NCBI RefSeq assembly: GCF_008580665.1
Contig: NZ_BKDJ01000004.1
Coordinates: forward strand, 124,001-188,000
DNA: 64,000 nucleotides
Direction: 5' to 3'
Origin: Zafaria cholistanensis
Lineage (GTDB): Bacteria > Actinomycetota > Actinomycetes > Actinomycetales > Micrococcaceae
The notes under the pieces are model-generated. The model saw only the letters and a list, made by a program, of their open reading frames with translations. It was not told where the DNA came from and made no database searches. This document shows, piece by piece, positions 1 to 64,000 of this stretch. Both the position numbers and the translations under genes were made by a program. Each line of letters begins with the position of its first letter. Position 1 is the stretch's first letter.

Positions 1-82
1 CCAGCGCCGCACCGCGCAGCACGCGGGCCTCGGCGTCGACGGTGTGCAGTTCGGCAATGTTGGTGACCAGGGTGCTGTTCAT
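1..82 (-). CDS. hutI: Imidazolonepropionase, N-terminal fragment cut by window edge
   Basis: Only the first 27 codons are visible; they begin MNSTLVTNIAELHTVD and run off the left edge. The ATG (82-80) overlaps the hutF stop codon as ATGA, so the two are translationally coupled. A short beta-strand start of this kind is usual for the amidohydrolase fold of imidazolonepropionase, which opens the imidazolone ring to N-formimidoyl-L-glutamate in the third step of histidine degradation. No catalytic residue lies inside the window, so the name rests on position: it follows hutU and hutF in a hut operon that would otherwise lack this step. Confidence 0.7.
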   Translation of the reverse strand, partial: MNSTLVTNIAELHTVDAEARVLRGAAL

Positions 83-1437
83 GCGTACTCCGGATACTCG
101 GCGAGGAAGGCGGCATACAGCTCGGCCGGGTCGCCGAGCCGGGTGTGGAGGCCGTCGCGGGCGACCGTAACGCCGTTGACGACGACGGCGGCCACGTCCG
201 CCGCGGTGGCGGTAAGCGGCAGCTGGCCGGGCCGGGCACCCGCGGTGCGGACGCTGCCGGTGCGCACCAGCAGATGGTCGCCGTTGGGGGCGGTCCCGTC
301 CGCGCGGAGCAGGCCCAGGCTGCGCAGGCCCCCCTCCCGGACGGCGGCGGCCAGCTCGGCCGGGGCAAAGCGGCCGCGGATCCCGCTGCGCAGGCGTTCG
401 CCGTGCTCGAGCGCGCGCATCTCCAGGTAGGGGTCGACGACGGCGTGCTGGTCGCTGCCCAGGGCGATGGTGGCACCGGCGTCGGCCAGCTCGCGGGCCG
501 GGCCGATCCCGTCGGCCAGGTCCGCCTCGGTGCTGGGGCACATGACGACGGTCGCCCGCGCCGCGCCCAGCGCGGCGATGTCTTCCCCGGTGAGGTGGGT
601 GGCGTGGACCACGGACAGCCGCGGGGAGAGCAGCCCGTGGCGGGCCAGCAGGCCGGCGGGGGTGGTTCCGGTGGCGGCCAGGCAGGCCGTGTTCTCGGCG
701 GGCTGTTCGGACAGGTGCACGTGCAGGGGGGCGTCCGCGCCGAGGACACGGTCGAGCCCGGAGGCAATGGCGGCCAGGTCCTCCTCGCCCACCGCGCGCA
801 CCGAGTGGATGGCGGCACCCAGGCTCACCAGTCCCCCGCCGCCCTCCCCCCCGCCGTTTTCCTCCGCCCCGTTTTCCTCCTCGAGCGCGGCGCGCAGCGA
901 GGCGAGCCGGGCCAGCCAGCCGGCGGCGTCGCCGTCGCAGAAGCGGGCCTGGGTGGGGCTCAGCGGCAGGGGGGCGCCGGCGGTGTCCAGCCCGCCGCGC
1001 AGGTAGCAGGTGTCCAGCAGGACCAGCCGGATCCCGGCCGCCCTGGCCGCACGGGCCAGGGCGCGCTCCATGGCGTGCTCGGGCCAGTGCCCGCCGGGTC
1101 GGGAAGCCCCTCCGGTTCGGGTAGCTCCTCCGGCGGAACCGGTTCCGTAGGGGATCCCGCCGGGGCCGTGGTGCAGGTAGTGGAACTCCCCCACCGCGGT
1201 CCACCCGGCGACCGCCATCTCGGCGAACACGGCGGTGGCGAGCCGTTCATAGCCCTCGGGGTCCAGCCGCCCGGCGGCCGCGTACATCTGGTCCCGCCAG
1301 GTCCAGAACGAATCTGCCCGGAAGGATCCGTCGCCGCCGGCCGCGCCCCCGTGGGTGCGCCCGCGCAGGATCCGGTGGAAGGCGTGCGAATGGGCGTTGA
1401 CCGGGCCCGGGACACGGAGCAGGCCCGCCGCGCTCAC
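79..1437 (-). CDS. hutF: Formimidoylglutamate deiminase
   Basis: 452 residues, the usual length for HutF, a cytoplasmic amidohydrolase that releases ammonia from N-formimidoyl-L-glutamate to give N-formyl-L-glutamate. The metal-binding NAHSHAFHR motif holds His16 and His18; HVHLSEQ further along supplies a later His, and LGSDQHAVVDPYLEMR near residue 350 supplies the metal-binding Asp typical of the superfamily. The start overlaps the stop of the upstream M20 hydrolase by 4 bases and the stop overlaps hutI by 4 bases. A deiminase implies the five-step route (HutH, HutU, HutI, HutF, deformylase) rather than direct hydrolysis by formimidoylglutamase. A guanine or chlorohydrolase-like deaminase is the alternative, but the operon makes HutF much more likely. 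Confidence 0.92.
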   Translation of the reverse strand: MSAAGLLRVPGPVNAHSHAFHRILRGRTHGGAAGGDGSFRADSFWTWRDQMYAAAGRLDPEGYERLATAVFAEMAVAGWTAVGEFHYLHHGPGGIPYGTGSAGGATRTGGASRPGGHWPEHAMERALARAARAAGIRLVLLDTCYLRGGLDTAGAPLPLSPTQARFCDGDAAGWLARLASLRAALEEENGAEENGGGEGGGGLVSLGAAIHSVRAVGEEDLAAIASGLDRVLGADAPLHVHLSEQPAENTACLAATGTTPAGLLARHGLLSPRLSVVHATHLTGEDIAALGAARATVVMCPSTEADLADGIGPARELADAGATIALGSDQHAVVDPYLEMRALEHGERLRSGIRGRFAPAELAAAVREGGLRSLGLLRADGTAPNGDHLLVRTGSVRTAGARPGQLPLTATAADVAAVVVNGVTVARDGLHTRLGDPAELYAAFLAEYPEYA

Positions 1438-2714
1438 AGCAGGTCCTCGAGCGCGTCCGCCAGCGCGTCCACCCCGGCCTCGGCGTCCCCGTCCTCGACG
1501 TGCTCCTCCGGCGAATGGCTGATGCCGGTGGGGTTGCGCACGAAGAGCATGCCGGTGGGCACCACGGAGGCCAGCACGCCGGCGTCGTGCCCGGCCCCGG
1601 TGGCCAGCGCCGGCGCGCCGGGAACGGTGCGCCGGACCGAGTGCTCCAGCGAACGGGCCAGGGCGGCATCGAAGTGCACGGTTCCGCTGGAGGATTCCTC
1701 GAGCAATCGGGCCGCGCAGCCCTCGAAGGCGGCGATCTTCTGGGCCTGGCCGTGGAGGCGCTCGACGAGGTCCGCGACGGTCGCGTCCTCCGGGTGGCGG
1801 ACGTCCAGCCAGAGGTCCACCCGGGAGGCGATGACGTTGGTGCCGCCGGGGACCGGTTCCAGCCGCCCGACCGTTGCCCGCGCCCCCGGAACGGCGGCGG
1901 CGAGCTTGCGCACCGCCAGCACGATCTGCGCTGCGGCGACCATCGGATCGGCGCGGTCCTCCATCAGGGTGGTGCCGGCGTGGTTGCCCTGCCCGGTCAC
2001 GGTCAGCCGCCAGCGGCCGTGGCCGAGCACCGAGGAGCCGACGGCGACGGCGGGCCCGGGGTGTTCCCCGTGGCCGGCGAATTCCGGGGAGCCCAGGGCG
2101 CGGCCCTGTTCCACGTGCAGTTCCACGAAGTCCCCAACGCGTCCCAGCGCGGTTTCGTCCAGTCCCATCCGGTCCGGGTCCAGGCCGTGGGCGCGGGAAA
2201 CGTCGGCGAAGGTGTTCCCGTCGGCGTCGCGCAGGTTCAGCGCCCGGGCCGGGTCGATGGCCCCGGCGAGCAGGCGCGAGCCCAGGCAGGCCACGCCGAA
2301 ACGGCTGCCCTCCTCCTCAGGGAACACGGCCACGGCCAGGGCCCGGTTGCGCACCAGCGCCCCGGAGACCTCACGGGCCCGGAGCCGGTCGACGGCGGCC
2401 AGTGCGGAGGCTACCCCCAGCGGCCCGTCGAACGCTCCGCCCCCGGGGACCGAGTCCAGGTGCGAGCCGGTGACCAGCGCGCCGCGGCGGGAGGACTCCG
2501 GCCGGCGGGTCCCTCCGTCGTACAGGTCCCACCACGCCCACAGGATGCCGTTGGCGTCCGTTTCCACGGCCAGGCCGCGCGCGGCGGCCTCGGCGGTGAA
2601 CCACTCGCGCAGCTCCCGGTCCGCGCTGGTGTATGCGGCTCGGCTGTAACCGCCCCGGCGACGGTCGCGGCCGGTGTCGGCGATGGCGGCCAGCAGCTGC
2701 GTTACGGTGCCCAT
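1434..2714 (-). CDS. M20-family amidohydrolase (allantoate/N-carbamoyl amino acid hydrolase type) in the hut operon
   Basis: 426 residues. Di-metal peptidase M20 signatures are present in order: GSHLDSVPGGGAFDG (His85, bridging Asp96), FPEEEGSRFG (Glu133-135), ELHVEQGRAL near 205, GNHAGTTLMEDR in the lid region, and a C-terminal GHDAGVLASVVPTGMLFVRN...GISHSPEEH supplying the last His. By family this is the allantoate amidohydrolase/N-carbamoyl-L-amino acid hydrolase branch. No ureide or pyrimidine genes are near; it sits between hutU and hutF with 4-base overlap to hutF. Because the operon makes N-formylglutamate but no classical HutG is visible, I infer that it removes the formyl group to give glutamate and formate. 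That substrate is inference; the family is clear. Confidence 0.85.
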   Translation of the reverse strand: MGTVTQLLAAIADTGRDRRRGGYSRAAYTSADRELREWFTAEAAARGLAVETDANGILWAWWDLYDGGTRRPESSRRGALVTGSHLDSVPGGGAFDGPLGVASALAAVDRLRAREVSGALVRNRALAVAVFPEEEGSRFGVACLGSRLLAGAIDPARALNLRDADGNTFADVSRAHGLDPDRMGLDETALGRVGDFVELHVEQGRALGSPEFAGHGEHPGPAVAVGSSVLGHGRWRLTVTGQGNHAGTTLMEDRADPMVAAAQIVLAVRKLAAAVPGARATVGRLEPVPGGTNVIASRVDLWLDVRHPEDATVADLVERLHGQAQKIAAFEGCAARLLEESSSGTVHFDAALARSLEHSVRRTVPGAPALATGAGHDAGVLASVVPTGMLFVRNPTGISHSPEEHVEDGDAEAGVDALADALEDLL

Positions 2715-2717
2715 ACC

Positions 2718-4406
2718 CTAGTGCTCCGCCATCGGGATGCGCACCCCGCGCTCGCGGGCGACCTCGGCGGCGCGGCCGTAACCGGCGTCGGCGTGGCGGA
2801 TGATGCCCATGCCGGGGTCGTTGGTCAGCAGGACCTCCAGCTTCGCTGCGGCCAGGTCGGTGCCGTCGGCCACGGAGACCTGGCCGGCGTGGATGGAGCG
2901 GCCGATGCCAACGCCGCCGCCGTGGTGGATGGAGACCCAGGTGGCGCCGGATGAGGCGGCGGTGAGCGCGTTCAGCAGCGGCCAGTCCGCAATCGCATCG
3001 GAACCGTCGGCCATGGCCTCGGTCTCGCGGTAAGGGGAGGCGACGGAGCCCGAATCCAGGTGGTCGCGGCCGATCACGATCGGGGCCTTGACCCTGCCGG
3101 TGCGGACCAGCTCGTTGAACAGCAGGCCGGCCCTGTGGCGCTCGCCGTAGCCGAGCCAGCAGATGCGGGCGGGCAGGCCCTCGAACTCGACGTGGGTGGC
3201 GGCGGCGTCGATCCAGCGGTGCAGGTGGGTGTTGTCTGGGAAGAGTTCCTTGAGCGCCTGGTCGGTGACGCGGATGTCCTCCGGGTCCCCGGAGAGAGCA
3301 ACCCAGCGGAACGGGCCCATCCCCTCGCAGAACAGCGGGCGGATGTAGGCCGGGACGAAGCCCGGGAAGTCGAAGGCGCGCCCGTAGCCGCCCTTGCGTG
3401 CCTCGTCGCGGATGGAGTTGCCGTAGTCGAAGACCTCCGCGCCGGCGTCCTGGAAACCGACCATCGCCTCCACATGGCGGGCCATGGAGGCCTGCGCCAG
3501 CTTGGTGAAGCCGGCCGGGTCCGCCTCGGCCTCGGCCGCCCACTGCTCCACGGTGTACTCGACCGGCAGGTAGGACAGCGGGTCGTGGGCGGAGGTCTGG
3601 TCGGTGACGACGTCCACGGCCAGTTCGCCGGCCCGGTGCCGGCGCAGGATCTCGGGGAACACGGCGGCGGCGTTGCCGACGTACCCCACGGAGAGCGGGC
3701 GCTTTTCCGCCTTGGCGGCCAGGACCTTGGCCAGGGCGGCGTCCAGGTCGGTCTCGACGTCGTCGAGGTAGCGCTTGCCCAGGCGCCGGCGCAGGCGCTC
3801 CTCGGAGACGTCGACGATCAGCACCGCCCCGCCGTTGAGGGTCACGGCCAGCGGCTGGGCCCCGCCCATGCCCCCGCAGCCGCCGGTGAGGGTCAGCGTC
3901 CCGGCCAGGGACCCCCCGAAGCGCTTGTTGGCGACGGCGGCGAAGGTCTCGAAGGTGCCCTGCAGGATGCCTTGGGTGCCAATGTAGATCCAGGAGCCGG
4001 CGGTCATCTGCCCGTACATCGTCAGGCCCTCGGCCTCCAGCTTGCGGAACTGGGGCCAGCTGGCCCAGTCGCCGACCAGGTTGGAGTTGGCGATCAGCAC
4101 CCGGGGGGCCCACTTGTTGGTGCGGAAGACGCCGACGGGCTTGCCGGACTGGACCAGCAGCGTCTCATCCTCCTCCAGGTCCGCCAGGGTCCGCACGATC
4201 GCATCGAACGCCTCCCAGGAGCGGGCCGCGCGGCCGGTGCCCCCGTAGACCACCAGGTCCTCGGGCCGCTCCGCGACCTCGGGGTCCAGGTTGTTCATGA
4301 GCATGCGCAGCGGAGCCTCGGTTTGCCAGCTCTTGGCGGTCAGCGCGGTGCCGCGCGGGGCGCGGATGGTGCGGGTGGGGTCGTGCTGGGTAAATCCGGT
4401 GCTCAT
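2718..4406 (-). CDS. hutU: Urocanate hydratase
   Basis: 562 residues, matching the family. It uses tightly bound NAD+ to hydrate urocanate to 4-imidazolone-5-propionate, the second step of histidine breakdown. The near-invariant signature appears as [12 protein letters not shown], with the catalytic-site Cys (family pattern FQGLPxRICW; here Glu replaces Gln). [20 protein letters not shown] and [12 protein letters not shown] are also typical. I use the ATG at 4406 ([10 protein letters not shown]) because it overlaps the IclR stop as ATGA and matches the family N-terminus; the frame stays open upstream to 5138 but that part is the shadow of the iclR gene. Only 3 bases separate its stop from the M20 hydrolase start. 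Confidence 0.96.
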
Positions 4407-5194
4407 TTCTGGTCCTCCCGGTCGGTGTGGAGTGGCGGGTCGGGGCGGGGCGGCAGAGTGGGATGTGGCGGCAGAGTGGGATGTGGTGGCAGGGTGGGAT
4501 GGGGCGGTTGGGGGTGGATGGGGGGTTCGGTTCCGGCCGGGCCCCGGAGCAGGGACCGGGCCTCGGCGGCGACCAGCCTGCCGATGCGGGCCACTTCCTC
4601 CGGGCCGGTGCGGTAGGAGGGGGCCACCACGGAGAGGGCGGCGACCACGCGGGCCGCGCCGCCGGTCCCCGCCACGACCGGTGCGGCAATGGCCGTGACG
4701 TCCCGTTCCACGCCCCGGTCCACGACCACATAGCCCGCCTCCGGCGTCTGTCCGCGCAGGACGGCCCCGGCGGCCGTGCCCTCCAGCGGGATGGACCGGC
4801 CCACCCAGGAGGTGTGGCGCACCGACTGGGTCCCCTCCTGCACGGCGATGTAGATCCCGTGGTCGTGGTCGCCCGCGGCGGGAACGTTGAGGTAGGCCGA
4901 TTCGCCGGTGCCGGCGACCAGCCGGAAGAGGGGCTCCTGGGCGAGCGAGACGAGCGACTCGTGGCTGAGCGCCTGGGCGCCGAGCTGGACCAGCCGCATG
5001 CCGGGACGGTAACCGCCGTCGTCGTCCCGGCGCACGAAGCCGCTGGCTTCGAGGGTCCGCAGCAGGCGCAGCGCGGTCGAGGCCGAGAGCCCGGTTCCGC
5101 GCGAGGCGTCGGCGAGGCTGATTTGGCCGGCGTCGCACACGGTGCCGAGCAGCTGCAGCGCCCGCTCGACCGTGCGCGTCGAGGCTTCGACCAT
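4403..5194 (-). CDS. IclR-family transcriptional regulator of the hut genes
   Basis: 263 residues from the ATG at 5194, which follows AGGAGG at 4-base spacing; an upstream ATG at 5245 lacks such a site. The N-terminal winged helix-turn-helix (residues about 3-65) has [20 protein letters not shown] and the effector domain holds GESAYLNVP and [15 protein letters not shown], both typical of IclR proteins. It is the first gene of the hutUFI operon and diverges from hutH across a 128-bp gap that contains a palindrome, so it is probably the local hut regulator, perhaps sensing urocanate or formimidoylglutamate. Whether it represses or activates cannot be read from sequence. The last 35 or so residues are low-complexity PHPTLPP repeats encoded by an 18-bp tandem repeat. 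Confidence 0.88.
4450..4503. repeat. 18-bp tandem repeat, three copies, in the 3' end of the IclR gene
   Basis: Three consecutive 18-bp units beginning GCGGCAGAGTGGGATGTG; the first two are identical and the third has a few substitutions. On the minus strand they encode PHPTLPP-like blocks at the regulator's C-terminus. Unit length is a multiple of 3, so copy-number change would not shift the frame. Confidence 0.9.
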
Positions 5195-5249
5195 GGATCC
5201 TCCTGGGTGGGGAACCGGTCGGTGAATATTGCCACCGGCCGGCATTTGC

Positions 5250-5266
5250 GTTTCACTTATTGAAAC
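5250..5266. promoter_or_regulatory. Putative IclR operator between hutH and the hut operon
   Basis: A perfect dyad, GTTTCA-CTTAT-TGAAAC, with 6-bp arms and a 5-bp centre, 56 bp upstream of the iclR start and 57 bp upstream of hutH. IclR-type operators are commonly short A/T-rich dyads in a divergent promoter next to the regulator gene. Assignment to this regulator is inference. Confidence 0.6.
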
Positions 5267-5282
5267 TTAGATTCCAGTACCC

Positions 5283-5303
5283 GGCAAGGGCCGGTACCTT
5301 GCC
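5283..5303. promoter_or_regulatory. Second inverted repeat in the hutH leader
   Basis: GGCAAGG and CCTTGCC are separated by 7 bases, ending 19 bases before the hutH ATG. It could be a second operator or a small hairpin in the hutH 5' leader. No assignment is possible from sequence. Confidence 0.4.
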
Positions 5304-5322
5304 CCGAACAGGATGAGCCCGC

Positions 5323-6885
5323 ATGCAGCAGACCGTCTCCATCACCCCCACCCCCCTTTCCCCCGCGGACGTGGTGGCCGTCGCCCGGCATGGTGCCGCC
5401 GTCGAACTGGCCCCCGAGGCGCTGGCGGCCATGGAGGGTTCGCGCACCGTTATCGATGCGCTGGTGACCGACGAGCGCCCGCACTACGGGGTCTCCACCG
5501 GATTCGGCGCGCTGGCGACCAGGCAGATTCCCATCGACCTGCGCACCCAGCTGCAGCGCTCGCTGATCCGTTCGCATGCGGCATCCTCGGGAACCGAGGT
5601 GGACCGCGAGGTGGTGCGCGGGCTGATGCTCAACCGCCTCCACACCATGGCCACCGGCCGCACCGGCGTCCGCCCGCTGGTGGCCCAGGCCTACGCCGGG
5701 CTGCTCAACGCGGGCATCACTCCGGTGGTGGGCGAGTACGGCTCCCTGGGCTGCTCCGGGGACCTGGCCCCGCTGTCCCATTGCGCGCTGGCCGTGATGG
5801 GCGAGGGCCGGGTGCGCGGGGCCGACGGCGACGTGGTCGATGCGGCCAAGGCCCTGGCCGATGCCGGCCTTGAGCCGGTGGTGCTGGCCGAGAAGGAGGG
5901 GCTGGCCCTGGTCAACGGCACCGACGGAATGCTGGGAATGCTGCTGCTGGCGGCCGCGGACCTGCGCCGGCTGTTCGCGACAGCCGACCTTGCCGCAGCC
6001 ATGAGCGTGGAGGGGCTGCTGGGCACCGGAGACGTCTTCGCCGCGGACCTGCACGCCCTGCGCCCCCACCCCGGGCAGCTGGCCTCCGCCGCGAACCTGC
6101 GCGCCGTGCTCGCCGGGTCCGCCCTGGCCGCGGAACAGAAGGAGGGTTCCCACGCCTTCACCCGGGTCCAGGATGCCTACTCGCTGCGCTGCGCCCCGCA
6201 GGTGCATGGCGCCGCCCGCGCGACCCTGGACCACGCCGAGTCCGTGGCCGCGTACGAGCTCGCCTCGGCGATCGACAACCCGGTGGTCACCGCCGACGGC
6301 CGGGTCGAGTCCAACGGCAACTTCCACGGCGCCCCCGTGGGGTACGTGCTGGACTTCCTCGCCATCGCCGCCGCCGATATGGCTTCGATCTCCGAACGGC
6401 GCACCGACCGCTTCCTGGATCCGGCGCGCAGCCACGGGCTGAACGCGTTCCTGGCGCACGACCCCGGAGTGGACTCCGGGCACATGATCGCCCAGTACAC
6501 GGCCGCGGGCATCGTGTCCGAGATGAAGCGCCTGGCCGTTCCGGCCTCGGTCGATTCGATCCCGTCCTCGGCCATGCAGGAGGACCACGTCTCGATGGGC
6601 TGGGCCGCCGGCCTGAAGCTGCGCCGGGCCGTGGACGGGCTGGAGCGGGTGCTCGCCATCGAACTGCTTACCGCGGCCCGGGCCCTGGACATGCGCGACG
6701 GCGGGATTGCCACCTGCCGGTCCTCCCCCGCCATCGCCGCCGTGCGCACCCTCATCCGCACCGTCGTGGAAGGTCCGGGCACCGACCGCCACCTGTCCCC
6801 CGAGATCGAGGCGGTGCGCCTGCTGGCCCACTCCGGCGAAATGCTGGCGGCGGCCAACGCGGCCCTGGATACGGACCTGCGCTAA
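5323..6885 (+). CDS. hutH: Histidine ammonia-lyase
   Basis: 520 residues, family length about 510. Removes ammonia from L-histidine to give urocanate, the entry step of the pathway. HYGVSTGFG (Tyr55) and GSLGCSGDLAPLSH around residues 140-153 mark the active site. The electrophilic MIO group forms by cyclisation of the tripeptide at 144-146, which here is Cys-Ser-Gly rather than the more common Ala-Ser-Gly. From memory some actinobacterial histidases have the same change, so activity is expected. QEDHVSMG and the FHGAPVGYVLDFL region are also conserved. Transcribed divergently from the iclR-hutUFI operon; it ends 28 bp before the convergent metallophosphoesterase gene. The ribosome site before ATG 5323 is weak (AGGATG, 9 bases away). 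Confidence 0.95.
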   Translation: MQQTVSITPTPLSPADVVAVARHGAAVELAPEALAAMEGSRTVIDALVTDERPHYGVSTGFGALATRQIPIDLRTQLQRSLIRSHAASSGTEVDREVVRGLMLNRLHTMATGRTGVRPLVAQAYAGLLNAGITPVVGEYGSLGCSGDLAPLSHCALAVMGEGRVRGADGDVVDAAKALADAGLEPVVLAEKEGLALVNGTDGMLGMLLLAAADLRRLFATADLAAAMSVEGLLGTGDVFAADLHALRPHPGQLASAANLRAVLAGSALAAEQKEGSHAFTRVQDAYSLRCAPQVHGAARATLDHAESVAAYELASAIDNPVVTADGRVESNGNFHGAPVGYVLDFLAIAAADMASISERRTDRFLDPARSHGLNAFLAHDPGVDSGHMIAQYTAAGIVSEMKRLAVPASVDSIPSSAMQEDHVSMGWAAGLKLRRAVDGLERVLAIELLTAARALDMRDGGIATCRSSPAIAAVRTLIRTVVEGPGTDRHLSPEIEAVRLLAHSGEMLAAANAALDTDLR

Positions 6886-6913
6886 CGGGGGCGGCGGCTG
6901 CGCCCCGGCGCCC

Positions 6914-8875
6914 TCAGTTTGCCCGGACCGCCTCCACGTCGTCGACGGTCACCACCACCGGCGCGTTGGTGGAGCTGGAGGACAGATAGGCCAGGAGGCC
7001 GACGCCGCCGGCGGCCTGCAGGCCCGCGGTCGCGTCCGTGGCGGACACCTGCCACCCGGCAGGTTCCGGCGTTCCCCGCTCCCAGACCTTGGCCCGCACG
7101 GTCGTGGGACTGGTTCCGGTGGCCTGCACGCGCACCTCCAGCCGGTCCCCCACCGCGTAGGACACCCCCGGTACCGTCACGGCCGTCTGGAGGGCTGTCT
7201 CAGCGCCCGCGGCCGTGGTGCGCACGGTCTGGAGCCTGACCTGCCCGTTGGCCCCCAGGACGGCCTTGGCCCGGTACTGCCCGGCGCCGGGGACACTGCG
7301 CGCGACCGCGGAGAGGTACAGGCCGCTGCCGGTGGCCGGCTTGTCCGTGCCCAGGGCCAGCCGCAGGTCGGTACTGGTGGAAGAGACCGCATTGAGCAGC
7401 GCGCTGGCCGAGTTCCCCGCCGAGGGCAGCCGCAGCCGCCCCACTCCGCTGGAGACCGAGGTATTCGCCGTGCTGGACACGGTCCAGTTCCCGCCGGTCT
7501 CCGCGGCGCCGAAACCGCTGGCCACGGTCCGCCCGAACGTGTCGCGGGCCAGCGGCGCGGTTCCCGCCGTCACCGTGACCGAGCGCAGCAGCGTGCCGGT
7601 GGCGCCGCCGCTGTCCGTGACGGTGAGCCGCACGGGGTACGTGCCGGACGCGGCGAAGGTGTGCTGCACCAGCGCCCCGCTGCCCGTGGATCCGTCGCCG
7701 AAGTCCCAGGCGTACTGTGCCACCGTGCCGTCGGCGTCCGAGGACGCGGTGGCGTCGAAGGAACAGCCCGCGCCGGTGCAGGAGGACGTGAAGGAGGCCG
7801 TCGGCGGCGAGTTCGCCGGCGTCGTTCCGGCCGTGATGGAGAAGTCGTCGGTGAACGTGCCCCCGGAGGCGCGGCGGAAGGCGGCAGTGAGGCTGCCCTG
7901 CCGCAGCGTGAGGCTCAGGGCGCCGAAGGTCGGGTTGCTGTTCAGCCCGGACGCGGCGGCGAAGTAGCCCGCCTCGGAGTCGGCCCTGTTCACGTCGCGC
8001 AGCGCGACACCCCCGGTCCCCACGGTGGCGAAGACGGTGCCCGCCCCCTTGGCCATCGCGTTGTCCGGGTCCGCCACGCAGGCCGCGTTGTATGTGCCGG
8101 GAACCAGGGTGGCGCAGCCGGGCCTGCCCGTGGCGAGCTGGCGCGTGCGCTGGTAGGCGTGTTCGTGCCCGGAGAGCACCAGGTCCACCTTGCGGTTGAG
8201 CATCAGGTTGGTGATGTCCGCCCCCGGGGAGCACGCGTACACGCCCATCGACAGGCAGGGGTAGTGCATGCCGACCACGACCCACGGAATGGCCGCGCTG
8301 CGGGCCCCATCGATGGCCGCCGCCGTCCAGTTGTAACGCGCGGTGCCGGCGTTGTAGCTCCAGGTGCCGTCCGTGAAGGGAAGGTTGGGCGAGATCATGA
8401 CGAACCGCACCAGCGGGTCCTCCTGGGGCACGTCGACGTACCACTGGCGCCCGTAGGTGCCGACGAGGCCGGGCAGTTGGTTGGGCAGGCAGGCGGAGAA
8501 GTCGTTGATGTTGCCGTTCTGGCCGTTGCTTTCGTGGTTCCCGGCGAGGAGTTCGAAGGGGAAGCCCGCCCCGACCGCGCCGGTGACGGCGTCGCACCAG
8601 GCCTGTTCCTGCCCCGTGGCCCCGTAGGAGAGGTCCCCGAGGGCCAGGTGCAAATCCGGGGAGATGGCCCCGATCTGGCTGAACACGGACCGCGCCGCCG
8701 TGCTGGAGGAGTAGTCTCCCGCGGCGGTGAAATGCACGGCTCCGGGTTCCTGGAGGGCAGCCGGCACCGCAGCCGGGGCCGCGGCGGGGAGGGGGGACGC
8801 CGCGGGCACCGCAGCCGGGGCCAGGACCACGGCCAGCGCGGCCAGGGCCGTCAGGGCGGTTTTCAGGGATTTCAC
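6914..8875 (-). CDS. Secreted metallophosphoesterase with PKD domain and C-terminal beta-sandwich module
   Basis: 653 residues from a GTG at 8875 preceded by GAGGAG at 6 bases; an open frame runs to 9049 but the signal peptide (KSLKTALTALAALAVVLAP, cleavage near Ala-rich 25-40) starts at the GTG. Calcineurin-like metal ligands appear in order: AAGDYS (Asp54), LALGDLSYG (Asp81), AGNHE (Asn113, His114), GMHYP (His203), SGHEHAYQR (His237-239), as in purple-acid-phosphatase-like enzymes. Residues about 357-437 form a PKD domain (YAWDFGDGSTG). Residues 441-653 (RDTFGRT to the end) are a module that recurs in the beta-helix protein at 62.7 kb. It probably acts outside the cell on a phosphomonoester or diester; substrate unknown. 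Confidence 0.85.
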   Translation of the reverse strand: MKSLKTALTALAALAVVLAPAAVPAASPLPAAAPAAVPAALQEPGAVHFTAAGDYSSSTAARSVFSQIGAISPDLHLALGDLSYGATGQEQAWCDAVTGAVGAGFPFELLAGNHESNGQNGNINDFSACLPNQLPGLVGTYGRQWYVDVPQEDPLVRFVMISPNLPFTDGTWSYNAGTARYNWTAAAIDGARSAAIPWVVVGMHYPCLSMGVYACSPGADITNLMLNRKVDLVLSGHEHAYQRTRQLATGRPGCATLVPGTYNAACVADPDNAMAKGAGTVFATVGTGGVALRDVNRADSEAGYFAAASGLNSNPTFGALSLTLRQGSLTAAFRRASGGTFTDDFSITAGTTPANSPPTASFTSSCTGAGCSFDATASSDADGTVAQYAWDFGDGSTGSGALVQHTFAASGTYPVRLTVTDSGGATGTLLRSVTVTAGTAPLARDTFGRTVASGFGAAETGGNWTVSSTANTSVSSGVGRLRLPSAGNSASALLNAVSSTSTDLRLALGTDKPATGSGLYLSAVARSVPGAGQYRAKAVLGANGQVRLQTVRTTAAGAETALQTAVTVPGVSYAVGDRLEVRVQATGTSPTTVRAKVWERGTPEPAGWQVSATDATAGLQAAGGVGLLAYLSSSSTNAPVVVTVDDVEAVRAN

Positions 8876-9093
8876 GGGGCGCTCCTCAGGGTCGGCGAAC
8901 GCGTCCCGCCGTGCTCCGTGCGGCGTGGCTGCCCGGGCTCCCCCCGTCGGGCCGCGTGGGCCAAGGATACGCAACGCTCCGCGGTACGGCACCGTGGAGC
9001 GGCACCCGTTCTGGAACGGGGACACGCGTTTTTCCCGCGGACCAGGCACCCGGGAGCCGGGTGGCCGGACCCTGTGGGCCTCTGCGGCGCCGG

Positions 9094-10425
9094 TCAGCGG
9101 GAGGGGTCAGCGGCCGGGGCGTCGGCGGCCGGGGCGTCGGCGGCCGGGGCGTCGGCGGCCGGGGCGGGCAGGGAGCCCGGGGCTGCGGCCTTGCGCTGCG
9201 CTGGAACATTACGCTGCACTGGAACATTACGCTGCGCGGTGGCCGCGAAGGCGCAGAGCGCGACGAAGGAACTGGCGGTCAGCACGACCGCCAGCGGCAG
9301 GGCGGTCAGTTCGCCCCCCAGGCCCACCAGCACACTGGCCAAGGCCCCCATACCGAACTGGGCCCCGCCCAGCAAGGCGGAGCCGGAACCGGACACGTGG
9401 CGCACCTCGGCAAGGGCCAGGCCCGTGTTGTTACCCATAACGAAGCCCAGCGCGGACACCAGCAGGAACAGGCACGGAGCCAGCACGACCGCCGGCAGCC
9501 CGGACAGGACAAAGACCAGAGTGGAAAGGGACACCGCGAGCGTTACCGCCACGGCCACGCCGAGCGTGCGGCGGGCGGGTACCCGCCCCGCCAGCCGGGA
9601 GGAAATGATGCCGCTGGCCATCATGCCCAAGGCGTTCAGCCCGAAGAACAGGCCGTACACCTGCGCGCTGAAGCCCATCATGGACTGGTAGACGAAGGGA
9701 GACGCGGAAATGACGCCAATCAGGACGCCGAAGTTCGCCCCGCCCAACGCCACGTAGCCCAGGAAGCGGGGGCGCTTCGCCACCTCGCCCAGCCCGCCCA
9801 GCAGCGCGCCCCGGCGGCGGTTCGCCACCGGATGGCTCTCGCGGACCACCAGCAGCATGCCCAGGACCATCACCGCGGAGAAGCCGGCCAGCACCCACAG
9901 GACCCCGCGCCACCCCGCGGCGGCGGAAATGAAGCTTCCCGCCAGCGGCGCCACGGCCGGCGCCACCCCCACCATGGTCATCAGGAGGCTGAAGACACGA
10001 ATCGCGGCGGCCCCGGACACGCGGTCGGCCACGATGGCGCGGGATATGACGATGCCGGAGGCGGCGCTCAGGCCCTGCAACAGCCGGGCCGCCACCAGTA
10101 TCTCCAGCGTGGGGGCCAGGGCGGCCAGGACGGAGGCCAGGAAGAACACGGACAGGCCGGCCAGCAGGGGCCGGAACCGCCCGTACTTGTCGGAAACGGC
10201 ACCGAAGAACAGTTGCCCGGCCCCCATCCCCAACAGGAACGCGGTGAGCGTCAGTTGCACCCCCGGCGCTTCCACGCCCAAGTCCCGGGCCATCTCCGGG
10301 AATGCGGGAAGGTAGAGGTCCGTGGCCGCCGGCCCCACCATGGAGCACAGGGCCAGGACCAGGAGCAGGCGCAGCGGAAGGCCGCCGGACCGGGCGGACA
10401 GGGCGGGGGGCGCGGCGGAAGGCAT
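9094..10425 (-). CDS. Bcr/CflA-type MFS multidrug efflux transporter
   Basis: 443 residues with about 12 predicted membrane helices. ATDLYLPAFPEMARDLG in helix 1 and QLFFGAVSDKYGRFRPLLAG (the loop 2-3 MFS motif) are hallmarks of the Bcr/CflA drug:H+ antiporters. Divergent from a marR gene with 70 bp between the starts, a classic exporter-regulator pair. The start ATG at 10425 lies 6 nt from a TAGTCT -10 box, with TTTACA 17 bp further upstream, so the transcript is probably leaderless. The C-terminal tail of about 40 residues is low complexity, with QRNVP twice (18-bp repeat, 9201-9236) and AADAP three times (15-bp repeat, 9116-9160). Drug substrate cannot be predicted. Confidence 0.88.
   Translation of the reverse strand: MPSAAPPALSARSGGLPLRLLLVLALCSMVGPAATDLYLPAFPEMARDLGVEAPGVQLTLTAFLLGMGAGQLFFGAVSDKYGRFRPLLAGLSVFFLASVLAALAPTLEILVAARLLQGLSAASGIVISRAIVADRVSGAAAIRVFSLLMTMVGVAPAVAPLAGSFISAAAGWRGVLWVLAGFSAVMVLGMLLVVRESHPVANRRRGALLGGLGEVAKRPRFLGYVALGGANFGVLIGVISASPFVYQSMMGFSAQVYGLFFGLNALGMMASGIISSRLAGRVPARRTLGVAVAVTLAVSLSTLVFVLSGLPAVVLAPCLFLLVSALGFVMGNNTGLALAEVRHVSGSGSALLGGAQFGMGALASVLVGLGGELTALPLAVVLTASSFVALCAFAATAQRNVPVQRNVPAQRKAAAPGSLPAPAADAPAADAPAADAPAADPSR
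9116..9236. repeat. Two short tandem repeats in the exporter's 3' end
   Basis: GGGGCGTCGGCGGCC is repeated three times exactly at 9116-9160 (15 bp each), and CTGGAACATTACGCTGC with one variable last base is repeated twice at 9201-9236 (18 bp each). Both unit lengths are multiples of 3 and both encode the disordered cytoplasmic tail. Confidence 0.9.
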
Positions 10426-10431
10426 GGAACG

Positions 10432-10488
10432 AGACTAGCCCGAAATAATTTATGTGTAAATAACTATGAATCCAGCATGACTTACACT
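10432..10488. promoter_or_regulatory. Divergent exporter/marR promoters with putative MarR operator
   Basis: Minus strand: TTTACA (10460-10455), 17-bp spacer, TAGTCT (10437-10432), then 6 nt to the exporter ATG. Plus strand: TACACT (10483-10488), then 7 nt to the marR ATG. A dyad ATTTA-TGTG-TAAAT at 10448-10461 covers the exporter -35 box and is the best candidate MarR operator. A/T content here is much higher than the surroundings. Confidence 0.6.
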
Positions 10489-10495
10489 GGAGGCT

Positions 10496-11047
10496 ATGGA
10501 AGCTGCCCCCACCGGGATTGATGAGCTCGCCTCGGCGCTGGCCCGCCTCATCCTGGACACCGCCCGCGAGATCCGTCCGCAGATCGAGGACGCCGCCCAA
10601 GCCGTCCCGCTCACCCCGTCTGAGGTGCTGCTGGTGCGCCACGTGGCCCACGCGCCCGGCATTACCCCGGGCGAACTTTCCGGCCGCGCCCACATGCAGC
10701 GCAGCAACGTCAGCACCACGCTGCGTTCCCTCGAGTCCAAGGGCCTGATTGAGCGCCGCTCCGGCGGAGGCGACGCCCGCTGCGTTGAACTGCACCCCAC
10801 CCCCGCCACCCTGCGCAACATGGCCGCCTTTGGCGCGGCCCGCGCGACGGTGGTGCGCGAGTCGGTGGAGGCCTCCGAGGAGGAGTTGCGCACCGCCGTC
10901 GAACTCCTGGAGCGCCTGCAGCAGGGCCTCGAGCGCCGCCGGCGCGAGCACCACGCCCCCGGGTCCGAAGGCGTCGCCACCGCCGCCCTCGCCACCGGCA
11001 CCGCCACCGCCACCGCTCCCACCGGCACCGGCACCGGCAAGCGATAA
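10496..11047 (+). CDS. MarR-family regulator
   Basis: 183 residues. Central winged helix-turn-helix at about 40-105: LTPSEVLLVRHVAHAPGIT, GELSGRAHMQRSNVSTTLRSL (recognition helix) and the wing ERRSGGGDARCVEL. Family members bind a dyad as dimers and release it on binding phenolic or drug-like ligands. Its divergent neighbour is a Bcr-type exporter, so local derepression of efflux is the likely role; lysE lies 8 bp downstream on the same strand and may be co-regulated. GGAGG ends only 2 bases before the ATG, too close for normal use, whereas a TACACT box 7 nt upstream suggests a leaderless message. The last 30 residues are a Thr/Ala/Gly-rich tail. Confidence 0.87.
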   Translation: MEAAPTGIDELASALARLILDTAREIRPQIEDAAQAVPLTPSEVLLVRHVAHAPGITPGELSGRAHMQRSNVSTTLRSLESKGLIERRSGGGDARCVELHPTPATLRNMAAFGAARATVVRESVEASEEELRTAVELLERLQQGLERRRREHHAPGSEGVATAALATGTATATAPTGTGTGKR

Positions 11048-11055
11048 TCGGTTCC

Positions 11056-11730
11056 ATGGCACCCGCTTCACTGTTGGCCTTCACCGGCCTGTCCGTTGTC
11101 CTTGCGCTTACCCCCGGCCCCGACACGTTCCTGGTCCTGCGCCATTCGCTCTCCAGCGCCCGCGCCGGCTACCTGGCGGCGCTCGGCTGCATCCTGGGGA
11201 CGGTGCTGTGGTCCGCGCTGGTGGGCGTGGGCGTGGCGGCCCTGCTCCAGCAGTCGGCGGAGGTCTACCACTGGCTGAAGGTCGCCGGCGGCCTGTACCT
11301 GCTCTACCTGGGGGTGGGCACCTTCCTGAAGGCACGCCGGGCCGCCGCGGCCAGCCAGGGTACCGCGTCCGGCCCGGGAGACGCGTCCGGCAACCCGGAG
11401 GTAAAGGCTGCCGCATCCGGCCTGGGTTCCGCCTTCGCCGCCGGGACAATCTCCTGCAGCCTGAACCCGAAGGTGGGCCTGTTCTTCCTGGCGCTGATGC
11501 CCCAGTTCATCCCGGCCGGTGCCAACACCCTGCTGGCCTCACTGGGTCTGGGGGCGGTCGTCGGCGGGGTGGCTTTGGCCTATTTTGTGGTTCTGGTGAC
11601 CTTGGCCTCGAAGGCGATGGCCTGGCTGAAGCGCCCCGCCGTCAACGGGTGGCTGGAACGTATCTCCTCCGGCATCCTCGCGGCCCTGGGCCTGGGCGTG
11701 GTGGCCGGCGCGTTCGCCGAATCGCGGTAG
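11056..11730 (+). CDS. LysE/RhtB-family amino acid exporter
   Basis: 224 residues with about six hydrophobic segments. The helix 1 signature TPGPDTFLVLRHSL and the second-half SLNPKVGLFFLALMPQF are typical of LysE/RhtB exporters, which expel amino acids such as threonine, homoserine, lysine or small solutes. A hydrophilic loop at about 96-125 is longer than usual and rich in Ala, Gly and Ser. It follows marR by 8 bp. GATAAT overlaps the marR stop codon and sits 7 nt from the ATG, so it may also have its own promoter. The substrate is unknown; the threonine-degradation pair tdh-kbl is next but convergent, so a link is only suggestive. Confidence 0.85.
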   Translation: MAPASLLAFTGLSVVLALTPGPDTFLVLRHSLSSARAGYLAALGCILGTVLWSALVGVGVAALLQQSAEVYHWLKVAGGLYLLYLGVGTFLKARRAAAASQGTASGPGDASGNPEVKAAASGLGSAFAAGTISCSLNPKVGLFFLALMPQFIPAGANTLLASLGLGAVVGGVALAYFVVLVTLASKAMAWLKRPAVNGWLERISSGILAALGLGVVAGAFAESR

Positions 11731-11800
11731 CCGGGTACCTGGCCGCCACGTTCCCACCCGCCCGGCGCCGAACCGGCCCGGGTCCAGGGCGCAGGCCTGA

Positions 11801-11875
11801 GCATGGGCATGGGCATGGGCATGGGTGAAGCGGTGGTTTGGGTAAAGCGGGTGGCTTGGGCGAAGCAGGGGACTT
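11801..11875. repeat. GCATGG hexamer and degenerate 18-bp tandem repeats between lysE and kbl
   Basis: Four exact GCATGG copies (11801-11824) run into about three degenerate units of 17-18 bp starting GGGT/CGAAGC up to about 11875. The stretch is non-coding, lying between convergent genes. Confidence 0.75.
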
Positions 11876-11897
11876 GGGTGGGGAGGAGGCCGGCGCG

Positions 11898-13094
11898 CTA
11901 GCGGGAGGCCACGAAGGCGGCCACGCAGGCCTCGACGTCCTCGGGGGTGTGCGCGGCAGAGAGCTGGACGCGGATGCGCGCGCTGCCCTGCGGCACCACC
12001 GGGTAGCTGAAGGCGGTGACATAAACCCCCTGATCCAGCATCCGGGCGGCCACCTGCCCGGCGACCGCCGCGTCCCCGAACATCACCGGGACGATCGCGT
12101 GCTCGCCCTCGAGCAGCTCGAATCCCTCCTCCAGCATGCGCCGGCGGAAATGCGCGGCGTTAGCGAAGAGCTTCGCGCGCAGCTCCCCCGATCGGGCGAC
12201 CAGGTCCAGCGCGGCCAGCGTCGCGGACACGATCGCCGGGGCCAGCGAGTTGGAGAACAGGTACGGGCGGGCCCGCTGGCGCAGCACCGCCACGAGCTCG
12301 GCGCGGCCGGAGACGTAGCCGCCGGAGGCTCCGCCCAGCGCCTTGCCAAAGGTACCGGTGTAGAGGTCCACGCGATGGGCGACTCCGGCGTGTTCTGGGG
12401 TGCCGGCCCCCGTGGGGCCCATGAATCCCACCGCGTGGGAGTCGTCCACCATGACCAGGGCGCCGTGGCGTTCGGCGAGGTCGCAGATCCCCGCCAGCGG
12501 GGCAAGGTAGCCGTCCATGGAAAACACGCCGTCGGTGACGATCACGCACCGGCGCGGGCCGGCGCCGCCGTTCATCGCCTGCGCGGCTACCAGCTGGGCT
12601 TCCAGGTCCGCGAGGTCGCGGTTGGCGTAGCGGTGGCGGGCGGCCTTGGACAGCCGGATACCGTCGATGATGGAGGCGTGGTTGAGCGCGTCGGAGAAGA
12701 TCGCGTCCTCCTCCCCGAACAGGGCCTCGAACACGCCGCCGTTGGCGTCGAAGCAGCTGGAGAACAGGATGGTGTCCTCCGTGCCCAGGAAAGCGGAGAG
12801 CCTGCGCTCCAGCTCCAGGTGGCGGTCCTGGGTGCCGCAGATGAAGCGCACCGAGGCCATGCCGAAGCCGCGCTCGTCCAGGGCCTGCTTGGCGGCGGCC
12901 ACCAGCCGGGGATCATCGGCCAGGCCGAGGTAGTTGTTGGCGCAGAAGTTGAGCACCTCCCGGGCCTGGCCGCCCAGCGGCCCGGCGGCGATGTGCGCGG
13001 CCTGCGGGGAGTCGATGTGGCGTTCCTCCTTGAAGAGCCCGGCCGCCCGCAGTGCATCGAGTTCGGCGGCCAGCTGGTCTTTGAGCGTGTACAT
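11898..13094 (-). CDS. kbl: Glycine C-acetyltransferase (2-amino-3-ketobutyrate CoA ligase)
   Basis: 398 residues, the family length. A PLP-dependent alpha-oxoamine synthase that cleaves 2-amino-3-ketobutyrate with CoA to glycine and acetyl-CoA, completing threonine degradation. Visible motifs: [56 protein letters not shown] and [15 protein letters not shown], where Lys251 carries PLP. Ten bases separate its start from the tdh stop, with a purine-rich AGGAGGA before the ATG, so both enzymes form one operon. Other oxoamine synthases (BioF, ALAS) are less likely because of this neighbour and because the sequence follows the Kbl pattern closely. Confidence 0.95.
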
Positions 13095-13104
13095 GGTCCT
13101 CCTC

Positions 13105-14151
13105 CTAGAAAACGGTCCAGTCCATGACCACCTTGCCGCCGTGGGCGGAACGGGCGGCGGCGAACGCGGCCTCCCAGTCGGTGGCGGGAAACCGGTCGGT
13201 GACCACTGAGGCGATGGCCTGGCGCAGCCGCGGGTTGGACTGCAGCATGGCGCTCATCGCGTACCAGGTCTCGAACATTTCCCGGCCGTAGATGCCCTTG
13301 AGCGTCAGCATGTGCGTGACCACTTTGTGCCAGTCGATTTCCAGCGGGCCGGCGGGCAACCCCAGCAGCGCGATCCGGCCGCCATGGTTCATGTTCTCGA
13401 CCATTTCCTCCAGGGCTCCCGGGTGCCCGGACATCTCCATCCCGACGTCGAAGCCCTCCATCATCCCCAGGTCCCGTTGGGCGTCGGCGATCCGGCGGGA
13501 GGACACGTCCACCGCCAGGTCCGCTCCCATCCCCCGGGCCAGTTCCAGGCGCTGGGGGGAGACGTCGGTGGCCACGATCCTCCGGGCTCCGGCATGGCGG
13601 GCGACGGCGACGGCCATCAGGCCGATGGGGCCCGCGCCGGTGATCAGCACGTCCTCGCCCACCAGCGGGAAGGACAGCGCCGTGTGCACGGCGTTGCCGA
13701 AGGGATCGAAGATGGCCCCCAGCTCCGGGGTGACGGCCGCGTCCCGGTGCACCCACACGTTGGCTTCGGGAATGACCACGTACTCGGCGAAGGCGCCGTC
13801 GCGCTGCACCCCCACGGAGACACTGTTGATGCACATCTGGCGGCGCCCGGCGCGGCAGTTGCGGCACATGCCGCACACCACGTGCCCCTCGCCGGAAACC
13901 CGCTCCCCCACCTGGACGCTGCGCACCAGGTATCCGGTCTCGACGACCTCCCCGTAGAACTCGTGCCCGGGCACCAGCGGGACGGCCGCCATCGCGTGGG
14001 CAGCGGCATCGCCATCGAGCAGGTGCAGGTCGGTGCCGCAGATGCCGGTGGTCATCACGCGGATCTTGACCTCATGGGCGCCGGTTTCCGGCTCGGGGAG
14101 GTCCACCAGTTCCAGCCCGGCATCCCATCCCGCCTTGTAGAGCGCTTTCAT
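13105..14151 (-). CDS. tdh: L-threonine 3-dehydrogenase
   Basis: 348 residues from ATG 14151 ([10 protein letters not shown]); the frame is open much further upstream but only as a shadow of the kinase gene. A zinc-dependent medium-chain dehydrogenase oxidising L-threonine to 2-amino-3-ketobutyrate with NAD+. Catalytic zinc ligands Cys38, His63 and Glu64 (GHEFYGEVV) and the structural-zinc cysteines 93, 96, 99 and 107 are all present. The Rossmann motif [18 protein letters not shown] and the C-terminal GREMFETWY, specific to threonine dehydrogenase, support the call. Its product is the substrate of the enzyme encoded 10 bp downstream. Together the pair turns threonine into glycine and acetyl-CoA. 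Confidence 0.95.
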
Positions 14152-14285
14152 CACCCCATCCCACCACTGCGGGGGCCCGTCGACAACGGGCAGGCGGCAG
14201 GACAGCCGGACCCGCCCGGGAACACCCGCCACACCGGGCCGGCCCGCGCCGGAACGGCCTGGGTCTGGGTTGGGTCCGGGGCCGG

Positions 14286-15221
14286 CTAGCCGGCCTCGCC
14301 GGCCAGCCGGCTCAAGGCGTGCAGCCCCACGGCGTGGAGCGGTTCCGCGGGCTGGTGCATTGCCATCACCAGGGCCATCGACACGGCCCAGCCCCTGGCC
14401 CGTTCCCATGCGGCCTTTTCCCCCGGCCCCGGCGGGGAGGCCAGGCCGGCGCGGAACCGCCCGTGCCCGGAGGCGGTGAAATGCAGCCACCCGGCAGCCA
14501 GGTCGGTTGCGGGGTCCCCCGAGGCGAGGTCCCCGAAGTCGCCAACGGCCACCAGGTTCCCGGAGACGCCGGCGACCAGGTTGTGGGGGTGCAGGTCCCC
14601 GTGCAGCCACACCGGCTTCCCGGCGTGTGCCGGCGCTTCGAGGGCCCGGGTCCACACCGCCATCAGGACGGAGGCGTCGGGAGCCTGCGGAGCGTGGCGG
14701 TCCCGGAAGGAGTCCCACCCCGCCAGCCTGGTGCGGAACGCGTCCCCGCGCGCGGCCAGCGGGACCCCGCGCACCGGGTTCCGCGGGGCGTCCGCCGGGG
14801 CCGGCAGGTGCAGGCTGCGCAGGAACCCGGCCAAGGTTCCGGCATAGCCGTCCCGCACCCGTGCCGGAAACAGGGCGGCGCTGGTGCCCTCGAACCAGGG
14901 AACCACCGCCCAGGGGTAGGGATATCCGGCCGTCGGGGCGCCGCGGCGCAGCGGCGCCGGAACGGCCACGGGCAGCCGCGGCGCCAGGGCCGGCAGCCAG
15001 CGCAGCTCGTTCTCCAGCAGCGCCACGGCCGCCGCGCGGCGCGGCAACCGCAGGGCCAAACCGCCGCCGAGCCGGTAGACCACGTTGTCCCATCCCGTAC
15101 CGCCCGGCCGCAGCGGCAGCGCGGCCAGGTCCGGGTGCTGCGCCCGGAGCAGGCCCCGGACCAGCTCGGCGTCGATCACCACGTCGGCGGCGGGGCGCTG
15201 GTCACTGGGCTGCCGGTTCAC
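14286..15221 (-). CDS. Aminoglycoside phosphotransferase-like kinase
   Basis: 311 residues from GTG 15221; GTG 15227, two codons upstream, is the alternative. A TACGCT box ends 7 nt before GTG 15221, matching the leaderless pattern seen elsewhere in this window. The APH/ChoK kinase core is clear: [11 protein letters not shown] (catalytic Asp and metal Asn) followed by [17 protein letters not shown], where the DFGD Asp binds magnesium. The N-lobe has [11 protein letters not shown] and LALRLPRR with a likely ATP-anchoring Arg or Lys. Such stand-alone kinases phosphorylate small hydroxylated compounds, sometimes macrolides or aminoglycosides, but resistance should not be assumed. No neighbour hints at a substrate. 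Confidence 0.82.
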
Positions 15222-15287
15222 GGCCACCAGCGTAGTGCCAGGCCGGCCCGGATCCGCCAGCCGGACACAACCCCCTTCCCCCTGCCG

Positions 15288-15677
15288 CTAATCGGCCATC
15301 GTGGCGATCTGGATGAGGTTTCCGCAGGTGTCATCCAGCACCGCCGTCGTCACCGGACCCGTCCGGGCCGGCGGCTGGGTGAAGACGACGCCAAGGGCAA
15401 GCAGCCGCTCGTATTCAGCCTGGACGTCCTCCACGCCGAAGGAAGTGAAGGGGATGCCGTCGGCCACCAGCGCCTCCTTGAACGGGCCCGCCGCCGGATG
15501 CCCGGAGGGCTCGAGCAGCAGCTCGACCCCGTCCGGAGCCTCGGGCGAAACGACGGTGAGCCAGCGGTCGGTGCCCATGGGCACGTCCCGCTTCTTCACG
15601 AAGCCCAGCTTTTCGGTGTAGAACGCCAACGCCTTGGCCTGGTCATCGACGAGAACGCTGGTGAGATGGATCTTCAT
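15288..15677 (-). CDS. VOC-superfamily (glyoxalase/bleomycin-resistance-like) protein
   Basis: 129 residues from ATG 15677 (MKIHLTSVLVDDQAKALAFY); an upstream in-frame extension to 15770 has no family-like sequence. One copy of the paired beta-alpha-beta-beta-beta module: FYTEKLGFVKKRDVPMG, WLTVVSPEAPDGVELLLEP, PFTSFGVEDVQAEYERL and the closing DDTCGNLIQIA. Proteins of this size are dimers whose metal site is made of His/Glu residues; here the first-strand His4 and the final region are consistent but I cannot confirm all ligands. Substrate unknown. It stands alone between the kinase and the gat terminator. Confidence 0.8.
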   Translation of the reverse strand: MKIHLTSVLVDDQAKALAFYTEKLGFVKKRDVPMGTDRWLTVVSPEAPDGVELLLEPSGHPAAGPFKEALVADGIPFTSFGVEDVQAEYERLLALGVVFTQPPARTGPVTTAVLDDTCGNLIQIATMAD

Positions 15678-15739
15678 GGCCCCATCCCACCATTCCGGGT
15701 CTCCTGCGGCAACGGCGGGCCGCACGACCCGCCGCGGGC

Positions 15740-15799
15740 GAAAAACGCAACGGCGGCGGGAAGGGATCATGGATGCCCACGGCCCCTTCCCGCCGCCGT
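15740..15799 (-). terminator. Rho-independent terminator of the gatCAB operon
   Basis: A perfect 16-bp stem (15750-15765 with 15784-15799), 18-base loop, followed on the minus strand by GTTTTT at 15746-15741. It starts 18 bp after the gatB stop. Confidence 0.9.
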
Positions 15800-15816
15800 A
15801 CCGCAGGGGCAGGGCG

Positions 15817-17331
15817 CTAGCCCTCGATGCCCAGCTTTTCCAGGACCAGTTCGCGGACGCGGCCGGCGTCGGCCTGGCCGCGGGTGGCCTTCATGACCGG
15901 GCCGATGAGCGCGCCGATGGCCTGCAGCTTGCCGTCCTTGATCTTGGCAACCACGTCCGGCATCGTGGCCATGGCGTCCTCGATGGCGGCACCCAGGGCA
16001 GAGTCGTCGTTGACGACGGCCAGGCCGCGCTTCTGGACGATCTCGGCCGGGGTGCCTTCGCCGGCGAGCACAAACTCGAGCACCTGGCGGGCGATCTTGT
16101 CGTTGATCTTCTTGGCCTCGATCAGGCCGTTGAGCTCGACGATGGTCGCCGGGGTGACGCCCAGGCCCTCAGGATCGGTGTCCGCGTTCTTGGCCAGGCG
16201 GGAGATCTCCCCCATCCACCACTTGCGGGCCACCGCGGCGGAGGCGCCGGCGGCAATGGTCTCCCCGATCGCGTCCAGCAGGCCGGCGTTGACCACGTCG
16301 CGGAACTCGGCGTCGGAGTAGCCCCACTCGGCCTTGAGCCGCTTGCGGCGCTCGGCCGGCGGCTCGGGCAGGCGGGCGCGCAGTTCCTCGATCCATTCGG
16401 CGGTGGTGACCACCGGGACCAGGTCCGGCTCCGGGAAGTAGCGGTAGTCGTCCGCGTCCGACTTCGGGCGTCCGGCGGTGGTGGTGCGGGTGTCCTCGTG
16501 CCAGTGGCGGGTCTCCTGGACCACCTTCTGCCCGGCCTCCAAGACCCCCGCGTGGCGCTCGATCTCGAAGCGCACGGCATGCTCGACGGCGCGCAGCGAG
16601 TTCACGTTCTTGGTTTCCGAACGGGTCCCGAACTTGTCGGCGCCCTTGGGCATCAGCGAGACGTTGGCGTCGCAGCGGACGTTGCCGCGTTCCATCTTCG
16701 CGTCGGAGACGCCCAGGTTCTTGACGATCTCGCGGACGGCGGCGACGTAGGCCTTGGCCAGTTCGGGGGCGCGCTTGCCGGCGCCGACGATCGGCTTGGT
16801 AACGATCTCCACCAGCGGAACGCCGGCGCGGTTGTAGTCGACCAGGGAGAAGTCCGCACCCTGGATGCGGCCGGTGGACCCGCCCATGTGGGTGAGCTTG
16901 CCGGCGTCCTCCTCCATGTGGGCCCGCTCGATCTCCACGCGGAAGACCTCGCCGTCTTCCAGTTCGACGTCCAGGTAGCCGTCGTAGGCGATCGGGTCCT
17001 CGTACTGGGAGGTCTGGAAGTTCTTCGGGGTGTCCGGGTAGAAGTAGTTCTTCCGGGCAAAGCCGCACGTCTCGGCGATCTTGCAGTTCAGCGCCAGGCC
17101 AATGAGGATCGAGTACTCCACGGCGGTCTTGTTGACCACCGGCAGCACCCCCGGCAGGCCCAGGCAGACCGGGGTGACGTTGGTGTTCGGCTCGTCGCCG
17201 AACACGTTCGGGGCGTCGGAGAACATCTTGGTCTTGGTGTTCAGCTCGACGTGGACCTCAAAGCCGAGGACCGGGTCGTACTTCTCCAGCGCCTCGTCGA
17301 AGTCGACGAGGCTTTCGGTGGTTGCGGCCAT
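15817..17331 (-). CDS. gatB: Asp-tRNA(Asn)/Glu-tRNA(Gln) amidotransferase subunit B
   Basis: 504 residues from ATG 17331, one base after the gatA stop; a GTG four codons upstream overlaps gatA and is an alternative. GatB binds the misacylated tRNA and holds the kinase site that activates Glu- or Asp-tRNA with ATP. GFEVHVELNTKTKMFSDAP at the N-terminus, GLPGVLPVVN, RKNYFYPDTPKNFQ and DYNRAGVPLVEIVT are family signatures, and ERGNVRCDANVSL follows. The C-terminal 130 residues form the YqeY-like tail domain ending in ELVLEKLGIEG. Last gene of the gatCAB operon. Confidence 0.97.
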   Translation of the reverse strand: MAATTESLVDFDEALEKYDPVLGFEVHVELNTKTKMFSDAPNVFGDEPNTNVTPVCLGLPGVLPVVNKTAVEYSILIGLALNCKIAETCGFARKNYFYPDTPKNFQTSQYEDPIAYDGYLDVELEDGEVFRVEIERAHMEEDAGKLTHMGGSTGRIQGADFSLVDYNRAGVPLVEIVTKPIVGAGKRAPELAKAYVAAVREIVKNLGVSDAKMERGNVRCDANVSLMPKGADKFGTRSETKNVNSLRAVEHAVRFEIERHAGVLEAGQKVVQETRHWHEDTRTTTAGRPKSDADDYRYFPEPDLVPVVTTAEWIEELRARLPEPPAERRKRLKAEWGYSDAEFRDVVNAGLLDAIGETIAAGASAAVARKWWMGEISRLAKNADTDPEGLGVTPATIVELNGLIEAKKINDKIARQVLEFVLAGEGTPAEIVQKRGLAVVNDDSALGAAIEDAMATMPDVVAKIKDGKLQAIGALIGPVMKATRGQADAGRVRELVLEKLGIEG

Positions 17332-17332
17332 G

Positions 17333-18880
<1,548 letters not shown>

Positions 18881-18883
18881 GTT

Positions 18884-19180
18884 TTACTCCTCGTCCAGGA
18901 TGGCGGGGACCTTGAAGCGGGAGTCCTCGGAGTCGGGGGCGTTCTGCAGCACCTGCTCCACCGTGAGGGTCTCGCCGACCACGTCCTCGCGGAACACGTT
19001 GGCCAGCGGGATGGGGTGGCTGGTGGCGGGCACGTCGGCTCCGGCGGCCTCGCTCACGCTTGCGATGGCATCGACGATGACGCCGAGTTCGCCGGTCATC
19101 TTGTCCAGCTCGGCATCGCTCATCTCGATGTGGGCAAGCCGGGCGAGGTGCGCGACGTCCTCACGGCTGATGGCAGACAT
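18884..19180 (-). CDS. gatC: Asp-tRNA(Asn)/Glu-tRNA(Gln) amidotransferase subunit C
   Basis: 98 residues, the usual size of this stabilising subunit that wraps between GatA and GatB. ISREDVAHLARLAHIEMSDAEL at the N-terminus and VFREDVVGETL later, closing with DSRFKVPAILDEE, match the family. The ATG at 19180 follows GGGGAGAT at suitable spacing. A TAGAAT box on the minus strand at 19225-19220 is a plausible -10 for the operon. Confidence 0.96.
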   Translation of the reverse strand: MSAISREDVAHLARLAHIEMSDAELDKMTGELGVIVDAIASVSEAAGADVPATSHPIPLANVFREDVVGETLTVEQVLQNAPDSEDSRFKVPAILDEE

Positions 19181-19237
19181 GTATCTCCCCGTGAAAGTGG
19201 GTGGGCGGTTATCCCCACCATTCTATGCGCGCACCGT

Positions 19238-19269
19238 CCGCCCCACCGACGGCGCCGTCGGTGGGGCGG
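19238..19269 (-). terminator. Perfect 32-bp palindrome after the GNAT gene
   Basis: Two 16-base arms with no loop base, starting CCGCCCCACCGACGGC and ending in its exact complement, directly after the stop of the GNAT gene on the minus strand. It has the position of a terminator for the ligA-IMPase-GNAT operon, but no T-run follows, so it may only protect the 3' end. Confidence 0.65.
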
Positions 19270-19270
19270 C

Positions 19271-19827
19271 TCAGAGGACCAGGACGTAGACGTGCAGCAG
19301 GATGTCGGTTCCGGGGACGTGCCAGTCGCGTTCGGGAGCCCGGCGGAACCCCACCGAGCCGTACAGCGCGTGGGCGGCGTGCCAGTCGGTGCCGGTGGTC
19401 AGGCTGACGGCGGCGATCCCCGGCGTCGCGCGGGCGCGCTCGAGCACGGCCCCGATCAGGGCGCGGCCGGCGCCGGAGCGCTGGACGTCCGGGTCCACCA
19501 CGAGCATCCGGACCTCGAGTTCGTCCTCGCGGGCGATGTCCGCGTACTCGTTGCCGTGCCGGGCCAGGGTGAGCGAGCCGACGATCCGGCCCTCCCGCTC
19601 GGCCACCCACACGTCCGTCCGGGCGTGGCGTTCGGCCACCTTGCGCATGTGGCGCACGTAGGGGGCGTCGGGGTCGTCGAAGTGCCCGGCGGCCAGGTAG
19701 GCCGCCACCGTGATCCGCGCGATCTCGCCGTAGTCCGCGGGCACCGCGTCCCGCACGACGACGGCGGCGCGGGAGGATCCGTGCGCGCCGGCACCGTCCG
19801 CCGCGGCCCCGTTGCGGGCGGGTCCGC

Positions 19828-19831
<4 letters not shown>
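19271..19831 (-). CDS. GNAT-family N-acetyltransferase
   Basis: 186 residues from GTG 19831, which overlaps the upstream stop as GTGA. VVVRDAVPADYGEIARITVAAYLAAGHF is a typical first strand and helix; the acetyl-CoA motif A reads VRMLVVDPDVQRSGAGRALIGAVLERAR, with the pyrophosphate-binding Q/R-x-x-G-x-G/A pattern as QRSGAGRA. ALYGSVGFRRAPERDWHVPG is the usual motif B with its Tyr. The first 30 residues are Gly/Ala-rich and may be disordered. The acceptor substrate is unknown. It is coupled to an inositol-phosphatase-like gene and ligA, but nothing in the sequence links their functions. Confidence 0.85.
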
Positions 19832-24292
<4,461 letters not shown>

Positions 24293-24300
<8 letters not shown>

Positions 24301-24853
24301 TGCCCATCCAATCCGTGTTCGGGTCCCCTTCAATTTCTACACCATGTAGCGGGGCAGGCCACCGGGGCCCCTCGATTGCGTCGGTCACGAGCTCGGCGAA
24401 GCGGTGCACGGCGGGCATGTTCGCCAGCACGTTGGGCCGGCCACCGGCATGCAGCACCAGGCTTCCCGCGCCGGAGCCGCGCTGGGCCATGGACTGCTTG
24501 ACGTCGATGCCCCGCACCAGCACCAGCGGCAACTCCCACTGCTCCCGGCCGGCCATTCCCCGGCGCACCACGAGGCGGCGGTTGGTCAGGTAGGTCCAGG
24601 TCGTGACCCAGCGCACCAGCGGGACCACGCACCAGGCCAGCACCAGGACCAGGGCCGTGACCGGAACCGCCGCCTGCAGGAAGGGCAGGGCCCTCTCCAA
24701 CGGCCCGGGAAGGCCGGTGCGGCCCAGCAGTCCGGTGACGTAGCCGGTCGCCGCCGAGACCAGCAGCAGCGCGATGGACGGACCCAGCAGCACGCGGCGG
24801 TGCGCGCGGGTCTTGACGATCACGCGTTCGCCGTCGGCGAGCCTAAGCCGCAT
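24293..24853 (-). CDS. PH-domain (YdbS-like) membrane protein
   Basis: 186 residues from ATG 24853, which follows AAGGAGGTG at 4 bases, the strongest ribosome site in this part of the window. A short N-terminal strand (LADGERVIVKTRAHRRVLLGP) is followed by two hydrophobic segments at about 25-45 and 58-80, then the bacterial PH core WTYLTNRRLVVRRGM, LPLVLVRGIDVKQS, and LVLHAGGRPNVLANMPAVHRFAELVTDAI. This is the DUF304/bPH2 layout, function unknown. Its stop lies inside the cyclase start, so the two are translated together, hinting that a membrane-linked partner accompanies the cyclase. Confidence 0.85.
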
Positions 24854-24938
24854 GCCGCACCTCCTTCGGGCCGGTTGGGGAATTCCATGGTCGATTTTAG
24901 GTTTTGCGGGCCGGTGTCGCGGCCCCGCGGACGGAGCC

Positions 24939-24994
24939 GGGCGGACCGGACTGGGCGGAACGGACTGGGCGGACCGGACTGGGCGGACCGGACT
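24939..24994. repeat. 14-bp tandem repeat, four copies, at the end of birA
   Basis: GGGCGGACCGGACT occurs four times in a row, with one substitution in copy 2. The last copy runs into the birA stop codon; the rest is non-coding. Confidence 0.9.
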
Positions 24995-26006
24995 AGGCGT
25001 ACCGGCCGTCGGCCCGCCGGAGGTGGACGACGTCCCCGGCCAGGACCGGGTGCAACCCGCCGGCGTCGTCGCGCACCACCAGCGCCCCGTCGGGCGCCAG
25101 CGCCGTGGCGGTCCCCTCCAGGAACCGGCCCCCGGGCAGCTCGGCCCGGACCCGGGCGCCGAGCGTGGCCATGCGCGCGGCCACGAGGGCGCGCAGCCCG
25201 GCCGGAGCCCCTCCGTGGGCCATCCCGGACTGAAACACCCCCTCCAGCGGCACCTCCGGATCACCCCCGGCCGCCACGAAGGCCGTGTAGTAGCGGCCGA
25301 CGCGGCGCAGGAATCCGGCGAGCACCTCGGTGGTGCCGTGCCGCGAGCCCTCCAGCAGCAGGCTGGTGGCCGTCGGCGCGGGCAGTTCGTCGGCGGTGAG
25401 GCTGATGTTGACGCCCGTGCCCACCACCACGGCCGGAGCCGGGTCCAGCGGCACCAGCCGGGCCAGGATGCCGGAGATTTTCCTGCCGCCGGCCAGGACG
25501 TCGTTGGGCCATTTGACCGCGGCCTCGACCCCCGCCTCCTCGCGCAGCGTGTCGGCCAGCGCCACGGCGCACAGCAGCGAGAGCCAGGCGTAGGCGGTGT
25601 GCGGCAGCGCGGAGCCGTCGGGCGCCCCGGGGCGGAACAGCACGCTCACGGCCAGCGAAGAGCACGGCGGGGCCTGCCACACGCGGTCCAGCCGGCCCCG
25701 GCCGGCCGACTGGAAGTCCGTGGCGAGCACGGACAGGTCCGGCCAGGCGTCCGGGTCGGCCGCCGCGGCCCGGGCAAGGTCCTCGTTCGTGGATCCGGTG
25801 GCTTCCACCGTCTCGATCCGCGCGTAGGGGCCCGACGGCGCCAGCAGCCGGGCGCGCAGGGCGGGGCCATCCAGGGGAACACGCAGCGGCGCAGCCGCTT
25901 CCGGCGAAACGGTCGCCGGAAGCGCAGGGACCGGCGGCGGGGAAATTGGCGGCCGGGAAGCTGGCGGAACGGGAAGGGGGCCCGCGTCCGGGCCGGGGTT
26001 GGTCAT
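24993..26006 (-). CDS. birA: Biotin--[acetyl-CoA-carboxylase] ligase
   Basis: 337 residues. Makes biotinyl-AMP and attaches biotin to the carrier Lys, here most likely that of the carboxylase alpha subunit at 37.1 kb. Catalytic motifs: [22 protein letters not shown] (adenylate loop), [18 protein letters not shown] and [12 protein letters not shown]-terminal SH3-like domain ends the protein. The first 60 residues are Pro/Ala-rich with no helix-turn-helix, so it cannot act as a BirA-type repressor. The ATG at 26006 lies 6 nt after a TAGGCT box, so it is probably leaderless. Divergent from the carboxylase beta subunit gene, a sensible functional pairing. Confidence 0.94.
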
Positions 26007-26012
26007 GCATCC

Positions 26013-26018
26013 AGCCTA
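26013..26018 (-). promoter_or_regulatory. -10 box of birA
   Basis: TAGGCT on the minus strand, ending 6 nt before the start codon at 26006. No good -35 box is visible. Confidence 0.55.
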
Positions 26019-26100
26019 CGGGCGGTGCCCGACAGTTCGCTGCGCGTCCCCGTGGGGGGGTCGGCTTCCCGGGGCATGGCCGAGCCGCGGGGGACGTTTT

Positions 26101-26115
26101 TGTAGGATTCCTACA
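26101..26115. promoter_or_regulatory. Palindromic operator upstream of the carboxylase beta subunit gene
   Basis: TGTAGGATTCCTACA, 7-bp arms around a single T. It begins 106 bp before the start codon and 38 bp upstream of a possible -10 (TAGACT, 26139-26144), so it overlaps or abuts the -35 region. An almost identical palindrome precedes the alpha subunit gene at 37023-37037. Confidence 0.75.
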
Positions 26116-26206
26116 CCTAGGGGCCCGAACCACCTCATTAGACTGGCTGAGTTGGCACGATGGTTGTGCCATTCCCACTAAACCCACCCAGACGGGAGTC
26201 CACCGC

Positions 26207-27820
26207 ATGGCAGAGAGCCGCACCGACCAGACCGGCGAAGCGATCGACTTGTCCACCACGGCGGGCAAGATCGCGGAGTTCCGGCGCCGGCAGGCCCTGT
26301 CGCTGCTTCCCTCCGGGCAGGAGGCCGTGGACCGGCAGCACGCCCGCGGGAAGAACACGGCCCGCGAGCGCATCGACCTGCTGCTGGATGAGGGCTCCTT
26401 CGTCGAGTTCGACGCCCTGGCGGTGCACCGGACCACCGCCTTTGGCATGGCCAAGAAGCGCCCGCTCGGCGATGGCGTCGTATCCGGCTACGGCACGGTG
26501 GACGGGCGCCTGGTGGCCGTGTACTCCCAGGACTTCACCGTCTACGGCGGTTCCCTGAGCCAGGTCAACGGCGAGAAGATCGTCAAGGTCCAGGAGTTCG
26601 CGCTGCGCAACGGCTGCCCCGTGGTGGGCATCAACGACGGCGGCGGCGCGCGCATCCAGGAGGGCGTCGCCTCGCTGGCGATGTTCGCTGACATCTTCCG
26701 CAACAACGTGCACTCCTCCGGGGTCGTCCCGCAGATTTCCCTGATTATGGGCCCGTGCGCCGGCGGCGCGGCCTACTCCCCCGCCCTGACCGACTACGTG
26801 GTCATGGTGGATAAGACCAGCCACATGTTCATCACCGGGCCGGACGTCATCAAGACGGTGACCGGCGAGGAGGTGGACATGGAGACCCTGGGCGGCGCCC
26901 GCCAGCACAACACCACCACCGGCACCGCCACGTACCTGGCCAGCGACGAATCGGACGCGATCGAGTTCGTCAAGGAGCTGCTGGACTTCCTGCCCTCCAA
27001 CAACATGGCGGAGGCCCCGCTGATGGGCTTCGAGGAGGAACTGCACCTCACGGCTGCGGACCTGGAGCTGGATGCGCTCATCCCCGACTCGGCCAACCAG
27101 CCCTACGACATGCGCACGGTCATCGGGCACGTCGTCGACGACGGCCATTTCCTGGAGATGCAGTCCCTCTACGCCCCCAACGTGCTGATCGGCTACGCCC
27201 GCGTCGAGGGCCGTACCGTGGGAATCGTCGCCAACCAGCCGATGCAGTTCGCCGGCACCCTGGACATCGCCGCCTCGGAGAAGGCCGCCCGCTTCGTGCG
27301 CCACTGCGACGCCTTCAACATCCCGATCCTGACCCTGGTCGACGTGCCCGGCTTCCTGCCCGGCAAGGACCAGGAATTCCAGGGCATCATCCGCCGCGGC
27401 GCCAAGCTGCTGTTCGCCTACGCGGAGGCCACCGTGCCGAAGCTGACCGTGATCACCCGCAAGGCCTACGGCGGCGCCTACATCGTGATGGGCTCCAAAA
27501 AGCTCGGCGCCGACCTGAACCTGGCCTGGCCCACCGCCCAGATCGGCGTCATGGGCGCCCAGGGCGCGGTCAACATCCTCTACCGCCGCGACCTGGCCGA
27601 AGTGGAGGCGGCCGGCGGAGACGTCGAGGCCCGCCGCACCGAGATCATCGAAGGATACGAGGCGGAGCTGCTCAACCCCTACCAGGCGGCGGAGCTCGGC
27701 TACATCGACGCGGTGATCGCCCCGGCGGAGACGCGCCTGCAGATCGTGCGGGGGCTGCGCGCGCTGCGCGACAAGCACGCCTCGCTCCCGGCCAAAAAGC
27801 ACGGCAACATCCCGCTCTAA
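26207..27820 (+). CDS. Acyl-CoA carboxylase, carboxyltransferase (beta) subunit
   Basis: 537 residues from ATG 26207 ([14 protein letters not shown]) after GGGAG. Transfers the carboxyl group from biotin to acetyl- or propionyl-CoA to make malonyl- or methylmalonyl-CoA. Both crotonase-like halves are present: [34 protein letters not shown] and [16 protein letters not shown] in the N-half; [30 protein letters not shown] and [16 protein letters not shown] in the C-half. It belongs to the actinobacterial AccD/PccB type. The epsilon subunit follows by 10 bp and birA is divergent. Substrate choice depends on a few pocket residues that I cannot assign securely. Confidence 0.94.
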
Positions 27821-27830
27821 GGAGGACGCA

Positions 27831-28052
27831 GTGGCCACCACGGACACGCAGCCAGAACCGCTCTTCCGCGTCGAACGCGGCAACCCGACGCCGGAGGAAA
27901 TCGCGGCGCTGGCCGCCGTCGTGCTCTGCCTGCAGTCCGGGACCGAGCCCGAACCCGCCGCGCCCACCCGCGGCGAGCAGGTCCGCCGCGGCTTCCGCCG
28001 CGGCCGCCAGATGGCCACCATGCCCGGCGCCTGGCGCAGCGGCAGGGCCTAG
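27831..28052 (+). CDS. Acyl-CoA carboxylase epsilon subunit
   Basis: 73 residues from GTG 27831 after GGAGG. EPLFRVERGNPTPEEIAALAAVVLCLQ matches the short actinobacterial epsilon subunits (AccE/PccE), which have a conserved RGxPTxEE-A-LAAV helix and an Arg-rich tail ending in a PxxW element, here PGAWRSG. These subunits stabilise the alpha-beta complex and raise activity. Position directly after the beta subunit gene supports the call. Confidence 0.88.
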   Translation: MATTDTQPEPLFRVERGNPTPEEIAALAAVVLCLQSGTEPEPAAPTRGEQVRRGFRRGRQMATMPGAWRSGRA

Positions 28053-28053
28053 G

Positions 28054-28091
28054 GAGCCCTCCCGGGGGCCGGCGCGCCGGAGGAGGGGCTC
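28054..28091 (+). terminator. Possible hairpin terminator after the carboxylase beta-epsilon operon
   Basis: GAGCCCTCC pairs with GGAGGGGCTC with one bulge, starting 2 bp after the epsilon stop codon and enclosing a CCGGCGCGCCGG palindrome. No T-run follows. Confidence 0.4.
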
Positions 28092-28107
28092 AGCGCGGAT
28101 CGCCCAC

Positions 28108-28135
28108 GGTGCCCGGGAACAGGTGCCCGGGAACA
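28108..28135. repeat. 14-bp direct repeat, two copies
   Basis: GGTGCCCGGGAACA twice in tandem, just beyond the 3' end of the serpin remnant. Confidence 0.85.
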
Positions 28136-28144
28136 GGCGCCCAG

Positions 28145-28722
28145 TCACAGTGGCAGGCCGGTGCGCGTGTCCCCGCCCCGGGCGATCCCGGTCACCACGG
28201 CACCGGGCCGGATCGCGTCCAGGTCCGGTTCGGGTCCCAGGGTGCGCTCCAGCCCCAGGGCCTTGAGCACCGGAAGCAGCTGCACCGTCCCGTTGACCCC
28301 GAACCGGGGCAGGCCCACCCTCAGCTCCCCGGAGGGGGCGGCCTCCGCGGCCGCGTCCAGGGAGGCCAGCGTGTCCGCTCCGGCCGTCGGGGCCACGCCC
28401 TGGGGCGGCAGGGCCAGCCGCATGAGGAACCCGTTGCTGTAGGGCAGTTCCACGATCCGCCAGCCGTCCGCCCCGGTGTGGCGGAACCGGCCCCCCGGTA
28501 CACCGTGGGCGTTTGGACCACCCCGCCGGAGGCGGTGGCGAACCCGGCCTCCAGGGTGTCCGCCGGGAACGGCCCGCCTGTTGGGGTGGCACTGTCGGCG
28601 AAGACCCCGTGGGCCAGGTGCAGCAGGGGCCTGGCCCGAGGTTCGCCATCCCCGGGGGAGGCGGGGTCGCCGCCGAACTCCTCCCAAGCGGCCAGCACGG
28701 AGCGGTAACCCCCAATTCCCAA
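28145..28722 (-). pseudogene. Truncated, frameshifted serpin remnant
   Basis: Two overlapping minus-strand frames add up to the middle and late part of a serpin. Frame 1 (from 28722) reads LLHLAHGVFADSATP...FATASGGVVQTPTVYR, which fits the serpin strand and loop before breach and shutter. Frame 2 continues GRFRHTG-ADGWRIVELPYSNGFLMRLALPP and ELRVGLPRFGVNGTVQLLPVLKALGL, close to the serpin VELPY and LPRFKIE motifs. The switch falls at a run of six G (plus-strand 28491-28496); a seventh would restore one frame. The N-terminal half (about 180 residues) is absent and the reactive-centre loop is cut short at GDTRTGLPL. So inactivation seems old, unless the G-run is a sequencing error. Serpin identity is from motifs only. 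Confidence 0.62.
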
Positions 28723-28742
28723 ACAACACTTTCACGCCCGGG

Positions 28743-28748
28743 TAGGCT
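28743..28748 (+). promoter_or_regulatory. -10 box of the DUF885 gene
   Basis: TAGGCT followed by exactly 6 nt and the ATG at 28755; no ribosome site. Consistent with a leaderless transcript. Confidence 0.55.
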
Positions 28749-28754
28749 CGGACC

Positions 28755-30449
28755 ATGACCAACGCCGCAGCCGGCACCCCGCGGGTGCCCACCGCCATCG
28801 ATGCGATCGCGAACCGGCACTTCGCCCGCCTCCTGGAGCTTTCCCCGGAGTTCGCCACCAGCCTGGGCCTGCCCGGCCATGAGACCGGGTACGGGGACTA
28901 CTCCCCCGCCGGCACCGCGGCCCGGGCCGAGGCCGCCCGAGGGGCCCTGGCCGCGCTGGAGAACCAGGAGCCGGCGGACGCGACCGACGCCACCACCCTG
29001 GACGCGATGCGCGAACGGCTGGGGCTGGAGCTGGAGATCATCGCCACCGGCATCACCGAACTGAACAACATCGCCTGCCCCGCCCAGGGGATCCGCGCGA
29101 TCTTCGACCTGATGCCCCGGGACACCGTGGAGCAGTGGGGCCACATCGCCGGCCGGCTGCGCAACGTGCCGGCCGCCCTGGCCGGATACACCGAGTCGCT
29201 GCGCCACAGCCTGGCGCTGGGCAAAGTCGCCGCCCGGCGCCAGGTGGAGATCGTCGCCGGGCAGGCCAGCGGCTACGCCACGGAGGACGGCTTCTTCCAC
29301 ACGCTCGCTTCGGGCGCCGCGGTGGCGGGCGGCGGCGGGCTGCCGGCCGCGCTGTCCGCGGACCTGGCCGAGGGCGCGGCCCTGGCCGCCGGGGCCTACC
29401 GGTCCTTCGCCCGTTTCCTGCGCGCCGAACTGCATCCGTCGGCCCCGGAGAAGGACGCCGTGGGCCGCGAGTACTACGCCCTGACGTCCCGGCTCTTCCT
29501 CGGCGCGACGGTGGACCTGGAGGAGACCTACCACTGGGGCGTGGAGGAACTGGACCGGCTGATCGCCGAACAGGAGAAGGTCGCGGGACAGGTCAGGCCG
29601 GGGGCAACCATCGAGGAGGCCAAGGCCGTCCTCAATGCCGACCCCGCCCGCCAGCTGAAGGGCACCGAGGCGCTGAGGCAGTGGATGCAGGACAAGTCGG
29701 ATGCCGCGATCGCCGCGCTCCGGGACGTGCACTTCGACATCCCCGCCCCGATGGACCGCCTCGAATGCCTGATCGCCCCCACCCAGGAGGGCGGCATCTA
29801 CTACACCGGTCCCTCCGACGACTTTTCCCGGCCTGGCCGCATGTGGTGGTCCGTACCCGCGGGCGAGGACGATTTCACCACTTGGGCGGAAACCACCACC
29901 GTGTACCACGAGGGCGTCCCCGGCCACCACCTGCAGGTCGGCACGGCCACCTACCGCAAGGACACGCTCAACGACTGGCGCCGGCACGCCTGCTGGGTGT
30001 CCGGCCACGGCGAGGGCTGGGCGCTGTACGCAGAGCGGCTGATGCTGGACCTGGGCTTCCTCGCCGACCCGGGGGACCACATGGGGATGCTGGACATGCA
30101 ACGGATGCGCGCGGCGCGGGTGGTCTTCGACATCGGCGTCCACCTGGAGCTCGAAGTGCCCTCCCGGTGGGGCGAGGGCACCTGGACCGCGCAGAAGGGC
30201 TATGACTTCCTCGCCCGGCACCTGGATATCTCCGAGGGGCAACTGAACTTCGAGTTCGCCCGCTACCTCGGATGGCCCGGGCAGGCCCCGGCCTACAAGG
30301 TCGGCCAGCGCCTGTGGGAGCAGATCCGCGATGCCCGCCGCCGTGCCGAGGGCGAGGGCTTCGACCTGAAGGCCTTCCACAGCGAGGCGCTGGGCCTGGG
30401 CTCGGTGGGCCTGGACACGCTGCGCCGGGCCCTCCTGCCGCAGGGCTGA
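28755..30449 (+). CDS. DUF885-family putative metallopeptidase
   Basis: 564 residues, mostly helical, matching the DUF885 family of predicted zinc carboxy- or dipeptidases. The core motif is VYHEGVPGHHLQ with His385, Glu386, His391 and His392, followed by WVSGHGEGWALYAERLMLDLGF and the conserved MLDMQRMRAARVVFDIGVHL and KGYDFLARHL segments. ELSPEFATSLGLPGHE at the N-terminus is also typical. No signal peptide, so it is likely cytoplasmic and may trim peptides. Catalytic function in this family is little tested. It stands alone, with its own leaderless-type promoter and a terminator after it. Confidence 0.85.
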   Translation: MTNAAAGTPRVPTAIDAIANRHFARLLELSPEFATSLGLPGHETGYGDYSPAGTAARAEAARGALAALENQEPADATDATTLDAMRERLGLELEIIATGITELNNIACPAQGIRAIFDLMPRDTVEQWGHIAGRLRNVPAALAGYTESLRHSLALGKVAARRQVEIVAGQASGYATEDGFFHTLASGAAVAGGGGLPAALSADLAEGAALAAGAYRSFARFLRAELHPSAPEKDAVGREYYALTSRLFLGATVDLEETYHWGVEELDRLIAEQEKVAGQVRPGATIEEAKAVLNADPARQLKGTEALRQWMQDKSDAAIAALRDVHFDIPAPMDRLECLIAPTQEGGIYYTGPSDDFSRPGRMWWSVPAGEDDFTTWAETTTVYHEGVPGHHLQVGTATYRKDTLNDWRRHACWVSGHGEGWALYAERLMLDLGFLADPGDHMGMLDMQRMRAARVVFDIGVHLELEVPSRWGEGTWTAQKGYDFLARHLDISEGQLNFEFARYLGWPGQAPAYKVGQRLWEQIRDARRRAEGEGFDLKAFHSEALGLGSVGLDTLRRALLPQG

Positions 30450-30463
30450 GGGCAGCGCCGCCG

Positions 30464-30499
30464 AACCTCTCCGGACCCGCCCGGGGGCCGGAGAGGTTT
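30464..30499 (+). terminator. Terminator of the DUF885 gene
   Basis: AACCTCTCCGG pairs perfectly with CCGGAGAGGTT over a 13-base loop, ending in TTT; 15 bp after the stop codon. Confidence 0.8.
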
Positions 30500-30584
30500 G
30501 TCACACGGGCCCGCGGCCCGCGGGCGCCCGTGCCGCGGATTCCCGCCGATCGCGCGCCGTGGGACCCGGGGGCGCCCGCCTCCC

Positions 30585-30594
30585 GTGACGTCAC
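30585..30594. promoter_or_regulatory. GTGACGTCAC palindrome upstream of the symporter
   Basis: A perfect 10-bp palindrome 53 bp before the GTG start, where a regulator could act on the -35 region. Spacing does not fit a CRP site (TGTGA-N6-TCACA). Function unknown. Confidence 0.4.
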
Positions 30595-30634
30595 ATTTCT
30601 CAACACGGACTCGGAATGCTATGGGCTCCACGCC

Positions 30635-30640
30635 TAGCGT
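30635..30640 (+). promoter_or_regulatory. -10 box of the symporter gene
   Basis: TAGCGT with exactly 6 nt to the GTG at 30647 and no ribosome site, as expected of a leaderless message. Confidence 0.5.
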
Positions 30641-30646
30641 CGACGG

Positions 30647-32056
30647 GTGACTACAGCCTCCCCCACCCCGACCACGCGCGTGCCCCGCTGGATGACCTCC
30701 TTCGGGCCGCAGATCATCGCCGCCCTGGTCCTTGGCGTTGCCCTGGGCCTGCTGGCCCGCCAGTCCGGCCACACCCCGGACACCCCCACCGCCCTGGGCG
30801 AGACGCTGGCCACGATCGGCTCCAGCTACGTAAGCCTGCTGCGCTCTGCGGTGATCCCGCTGGTGTTCTTCGCCGTCGTCGCCTCGATCGCCAACCTCTC
30901 CCAGGTCGCCAACGCCGCCCGGCTGGCCTGGAAGACCCTGTTGTGGTTCGCCATCACCGCTTTCGCCTCGGTGGTCGTCGGCATCACCCTGGGCCTGGTG
31001 TTCCGCCCCGGAGCCAACACCGGCCAACCGGCGCCGGAGGACTACTCAGGGAAAACCGGCGACTGGTGGGCCTTCCTCACCGGGCTCATTCCCTCCAACT
31101 TCCTGGGCCTGGGCGCCAGTTCGAGCGTTTCCGAGGCCGGGTCGGTCTCCACCTCGGTGAGCTTCAACGTGCTGCAGGTGCTGGTCATCGCCATCGCGGT
31201 CGGCGTTGCCGCACTCAAGGTCGGCAAGGCGGCCGAACCCTTCCTGGCCTTCAGCGCCTCGACCCTGGCCGTGATCCAGAAGGTGCTGTGGTGGATCATC
31301 CGCATCGCCCCCATCGGCACGGTGGGCCTGATCGGTAACGCCACGGCCTCCTATGGCTGGGACACCATCGGCGCCCTGGGCAAGTTCACCGCCGCCGTCT
31401 ACGCGGGCCTGGCCCTGGTGCTGTTCGCGCTCTACCCGGTATTGGTGAGGCTCCACGGCCTGAGCGTGCGCCAGTACTTCTCCGGGGTGTGGCCGGCGGT
31501 GCAGCTGGCCTTCGTCTCCCGCTCCTCGATCGGCACGCTGCCGCTCACCCAGCGCGTCACCGAGCGTAACCTGGGCGTGCCCTCCGGCTACGCGGCCTTC
31601 GCCGTGCCGCTGGGCGCCACCACCAAGATGGACGGCTGCGCCTCGATCTACCCGGCCATCTCGGCGATCTTCGTCGCCCAGTTCTTCGGCATCGACCTGG
31701 ACCTGGGCAGCTACCTGCTGATCGCACTGGTTTCCGTGCTCGGCTCCGCGGCCACCGCGGGCACCACCGGCGCCGTCGTGATGCTGACCCTCACCCTGTC
31801 CACCCTGGGCCTGCCGCTGGCCGGCGTTGGGCTCCTGCTGGCGGTGGACCCGATCCTGGACATGGGCCGCACCGCGGTGAACGTCGCCGGCCAGGCGCTG
31901 GTGCCGGCGATCGTGGCCAAGCGCGAGGGCATCCTCGACGAGGCGCTCTACAACGCTCCCCGCAACGGCACCCCCTTCGCCGACGAGTCCGCCACCGCGG
32001 CCCCCTCTTCTGCCCTTGAGGCAGCCTCCCGGGACGCCGGGGCCGCGCAGCGCTAA
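30647..32056 (+). CDS. Dicarboxylate/amino acid:cation symporter (DAACS family)
   Basis: 469 residues with about eight membrane helices and two re-entrant loops, as in GltPh-type transporters. SFVSRSSIGTLPLT here reads AFVSRSSIGTLPLT, the serine-rich hairpin 1; PLGATTKMDGCASIYPAISAIFVAQ is the helix 7 region (usual NMDGT is KMDGC here); SAATAGTTGAVVMLTLTLSTLGLPL is hairpin 2; and AVDPILDMGRTAVNVAGQALVPAIVAK is helix 8 with its substrate-binding Asp/Arg. Such proteins take up C4-dicarboxylates, glutamate, aspartate or small neutral amino acids with Na+ or H+. The substrate cannot be fixed; the Asn to Lys change in the usual NMDGT motif, a cation-site element, deserves attention. Confidence 0.88.
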   Translation: MTTASPTPTTRVPRWMTSFGPQIIAALVLGVALGLLARQSGHTPDTPTALGETLATIGSSYVSLLRSAVIPLVFFAVVASIANLSQVANAARLAWKTLLWFAITAFASVVVGITLGLVFRPGANTGQPAPEDYSGKTGDWWAFLTGLIPSNFLGLGASSSVSEAGSVSTSVSFNVLQVLVIAIAVGVAALKVGKAAEPFLAFSASTLAVIQKVLWWIIRIAPIGTVGLIGNATASYGWDTIGALGKFTAAVYAGLALVLFALYPVLVRLHGLSVRQYFSGVWPAVQLAFVSRSSIGTLPLTQRVTERNLGVPSGYAAFAVPLGATTKMDGCASIYPAISAIFVAQFFGIDLDLGSYLLIALVSVLGSAATAGTTGAVVMLTLTLSTLGLPLAGVGLLLAVDPILDMGRTAVNVAGQALVPAIVAKREGILDEALYNAPRNGTPFADESATAAPSSALEAASRDAGAAQR

Positions 32057-32110
32057 TAACCTCCGCCGAACAGCGCTAACCTTCGCCGGGCACCGCTGGC
32101 CTTCAGCGGG
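32046..32110. repeat. Degenerate 20-bp tandem repeat after the symporter
   Basis: About three imperfect 20-bp units of the form CAGCGCTAACCTTCGCCGGG, the first overlapping the symporter's last codons. Confidence 0.6.
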
Positions 32111-32136
32111 CACAGCACGGGTTCCCGTTCCGCTCC

Positions 32137-32174
32137 AGTGGCGCCGTCCCCTGACCGCAGGGGGCGGCGCCACT
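32137..32174 (+). terminator. Strong hairpin between symporter and tetR
   Basis: AGTGGCGCCG pairs with CGGCGCCACT and the inner CCCCTG with CAGGGG, giving about 17 paired bases. No T-run follows, so termination is probable rather than certain. Confidence 0.6.
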
Positions 32175-32198
32175 GCCGCTTCCGGCACCGGAAAAGAA

Positions 32199-32230
32199 TT
32201 GCACGCAGTGCAAACTTGCACTTAGTGTAA
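32199..32230. promoter_or_regulatory. Two tandem TetR operators overlapping the tetR promoter
   Basis: Two 15-bp dyads with centres 17 bp apart: TTGCAC-GCA-GTGCAA (32199-32213, perfect) and TTGCAC-TTA-GTGTAA (32216-32230, one mismatch). The first holds the -35 box TTGCAC and the second covers the -10 box TAGTGT (32223-32228, spacer 18). The ATG follows the -10 by 6 nt. This layout fits tight autorepression of tetR and the transporter behind it. Confidence 0.82.
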
Positions 32231-32234
32231 ATTC

Positions 32235-32888
32235 ATGAGCCCGTCCACTGGCCCCGCCTCCCGCCGCGAACTGAACAAAGCCGCCGTGCGGGCCGCCATC
32301 GCCGACGCCGCGCTGGACCTGCTCCGTTCCGGCGGCAGCGAGGCGGTCACCGCCGAGCGGATCGCCGAGGCCGCCGGAGTCTCACGGCGCACCTTCTTCA
32401 ACTATTTCCCCTCCGTCGAGGCCGCGTTGAACGTGCCCGTGGAACGGTTCCTGGACCACGCCCTGCAGCGCATGGACGCACTGCCCCCGGGGCTTACCGT
32501 CGTGGCGGCGTCCGTCCAGGCCATGCAGTCCCTGGCCGAACGGCGCCTGCTGGCACCGGTGGCCGAACTGTTCGTGCTCGCCGCGGGCAACCCCCGGCTG
32601 GACCGCCTGCAGCTGCAGGCCTGGGATGACTGCGCGGACCACCTGGTGGACTCCCTCCGCGAGCGCATTCCCGCGCACAACGGCTTCGAAGCCGTGGTGT
32701 TTGCCCACGCGATCGTCGGGGCCGGCCGGGCCGCCTTTGCCCAGTGGGCCCGCGGCCACGCCGGAGACCTCTCCGACGCCTCCATGGCGGCCCTCCAGGG
32801 CCACCTCATCGAGGCGCTGGCCCTGCTGCGCGACGGCTTCCCCCACCTGCAGATCCCGGCCTCCGGCGCCGGCGGGCGAAGGGCCTGA
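32235..32888 (+). CDS. TetR-family repressor of the MMPL transporter operon
   Basis: 217 residues. N-terminal HTH at about 12-60: AAIADAALDLLRSGGSEAVTAERIAEAAGVSRRTFFNYFPSVEAAL, with the recognition helix in SRRTFFNYF. The rest is the helical ligand and dimer domain, with a C-terminal AIVGAGRAAFAQWARGHAGDL typical of actinobacterial TetR proteins that control MMPL or efflux genes. Two matching operators lie immediately upstream, and the transporter starts 3 bp after its stop, so it very likely represses its own operon. The ligand is unknown but is probably a substrate of the transporter. Confidence 0.9.
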   Translation: MSPSTGPASRRELNKAAVRAAIADAALDLLRSGGSEAVTAERIAEAAGVSRRTFFNYFPSVEAALNVPVERFLDHALQRMDALPPGLTVVAASVQAMQSLAERRLLAPVAELFVLAAGNPRLDRLQLQAWDDCADHLVDSLRERIPAHNGFEAVVFAHAIVGAGRAAFAQWARGHAGDLSDASMAALQGHLIEALALLRDGFPHLQIPASGAGGRRA

Positions 32889-32891
32889 GCC

Positions 32892-35800
32892 ATGGCGCGC
32901 TTCCTGTACCGCCTGGGCCGGCTGGCCTACCGCCGCCGCTGGCGTTTCGTGGCCGCCTGGACCGTGGCGCTGCTGGCCATCGGTGCCAGTGCCGGGGCGT
33001 TCATGGGCACCCTGAGCAACAGCTTCAGCATCCCCGGCGCGGCCAGCCAGCAGACGCTGGACCGGCTCAAGGCGGAACTGCCCGAACTGGCCGGCGGGAC
33101 CGGGTCCGTCCTCTACCGGACCGCTGACGGCACCGCTTTCACCCCCGCCCAGGCGGCCGCCGTGCAAAGTGCCCTCGCCCGCTTGGGGGAGCTGGAGGAC
33201 GTGGCCTCGGTCACCGACCCCTTCCACCTGCAGGCGGAGATGGATTCGGCTCCGGCCAGGCTGGCCGAGGCCCGCCGCCAGCTGGCCGACGCACGCGCCG
33301 AACTCGCCGAGGGACGGCGGCAGCTGGAGCAGGGCAGGGAACAGCTGGCGCAGGGCGAGGAGGAGATCCGGGCCGGCCGCGAGCAGCTGGAGCAGGGCAA
33401 GGAGGAGATCGGGGACGGCCGGGCGCAGTTGCAGGCCGCCAAGTCCGAGGCCGACGCCGGCCGTGCCGAACTGGCCGGCGCCGGGAAGGACATCGCGGCA
33501 GGCCGGGCCAAGCTGGAGGCCGGCCAGGCCGAACTCACCGCCGGCCGGCGCACGTACGACGCCGGTGCCGCCCGCCTCGCGGACGCCGCCAGGCAGCTCG
33601 CCGCCGCCAGGAAGACCCTCGCCGCCAGCGGGAGGGAGATCGAGGCCGGGCGGGCGCAGTACGACGCGGGGATGGGCCGGCTGCTCGGAGGCAAGACCCG
33701 GGCGGAGTTCCTGGCCTCCCTCACGTCCGCCCGCCAGGCAGTCGACGACGGCAGGGCCCAACTCGATCAGGCCGAGGCCGCCCACAGGGATCTTGACCGG
33801 CAGCAGGCCGCCCTGGACGCGGACGCCTCGCCGGATCCGCCGGAACGTGCCGCCCGCCAGGCCGCCATCGACAGCTCCCGCGCCCAACTGCCAACCCCGG
33901 CCCGGATGGGCGAACAGCGTTCGGCGCTCGCCGCTTCCCAAAAGGAGATTGACCGCGCCGTCGGGGGGCTCGCCCAGCTCGACGCCGCCAAAGCGAAGCT
34001 GGACGGCGCCGCCACCGAGCTGGCCGCCGGGCGGAGGACCCTGGCCTCCAAGGAGGCCGAACTGGCCGCCGGGCGGAAGACCCTGGCCGCCTCCAAGAAA
34101 CAGCTCGATGCCGGCGCCGCCACCCTCGCCGTCCAGCGGAGCAAGCTCGATGCCGCAGCAGCCCGGATCGCCGCGGGCCAGGCCCGGCTCGACGCCGGCG
34201 CGGCCGCCCTCGCCGCCCACGAGGGCAGGCTGATCGCGGCCGCGGAGGCCGTCACCCGAAACGAAGCCAGGCTCGAGGAGGGCGCGAAGACGCTTCAGGA
34301 GAAGGCTGCCGAAATCCCGGAGGCGGAACATAAGCTCGCCGACGGCGAAGCGGAGCTGGCCGGCGGCGAGCAGGAGCTGGTCCTCGGCGAGCGCAAGGCG
34401 GCCTCCACGGCCGGCATGCGTTTCATCTCCGCGGACGGCACCACCGCCGCGGCCTACCTGACGTTCACCGGATCAGCTGACGCGCTGGGCACGGACACCC
34501 GCGAACGGATTAAGACGATCGCCGCCGCCCCCCTCGACGAGGGCGTGGAGGTCTATTACTCCAAGGAGATCGTCCAGGACCTCTCCTCCGTTTTCGGCCC
34601 CGCCGAGGTGATCGGCCTGGCCATCGCCGCCGCGGTCCTGCTGGCCATGCTGGGCACCCTGGTGGCCGCGGGCCTGCCGCTGCTGATGGCCGTGCTGGGC
34701 GTCGGAGCGGGCGTGGGCGGCACCCTCGCCCTGTCCAGCGTGGTCGAGATGGCCTCCATCACTCCTGCGCTGGCCCTGATGCTGGGCCTGGCGGTGGGCA
34801 TCGACTACTCGCTGTTCATCGTGTACCGCCACCGCCGCCAACTGTTGGAGGGCATGGCCATGGAGGAGTCGATCGGCCGCGCCACCGGAACCAGCGGCAA
34901 CGCCGTCGTCTTCGCCGGCCTGACCGTGGTGGTTGCCCTGGCGGCGCTCGCGGTTCCGGGACTGCCGTTCCTGGCCGTCCTGGGCTATTCGGCCGCGTTC
35001 ACCGTGGCGGTGTCCGTGGTCATCTCCCTGACGCTGACTCCGGCGGTGCTGGGCATCATCGGCACCCGGCTGGTTTCCCGGCGCGCCTGGGCCAGGGCGG
35101 CGGCCGGCCCTTCCCGGCAGGCGAACGCTGACGGCGCCCGCGGCTGGGGCGCAGTGGTCACCCGCCGCCCGTGGGTGTTCGCGGCGGCCGGGATCCTGCT
35201 GCTGGGCCTGGCGGCCGTGCCCGCCGCGAGCCTGCGCACCGCGCTGCCCGACGGCAGCGCCGAACCCGAGGGTTCCAGCGCGCTGCAGGCCTACGAACTG
35301 ATGAGCGACCGCTTCGGCGCGGGCCACAACGGCCCCGTCATGGTGGTCGCCGACCTGCCCGCAGGGCTGGACGCCGCCGGTGCCGAGGCCGCCAGCCTGG
35401 ACCTGGCCGAGCGGCTGCGCCAGGTTCCCGGCGTCGTGGCCGCGGTACCCGTGGACACCAACCAGGCCAACACCGTTGGTGTCATCCAGGTCATCCCGCA
35501 GGACGGGCCGGCCAGCGGGGCTACGGAGGAGCTGGTGCACACGCTGCGCGGTTCCGCCGCACAGATCGAGGCGGAGACGGGCTCGGCAATCTCGCTCACC
35601 GGCCAGGTCGCCATCCAGGTCGACGTGTCGGCCAAGCTCGCCCAGGCCCTGCCCCCGTACCTGGGCATCGTCGTGGGCCTGTCGCTGGTCCTGCTGCTGC
35701 TGGTGTTCCGGTCGGTGGTGGTGCCGTTGCTGGCCACCGCCGGGTTCCTGCTGTCCCTGGCCGCCGCGTTCGGCGCAACCGTCGCGGTGTACCAGTGGGG

Positions 35801-36266
35801 ATGGCTGGGCGCCGTGTTCGGCGTCCATACCCCGGGCCCGATCATGAGCTTCCTGCCGATCCTGCTCACCGGCATCCTCTTCGGGCTGGCCATGGACTAC
35901 CAGGTGTTCCTGGTCTCGGGCATGCGTGAGTCCTACGCCCACGGCCAGCCCGCCCGGGTCGCCGTGCGCTCCGGCTTCGCCCACGCGGCGCCGGTGGTGA
36001 CCGCGGCGGCCCTGATCATGGCCAGCGTGTTCGCCGGGTTCGTGTTCGCGCACCTGACGATGATGCGTGCCATTGGGTTCTCGCTCGCCGTGGGCGTGCT
36101 GATTGACGCGTTCATCGTGCGCATGACCATCATCCCGGCCGCCATGCACCTGCTCGGCGGGCACGCCTGGTACATCCCGCGCTGGCTTGACCGGATCGTG
36201 CCGGACGTAGACGTCGAGGGAGCCAGGCTGGAGCCGGAGCGGCCACGGGATACGGTGGATGCATGA
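32892..36266 (+). CDS. MMPL-family RND transporter with a 390-residue extracytoplasmic coiled-coil domain
   Basis: 1124 residues. Membrane helix 1 (about 19-41) is followed by an external domain, then two groups of helices: about 560-735 (with GLAVGIDYSLFIVYRHR, the MMPL helix 4 Asp-Tyr motif) and about 930-1095 (with ILFGLAMDYQVFLVSGMRE, its second copy). These two Asp-Tyr pairs form the proton relay of MMPL proteins. Residues about 115-503 are inserted in the first external domain and consist of heptad-like repeats (LAAGRRTLASKEAEL, LEQGKEEIGDGRAQL) that should form a long helical hairpin. Similar repeats occur in YhgE/Pip-type proteins. Co-transcribed with tetR and overlapping maf by 4 bases. 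It may export a lipid, siderophore or drug. Confidence 0.88.
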   Translation: MARFLYRLGRLAYRRRWRFVAAWTVALLAIGASAGAFMGTLSNSFSIPGAASQQTLDRLKAELPELAGGTGSVLYRTADGTAFTPAQAAAVQSALARLGELEDVASVTDPFHLQAEMDSAPARLAEARRQLADARAELAEGRRQLEQGREQLAQGEEEIRAGREQLEQGKEEIGDGRAQLQAAKSEADAGRAELAGAGKDIAAGRAKLEAGQAELTAGRRTYDAGAARLADAARQLAAARKTLAASGREIEAGRAQYDAGMGRLLGGKTRAEFLASLTSARQAVDDGRAQLDQAEAAHRDLDRQQAALDADASPDPPERAARQAAIDSSRAQLPTPARMGEQRSALAASQKEIDRAVGGLAQLDAAKAKLDGAATELAAGRRTLASKEAELAAGRKTLAASKKQLDAGAATLAVQRSKLDAAAARIAAGQARLDAGAAALAAHEGRLIAAAEAVTRNEARLEEGAKTLQEKAAEIPEAEHKLADGEAELAGGEQELVLGERKAASTAGMRFISADGTTAAAYLTFTGSADALGTDTRERIKTIAAAPLDEGVEVYYSKEIVQDLSSVFGPAEVIGLAIAAAVLLAMLGTLVAAGLPLLMAVLGVGAGVGGTLALSSVVEMASITPALALMLGLAVGIDYSLFIVYRHRRQLLEGMAMEESIGRATGTSGNAVVFAGLTVVVALAALAVPGLPFLAVLGYSAAFTVAVSVVISLTLTPAVLGIIGTRLVSRRAWARAAAGPSRQANADGARGWGAVVTRRPWVFAAAGILLLGLAAVPAASLRTALPDGSAEPEGSSALQAYELMSDRFGAGHNGPVMVVADLPAGLDAAGAEAASLDLAERLRQVPGVVAAVPVDTNQANTVGVIQVIPQDGPASGATEELVHTLRGSAAQIEAETGSAISLTGQVAIQVDVSAKLAQALPPYLGIVVGLSLVLLLLVFRSVVVPLLATAGFLLSLAAAFGATVAVYQWGWLGAVFGVHTPGPIMSFLPILLTGILFGLAMDYQVFLVSGMRESYAHGQPARVAVRSGFAHAAPVVTAAALIMASVFAGFVFAHLTMMRAIGFSLAVGVLIDAFIVRMTIIPAAMHLLGGHAWYIPRWLDRIVPDVDVEGARLEPERPRDTVDA

Positions 36267-36952
36267 GCGAATCCACCGCATCCGGTTCCACCCCGTCCGA
36301 CCCCGATGACCTGCCCCTGCTGGTCCTGGCCTCCGCCTCGCCCGGGCGCGCCCGCATCCTGGCCGATGCCGGCATCGGCTTCCAGGTGATCGTCTCCGAA
36401 GTGGACGAGGACGCGGCGGTGGCCGCGGCCGCCGAACGCTTCGGCGACCTCGATCCGGCCGACACCGCCCTGCTGCTGGCCCGCGCCAAGGCCGAGGCCG
36501 TGGCCGCGCTCGAGGATGCGGACGGGGCGGTGGTCCTGGGCTGCGACTCGGTGTTCGAGTTCGAGGGCGCCGCCTACGGCAAGCCGCACACAGCCGAGGC
36601 CGCCACCGCGCGCTGGCAGGCGATGCGCGGCAAGTCCGGGATCCTGCACACCGGCCACTGGCTGGTGGACAACCGCAGCACCGAGGAGGACGACGGCGGC
36701 ACGGGCGCCACGGTGGGGGCGGTCTCCTCCGCCGCGGTGTACTTCGAGCAGGTCTCCGACGCCGAGATCGAGGCCTACGTGGCCACCGGCGAGCCCCTGC
36801 CGTGCGCCGGCGGCTTCACCATCGACGGTCGCGGGGCGGCGTTCCTGCGCAAGGTGGAAGGCGACCCGCATACGGTGGTGGGCCTTTCGGTCTCCACTTT
36901 GCGCAGGCTGCTGGAATCGGCCCGGCTCTCCGTCACCGACCTCTGGGAGTAG
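36263..36952 (+). CDS. maf: Maf-family nucleotide pyrophosphatase
   Basis: 229 residues. Hydrolyses non-canonical or excess nucleoside triphosphates to monophosphates. LVLASASPGRARILADAGI is the N-terminal Maf motif (usual S-x-SPRR; here Gly replaces the first Arg), VLGCDSVFEFEGAAYGKPH holds the catalytic Asp region, and CAGGFTIDGRGAAFLRKVEGDPHTVVGLSV closes the pocket. Around residue 130 there is an extra loop, RSTEEDDGGTG. Its ATG overlaps the transporter stop (ATGA), though a functional link is not obvious. The first 20 residues are Ser/Pro-rich and probably disordered. Confidence 0.92.
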   Translation: MSESTASGSTPSDPDDLPLLVLASASPGRARILADAGIGFQVIVSEVDEDAAVAAAAERFGDLDPADTALLLARAKAEAVAALEDADGAVVLGCDSVFEFEGAAYGKPHTAEAATARWQAMRGKSGILHTGHWLVDNRSTEEDDGGTGATVGAVSSAAVYFEQVSDAEIEAYVATGEPLPCAGGFTIDGRGAAFLRKVEGDPHTVVGLSVSTLRRLLESARLSVTDLWE

Positions 36953-37022
36953 GGGCCGTCCGCGGATGTGGCCGGGCCCACGGCTCCGATGCCGGGGACG
37001 CACGGGCCTGCGGGCCGGATTT

Positions 37023-37037
37023 TGTAGGGAACCTACA
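37023..37037. promoter_or_regulatory. Palindromic operator upstream of the carboxylase alpha subunit gene
   Basis: TGTAGGGAACCTACA: the arms TGTAGG and CCTACA are identical to those at 26101-26115. A second dyad, GTGGG-AAC-CCCAC (37078-37090), lies closer to a possible -10 (TAGGCT, 37099-37104). The pair of sites at two carboxylase loci suggests a shared regulator. Confidence 0.75.
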
Positions 37038-37137
37038 GAATTTTTGCCGGTCGCGTCCGCCGCACAGGGGTTGGGGCGTGGGAACCCCACAATCCCGGTA
37101 GGCTCCAAGTCAGCACAGTGAAGGAGACACCCCTGCC

Positions 37138-38907
<1,770 letters not shown>

Positions 38908-38935
38908 GTCCGCACCGGACCATCCCGGAACGCCA

Positions 38936-38974
38936 ACGGCGGCGGGGCCCACCAGGGGTGGGCCCCGCCGCCGT
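38936..38974. terminator. Bidirectional terminator between alpha subunit and MHS symporter
   Basis: A perfect 18-bp stem with a 3-base loop (AGG), followed by CTTT on the plus strand. It lies between convergent genes and probably serves both. Confidence 0.9.
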
Positions 38975-38993
38975 CTTTGCTGCCCGGACCGGA

Positions 38994-40394
38994 CTAGGCC
39001 ACGTTGTCCTCGTAGGCCACGTCGCGGGTTTCCTTGGTCATGAACAGCGCGGCCAGGGTCAGGACGGCGCCGAGTGCCAGGTAGAGGCCAACCCACACGG
39101 TGCTGCCGCCGCCGGCCTGCCACAGCGCGATGGCCACGAAAGAGGCCGGGGCCGCGCCAATCACGGAGGACATGTTGTAGGCGACCGCCGAACCGGTGTA
39201 GCGGACGTTGGAGGGGAAGAGTTCGGGCAGGATGGCCGCCATGGGGCCGAACGTGAGGCCCATCAGGGCGAAGCCGACGATCAGGCCGACCATTGCCGCA
39301 CCCTGGCCGGGACCGAACATGAGGGTCCAGGCCCCGCCGAACGCGCCGATGGCCGTGGTCACCCAAATCAGGAACCGGCGGCGGCCGAACTTCTCGGCCA
39401 GCGGGCCGGAAGCCACGGTGAAGAGGCCGAAGAAAACCACCCCGATGATCAGCATGGTGAGGAACTCCGGTCGGGCGATGCCCAGGCCGGGCACGAACGC
39501 CTCCGCCTGGGCCGCGGTGAACTCCTTGCCCTTGGCGGCGGCGGCTGCGGCCGCCTGCTCGACGGTGGCCGGGGCCGTGCCGTAGGTCAGGGTGAAGGAG
39601 GTCATCAGGTAGAACAGCACGTAGGTGGCGAGCATGATGAAGGTGCCGGCCAGGGTGGGGCGCCAGTGCTTCTTCATGGTGGCCGCGAACGGGGACTTCT
39701 CCACCTTGTCCTGGTCGAGGACCTTCTGGAAGGACGGGGATTCGACCAGGGACAGGCGCACCCACAGGCCCACGGCCACCATGACGGCGGAGAGGATGAA
39801 CGGCACGCGCCAGCCCCAGGCCATGAACTGCTCCGGGGTGAGGGAGGTCTGCAGGCCCACGAAGAACAGGTTCGCGATGATGAATCCGATGGGGGCACCC
39901 AGCTGCGGGAAGGTGCCGTAGATGGCGCGCTTGTTGGCCGGGGCGTTCTCGGTGGCCAGCAGCGCGGCGCCGGACCATTCGCCGCCGAGGGCCAGGCCCT
40001 GGGCGAAGCGCAGCAGCACCAGCATCAGCGGGGCCAGCACCACGAAGGAGCCGGTGGCCGCCGGCAGGAAGCCGATCAGGAAGGTCGCGATGCCCATGGT
40101 CAGCAGGGAGGCCACCAGCGTTCCCTTGCGGCCGATCTTGTCCCCGTAGTGGCCGAAGACGATGGATCCGAGGGGGCGGGCGACGAACGCGACACCGAAG
40201 ATCGCGAAGGCGCTGAGGATGGCGTTGATGTCCGTGGCGTTCGGGAAGAACAGCGCCGGGAAGACCAGCACGGAGGCGGTGGCGTACGCGTAGAAGTCGT
40301 AGAACTCGATCGTGGTACCGATCAGGCTCGCGAAGATCACGCGTCCGGGCGTGTTCTTCTTCGCGGCCTTCGAAGCGGTGACAGCGGTTGGCAC
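38994..40394 (-). CDS. MHS-family MFS symporter
   Basis: 466 residues from GTG 40394; the frame remains open to 40517 but sequence before the GTG is not family-like. TTIEFYDFYAYATASVLVFP in helix 1, VARPLGSIVFGHYGDKIGRKGTL (loop 2-3) and LRFAQGLALGGEWSGAALLATE in helix 4 are metabolite:H+ symporter signatures shared with ShiA, ProP and KgtP. About 12 helices; a 25-residue extracellular loop rich in Ala, Glu and Lys lies near residue 290. Substrates in this family include alpha-ketoglutarate, shikimate, citrate and betaine; none can be picked here. Two direct-repeat dyads lie upstream. Confidence 0.9.
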   Translation of the reverse strand: MPTAVTASKAAKKNTPGRVIFASLIGTTIEFYDFYAYATASVLVFPALFFPNATDINAILSAFAIFGVAFVARPLGSIVFGHYGDKIGRKGTLVASLLTMGIATFLIGFLPAATGSFVVLAPLMLVLLRFAQGLALGGEWSGAALLATENAPANKRAIYGTFPQLGAPIGFIIANLFFVGLQTSLTPEQFMAWGWRVPFILSAVMVAVGLWVRLSLVESPSFQKVLDQDKVEKSPFAATMKKHWRPTLAGTFIMLATYVLFYLMTSFTLTYGTAPATVEQAAAAAAAKGKEFTAAQAEAFVPGLGIARPEFLTMLIIGVVFFGLFTVASGPLAEKFGRRRFLIWVTTAIGAFGGAWTLMFGPGQGAAMVGLIVGFALMGLTFGPMAAILPELFPSNVRYTGSAVAYNMSSVIGAAPASFVAIALWQAGGGSTVWVGLYLALGAVLTLAALFMTKETRDVAYEDNVA

Positions 40395-40460
40395 TGGGTG
40401 TTCTCTTTCGGAAGTGGTGCGGGCGTATACCCTCGATTTCCCCAAAAGTCTACAGCTGTG

Positions 40461-40496
40461 TTCCGAATGCCGGACAAATCGGTCCGAATGATGGAC
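40461..40496. promoter_or_regulatory. Two phased dyads upstream of the MHS symporter
   Basis: TTCCGAATGCCGGAC (40461-40475) and GTCCGAATGATGGAC (40482-40496), offset by 21 bp, two DNA turns. Each has TCC/GGA dyad ends. They lie 67-102 bp upstream of the GTG, upstream of a possible -10 (TATACG on the minus strand), a position that suits an activator or a repressor binding as paired dimers. Confidence 0.55.
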
Positions 40497-40576
40497 GGGA
40501 CGCGAAGCCCCGGCCAAAAGCGGCGGCGGGACAGGGGACCGGCGCGCGGCGCGGCGGTCCCCTGGGTTCCGGCAGC

Positions 40577-41980
40577 CTAGATGTGCACGTGGAGGCGGCG
40601 GGCCGCCTCCGAGATGGACCCGGTCAGCGACGGATAGACGGTAAAGGTCTCCGCGAGGTCGTCCACGTGCAGGCGCTTGTGCACCGCCAGGGCGATCGGG
40701 AAGATCAGCTCCGAGGCCCGGGGGGCCACCACCACGCCGCCGATCACCGAACCGGAACCGCGGCGGGAAATGATCTTCACGAAGCCCTCGTCGACGTTCA
40801 TCATCTTCGCGCGCGCGTTGGTGGGCAGGTTCAGCTTGATGATGTCCGCCTGGTACTTGCCCTCGGCGACCTCGCGTTCGGTGACCCCGACCGTGGCGAT
40901 CTCCGGGCTGGTGAAGATGTTGGCGGAGACGTCCTTAAGCTTGAGCGGCTTGACCGAGTCGCCCAGCAGGTGGGCCATGGCGATGCGGCCCTGCATGGCG
41001 GCCACGGAGGCCAGCGCGAACACGCCGGTGCAGTCCCCGGCGGCGTAGACGTTCGTCACGGAGGTGCGGGAGACGCCGTCGACCTTGATGTGCCCGCTCT
41101 CGGTGAGGTCGATCCCGGCCTCCTCCAGGCCGATGCCGGCGGTGTTCGGAATGCCGCCGACGGCCACCAGGCAGTGGCTTCCCTCGACGGTGCGCCCGTC
41201 GGCCAGGGTGACCACCACCCCGTCGTCGACGCGGTCCACGGCCTGGGCGCGGGCACGGGCGATGACATTCACGCCGTTGCGCTCGAACACCTGCTCCAGC
41301 ACCTGGGCCGCATCGGCGTCCTCGCCGGGGAGGACGCGGTCACGCGAGGACACCAGGGTGACCTTGGTGCCCAGCAGGTTGTACGCGGAGGCGAACTCAG
41401 CGCCGGTAACGCCCGAGCCGACCACGATCAGGTGCTCGGGCACCTCCTTGAGGTTGTAGATCTGCGTCCAGTTGAAGATCCGCTCGCCGTCGGGCAGGGC
41501 CGTGGGCAGTTCGCGCGCCTTGGCACCGACGGCCAGCAGCACGGCGTCGGCCTCCAGCGTCACCTCGGTTCCGTCGGCGCGGGCCACATGGACCCGGTGC
41601 GCGGAGAGCAGGCGGCCCTCGCCGATGACCACGCGCACCCCGGCGCGCTCCAGGCCGGTGCGGATATCGCTGGACTGGTCCTGGGCCAGCGCCAGGAGGC
41701 GGGAGTTCACGACGCCGAGGTCGGCCGAGGTGCCGGCGCCGGCGCCGATGTGGACCCCAAACTTTCCGGCGCTGGCCACGCGCCGCATGGCGTCGGCCGT
41801 GGCGATGAGGGTCTTGGAAGGAACGACGTCCGTCAGCACGGCCGAGCCCCCCATGCCCTGGCGCTCCACGATCGTGACCTGCGCCCCCGCGTGCGCCGCG
41901 ACGATGGCGGCCTCATAACCGCCGGGTCCTCCCCCGAGAATGACGAGCCTATGGGTCCTGAAATCATGTTGTGCGGTCAC
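40577..41980 (-). CDS. lpdA: NAD(P)H-quinone reductase, LpdA type (flavoprotein without redox disulphide)
   Basis: 467 residues from GTG 41980. FAD-binding RLVILGGGPGGYEAAIVAAHAGA, NAD-binding LIVVGSGVTGAEFASAYNLLG and NVYAAGDCTGVFALASVAAMQGRIAMAHLLG are complete, and the dimer domain ends YPSLTGSISEAARRL. At the site where lipoamide dehydrogenases have CxxxxC, this protein has GGSAVLTDVVPSKTL, so the two cysteines are replaced by Ala47 and Val52. It follows the pattern of mycobacterial Rv3303c (LpdA), a quinone reductase linked to redox stress rather than a pyruvate dehydrogenase subunit. Divergent from pnp, 85 bp apart. Confidence 0.9.
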   Translation of the reverse strand: MTAQHDFRTHRLVILGGGPGGYEAAIVAAHAGAQVTIVERQGMGGSAVLTDVVPSKTLIATADAMRRVASAGKFGVHIGAGAGTSADLGVVNSRLLALAQDQSSDIRTGLERAGVRVVIGEGRLLSAHRVHVARADGTEVTLEADAVLLAVGAKARELPTALPDGERIFNWTQIYNLKEVPEHLIVVGSGVTGAEFASAYNLLGTKVTLVSSRDRVLPGEDADAAQVLEQVFERNGVNVIARARAQAVDRVDDGVVVTLADGRTVEGSHCLVAVGGIPNTAGIGLEEAGIDLTESGHIKVDGVSRTSVTNVYAAGDCTGVFALASVAAMQGRIAMAHLLGDSVKPLKLKDVSANIFTSPEIATVGVTEREVAEGKYQADIIKLNLPTNARAKMMNVDEGFVKIISRRGSGSVIGGVVVAPRASELIFPIALAVHKRLHVDDLAETFTVYPSLTGSISEAARRLHVHI

Positions 41981-42053
41981 GGAAAGCCATTCTTCCCCAC
42001 TTGGAAGCATCTTGCACACCGGCGGACCGCTCCCCCCCTGCCCCGTTCTTGGG

Positions 42054-42059
42054 TAGGTT
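42054..42059 (+). promoter_or_regulatory. -10 box of the nucleoside-salvage operon
   Basis: TAGGTT, then 6 nt to the GTG at 42066; no ribosome site. Fits a leaderless first gene. Confidence 0.5.
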
Positions 42060-42065
42060 GGATTC

Positions 42066-42911
42066 GTGAACGACTTGCGCACCGGCCTGTCCGGCCCCGA
42101 CTCCCTCGCCTCCGGAACCGACCCGTTCGACCTGGCCTCCGCCGCGGCCGCCGCCATCGCCGGGCGCACCGGAGTCGACCGCCACGACGTCGCCCTGGTG
42201 CTCGGCTCCGGCTGGGGCGGAGCCGCCGGCCTGCTCGGGGAGACCACGCACACCCTCCAGGCCGCGGACCTTCCCGGATTCAATCCCCCCACCGTGGCCG
42301 GGCACGCCGGCACGGTTCTCTCGGTCCTTACCCCCGCGGGCCGGCGGGTCCTGGTGCTGGGAGCCCGCACCCACTACTACGAGGGCCGGGGCGTGCGCGC
42401 CGTCGCCCACGGGGTGCGCACCGCCGCCGCCGCCGGCTGCTCCGTTGTGGTGCTGACCAACGGGTGCGGCGGGCTCAACCCGGACTGGCCCGCGGGGACC
42501 CCGGTCCTGATCCGTGACCACATCAACCTCACCGCCGCCTCCCCGCTGGAGGGAGCGACCTTCGTGGACCTCACGGACCTCTACTCCCGGCGCCTGCGCG
42601 GCATCGCCCGCGAGGTGGACCCGACGCTGGAGGAAGGCGTGTACGCCCAGTTCACCGGCCCCCACTACGAAACCCCGGCGGAGGTCCAGTACGCCCGGCG
42701 CATCGGGGCGGACCTGGTGGGCATGTCCACCGCGCTGGAGGCCATTGCCGCCCGCCATGCCGGGCTGGAGGTCCTCGGTGTGTCCCTGGTCACCAACCTC
42801 GCCGCCGGGATCAGCCCGGCCCCGCTGAGCCACGCGGAGGTCATCGAGGCCGGCCTGGCCGCCGGGCCGCGGATTTCCCGGCTGCTCGCCGACATCGTCG
42901 GCCGCCTGTAG
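42066..42911 (+). CDS. Purine-nucleoside phosphorylase
   Basis: 281 residues, the trimeric (class II) type. Splits purine (deoxy)ribonucleosides with phosphate to base plus (deoxy)ribose-1-phosphate. [15 protein letters not shown] binds phosphate, [10 protein letters not shown] and [10 protein letters not shown] follow, and the base pocket includes [44 protein letters not shown]. Two positions in otherwise conserved blocks differ: NGCGGLN for the usual NAAGGLN, and STALEA for STVPE. The effect on base choice is unknown. First gene of a three-gene salvage operon with a mutase and DeoC. Confidence 0.92.
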
Positions 42912-42923
42912 GGAGGCACACCC

Positions 42924-44696
42924 GTGAACACCACCGCTGCAGAGACCGCCGCACTGCTTGCCCGGGCCCGGGCCTGGGCCGCCGAAGACCCGGATCCGGA
43001 AACCGCCGAACAGCTGCTCGCGCTCGCCGCCGCGGCCGAGGGGAACGGCGCCGGCTCCGGGGCCGGGCGCGACCTCGCCCTGCGAGACCTCGCCGACCGC
43101 TTCGCCGGGCCGCTCGCGTTCGGCACCGCCGGGCTGCGCGCGGCACTGGGGGCGGGACCCAACCGCATGAACCGGGCCGTCGTGCGGCGCACCGCGGCGG
43201 GCCTGGCCCGGTACCTCCTCCGCCAGGCGGGGGACGCCTATGTGCCCAGCGCCGTCGTCGGCTTCGACGCCCGGCACAAGTCCGAGGCCTTCGCGCTGGA
43301 CACCGCCGCGGTGTTCACCGCCGCGGGCATCGAGACCTTCCTGCTGCCCTCCCCCCTGCCCACCCCGGTCCTGGCGTGGGCGGTGCGCGCGCTGGAATGC
43401 GAAGCCGGGGTCATGGTGACCGCCAGCCACAACCCTCCGCAGGACAACGGGTACAAGGTCTACCTCGGAGGCGAAATGGCGCCCGGCGACGGCGAGGGAG
43501 CCCAGATCGTGTCCCCGGCCGACCGCGAGATCGCCGCGCTGATCGACCATGACGCCCCGCTGGGCTCGATCCCCCTGGCCGGGGCCGGCTGGACGGTGCT
43601 GCCCGGCGCCGGGGAACCCGGTGACCTGGCGGCCCGCTACGTCTCCGACGTCGCGGCCCTGGCCTCCGCCGGTTCCTCCCCCGACGGTCCGGGGCGCGGG
43701 CTGCGGATCGTGTTCACCCCGATGCACGGGGTCGGCGGGGAAACCCTCTCCCGGGTGTTCGCCGCGGCCGGATTCACGGACGTGGCGCCGGTGGACGCGC
43801 AGGCGGCCCCGGACCCGGACTTCCCCACCGTGGATTTTCCGAACCCGGAGGAGCCGGGGGCGATGGATTTGGCACTGGCCCAGGCGGAGTCCTCCGCGGC
43901 GGACCTGGTGATTGCCACCGACCCCGACGCGGACCGCTGCGCCGTCGGCGCCGAGTTCCCCGGGGAGGGCTGGAGGATGCTGCGCGGGGACGAGGTCGGT
44001 TCGCTGCTGGGCGCGTACCTGGCCCCGCGCTTCCGGGCGGAGGCGGAGGGCGCAGGCCGGCCGGTGTTCGCGAACTCGATCGTTTCCTCCCGCCAGTTGG
44101 GGCGCATCGCCGCGGCCCACGGGTTGGAGCACCGCACCACGCTGACCGGTTTCAAGTGGATCGCCCGGGTCCCCGGGCTGGCTTACGGCTACGAGGAAGC
44201 GCTGGGCTACTGCGTCGCCCCGGACCTGGTGCGGGATAAGGACGGGATCTCCGCCGCGCTGCTGGTGGCTGAGCTGGCCGCGGATCTGAAGCACGAGGGC
44301 CGCTCCCTGCCCGAGGCCCTGGACGAACTGGCGCTGGTCCACGGGCTGTACGCCACCGACCAGCTCTCCGTGCGGGTCGCTTCGCTGGATCTGCTGGGCG
44401 CCATGATGGGGCGCCTGCGCGCGCATCCCCCGGCCTCGCTCGCCGGCTCGGAGGTGGTCTCCGCGCTGGACCTGGCCGAGGGCGGCCAGCTGCCGCCCAC
44501 CGAAGGCATGTGCTTCCTGGCCGCGGACGACACCCGCGTGATCGTGCGTCCCAGCGGCACCGAGCCCAAGCTCAAGTGCTACCTCGAGGTGACCGCGGCG
44601 GTGGGCGCGGCCGACGAGCTGCCCGCCGCCCGGGCCGCCGCCCGCGAACGCCTGGAGGCGGTCCGCCGCGACGTGGAGGAGGCCCTCGGACTTTAG
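42924..44696 (+). CDS. Phosphohexomutase/phosphopentomutase (PGM2-like)
   Basis: 590 residues from GTG 42924. All four domains of the alpha-D-phosphohexomutase family are visible: FGTAGLRAALGAGPNRMNR at the start, VTASHNPPQDNGYKVYLG with phospho-Ser168, the metal loop ATDPDADRCAVG, and the phosphate-binding RPSGTEPKLKCYLEV near the C-terminus. Sequences with the TAGLRAxxGAGPxRMN start belong to the PGM2/PMM-like group, which includes enzymes converting deoxyribose-1-phosphate to the 5-phosphate. Placement between PNP and DeoC makes phosphopentomutase the most likely role here, replacing classical DeoB. That is inference from context. Confidence 0.88.
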   Translation: MNTTAAETAALLARARAWAAEDPDPETAEQLLALAAAAEGNGAGSGAGRDLALRDLADRFAGPLAFGTAGLRAALGAGPNRMNRAVVRRTAAGLARYLLRQAGDAYVPSAVVGFDARHKSEAFALDTAAVFTAAGIETFLLPSPLPTPVLAWAVRALECEAGVMVTASHNPPQDNGYKVYLGGEMAPGDGEGAQIVSPADREIAALIDHDAPLGSIPLAGAGWTVLPGAGEPGDLAARYVSDVAALASAGSSPDGPGRGLRIVFTPMHGVGGETLSRVFAAAGFTDVAPVDAQAAPDPDFPTVDFPNPEEPGAMDLALAQAESSAADLVIATDPDADRCAVGAEFPGEGWRMLRGDEVGSLLGAYLAPRFRAEAEGAGRPVFANSIVSSRQLGRIAAAHGLEHRTTLTGFKWIARVPGLAYGYEEALGYCVAPDLVRDKDGISAALLVAELAADLKHEGRSLPEALDELALVHGLYATDQLSVRVASLDLLGAMMGRLRAHPPASLAGSEVVSALDLAEGGQLPPTEGMCFLAADDTRVIVRPSGTEPKLKCYLEVTAAVGAADELPAARAAARERLEAVRRDVEEALGL

Positions 44697-44774
44697 GGCC
44701 CCGGCCCCACCGCCCGCCGCCGGCGGGCACCCCACTCCCACACCCCGAGCTCCCCAACCCCAGGAGGGTCCGCC

Positions 44775-45461
44775 ATGGAACCAACCACAGGCCGCGACGT
44801 CGCCGGCTACATCGACCACACGCTGCTGAGGCCGGACGCCTCGCGCGACGAGATCCTGAAACTGTGCGGCGAAGCCATCGACCACGGATTCAAGGCGGTG
44901 TGCGTGAACCCCATCTGGGTCGCCACGGCCAAGCGGGCACTGGCCGGCTCGGGGGTGCTGACCTGCTCGGTGGCCGGCTTCCCGTTGGGGGCCTCCACCA
45001 CCGCCGCCAAGGCGTTTGAGGCCGCCGAGGCCGTTGCCAACGGGGCCGACGAGGTCGACATGGTCATCGACATCGCCGCGGCCAGGCGCGGGGACCGGGC
45101 GGCGCTGGAGCGCGACATCGCCGGGGTCGTTTCCCCGGTGCACGCCGGCGGGGCGATCCTCAAGGTGATCATCGAAACCTCGCTGCTGAACGAACATGCC
45201 AAGGTCCTCGCCTGCGAAGCCGCCGCGGCCGCGGGCGCCGACTTCGTCAAGACCTCCACCGGGTTCGCCGGCGGCGGCGCCACGGTCACGGACGTCGCCC
45301 TGATGCGCCTCACCGTCGGGCCGAAAATGGGGGTGAAGGCCTCCGGCGGAGTGCGCACGCTCGCGGACGCGCTGGCGCTGATCAAGGCCGGGGCCACGCG
45401 GCTCGGGGCCAGCTCCGGAGTTGCTATTGTTGGAGGAGAACAGGGCGCCCCCGGGTACTGA
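44775..45461 (+). CDS. deoC: Deoxyribose-phosphate aldolase
   Basis: 228 residues. Cleaves 2-deoxyribose-5-phosphate to glyceraldehyde-3-phosphate and acetaldehyde. [42 protein letters not shown] and [10 protein letters not shown] are family motifs. The Schiff-base Lys159 is in [15 protein letters not shown] and the second Lys188 in [26 protein letters not shown] ends the phosphate site. The ATG follows AGGAGG. It finishes the route from purine deoxynucleosides to glycolysis started by PNP and the mutase upstream. Confidence 0.95.
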
Positions 45462-45517
45462 CGCGCACGCCGCGGCCCCGGACGCCGGATTTCAACAGGA
45501 TTTCAAGGGAGAACGCT

Positions 45518-45763
45518 GTGTACTCGAACGGCAAGAACAAGGCCTATTCCGGCCAGGGCAACTTCGTTGGCAATTTCATCGCCTTCCTGGTGATGTTTGC
45601 CCTCCTGGTGGGGTCGTTCTTCGTGCTGTCCCTGTGGACGCTGGAGAACGCCTGGGTTCCGGGCCTGCTCTGCCTGCTGATGGCCGGCCTCGCCTTTGCC
45701 ATCCCGCAGCACGTCCTGGGCCGCTCCCGGAGCACCAAGGAGCTCATGGAGGACCAGAAGTAG
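45518..45763 (+). CDS. Small two-helix membrane protein, function unknown
   Basis: 81 residues from GTG 45518 after GGGAGA. Two hydrophobic stretches (about 18-42 and 49-66: FIAFLVMFALLVGSFFVLSLW and VPGLLCLLMAGLAFAIP) with a charged N-terminus and a Lys/Glu-rich tail (RSTKELMEDQK). I do not recognise the family. It lies 56 bp after deoC and just before a strong terminator, so it may be the last gene of that operon; a job in nucleoside uptake is not supported by anything visible. Confidence 0.75.
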   Translation: MYSNGKNKAYSGQGNFVGNFIAFLVMFALLVGSFFVLSLWTLENAWVPGLLCLLMAGLAFAIPQHVLGRSRSTKELMEDQK

Positions 45764-45789
45764 CACCGGTCGCACCGCCTGCCCGCAGG

Positions 45790-45835
45790 CGCCGCAGGAC
45801 CCCCGCCGGACCGGCGGGGGTCCTGCGGCGTTAAA
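45790..45835 (+). terminator. Terminator after the deoC operon
   Basis: Two 20-base complementary arms (45790-45809 and 45811-45830) separated by a single A, giving a very strong GC hairpin, then TTAAA. Confidence 0.85.
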
Positions 45836-45932
45836 CGGGCCCGGACCGGCACCGGACTGCGTGACCGGAACGGCCGGGGCGGCTAGGGTTGTGTCCTGGA
45901 CCTGCCCCGTTCCAACCCTGAGGAGGCTTGAC

Positions 45933-46184
45933 ATGCGCATTCTGACGTTTCTCGCAGGCGCCGCGACCGGCTACGTGCTGGGCACCCGCTCCGGACGCGG
46001 CTCCTACGACAAGATGATGGCCAAGGCCCAGCAGTTGTGGGACGACCCGCGCACCCAGCAGCGCATCGATGCCATGGAGGACAGCCTGAGGGCCAAGTCC
46101 CCGGCGGTGGGAGAGGTTGTCGAAAGCGCCGTCTCGACGGTCTCCCGCAAGCTCCACGAACCCCAGGCCACCTCCCTGTCCTGA
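45933..46184 (+). CDS. Small YtxH-like protein
   Basis: 83 residues from ATG 45933, which has AGGAGG at 6 bases. One N-terminal hydrophobic segment with glycine zipper, RILTFLAGAATGYVLGTRSGRGSYDKM, then an amphipathic helix (AQQLWDDPRTQQRIDAMEDSL) and a C-terminal helix. This matches short actinobacterial YtxH-domain proteins anchored in the membrane, often stress-related but of unknown function. TAGGGT at 45882-45887 could be its -10 box. It is followed by a universal stress protein gene. Confidence 0.8.
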   Translation: MRILTFLAGAATGYVLGTRSGRGSYDKMMAKAQQLWDDPRTQQRIDAMEDSLRAKSPAVGEVVESAVSTVSRKLHEPQATSLS

Positions 46185-46338
46185 GGTTCGCGGTCTTCGC
46201 GGACGATTTCCCGGCCAGGGCTCCGCTTCGGGGGGCTGCCCACGTACGCTGGATTCGGGCCCGGCGCAGCAGGGCGCCCGGCGCCACCGATGGAAGCACC
46301 CCCCCAGGGAAGCACCGCCGAGGAAAGCGAGGAACAGG

Positions 46339-46776
46339 ATGACCGAGGCATTTGGACCGCGTGGCCGCATCGTGGTCGGCGTGGATGGCTCCCCCCAGTC
46401 GGTTGCGGCCCTGCGCTACGCGCGCACGCTGGCCGACGCGCTGGGGCACGCCGTGGAGGTCGTGGGCGCGTGGCAGGCCCGCACGAGTTTCGAGCAGTAC
46501 GCGCCCACCAACTGGGACCCGGAGGCGGATGCCCGCGCCGTCGTCGACCAGGCCGTCCGGGAGGCCTTTGGGGATGAGCCGCCCGCCGGGCTGACCGTGC
46601 GCATGGAGATGGGATCCCCCACCCAGGTCCTGATCAACGCCAGCGAAGGCGCCGAGATGCTCGTGGTGGGCACGCGCGGCCGCGGCGGGTTCAAGGGCAT
46701 GCTCCTGGGCTCCGTCTCCACCTCGGTGGCCTCGCACGCCAAATGCCCGGTGGTCATCGCCCACGGCACCATGTAG
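46339..46776 (+). CDS. Universal stress protein (UspA family)
   Basis: 145 residues from ATG 46339 after GAGGAACAGG. A single Usp domain: RIVVGVDGSPQSVAALRYA, then the ATP-binding loop VVGTRGRGGFKGMLLGSVSTSVASHAKCPVVIA, which has the G-2x-G-9x-G-S pattern of the nucleotide-binding subgroup. So it probably binds ATP as a dimer. Such proteins help cells persist under starvation or low oxygen. Preceded by a possible TACGCT -10 box at about 46246. Confidence 0.92.
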   Translation: MTEAFGPRGRIVVGVDGSPQSVAALRYARTLADALGHAVEVVGAWQARTSFEQYAPTNWDPEADARAVVDQAVREAFGDEPPAGLTVRMEMGSPTQVLINASEGAEMLVVGTRGRGGFKGMLLGSVSTSVASHAKCPVVIAHGTM

Positions 46777-46841
46777 TTCCGGCACTATCCAGCACGGAGC
46801 CACGCAGCACCGGAACCATGCAGCACCGCCTGCCTGGAGGC

Positions 46842-49800
46842 TCAGTCCTCGAAGATGTTCCCCACGACCTCCCCCGCCCAGGCGAGGATTTCGGCGTCGA
46901 CCTTGTCGCGACCGCCCACCGGAGCGGTCTTGGGCTTGGGGACCAGCACCGCATTCAGGGCCGGTTTCACCTGCGCCCCCTTGTACATCCGGGCCAGGCG
47001 CATCTGGCGGGACTCGGGCAGGTCTGCCGGGGCGAACTTGATGAAGTTGCCCTGCATGGCCACGTCCGTCAGCCCGGCCGCCCGCGCGCGCACCCGGAAC
47101 CGCGCCACCTCCACCAGGTTCACCACCGGGGCCGGCGGCTCGCCGTAGCGGTCCACCAGCTCCTCCACGACCGCGTCGATCGCTTCGGCGTCCTGCGCGG
47201 CGGCCAGCTTGCGGTAGGCCTCCAGGCGCAACCGCTCCCCCGGCACGTAGTCGTGCGGCAGGTGGGCGTTGATGGGCAGCTCGATCTTCATGTCCGCGGG
47301 CTTGTCCTCCGCCTCGCCCTTGAACTCTGCCACCGCCTCGCCAACCAGCCTGATGTACAGGTCGAACCCGACACCGGCGATGTGGCCGGACTGCTCGCCG
47401 CCGAGCAGGTTGCCGGCCCCGCGGATCTCCAGGTCCTTCATGGCCAGCTGGAAGCCGGAGCCCAGCTCATTGTGGGCGGCCACCGCCTTCAGGCGCTCCA
47501 GCGCGACCTCCCCCAGCGGCTTCTCCGCGTTCCAGAGGAAGTAGGCGTAGGCGCGCTCGCGCCCGCGTCCCACGCGCCCGCGCAGCTGGTGCAGCTGGGA
47601 CAGCCCGTAGGCGTCGGCGCGGTCCACGATCAGGGTGTTGGCGTTGGAGATGTCCAGGCCGGTCTCGATGATGGTGGTGGAAACGAGCACGTCAAACTTC
47701 CGCTCCCAGAAGTCCACGATGATCTGCTCCAGCCGGGCCTCGCTCATTTTGCCGTGGGCGACCTCCACCCGCGCCTCCGGAACGAGTTCGCGCAGCTGCG
47801 CGGCGACCTTGTCGATGGAGGAGACGCGGTTGTGCACGAAGAACACCTGTCCCTCGCGCATCAGCTCGCGCCGGATCGCCGCGGTGACCTGCCGGTCCGT
47901 GTAGGGGCCGACGTAGGTCAGGACGGGGTGCCGTTCCTCCGGCGGGGTGGCCAGCGTCGAGGTTTCGCGGATGCCGGTCAGCGACATCTCCAGCGTGCGC
48001 GGGATCGGAGTGGCGGACATGGCCAGCACGTCCACATTGGTGCGCATCTTCTTCAGCGCTTCCTTGTGCTCGACGCCGAAGCGCTGCTCCTCGTCGACCA
48101 CGACCAGCCCCAGGTCCTTGAACTGGACCTCCTTGGAGAGGAGCCGGTGGGTGCCGACCACCACGTCCACGGACCCGTTCCGCAGCCCCTCCACGACCTC
48201 CTTGGCCTCCTTGGCCGTCTGGAAGCGGGAGAGCGAGCGCACCCGCACGGGGAAGCCGGAGAACCTCTCGGTGAACGTCTCGTGGTGCTGGCGCGCCAGC
48301 AGGGTGGTGGGCACCAGCACGGCCACCTGCTTGCCATCCTGGACGGCCTTGAACGCGGCCCTGACGGCGATCTCCGTCTTGCCGAATCCGACGTCGCCGG
48401 AGACCAGCCGGTCCATCGGGACCTCGCGCTCCATATCCGCCTTGACCTCGTTGATGGTGGTCAGCTGGTCGGGGGTCTCGGTGAAGGGGAAGGCCTCCTC
48501 GAGCTCGTGCTGCCACGGGGTGTCCTTCTGGAAGGCGTGTCCCCGCGCGGCCATGCGCGCCGAGTACAGCCTGATCAGCTCGCCGGCGATCTCCTTGACG
48601 GCCCTGCGCGCCTTGGACTTGGTGCTGGACCAGTCCGCGCCGCCCATCTTGGACAGCGCCGGGGTCTCGCCGCCGACGTAGCGGGTGACCTGGTCCAGCT
48701 GGTCGGTGGGCACGAAGAGCCTGTCGCCGGGGGCCCCGCGCTTGGACGGCGCGTACTCCAGCACCATGTATTCGCGCACGCCCGCATCCCCGGAACCGGT
48801 GGCGACCCTGCGCTGGATGAGCTCGACGAACCTGGCGATCCCGTGCTGCTCGTGCACCACGAAGTCCCCCTCCGCCAGCTGCAGGGGGTCCACGGCGTTG
48901 CGCCGCCGGGCGGCCAGCTTGCGTCCGCTCTTGGCGGCATAGGCGCTGGAGCGTCCCAGCAGGTCGGCCTCGGTGAGCAGGCCCAGCTTGAGTCCGTCGA
49001 AGACGAAGCCGCGTCCGGCGACCGCCGTGGTGATCTCGATGATGCCCGGCTGCGGAGGGGCATCGAGCGAAGGCACCCGGTGGCAGGGGATACCGGCGTC
49101 GTGGAAGAGCTCGGCCAGGCGCTGGGCCGGCCCCGGGCCGTCGGTGACCACCACGACGCGCCAGTCCTCGCGCACGCGCGAGCCGATGAACTCCATCATC
49201 TCGGCGACGTCGCCCTGGTAGCCGCGCGGTTCGCGGGCGGCCAGCCGGATGGTGTCCACGTCCGGGAGCAGCTCCTCGTCCTGCCCCAGCGAGGTGACCG
49301 ACCACCAGCTGACTCCGGCTTCCAGCGCGGTGGCGCGGGTGTCTGCGAGCGTGGCGAAATTTCCGGCGTCCAGGGAGGCGGAAACCCCTTCGGCCTGCAG
49401 CAGGTCCACCGGGGCCGCGCCGCCGTCGGAGGCGGTGGACCAGGCCGCCGCGAGGAACTCCGCGTTGGTTTCGGACAGGTCGTGGGCGCGCGTGCGCACC
49501 CGTTCGGGCTCCATGACGACGGCGATGGAGCCGCGCGGCAGCTGCCCGACGAACGGGACCATCGCGTCCACCAGCACCGGGGCCAGGGACTCCATGCCCT
49601 CCACCGCGATACCGCCGGCGATCTTCTCCAGCATGTCCGCGGCGGCCGGCATCGCCGCCTTCAGCTTTGCCGCCCGGCTCATCACCGAGGGGGTGATCAG
49701 CAGTTCGCGGCACGGCGGGGCGTGCAGTTCGGCCGGCCCGGCCGGTCCGTCCTCCCCGGCGGCGAAGGAACGCTGGTCGGCGACGGCGAACCAGCGCATC

Positions 49801-50450
49801 TGCTCGACCTCGTCCCCGAAGAACTCGATGCGCACCGGGTGGTCCTCGGTGGGCGGGAACACGTCGAGGATACCGCCGCGTACCGCGAACTCGCCGCGGT
49901 GGGTCACCATGTCCACGCGCGCATAGGCCGCCGCCGCCAGTTCCCGCACCAGGTCCCCGAACGGCTTTTCCTGCCCCACCCTCACATCCACGGGCGAGAG
50001 GTCGCCGAGCCCGGCGACCAGCGGCTGCACCACCGACCGGATCGGAGCCACCACGACCTTCAGCGTGCCGTCCGGGTGCGCGAGCCGGCGGAGCACGGAG
50101 AGCCGGCGGCCCACCGTATCCGAACGCGGGGACAGCCGTTCGTGCGGCAGCGTCTCCCAGTTCGGGAACAGCGCGACGGCCTCGGCCGGCAGGTAGCAGC
50201 CCAGTGCCGCCTCAAGGTCCTCGGCCTCGCGCCCGGTGGCGGTGATGGCCAGCACGACGGCGTCCGCGCCGCCGGCCCCCGCCGCGGCCAGGCCGTCGAC
50301 GGTTTCCGCGACCAGGGCCGCGCGCAGCCCGGGCGGGGCGGCGACCTCAAGGCCGGGGCTGCGTTCCGCGAAGGGACGCGCAGCGTGGGCGCGCACGCGG
50401 GCATAGGAGGGATCGGCCGCGAGGGCGGCGCGGAGTCCAGCAAGAGCCAT
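46842..50450 (-). CDS. mfd: Transcription-repair coupling factor
   Basis: 1202 residues from ATG 50450 after GGAAGGA; an upstream start at 50507 lacks family sequence. Mfd removes stalled RNA polymerase and recruits UvrA. UvrB-like N-terminal modules (about 1-400, with FPNWETLPHERLSPRSDTVGRRL) are followed by the RNA polymerase-interacting domain (DFVVHEQHGIARFV), then RecG-like helicase motifs: GDVGFGKTEIAVRAAF (Walker A), VDEEQRFGVEHKE (motif II), MSATPIPRTLEMSL (III), TTIIETGLDISNANT (V) and QLRGRVGRGRERAYAYF (VI). The C-terminal TRCF domain closes the protein. All helicase motifs are intact. Confidence 0.97.
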   Translation of the reverse strand: MALAGLRAALAADPSYARVRAHAARPFAERSPGLEVAAPPGLRAALVAETVDGLAAAGAGGADAVVLAITATGREAEDLEAALGCYLPAEAVALFPNWETLPHERLSPRSDTVGRRLSVLRRLAHPDGTLKVVVAPIRSVVQPLVAGLGDLSPVDVRVGQEKPFGDLVRELAAAAYARVDMVTHRGEFAVRGGILDVFPPTEDHPVRIEFFGDEVEQMRWFAVADQRSFAAGEDGPAGPAELHAPPCRELLITPSVMSRAAKLKAAMPAAADMLEKIAGGIAVEGMESLAPVLVDAMVPFVGQLPRGSIAVVMEPERVRTRAHDLSETNAEFLAAAWSTASDGGAAPVDLLQAEGVSASLDAGNFATLADTRATALEAGVSWWSVTSLGQDEELLPDVDTIRLAAREPRGYQGDVAEMMEFIGSRVREDWRVVVVTDGPGPAQRLAELFHDAGIPCHRVPSLDAPPQPGIIEITTAVAGRGFVFDGLKLGLLTEADLLGRSSAYAAKSGRKLAARRRNAVDPLQLAEGDFVVHEQHGIARFVELIQRRVATGSGDAGVREYMVLEYAPSKRGAPGDRLFVPTDQLDQVTRYVGGETPALSKMGGADWSSTKSKARRAVKEIAGELIRLYSARMAARGHAFQKDTPWQHELEEAFPFTETPDQLTTINEVKADMEREVPMDRLVSGDVGFGKTEIAVRAAFKAVQDGKQVAVLVPTTLLARQHHETFTERFSGFPVRVRSLSRFQTAKEAKEVVEGLRNGSVDVVVGTHRLLSKEVQFKDLGLVVVDEEQRFGVEHKEALKKMRTNVDVLAMSATPIPRTLEMSLTGIRETSTLATPPEERHPVLTYVGPYTDRQVTAAIRRELMREGQVFFVHNRVSSIDKVAAQLRELVPEARVEVAHGKMSEARLEQIIVDFWERKFDVLVSTTIIETGLDISNANTLIVDRADAYGLSQLHQLRGRVGRGRERAYAYFLWNAEKPLGEVALERLKAVAAHNELGSGFQLAMKDLEIRGAGNLLGGEQSGHIAGVGFDLYIRLVGEAVAEFKGEAEDKPADMKIELPINAHLPHDYVPGERLRLEAYRKLAAAQDAEAIDAVVEELVDRYGEPPAPVVNLVEVARFRVRARAAGLTDVAMQGNFIKFAPADLPESRQMRLARMYKGAQVKPALNAVLVPKPKTAPVGGRDKVDAEILAWAGEVVGNIFED

Positions 50451-50662
50451 GGGGCGGTGTTCCTTCCGGGGGCACGGCGGAGCGCACGTGGAGCCCGGAA
50501 CCGTCATCGACTCCCGGGCCGTTAACAGCCTACCGCCGGTCCGGGCGCGCCCGCCCGGGAGGAGCCCGCGCCCCCGCCTTCCTCCCGCCCGCCGGCGCTC
50601 GCGGCGGGTCCCGCGGCGGGTACGCTTAGGTTACGAAATCACAACGATGGAGGAACGCCACC

Positions 50663-51163
50663 ATGGCCCTGAACGCCACCACCACCCTGCCCTACACCCC
50701 CGCCGAAGTGGTCGCCACCCTGACCGACCGCGCCTTCGTGGAGCACCTGGGGACCCAGGTCGGCGGCACGCTGAAGGACTTCACGGTATCCGGGGATCCG
50801 GCCGGCGCGTTCGAGGCCGTCACGGTGCGCAGCGTCCCGACCGGACGCCTTCCGGAAATCGCCCGCAAGTTCGTCGGCGCCTCGGTGGACGTCACCCAGC
50901 GCGAGGCCTGGTCCGCCCCGGCCGCCGACGGTTCCCGCGAGGCCGCGGTGACCGTCGAGGTCTCCGGCATCCCGGTGAACGTTTCGGCCGTCCAGCGCGT
51001 AGTTGCCGCGGCCGAAGGCAGCCGCGTGGACCTGGAGGGAGAGGTCTCCTCCGGCATCCCGTTCCTGGGCGGAAAGATCGCCACCGCGGCCGAGCCGTTC
51101 GTGGGCAAGGCCCTGAACCTGCAGGCCGCCCAGGCCAAGGCGTGGCTGGACCGCCAGGCCTAG
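50663..51163 (+). CDS. DUF2505-family protein
   Basis: 166 residues from ATG 50663 after GGAGG. TTTLPYTPAEVVATLTDRAFVEHLGTQVGG is the usual start of DUF2505, a START/polyketide-cyclase-like fold found mainly in actinobacteria. The rest alternates beta strands and ends with a long helix (GKALNLQAAQAKAWLDRQA). It is probably a cytoplasmic small-molecule or lipid binder; the function is unknown. TAGGTT at 50627-50632 is a possible -10 box. The VanZ-like frame follows directly after its stop codon in the same reading frame. Confidence 0.85.
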   Translation: MALNATTTLPYTPAEVVATLTDRAFVEHLGTQVGGTLKDFTVSGDPAGAFEAVTVRSVPTGRLPEIARKFVGASVDVTQREAWSAPAADGSREAAVTVEVSGIPVNVSAVQRVVAAAEGSRVDLEGEVSSGIPFLGGKIATAAEPFVGKALNLQAAQAKAWLDRQA

Positions 51164-51223
51164 GCGGAAATCCTGCTACGGCGCAAGCGCACCCTGCTGG
51201 GCCACCTGCCGCTGGCGCGGCGG

Positions 51224-51667
51224 GTGGCCTGGCTCGCCGTACCCACCGCCGGATACGCGGTGTGCCTGTTCCTGGTGGTCTTTTGGCCCGTGCCTGTGGA
51301 CCGCGACGCAGGCGCGGGGCTGCTGCGCGGCCTGGACTGGCTGCACCGGCACGGGATCCCGCAGTGGTTCGACTACGCGCTGGTCGAATGGCTGGCCAAC
51401 GTGGCGATGTTCGTGCCGTTCGGCTTCCTGCTCGCGGCCGCCCTGCCGCTGCCCTACTGGTGGCTTGCCCTGCTGGCCGCCGCGGGCGCCAGCGCCGGCA
51501 TCGAATGGGCCCAACGCGAGCTGCTGCCGGAGCGGTACCCCTCGGCGGCCGACATCGCCGCCAACACGCTCGGAGCCCTGGTAGGGATCGGGTTGTGCGG
51601 CCTCCTGCTGCTGGCCGCTGCGGCCGGACCTAGAAGGCGCGCCAGTCGGACGGCGGCCAGGCCTTGA
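51224..51667 (+). CDS. VanZ-like membrane protein
   Basis: 147 residues from GTG 51224, with four hydrophobic segments and the VanZ-like core NVAMFVPFGFLLAAAL, WWLALLAAAGASAGIEWAQRELLPERYPSAADIAANTLGALVG. The family is of uncertain function, with VanZ itself linked to teicoplanin tolerance. The frame runs back without interruption to 51164, directly after the DUF2505 TAG, and those 20 codons include a basic LLRRKRTLL stretch typical of a membrane protein's start, yet contain no ATG, GTG or TTG. So the true start may be a rare codon such as ATC. Its 3' end overlaps the convergent lepB by 38 bp. Confidence 0.72.
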   Translation: MAWLAVPTAGYAVCLFLVVFWPVPVDRDAGAGLLRGLDWLHRHGIPQWFDYALVEWLANVAMFVPFGFLLAAALPLPYWWLALLAAAGASAGIEWAQRELLPERYPSAADIAANTLGALVGIGLCGLLLLAAAAGPRRRASRTAARP

Positions 51668-52349
51668 CCACCACCTTGCCCACGACGTCGGCCGTGGACA
51701 CGAACCGGGCGCACGACACCTGGGCCTGCCGGTCGCGCCCGCGGCAGGTGGCCACCGAATCCGAGGAGGTGCTCCTGTGGTCCCCCAGGACCAGCACCTT
51801 GTCCTCCGGAACCCCCACGGGCCCAAAGCAGCGGAACGAGACGGGAGTGCTGGCGCAGTCCAGCGTTCCGGGCACGAAGTCAAAGTCCTCGTGGAGGTAG
51901 TCCTCCGCCAGGGCCTGGCCGTTCACCATGACGGCCCCTTCCGGGGAACAGCATTCGACGGTGTCGCCGGGGATGCCGATCACCCGTTTGACCAGGAACT
52001 TCTCATTGGACGGACCGATCCCGGTCAGGTCGCCGAAGCCGCGCAGCACCTGCTCGGCCGCGTCCTGCTCGGTGGCCAGGAACTCCTGCTCCCAGGCCGC
52101 GTCCGCGCCGAACACCACGATCTCGCCGCGGGGCGGGGCCCCGGCCCCGTAGGCCAGGCGGTTGACCAGGATGCGGTCGCCGACATTGAGGGTGGTCTCC
52201 ATCGACCCCGAGGGCACGCTGTAGACCTTGACCAGGAACATCTGCACCAGCGCCACCACGGCCACCGCCACGACGACGTTGACCAGGGTCGCCAGCCACA
52301 GGGGAAGGCGCCTGCGCTCGCCGGCGGACGTGCGCCCTACCGTAGACAT
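51630..52349 (-). CDS. lepB: Signal peptidase I
   Basis: 239 residues from ATG 52349. One N-terminal membrane anchor (about 17-40), then the catalytic box VYSVPSGSMETTLNVGDRILVNRL with Ser49, and KFLVKRVIGIPGDTVE with the general-base Lys121; box E reads VLGDHRSTSSDS. Removes signal peptides from exported proteins on the outer face of the membrane. TACACT lies 6 nt before the ATG, so the transcript may be leaderless; CTGACC 18 bp further could be the -35. Two Cys pairs in the external domain (ECC, DCAS...RCFG) could form disulphides. Confidence 0.94.
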   Translation of the reverse strand: MSTVGRTSAGERRRLPLWLATLVNVVVAVAVVALVQMFLVKVYSVPSGSMETTLNVGDRILVNRLAYGAGAPPRGEIVVFGADAAWEQEFLATEQDAAEQVLRGFGDLTGIGPSNEKFLVKRVIGIPGDTVECCSPEGAVMVNGQALAEDYLHEDFDFVPGTLDCASTPVSFRCFGPVGVPEDKVLVLGDHRSTSSDSVATCRGRDRQAQVSCARFVSTADVVGKVVVKAWPPSDWRAF

Positions 52350-52355
52350 AGGCCC

Positions 52356-52361
52356 AGTGTA
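52356..52361 (-). promoter_or_regulatory. -10 box of lepB
   Basis: TACACT on the minus strand with exactly 6 nt to the ATG at 52349; no ribosome site. Confidence 0.5.
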
Positions 52362-52392
52362 GACATGGGCACAGTCTAGGGTCAGTGCAGGG

Positions 52393-52854
52393 CTAAGCGG
52401 CATCCCCCGGGGCCGCGGCGAGCAACGCGCCCTCGGCGGCCACCCAGGCGAGCATGGCGCATTTGACCCTGGCCGGGAAGCGGGAGACTCCAGAAAAGGC
52501 CGCCGCATCTCCGAGCAGCTCCTCGTCGCCTTCGCGGGTTCCCCGCGACCGCATGGTTTCGCGGAACTCCTCAAGCATGTCCGTGAACGTGCCGCGGTCC
52601 TCCCCCTGGGCCAGCTCCACCAGCGCGGAGGCCGAGGCCATCGAAATCGAGCAGCCGTTGCCTTCCCAACTGATGCGCGCGATGGTGTTGCCGTCGGTCT
52701 CCACGCGCAGCCGGATCTCGTCGCCGCAGATCGGGTTGTGCTGGTGCGACTCTCCCCAGGCGTGGCCCGCTTCGGCTTCCTTCAGCCCAGCGCCGACGCG
52801 CCGCCTGGCGTGGTCGAGAATGATTTGCTGGTACAGCTGTTCAAGGCCGCTCAT
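52393..52854 (-). CDS. sufU: SufU-type Fe-S assembly protein
   Basis: 153 residues. SufU accepts sulphur from SufS in gram-positive bacteria through a zinc-bound Cys. LYQQIILDHARRR at the start, then Cys43 and Asp45 (NPICGDEI), Cys68 (GNGCSISMASAS) and Cys132 (RVKCAMLAW) make the zinc site. A 20-residue insert between Cys68 and Cys132 is the SufU hallmark relative to IscU. The ATG overlaps the sufS stop as ATGA. SufB, C and D are not in this window. Confidence 0.93.
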   Translation of the reverse strand: MSGLEQLYQQIILDHARRRVGAGLKEAEAGHAWGESHQHNPICGDEIRLRVETDGNTIARISWEGNGCSISMASASALVELAQGEDRGTFTDMLEEFRETMRSRGTREGDEELLGDAAAFSGVSRFPARVKCAMLAWVAAEGALLAAAPGDAA

Positions 52855-54173
52855 GCTTGTGCTCCAAAGAAGCCGCGGACGCCGGAGACGGCGTCGAGGA
52901 ACGCGTCCACGTCCGCGGTGGTGTTGTAGAGGTAGGTGCTGGCGCGGGTGCTGGCCGAAACGCCCAGGGCGCGGTGCAGCGGCTGCGCGCAGTGGTGGCC
53001 CACGCGCACGGCAACGCCGCGGCTGTCCAGGAACTGGCCGACGTCGTGCGGGTGCACGCCCTCGACCTCGATCGTGGCGGTACCGATGCGCCCGGTGCCG
53101 GCCGGCGGGCCGAGCAGCCGGATGCCCGGGAGCTGCGCCAGCCCGGCGGCCATGCGCTGCCCCAGGTGCTCCTCCCAGGCCGCGATCCGGTCCATGCCAA
53201 TCTCCGACAGGTAGGAGGCCGCTGCCGCCAGCGCCACCGCCTGCGAGATGCGCTGGGTGCCGGCCTCGAAGCGGGTCGGAGCCGGCAGGAACTCCGCCCG
53301 CTCCATGGTGACGGTGGTGATCATGGAGCCGCCGGTAAGGAACGGGGGCATCGCATTGAGCAGTTCGCGGCGCCCGTAGAGGGCTCCGATGCCGGTGGGA
53401 CCAAGCATCTTGTGCCCGGAAAAAGCCAGGAAATCGACGTCCAGGGCCTTGACGTCCACCGGCAGGTGCGGGACCGACTGGCAGGCGTCGAGCACGGTCA
53501 GCGCCCCGACGGAGCGGGCGAGCGCGACCAGCGCGCCGACGTCGTTCAGCGTGCCCAGGACGTTGGAAACGTGGGCGAAGGCGAGCACCCGGGTCCGGGG
53601 GCCGACGATGTCCGCGGCCAGGTCCATGCGCAGGGCGCCGTCCGCGGACACGGGGATGTAGCGCAGCGTGGCGCCGGTGCGGAAGGCCAGCTCCTGCCAC
53701 GGGATCAGGTTGGCGTGGTGCTCCAGTTCGGTGACCACGATTTCGTCGCCCGGGCCCAGCCGGAAGCGCTCGGCGGCGGCGCCCCCACGCCCGGCGCTGG
53801 CGTTGGAGAAGGAGTAGGCGACAAGGTTCAGCGCCTCGGTGGCGTTGGAGGTCCAGACCAGTTCGTCGGCGCCGGCGTTGACGAACCGCGCCACGGTTTC
53901 GCGGGCGTCCTCGAAGACATCCGTGGCCTCGACGGCCAGGCTGTGGGCGCCACGGTGCACGGCCGCGTTGTAGCGCTCGTAGAAGTGCTGCTCGGCCTCC
54001 AGGACGCACTGGGGCTTCTGGGACGTCGCGCCCGAGTCGAGGTAGACCAGCGGGGCACCGTTGATGTCCCGGGACAGGATGGGGAAGTCATTGCGGATGC
54101 GCAGGACCTCGGCGTCGTCCAACGCCGGGACGGCGTTCCTGGTCGTGGTGGGGGCGGGAAGCACAGGCACCAT
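52851..54173 (-). CDS. sufS: Cysteine desulfurase, SufS type
   Basis: 440 residues from ATG 54173, which follows AAAGGAGG. Takes sulphur from cysteine as a persulphide, leaving alanine, to feed Fe-S cluster assembly. YLDSGATSQKPQ, HRGAHSLAVEAT, ELEHHANLIPWQ, LDACQSVPHLPVDV and the PLP-Lys motif FSGHKMLGPTGIGALYG are present; catalytic Cys395 is in VRVGHHCAQPLHR. The N-terminal extension of about 25 residues and a Gly/Ala-rich loop near 140 make it a little longer than average. Coupled to sufU. Confidence 0.95.
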   Translation of the reverse strand: MVPVLPAPTTTRNAVPALDDAEVLRIRNDFPILSRDINGAPLVYLDSGATSQKPQCVLEAEQHFYERYNAAVHRGAHSLAVEATDVFEDARETVARFVNAGADELVWTSNATEALNLVAYSFSNASAGRGGAAAERFRLGPGDEIVVTELEHHANLIPWQELAFRTGATLRYIPVSADGALRMDLAADIVGPRTRVLAFAHVSNVLGTLNDVGALVALARSVGALTVLDACQSVPHLPVDVKALDVDFLAFSGHKMLGPTGIGALYGRRELLNAMPPFLTGGSMITTVTMERAEFLPAPTRFEAGTQRISQAVALAAAASYLSEIGMDRIAAWEEHLGQRMAAGLAQLPGIRLLGPPAGTGRIGTATIEVEGVHPHDVGQFLDSRGVAVRVGHHCAQPLHRALGVSASTRASTYLYNTTADVDAFLDAVSGVRGFFGAQA

Positions 54174-54342
54174 GGGTCCTCCTTTGGGCCGGTCGCGTTT
54201 GCTGCCTGCGATTACGCAAGACAAGTCTGCTCTAATCATCCCACGCCGGGCGGTTGCGGTCATGTGAGCGGTACCTAAGTTGGTCCCGGCGTCCGCGGCA
54301 CCGCACGGCGGGAAGCCCCGACGCCGCACGGGCCCTGGCGGG

Positions 54343-55866
54343 TCAGGCCCGCACGTGGATGGAGCGGAACTCCACCGGCGGGCCCCCGTCGTAGTTGCGG
54401 CACAGCGAAAAATAGCCACCCCGGTAGGTGGAGTCCCGAACCGAGACGCTCGCCCCCGCAGCGGCCCCTGCCGGATCCGATCCGGCCGCCTCGGAGCCGG
54501 GGAGCCGGGAGACGGTAATCTGCTCCGGAGTGACATCAATGGACAGCCGCAGCCAGGTCCCCGGCACCGGCGGGGGCGTGGGCACGCTGGCCAGCGAATA
54601 GGCGGAAACAGTGTTCGCCACCCGGCCCAGGAGTTCCAGAAGTCCGTCCTCCCGGACCACCACATGGTAGCCGGACCCGGCGCCCGGCTCCCGCACCCGG
54701 TAGGGCAGGTCCGTTTCCTGGCCGAAGGCGATCCCGGCGTGCTGGCCCGCGCCCGGTCCACCCTCCGGCCAGCGCAGCTCAAAGCCCAGGGTGTAGCTGC
54801 CAGCCGTGACCGGGCACAGCGAGCCCATGCAGTAGCTGGCCTTCTCCCTGTGGTCCAGCCGGATCGAAGACGTTTCGGGACGGATCGGGGGCTGGTGGCT
54901 CCACGCCAGGGCCCAGGGCAGGTCGCCGGCTCCGCGCAGGCCGGTGACGAAGCGGTCCGCGGTGGCGCTGGGGGCATCGGTGCTGACATAGGGGTAGTTG
55001 GAAGTCATCATCCCCGCTACCCCCAGGCGCAGCAGCCGGTCGCGCAGCCAGCGGGTGTGGACCTCCCAGCAAATGACCGGCTTCCCGGTGGCCACGAACC
55101 GGGCCACCACCTCGTCCCCGGCGCTGTGGTGGAGCCCGAGCAGGTCGAACCGCTCCCCCAGCTCGTCCAGCCGGCCAAAGTCCTCCCCGGTGAAGTACCC
55201 CCAAGTCCGGTACCCGCGCTCGGCCGCCAGCCGGTAGCGGTTGGAGCCCGCCGGCTGCTTCCAGACGAAGTGCTGCCGGGCGTCCGGGTAGCTGTCCATC
55301 AGGTCCAGCAGGGCCTGCGTATTGGTGCCCTGCTTGTCTTCGATGAAGACCACCCGGTTCCCGGCATGCGCGTCCAGCACGCTCTTCAGGTCCGGGATGG
55401 GCAACTGGGCGCTGCCGGGGCCCAGCCACGGCCGGGCGTTGTTCAGGACTCCCTCCAGCTGGCGGTGCCCGAGGTGGGCAATCTGCCGCGCCACCCCGGT
55501 CATCCGCAGCAGATCCGGGTCATGGTGGCACACCAGCACCCCGTCCGCCGTCGCCTGCACGGAGACCTCAATGGCGGCGGCACCGTGTGCGGCCGACTGC
55601 CGGTAGGCCTCCGCGGTGTGCTCCGGCCAGTTGTCGTGGGATCCGCGGTGGGCAATGTGGAACGGCCGGGTGGCCAGGAGCCGGTCCAGGGTGTGGACCG
55701 GCTCCGGGCCCTCCGCCGGACCTCCGCTGCCGCCCGCGCCGCCACCGCAGCCGGACAGGACCAGGCCGGAGGCGGCCACGGCCAGCAGTTGCCGGCGGCT
55801 GGGCCGGTCCGTCAGCAGGCGGGCCGGGGGCCCGCCTGCTGACTGGCCCGGCGTCAAGGGCTTCAC
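54343..55866 (-). CDS. Secreted lipoprotein with GDPD-like domain missing a metal ligand
   Basis: 507 residues. The N-terminus has a twin-arginine and lipobox combination, SRRQLLAVAASGLVLSGC, so Cys40 should be lipidated. Residues about 65-300 form a glycerophosphodiester phosphodiesterase barrel: HIAHRGSHDNWPEHT with His73 and Arg74, CHHDPDLLRMTG with His115, and VVFIEDKQG with a later Glu and Lys. But the metal pair usually written ExD is Glu100-Val-Ser102, so the Asp is gone. Residues about 320-507 look like a LamG-type beta sandwich. It overlaps the Wzy-like gene by 4 bases, placing it in the polysaccharide operon, where it may bind or trim a glycerol-phosphate-decorated polymer. Confidence 0.75.
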   Translation of the reverse strand: MKPLTPGQSAGGPPARLLTDRPSRRQLLAVAASGLVLSGCGGGAGGSGGPAEGPEPVHTLDRLLATRPFHIAHRGSHDNWPEHTAEAYRQSAAHGAAAIEVSVQATADGVLVCHHDPDLLRMTGVARQIAHLGHRQLEGVLNNARPWLGPGSAQLPIPDLKSVLDAHAGNRVVFIEDKQGTNTQALLDLMDSYPDARQHFVWKQPAGSNRYRLAAERGYRTWGYFTGEDFGRLDELGERFDLLGLHHSAGDEVVARFVATGKPVICWEVHTRWLRDRLLRLGVAGMMTSNYPYVSTDAPSATADRFVTGLRGAGDLPWALAWSHQPPIRPETSSIRLDHREKASYCMGSLCPVTAGSYTLGFELRWPEGGPGAGQHAGIAFGQETDLPYRVREPGAGSGYHVVVREDGLLELLGRVANTVSAYSLASVPTPPPVPGTWLRLSIDVTPEQITVSRLPGSEAAGSDPAGAAAGASVSVRDSTYRGGYFSLCRNYDGGPPVEFRSIHVRA

Positions 55867-57212
55867 CGGGCTGCGGCGGCCCGCATCGCGGCCGCCAGTT
55901 GCGCCTCAATCGGCCGCAGCCGCGGTCCGTCCGCGCCGCTGGACGTCCCGGCCGCACCCTCTTCCGGGGTGCGGGGCTCCTCCGGAGTGCGGGACTGCCG
56001 GCCCGCCAGCACCAGCAGGGCCAGCATGGTCCAGATCAGGATCCCGGCCACCGAACGGGTGGCCAACGCACTGTAGGTCTGCACGATCAGCAGCCCCAAC
56101 ACCGATCCCAAGGCGAGCCCCGGACAGGCCTGCTGACGCCAGTTGCGGGCAATCAGCCCGGCCATCACCCCGAAATACACCAGGGCGAACACCACGCCAA
56201 TGTCCACGGCGTACATCAGGACGGAGCTTTCCAGGCTGGTGATCAGTCCGCCGGCCTCCGACACCCGGTAGCTGGCCGAAATCCCCTCCCCGGCCACCAG
56301 GTAGTCCTGCCAGCGGGTCAGGAAAAAGCCCCAGGCGTCCGCACGGGCGGCGGCGGAACCGGTGTCGTCGGCGAACCGTTGCGCCACCCCGGCTGACACG
56401 GTGCTGCCTGCCGCAAACCATGCCGCCGTGGCCAGCAGTCCGGCAAGCGACAGTTTCCCCTGCCAGGGGATGCGGCTGCGCAGGACCGCGAAGGCGGCAA
56501 CCAGTGCGTAGGTGACGATCCCCAGGCGCGACTGGCTGACCAGCACGCCGGCGCCAAGCAGCACCAGCAGCACCAGTTGCAGGGCCGGGCGGCGCACCCC
56601 CGCCGCCAGCGGCGCAATCATGCACAGCGCCAGCGACAAAGCCAGCGGCTGGTCGAGGGTGCCCATCCAACGGTTGTCCTCCGGGTCGAACCAGTACTGG
56701 GTCAGGAAGCCAGATTCGTAGAAGATCACCTGACCCGTCAGCGTCTGGGCCAACGCGACGATCGAAACCGCCGCCGCGAGCGTCAGCAGCAGGTTTTTCA
56801 GCACCGTCAGCAGCCCGCGGTCGGCCAGACCCGCGGCCAGGATGAGCAGGAAGAACATCACTGGTGCCAGCAGTTGGTCGATCAGCGCCACGGAGCTGCC
56901 GCCGCCGGCCACGGTCGTGATGACCGCGGCTCCCGCCACCAGGGCCAGCCCCAGGAAGACATGCACCTGGCGGGCCAGGGCCGCCGCCAGGGCGCGGGGG
57001 GTGTGCAGCAGTTGCACCCCCGCGATGGCGGCGACCAGCCACGTCGCCGGGTGGAAAGACAGCGGCCCGTCGGCTTCCCCGGTGACCAGGCTGCTGCCGA
57101 CCGCAGGGATAGCGAACCAGGCCACCACCACGGCGGACAGATAAAGTCTGGGGTGGTTGCGGGTGAGCACCGCAGCCACCGCGCAGAAGGCAATCCAGGC
57201 AGCCAGCTGCAT
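55863..57212 (-). CDS. O-antigen ligase/Wzy-like polysaccharide polymerase
   Basis: 449 residues with about 11 membrane segments and a large external loop near 275-310, the layout of the O-antigen ligase/polymerase family (Wzy_C). The conserved elements are weak, as usual: LLGAGVLVSQSRLGIVTYALVAAF and RADAWGFFLTRWQDYLVAGEGISASY, whose R-x(n)-W...G-G pattern matches the ligase loop. It follows the copolymerase/kinase gene without a gap, supporting a role as polymerase of a Wzx/Wzy pathway. The last 50 residues are cytoplasmic and low complexity. Confidence 0.78.
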   Translation of the reverse strand: MQLAAWIAFCAVAAVLTRNHPRLYLSAVVVAWFAIPAVGSSLVTGEADGPLSFHPATWLVAAIAGVQLLHTPRALAAALARQVHVFLGLALVAGAAVITTVAGGGSSVALIDQLLAPVMFFLLILAAGLADRGLLTVLKNLLLTLAAAVSIVALAQTLTGQVIFYESGFLTQYWFDPEDNRWMGTLDQPLALSLALCMIAPLAAGVRRPALQLVLLVLLGAGVLVSQSRLGIVTYALVAAFAVLRSRIPWQGKLSLAGLLATAAWFAAGSTVSAGVAQRFADDTGSAAARADAWGFFLTRWQDYLVAGEGISASYRVSEAGGLITSLESSVLMYAVDIGVVFALVYFGVMAGLIARNWRQQACPGLALGSVLGLLIVQTYSALATRSVAGILIWTMLALLVLAGRQSRTPEEPRTPEEGAAGTSSGADGPRLRPIEAQLAAAMRAAAAR

Positions 57213-58646
57213 CTAGGACCGCCGGCCGACCGGGTCCGCGTCCTCCTTCAGGACATGCTTGGCGGAGGCCTCCCCACCCTGCGGTCCCGCGCCCGGCGCG
57301 ACCAGCTCCGACCGCTGCCCGGCGGCGTACGCCCGCAGTTCGACCCTGCTGAGCGGGACCGCGTTCAGGGTGGTTCCCACCACTGTGGCCTGCACTGCCT
57401 TCAGCGCATTCAGGCCGATCGCGATGTCCCCCAGTGGGGTGCGTCCGTAGCGGGTCACCATGATGGCGCGGTCGGAGAGGGCAGCCGCAACGGCCGCATC
57501 CGCGAACGGCAGCAGGGAGGTGGTGTCCAGCACCACCACGTCGTAGTCCGCGCGGGCCTGTTCCAGCAGGCGGGCCATGGCCGGGCTGCCCAGCAGCGGC
57601 GCAGAGTTCCCAATCTGGGTTCCGGCGGGCAGGACGTCCAGGCGCGGACGGAAGTTGCGGTGCACGGCGTCGACCGGCGCCGCCTGTGACAGCGTTTCCG
57701 CCAGGCCCGGCTCGGCCGGGATCCCCAGCCGGTGCGCCAGGGTGGGGTTGCGCAGGTCCGCCTCCACCAGCAGCACCCGCTCCCCCGCCTCGGCCAGCGC
57801 CAGCGCCAGGTACAGCGCCGTCGTCGTCTTGCCGTCGCCCCGCCGCGGCGACGTCACCGCCAGCACCGAATGGTTGCTGTAGCCGGGTCCGAAGTGCAGG
57901 CTGGTGCGCAGCCGTCGCGCGGATTCGGTCAGGACCAGGCTGGTTCCCGGGTCGGAGCCGGACTGGGGCCGGCGCACGGCCCCGTCCAGCGGGATGGTGG
58001 CCAGGAGCGGAAGGGCCGGCTCCAGCTCCAGCTGCTGTGCCGAGCGGACCGTTTCATCGGCCTGCCGCTTCAGGATGACGATCGCGGCACCGACCACCAG
58101 CCCGGCCAGGATGCCCAGCAACAGGTTCAGCAGGGGCCGCGGGGACACCGGGTCCTGGCCCAGCTGCGGCTCCGACACCACATTCAGGACCGTCTGCGGT
58201 TTGTCACTGTCCGCTTCCAGGTCATTGACCAGCTTGCCGAAACTGGTGGCCACCGACCGGGCGAGGGCCAGTGCCTGGTGCGGATCGGAGGCCCGCACGG
58301 TCACGGTCAGACTGTGCTGGTCCGCATTCCCGCTGGCCGAGATGGCCTGGACCAGCTGCTCCTCCTGCAACGGCTCGTCGCTGGCACTCACCAGCTGGGT
58401 CATGAACTGCCGGCTGGTCATGAGTGCGGTGTAAGCGTCGATCCGACCCCTGACCAGTGCGTCCGCCTCCAACGCCGACTGGTTCTGGCTGGACGGAGCC
58501 ACCACGAAGAACCCGACCTTGCTCTCATACTGCGGCGTGGCGGCAGCGGTTGCCCCCATGGCCAGCGCAGCGCCCAGCACAGCGCAGATCAGTACCTTCC
58601 ACCAGCCGTTCAGGACGGCCTTTAAATACCCCATTAATTCAGACAT
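57213..58646 (-). CDS. Polysaccharide copolymerase fused to a BY-kinase-like ATPase
   Basis: 477 residues from ATG 58646; ATG 58658 with an equally good GGGGAAG site is an alternative. N-terminal Wzz domain: membrane helix at about 15-35, external helices, second membrane helix at about 175-200 after the Pro-rich LGQDPVSPRPLLNLLLG. The cytoplasmic part is a MinD-like ATPase with Walker A TSPRRGDGKTTTALYLA, Walker A' VLLVEADLRNP and Walker B-like VVLDTTSLLPF, as in CpsC/CpsD or Wzc. The C-terminus has only one Tyr, so the usual autophosphorylated Tyr cluster is missing. Such proteins set chain length of exported polysaccharide. First gene of the minus-strand EPS operon. Confidence 0.85.
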   Translation of the reverse strand: MSELMGYLKAVLNGWWKVLICAVLGAALAMGATAAATPQYESKVGFFVVAPSSQNQSALEADALVRGRIDAYTALMTSRQFMTQLVSASDEPLQEEQLVQAISASGNADQHSLTVTVRASDPHQALALARSVATSFGKLVNDLEADSDKPQTVLNVVSEPQLGQDPVSPRPLLNLLLGILAGLVVGAAIVILKRQADETVRSAQQLELEPALPLLATIPLDGAVRRPQSGSDPGTSLVLTESARRLRTSLHFGPGYSNHSVLAVTSPRRGDGKTTTALYLALALAEAGERVLLVEADLRNPTLAHRLGIPAEPGLAETLSQAAPVDAVHRNFRPRLDVLPAGTQIGNSAPLLGSPAMARLLEQARADYDVVVLDTTSLLPFADAAVAAALSDRAIMVTRYGRTPLGDIAIGLNALKAVQATVVGTTLNAVPLSRVELRAYAAGQRSELVAPGAGPQGGEASAKHVLKEDADPVGRRS

Positions 58647-58847
58647 GCTTCCCCCCATTGAAGCTTCCCCCATGCCAGCACACGTCCTTGTATGTATGCT
58701 GTCTGCCACATCGTAGTTGCAAGGTCCGTGGCTTTGGCTAGACCTGGACAAGAAAAATCCGAACCCATTCGGCCTTGTCCCGTTCGATGCCCGGCGTCGC
58801 GGGTCATGTTCATCGGCTGTCTCGCGCCGCTTTCTTGGGGGAATGAA

Positions 58848-60083
58848 ATGACTTCGATCGATGCTGGATCACGCGCGCTGCGCGTCTTGGTGGCGCATCC
58901 CGCCGCCGACCTTTATGGTTCCGACCGGGTTCTGCTGGAGAGCGTGCAGGGGTTGCTGGACCGCGGAAACCATGTTGCCGTCGCGCTGCCGGGACCGGGG
59001 CCGCTGGTGGACCAACTCCGTGCCCGGGGCGCGGTGGTGGAATTCTGCCCCACTCCCGTGCTGCGCAAGTCCCTGTTGAGCCCCCTGGGCCTGGTGCGCC
59101 TGGCGGGCGAGGGCATCCGCGGCCTCTACCGGGGGGCTGCCCTGGTGCGCCGCCACCGTCCCGACGCGCTGTACGTCAGCACGGTGACCATCCCGCTGTG
59201 GCCGCTGCTGGGCCGGCTGGCGGGCATTCGGACCGTCATCCATGTGCACGAGGCCGAACGCCATGCGGCCCGCCCGCTGCGGGTCGCCCTGGCGCTGCCG
59301 CTGCTCCTGGCACACCGGATCGTGGCCAACAGCCTTTACAGCGTGGCCACGTTGGAGGAATCGTTGCCCGCCCTGCGCGGGCGCGCCACGGTGGTCTACA
59401 ACGGGGTGCCCGGCCCGGAGAAGCCGGTGCCGGCCCGTGCCGCCCTTAATGGCGCCCTGCGGGTGCTTTATGTGGGCCGGCTCTCCCACCGCAAGGGCGT
59501 GGATGTCGCCGTGGAGGCGGTGGCCGAACTGCGCCGGCGCGGCGTGGACGCCACTTTAGACGTGGTCGGCGCGGTCTTCCCGGGCTATGAGGACTTCGAG
59601 CGCGCATTGCGGGACCGCGTGGAGGAGCTGGGGCTCGGGGAAGCGGCCTCCTTCCACGGATTCCAGCCCGGGACATGGGACTTCCTGGCCTCCGCCGACG
59701 CCGTGGTGGTGCCTTCCCGCCTCGACGAGCCGTTCGGCAACACCGCGGTGGAGGCCGTGCTGGCGGCCCGGCCGGTGGTGGTCAGTGACACTTCCGGCTT
59801 GCGGGAGGCCGCCGCCGGGTATTCCAGCGCCCGATTCGCCGCACCCGGGAATGCCGAAGCTCTCGCGGACGCGCTGGCGGGGATCGCCGCGGAATGGGAC
59901 GCTGTCCGCGCAGCGGCAGCGGCGGATGCCTCCGTGGCCGGCGAGCGCCATGCGCCGGAAAGGTACCGGTTGGCCATTGCGGGGCTCATCCTCGGTCCTG
60001 CCCGCGGAGGCTTCGGCGGCCAGGGCCCCGAGGGCGGCGCTCCGGGCAGGCAGGAAGCCGCCAGCCTGGGCACGCACGAGTGA
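58848..60083 (+). CDS. Glycosyltransferase family 4-like (GT-B fold)
   Basis: 411 residues from ATG 58848 after GGGGGAATGA; an upstream open frame to 58692 has no family sequence. N-half begins LRVLVAHPAADLYGSDRVLLESVQGLLDRG, the usual acceptor domain start with a GSDR loop. C-half has LRVLYVGRLSHRKGVDVAVEAV and the nucleotide-sugar site VVVPSRLDEPFGNTAVEAVLAARPVVVSDTSGLREA, with the ExxxxxxxE motif of retaining GT4 enzymes (Glu in DEPFGNTAVE). It adds a sugar to a lipid-linked repeat unit on the cytoplasmic side; donor unknown. Starts the plus-strand EPS operon, divergent from the copolymerase across 201 bp. Confidence 0.87.
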   Translation: MTSIDAGSRALRVLVAHPAADLYGSDRVLLESVQGLLDRGNHVAVALPGPGPLVDQLRARGAVVEFCPTPVLRKSLLSPLGLVRLAGEGIRGLYRGAALVRRHRPDALYVSTVTIPLWPLLGRLAGIRTVIHVHEAERHAARPLRVALALPLLLAHRIVANSLYSVATLEESLPALRGRATVVYNGVPGPEKPVPARAALNGALRVLYVGRLSHRKGVDVAVEAVAELRRRGVDATLDVVGAVFPGYEDFERALRDRVEELGLGEAASFHGFQPGTWDFLASADAVVVPSRLDEPFGNTAVEAVLAARPVVVSDTSGLREAAAGYSSARFAAPGNAEALADALAGIAAEWDAVRAAAAADASVAGERHAPERYRLAIAGLILGPARGGFGGQGPEGGAPGRQEAASLGTHE

Positions 60084-61681
60084 GCGCGCCGACCTTCGCG
60101 GGCCGAACCGCGGCCCGTGGCATCCGCTGGAGCCTGGGCGCCGTGGTGGCCAAGCAGGGCTTCCAGGTGCTGTGCGCCGTGGTCCTGGCCCGGATTCTGG
60201 GCCCATCCAGCTACGGGGTGATCAGCGCCGCCACCGTCTACATCATGTTCATGTCCCTGCTGTTGGACCAGGGGTTATCCGCAGCGCTGATCCAAAGGGA
60301 GTCGGTGGCGCGGCGCACCGCCGGGGCCGCCGCGGGGCTGAACCTGCTGATGGCGGTGGCGCTGGCCGGATTGACCGTGGCGGCCGCACCGCACCTGGCG
60401 GCTTTTTTCCGGGCCGCCGCCCTCGAACCGGTGCTGCTGCTGCTGGCGGCGGCGCTGCCGCTGAAGGCACTGTCCATCGTTCCGCGTGCCATGCTCTCCC
60501 GGGAGTTGCACTTCCGGGGCATCGGGGCGGCGGACATCGCCGCCGCAGCAGCCGGCGCCGCGGCCGGAATCTCGGCGGCCCTCCTGGGAGCGGGATACTT
60601 CGCCATCGTTCCCCAAATCCTGGCGGCGGACCTGCTCACCGCTGCCATTCTGCTGGGCGCCGCACGCGGACCGGTCCCCAACCTGCGCCTGTCCGAGGTC
60701 CGTCCGCTGCTGGCTTTCAGCGCCAGCGTCTTTGCCACCAACTGGCTGGCCTACTTCTCCCGCAACATGGACAACATTCTGGTCGGCCGGGTGTTGGGCG
60801 TGGCGGCGCTGTCCTTCTACAGCATGGCCTACAGGATCATGGTGATCCCGGTGCAGCTGATCGGCCAGACAGTCAACCGCGTAATGTTTCCGGCCATTTC
60901 CCGCTCCGCCGGAGACCGGTCCGTGGTCGCGGGGCACCTGGCCACCACCACCCGGCTGCTGGCCATGGCGGTGATCCCGATGATGGCGCTGGTGGCCTGC
61001 ACCGCCCACGACCTGGTGCTGCTGGTCCTGGGAGAGGCCTGGCTCCCGGCGGCACCCCTGATGGCGGTGCTGGCGATCGGCGGCGCCAGGGAAACCGTCT
61101 TCTACATCACCCCGCCGCTGATGAAGGGCCTGGGCCGGGCGGGGCTGAACCTGCGCTACGAACTGCTGGCCTTCGCGCTGCAGGTCGGCGGGATCGTGGC
61201 CGGACTGCAGTTCGGCCTCCTCGGGGTCGCGGTGGGGCTCGTGGCCGCGGGCTTCCTGCTCACCCCCGTCCTGCTGGGCATCCAAAAGCGGCTTTGCGGG
61301 ATCAGTGTCCGTACCCAGCTGGGCAACATCTGGCCTCCGCTGCATGCCAGCCTGTGGGCCGGAGGGGCGTACCTGGGGCTGCTGGCCGTCCCCGCCGCGC
61401 CGCCGGCCGGTGCTGCGCGACTGGCCTTGGGAGGCGCGGTGTTCCTGCTGGTGCTGGCCGCCGTCCTGTTTTTGGCACACCGCCGCCGCCTGATTGAATT
61501 CCTGTCCCTGGCACAGCCCCTCGGCAGCCGCCGGGCCCAGGCCCGTAGCGGCCGGCATGTGCAGACAGGTGCCGACACCACCGCGACACCCTCACACGAA
61601 CCATCCAATCCCGCTGGCGCACCCGCGCCGGCGAACTCGGACGCCCCGGAGTCGAACCGGGCAGCAAGGAGCCACTCATGA
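60080..61681 (+). CDS. Wzx-type polysaccharide flippase (MOP superfamily)
   Basis: 533 residues from GTG 60080, which overlaps the glycosyltransferase stop as GTGA. About 14 membrane helices. The N-terminal GIRWSLGAVVAKQGFQVLCAVVLARILGPSSYGVISAATVY and NWLAYFSRNMDNILVGRVLGVAALSFYSMAYRI match the lipopolysaccharide/teichuronic acid exporter branch (WzxC/TuaB). It would flip the undecaprenyl-linked repeat unit for polymerisation by the Wzy-like protein encoded at 55.9 kb. The C-terminal 60 residues are a disordered cytoplasmic tail. Its stop overlaps the next glycosyltransferase by 4 bases. Confidence 0.88.
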   Translation: MSAPTFAGRTAARGIRWSLGAVVAKQGFQVLCAVVLARILGPSSYGVISAATVYIMFMSLLLDQGLSAALIQRESVARRTAGAAAGLNLLMAVALAGLTVAAAPHLAAFFRAAALEPVLLLLAAALPLKALSIVPRAMLSRELHFRGIGAADIAAAAAGAAAGISAALLGAGYFAIVPQILAADLLTAAILLGAARGPVPNLRLSEVRPLLAFSASVFATNWLAYFSRNMDNILVGRVLGVAALSFYSMAYRIMVIPVQLIGQTVNRVMFPAISRSAGDRSVVAGHLATTTRLLAMAVIPMMALVACTAHDLVLLVLGEAWLPAAPLMAVLAIGGARETVFYITPPLMKGLGRAGLNLRYELLAFALQVGGIVAGLQFGLLGVAVGLVAAGFLLTPVLLGIQKRLCGISVRTQLGNIWPPLHASLWAGGAYLGLLAVPAAPPAGAARLALGGAVFLLVLAAVLFLAHRRRLIEFLSLAQPLGSRRAQARSGRHVQTGADTTATPSHEPSNPAGAPAPANSDAPESNRAARSHS

Positions 61682-62622
61682 GCGAGACCACTCCGGCGGA
61701 GACCGTCGTCATTGCCGTGCTGACCTTCCGCCGGCCCGAGGACATCGCCCTGGCACTGCCGCGGCTGGCCGCCCAGGCCCTGGACGCGCAGGCCGCGGCC
61801 CGCGTGCTGGTGATCGACAACGATCCGGACGCCAGCGCCCGGGAGGCCGTCCAAGCGGCAGCGGCCGAATCCGCCGCGCGGGTCGACTACGTGCATGAGC
61901 CCCGCCCCGGCATCGCCGCGGCCCGCAACCGGGCCCTGCGCGAAGCCGCGGATGCCAGCCTGCTGGTGTTCATCGACGACGACGAGGTGCCGGCTGCCGG
62001 CTGGCTTAACCACCTGCTGCAGACCTACCGCGACACGGGCGCGGCAGCCGTGGTCGGCCCCGTCATTTCGGAGTTTGCCGCCGAACCGGGTCCCTGGATC
62101 CAGGCCGGCGACTTCTTCCGCCGGAGGCGGCTGCCCACCGGAACCGAAGTCGATGTCGCGGCCACCAACAACCTCCTGCTGGACATGGAAAGGATCCGCG
62201 CCCTGGACCTCGAATTCGATGAACGCTTCGGCCTCAGCGGAGGTTCCGACACGCTTTTCACCCGGTCGCTGGCAGCGCGGGGAGGGCGGATGGTCTGGTG
62301 CGACGAAGCCGTGGTGGTGGACAACGTGCCGCGGGGACGGCTGACCCGCGGCTGGGTGTTGCGCCGCGCCCTGCGCAGCGGAAACTCCGCCAGCCGGGTC
62401 ACCCTGGAACTTTCCCGTGACGGAATTCACACTTTGGCCGCCCGGCTGCGCCTGCTGGGACCGGGAACGGTGCGGCTCGCGGGCGGGTCCCTGCGCTACG
62501 CGGTGGGTCTCCTGTCCCGCTCCCTTTCGCACGAGGCTAAGGGATTGAGGACCGCGGCGCGGGGCTTGGGAATGGTGTCGGGGGCCTTCGGGTACGTGTA
62601 CGCCGAGTACCGGAGGAAGTAG
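61678..62622 (+). CDS. Glycosyltransferase family 2
   Basis: 314 residues. A GT-A fold: VVIAVLTFRRPEDIALALPRL, VLVIDNDPDASA, YVHEPRPGIAAARNRALREA and the metal-binding LVFIDDDEVPAAGWL, where the DDDE acts as the DxD motif. AATNNLLLDMERI and DERFGLSGGSDTLFTRSLAARG complete the acceptor site. There are no clear membrane helices; a hydrophobic patch lies near 270-290. It probably adds one sugar of the repeat unit. Coupled to wzx by ATGA overlap. Confidence 0.88.
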   Translation: MSETTPAETVVIAVLTFRRPEDIALALPRLAAQALDAQAAARVLVIDNDPDASAREAVQAAAAESAARVDYVHEPRPGIAAARNRALREAADASLLVFIDDDEVPAAGWLNHLLQTYRDTGAAAVVGPVISEFAAEPGPWIQAGDFFRRRRLPTGTEVDVAATNNLLLDMERIRALDLEFDERFGLSGGSDTLFTRSLAARGGRMVWCDEAVVVDNVPRGRLTRGWVLRRALRSGNSASRVTLELSRDGIHTLAARLRLLGPGTVRLAGGSLRYAVGLLSRSLSHEAKGLRTAARGLGMVSGAFGYVYAEYRRK

Positions 62623-62627
62623 CCGTT

Positions 62628-62661
62628 TCCCGGGGGCCTACCCTACGGCGGTCCCCCGGGA
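62628..62661 (+). terminator. Hairpin after the plus-strand EPS operon
   Basis: TCCCGGGGG pairs with CCCCCGGGA over a 16-base loop, starting 6 bp after the glycosyltransferase stop. There is no T-run. Confidence 0.55.
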
Positions 62662-62732
62662 GGGAAGGGTGCGGTTGGACATCGGTAACGATTCGATTAC
62701 GATCGAACACGTTGTCCGGCTTCCCCGACTCT

Positions 62733-62738
62733 TAGGTT
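62733..62738 (+). promoter_or_regulatory. -10 box of the beta-helix gene
   Basis: TAGGTT with 7 nt to the ATG at 62746; TTGTCC at 62712-62717 could be a -35 with a short 15-bp spacer. An imperfect dyad GTAACGATTCGATTAC lies further upstream near 62685-62700. Confidence 0.45.
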
Positions 62739-62745
62739 CAGACAG

Positions 62746-64000
62746 ATGCACACCGCGCACAAGACTCCTTCCTCCCGAGCAACCGCTTCCCCGGCGCACC
62801 GCGCCCCGGTTTCCCCTTTGCGGAAAGCAGCAGGACCGTTGGCCGTCCTGGCCGCCGCCGCCACACTGGCGGCCGGTTTCACGGCTACGGCGCCGGCGGA
62901 CGCCGCCGGAACCACCCTCGCCCAGGATTCCTTCACCCGCACGGCGGCCGCCGGATGGGGTAAGGCCGCCCAGGGCGGCACCTGGTCCTCGGCCGCGGGC
63001 CTGAGCGTCAACAACGGCGCCGGAAAGATCTCCCTGGCAGCTGGCCAGGGGCGCACTTCCACGCTTTCCGGCCTCTCGCAGGCCAACTCCGACACCACCG
63101 TCACCGCCACGCTGGACAAGCTGCCCAGCGCCGGCGCCGGCTACCTCTACGTGACCGGCCGCCAGGTGGGCGCGGACCAGTACCGCGCCAAGGTACGCAT
63201 CCAGGCCGACGGTTCGGTCCGGGTCGAAGCCGCCCGAGTGGTGGGCGGGGCCGAGAAAGCCATCGCCTCCCGCACCATCGACGGCCTGAAGTACTCGGCC
63301 GGACAGAAGCTCAACATTCGGGTGAAGGTCACCGGAAGCGCTCCGACCACCGTTTCCGCCAAGGCCTGGGCCGCTGGGGCCAGCGAGCCGGCAGCCTGGC
63401 AGGCCACGGGCACCGATACCGCGCCGTCGCTGCAGAAGTCCGGCAGCATCGCGCTGGGGGCTTACGTGTCCGGTTCAGCCAGGAATGCCCCGATCACCGC
63501 GACGTACGACAATCTGCAAAGCCTCCAGGCGGCTGCCGCCGGCAGCACCCCGGTGCAGGCCCCCAGCGTCCCACCGGTCGCCAAGCTCTCCACCGGCACG
63601 CCGTCGTCGTCCACCAACGCCAGCCGTACCTCCCTGGTGGCCGGGACCTACAAGCCCGCCGCCGGCACCACCGGCGTGCCGGACGGCCTCAAGCTCACCC
63701 CCTACAACACCGGCGGGGCCGACCTGGTCATCACCAAGGACGGCACGGTGCTCGATGGCCTGGAGATCTGGGGCGACATCAAGGTGCGTGCCAAGAACGT
63801 GACCATCAAGAACAGCCGGCTGCACGGCGGGAACAAGATCCCCTCGGGCAACACCGGGATCATCGACGCCACCAACGCCAATGTCTCCAACCTGGTCGTC
63901 CAGGACAGCACGCTGGATCCGCAGCGTCCCTCGTACTACCGCGACGGCATCGTGGGCCACGACTACACGGCGCTGCGCAACGAGATCGCGCACACCAACG
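62746..64000 (+). CDS. Secreted beta-sandwich plus parallel beta-helix protein, cut by window edge
   Basis: 418 residues visible and open at the right edge. A long n-region leads to a signal peptide (RKAAGPLAVLAAAATLAAGF, cleavage near ADAAG at 51-55). Residues about 57-262 (AQDSFTRTAAAGWG to DNLQSL) repeat the module at the end of the metallophosphoesterase at 6.9 kb, sharing GG-W, QYRAK, V-TG-PTT-AK-W, EPA-WQ and NAP-----D. A Ser/Thr/Pro linker follows, then from about 325 short turns (LVITKDGTVLDGLEIWG, VTIKNSRLHGG) typical of right-handed parallel beta-helix enzymes such as polysaccharide lyases. Its place at the end of an EPS locus suggests polymer binding or trimming. Enzyme activity is not established. 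Confidence 0.78.
   Translation, partial: MHTAHKTPSSRATASPAHRAPVSPLRKAAGPLAVLAAAATLAAGFTATAPADAAGTTLAQDSFTRTAAAGWGKAAQGGTWSSAAGLSVNNGAGKISLAAGQGRTSTLSGLSQANSDTTVTATLDKLPSAGAGYLYVTGRQVGADQYRAKVRIQADGSVRVEAARVVGGAEKAIASRTIDGLKYSAGQKLNIRVKVTGSAPTTVSAKAWAAGASEPAAWQATGTDTAPSLQKSGSIALGAYVSGSARNAPITATYDNLQSLQAAAAGSTPVQAPSVPPVAKLSTGTPSSSTNASRTSLVAGTYKPAAGTTGVPDGLKLTPYNTGGADLVITKDGTVLDGLEIWGDIKVRAKNVTIKNSRLHGGNKIPSGNTGIIDATNANVSNLVVQDSTLDPQRPSYYRDGIVGHDYTALRNEIAHTN

Follow-up and report, generated by a model that had tools for sequence, protein, structure and literature searches.

The window, that is, the whole stretch of 64,000 nucleotides of Zafaria cholistanensis DNA analyzed here, carries genes for two acyl-CoA carboxylase subunits and, diverging from the minus-strand interval that follows them, a gene for a DUF885 protein (Table 1). 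The first of these genes is called accB here. Within the interval, two minus-strand frames are offset at a run of six G and contain consecutive serpin-like pieces, just as the original prediction had described. The upstream frame (28701 to 28498) reads ...TPTVYRGA, and the downstream frame (28477 to 28178) reads RFRHTGADGWRIVELPY...LPRFGVNGT. The region had been delimited as 28145 to 28722, which was slightly off at both ends: serpin homology begins at about 28701, passes the stop codon at 28145 and ends at 28090. Its upstream limit and the DUF885 start codon are separated by ∼50 bases.

Table 1 Coordinates of genes, serpin pieces and lesions at the locus
Feature	Position	Strand	Evidence and remarks
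accB-like gene, acyl-CoA carboxylase beta chain (conserved left neighbour)	26216-27820	+	Matches in 394/395 family genomes; start chosen by us
accE, acyl-CoA carboxylase epsilon subunit (left neighbour)	27831-28052	+	Pfam PF13822, E 7.2e-14
Last serpin residues LFPGTVGDPR and ancestral stop codon	28090-28122	-	0/3000 shuffles; frame differs from that of the downstream piece
Exact 14-bp tandem duplication in the C-terminal tail	28108-28135	-	Sequence
Serpin C-terminus TGLPL, followed by in-frame TGA	28145-28162	-	1/3000 shuffles scored equally well or better; alignment
Serpin remnant, downstream frame (profile 278-377)	28178-28477	-	Family profile E 2.5e-27; PF00079 E 1.1e-7
G6 run, frame change at or near it	28491-28496	-	Sequence
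Serpin remnant, upstream frame, second piece (profile 248-270)	28498-28566	-	i-E 0.014, weak alone; order and place fit
Serpin remnant, upstream frame, first piece (profile 135-179)	28567-28701	-	i-E 5.8e-12; 64% identity over 42 aa to L003
Promoter-like TAGGCT	28743-28748	+	Six bases before the DUF885 start codon; serpin homology ends ∼40 bases upstream; pattern conserved in named loci
DUF885 protein gene (conserved right neighbour, divergent from the serpin)	28755-30449	+	Pfam PF05960, E 2.2e-157; matches in 381/395 family genomes

Of 80 named loci, five were set aside for too little upstream or total length; in 63 of the other 75, the pattern TAG(G/T)CT followed by 4-9 bases and (A/G)TGA was present close to where DUF885 starts. 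In the window, it occurs three times on both strands together. The element of the window, including the start region (28743-28757), would be compatible with a leaderless DUF885 transcript.

Serpin homology and lesions of the remnant

Open frames by themselves prove little here, because the GC content is ∼73% and the opposite (plus) strand is also open, for 199 aa, across the same stretch. GC at third codon positions of the two frames was 0.89 and 0.94. The Pfam Serpin model (PF00079) matched the downstream frame above its cut-off (31.8 bits against 27; model positions 200-299 of 370), whereas the upstream frame, which had no Pfam match up to E 1, was recognized by a family-built profile only. 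This profile was made from 15 serpins of the window's own family (Micrococcaceae), has 438 positions and matched the downstream frame and, in two pieces, the upstream frame, the second piece scoring a weak 3.2 bits. The best tblastn relative of the upstream frame was the serpin at locus L003 of a related genus. NCBIfam was uninformative, as it matched neither frame nor the intact control L003. Among the solved-structure matches of the downstream frame up to E 1, 24 of 25 were serpins, with ovalbumin counted among them; these matches were individually weak (best 0.0018). Taken together, the serpin homology of the two frames goes beyond chance, and the reading of a decaying serpin gene has been borne out.

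Compared with the earlier description, the remnant proved to be both longer and more damaged. That its first part is missing was correctly recognized: approximately the first 134 of the 438 profile positions are absent, export signal included, a number that is approximate since the profile was built from stop-to-stop frames whose first positions may include untranslated sequence. The damage had been understated, since loss or breakage extends to a middle block, the reactive-centre loop and the original end of the frame. The two pieces of the upstream frame are in frame with each other, and ∼68 profile positions are absent between them. As the alignment near the G6 run falls in a variable stretch, the frame change cannot be assigned to one particular base. 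Toward the C-terminus, the hinge and the reactive-centre loop (∼45 positions) are absent, the alignment jumping from TGIAR to TGLPL between 28178 and 28162, and a premature TGA stands at 28145-28147. Beyond it, the tail at 28090-28122 was the best match to a serpin C-terminus in the window on both strands (25.6 bits, the next scoring 17.0); its significance was assessed with 3000 dinucleotide shuffles of the stretch, based on 22/23 serpin rows.

In total, ∼250 of the 438 profile positions are absent. The remnant thus falls short of a complete serpin fold (∼350-400 residues); it has neither a hinge of the form E-x-G-T-x-A-x-A nor a scissile loop, and no single uninterrupted frame with an export signal is left, owing to the frame change, the TGA at 28145-28147 and the missing 5' end. 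In 23 serpins from the genera g8, g10 and g31, 27 columns are invariant, and the remnant retains 22 of them; when left out in turn, each of those 23 serpins misses at most two of 27-29 invariant columns (at least 93% kept). The sampled genomes include one of the window's genus.

The same site in related genomes

A serpin match was found in 82 of the 395 sampled genomes of the family, distributed over 8 of 32 genera (the window and some fragments included). The assembly of the window (99.96% complete, 49 contigs) had no second serpin match anywhere, which speaks against an intact copy elsewhere in the Z. cholistanensis genome. Among 36 serpin loci (the window's own excluded), nine had DUF885 within their 1.5-kb flanks and a tenth, L007, had accB; by coordinates, 17 further genomes had DUF885 at most 4.3 kb from the serpin. 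In all, at least 27 genomes, six of g8 and 21 of g31, carry a serpin beside accB/accE and/or the divergent DUF885 gene, and both neighbours were seen in 14 of them. This number covers genomes with listed neighbour coordinates, and therefore excludes three of the remaining g31 genomes with a serpin (G306, G371 and G373); in the fourth, G299, the serpin is separated from DUF885 by 8.9 kb and was likewise left uncounted. The distance between serpin and accB was 2.8-2.9 kb in four g8 genomes. In addition, L016 (G369) has two adjacent serpin genes beside DUF885 (G369:C94:48550-49644 and 49817-50902). Intact orthologues of the broken gene thus stand at the same locus in these 27 g8 and g31 genomes, and the interval between accB-accE and the divergent DUF885 gene can be regarded as an old serpin site within this bacterial family. 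The serpins of g10 lie elsewhere: neither accB nor DUF885 was found in the flanks of any of 20 g10 loci, two of which end at contig ends.

Serpin presence varied within and between genera. By hand counts, a match was present in 25 of 38 g31 genomes and 7 of 10 g8 genomes, and in none of 23 sampled genomes of g18, g21 and g23, which are the closest genera by DUF885. Seven sites in these close genera (three of g18 and two each of g21 and g23) were short and contained no serpin. No serpin was found at three sites examined in serpin-less g31 genomes either; one more stretch, L164, ended before accB. Neither did 20 hand-chosen stretches with long or short accB-DUF885 gaps, L164 being the one short of accB, yield a serpin remnant at E 0.01 in a scan that was run without the window's own locus as control. 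Similarly, none of 80 named neighbour loci found by a DUF885 search matched a serpin at E 0.001; the window's own locus (L008, L038), scanned together with them, did score. In 78 of these 80 loci accB was also seen; L094 and L116 are shorter, and some loci share contigs with the sampled genomes and are not independent. Scanning named genomes with the downstream frame revealed no relative among 591 pattern-matching stretches, in a single-protein scan that detects close kin only and may omit the window's own genome. In two g20 genomes, G068 (L158) and G019 (L159), accB and DUF885 are ∼3.6 kb apart and the interval gave no serpin match, and some g23 genomes have long gaps by coordinates (for example, ∼18 kb in G162 and G095).

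Broken serpins were also found in three other genomes of the family. G388 (L168) has a middle-deleted remnant with a frame change, lying where the intact serpins of its genus, g10, lie; G176 (L169) has a C-terminal stub in a 67-aa frame; and in G001 (L170) the serpin is split by a TGA. A different case is L009 (G106), a g8 serpin of very different type at another place, with 17% identity to the remnant, a long branch and no hinge motif found, which possibly represents a separate acquisition.

Alternative readings and history of the gene

Based on these results, it is very probable that the minus-strand stretch 28090-28701 is a pseudogene whose intact form encoded an exported serpin of the inhibitory type, at the old family site between accB-accE and DUF885, a reading in which the piece at 28498-28566 is a weakly supported part. 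Several other explanations were considered. A sequencing or assembly error might make an intact gene appear broken, since homopolymers in GC-rich DNA are prone to sequencing error. However, large blocks are gone although both neighbours are intact and the contig continues, and several lesions of different kinds would be required, so that this explanation is very unlikely. The single frame change could still be a sequencing error, which would leave the pseudogene verdict unchanged. An even smaller chance is given to a new role for the downstream frame (∼114 aa, its inhibitory loop deleted without a shift of frame), which would then be kept and expressed as a small protein of serpin origin that does not inhibit proteases. 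That frame is open with normal codon-position GC, and both internal deletions keep the frame, as would one in nine pairs of deletions by chance; high third-position GC together with frame-keeping deletions might suggest recent or partial constraint. On the other hand, the remnant overall has lost 5 of 27 otherwise invariant residues, and no conserved copy was seen either in the single-protein scan, which covers close kin, or in the 80 serpin-less named neighbour loci.

The G6 run had also been proposed as a possible slippage site, and the two frames do meet at a homopolymer, with an offset of one step. Slippage of a programmed or phase-variable kind that joins them into a working serpin nevertheless has a practically negligible probability and was rejected. 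The joined frames would still be without the first part, the middle block, the hinge, the reactive-centre loop and the original C-terminus, and slippage would not restore function because ∼250 of 438 positions are unencoded, among them the inhibitory loop and blocks of the core. The run itself is not special, as the window has 14 runs of at least six G and 16 of at least six C (30 in total). Moreover, 16 translated relatives each read as one frame, and a conserved run with a complete joined product was seen at none of the relatives' loci examined. Thus, a G run at a frame change need not mean a slippage site.

As to how the serpin reached this genome, the suggestion of acquisition and loss held for the loss and decay; the acquisition of a foreign gene found no support, with serpin matches in 82 of 395 family genomes and at least 27 serpins beside the same neighbours. 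Recent acquisition from outside the family is therefore not indicated. Within the family, the serpin may have been transferred from a g8-like relative, possibly into the same site, and then decayed; the result would equally be a pseudogene and the history alone would differ. The trees offer some grounds for such a transfer. In the serpin tree the row nearest to the remnant was L003 of g8 (44% identity, support 90/85, unstarred), while the DUF885 tree (N-terminal part, 34 chosen rows) grouped the genome of the window with g18, g21 and g23 (100/99), apart from g8 and g31. These three genera have no serpin match and empty sites, as described above, and inheritance would accordingly need up to three losses. 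However, the end branch of the remnant is 2.16 against a median of 0.27, and placing such a long, decaying branch beside L003 is unsafe. Branch length by itself does not prove decay, because some distant serpins in the tree are also long-branched (1.93 to 4.4). We lean to descent by inheritance with repeated loss, because serpin absence is frequent within genera (as in the g31 and g8 genomes without a match and at the three empty g31 sites) and the DUF885 flank is not grouped with that of g8. A further reason is that fragmentary or split serpins occur elsewhere in the family (G388, G176 and G001), in one case where the genus otherwise has its intact serpins. Transfer inside the family is considered somewhat less likely.

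Under the preferred reading of a decayed serpin gene, the lineage would have lost the first part, the middle block and the reactive-centre loop, and would have acquired three further lesions, namely a frame change, a nonsense codon and a tandem duplication, the order of all these events being presumed; the loss may have followed once the inhibitor was no longer needed. The serpin DNA that is left is most likely drifting and most likely does nothing in its present form. Such a pseudogene is to be expected in a lineage of this kind and reflects ordinary gene decay with no new mechanism. The site is common to several genera in which the serpin was kept, emptied or caught decaying, and therefore provides a small natural record of how a serpin is discarded.

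Probable ancestral function and comparison with known serpins

An inhibitory hinge, E(K/R/D)GT(I/V)A(A/S)A, was found in 15 of the 16 relatives' frames scanned, the exception being L009, and the same-locus serpins carry EKGT(I/V)AAA or a close variant. In addition, 8 of 10 same-locus frames have an apparent lipobox; as the automated scan was loose, the statement that they are mostly lipoproteins is based on reading the frames by eye. Since the same-locus serpins are mostly lipoprotein-like and have the inhibitory hinge, the ancestor was probably a surface-anchored suicide inhibitor that trapped proteases outside the cell.

Prokaryotic serpins are described as occurring sparsely in some bacterial phyla, the greater part of them in actinobacteria, proteobacteria, bacteroidetes and firmicutes, and as forming Groups S to U, with the majority of Groups T and U predicted to be inhibitory; their physiological role in many prokaryotes is called enigmatic there (PMC8233489). 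Among the papers listed by our literature search, none had a title or abstract opening on serpin loss in this bacterial family.

The closest known counterparts of the remnant are the family serpins at the same locus (L003, L035 and L017), which resemble it in neighbours, orientation and the sequence of the retained blocks, L003 having the highest identity among them (44% over joined columns). In contrast with the remnant, which lacks all of these, they are single open frames with a hinge, a reactive-centre loop and, read by eye, an N-terminal export signal. The g10 remnant of G388 (L168) is similar to the window's copy in its large internal deletion and frame change within the same family, but its genomic place is different, namely that of the intact g10 serpins, and it probably represents an independent loss. 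Thermopin-type serpins, on the other hand, are whole proteins and match the remnant weakly (structures 1mtp and 1sng, presumably thermopin and tengpin, E 0.02-0.03). The thermopin of Thermobifida fusca and other members of Groups S to U (PMC8233489) share with the remnant that they are bacterial serpins.
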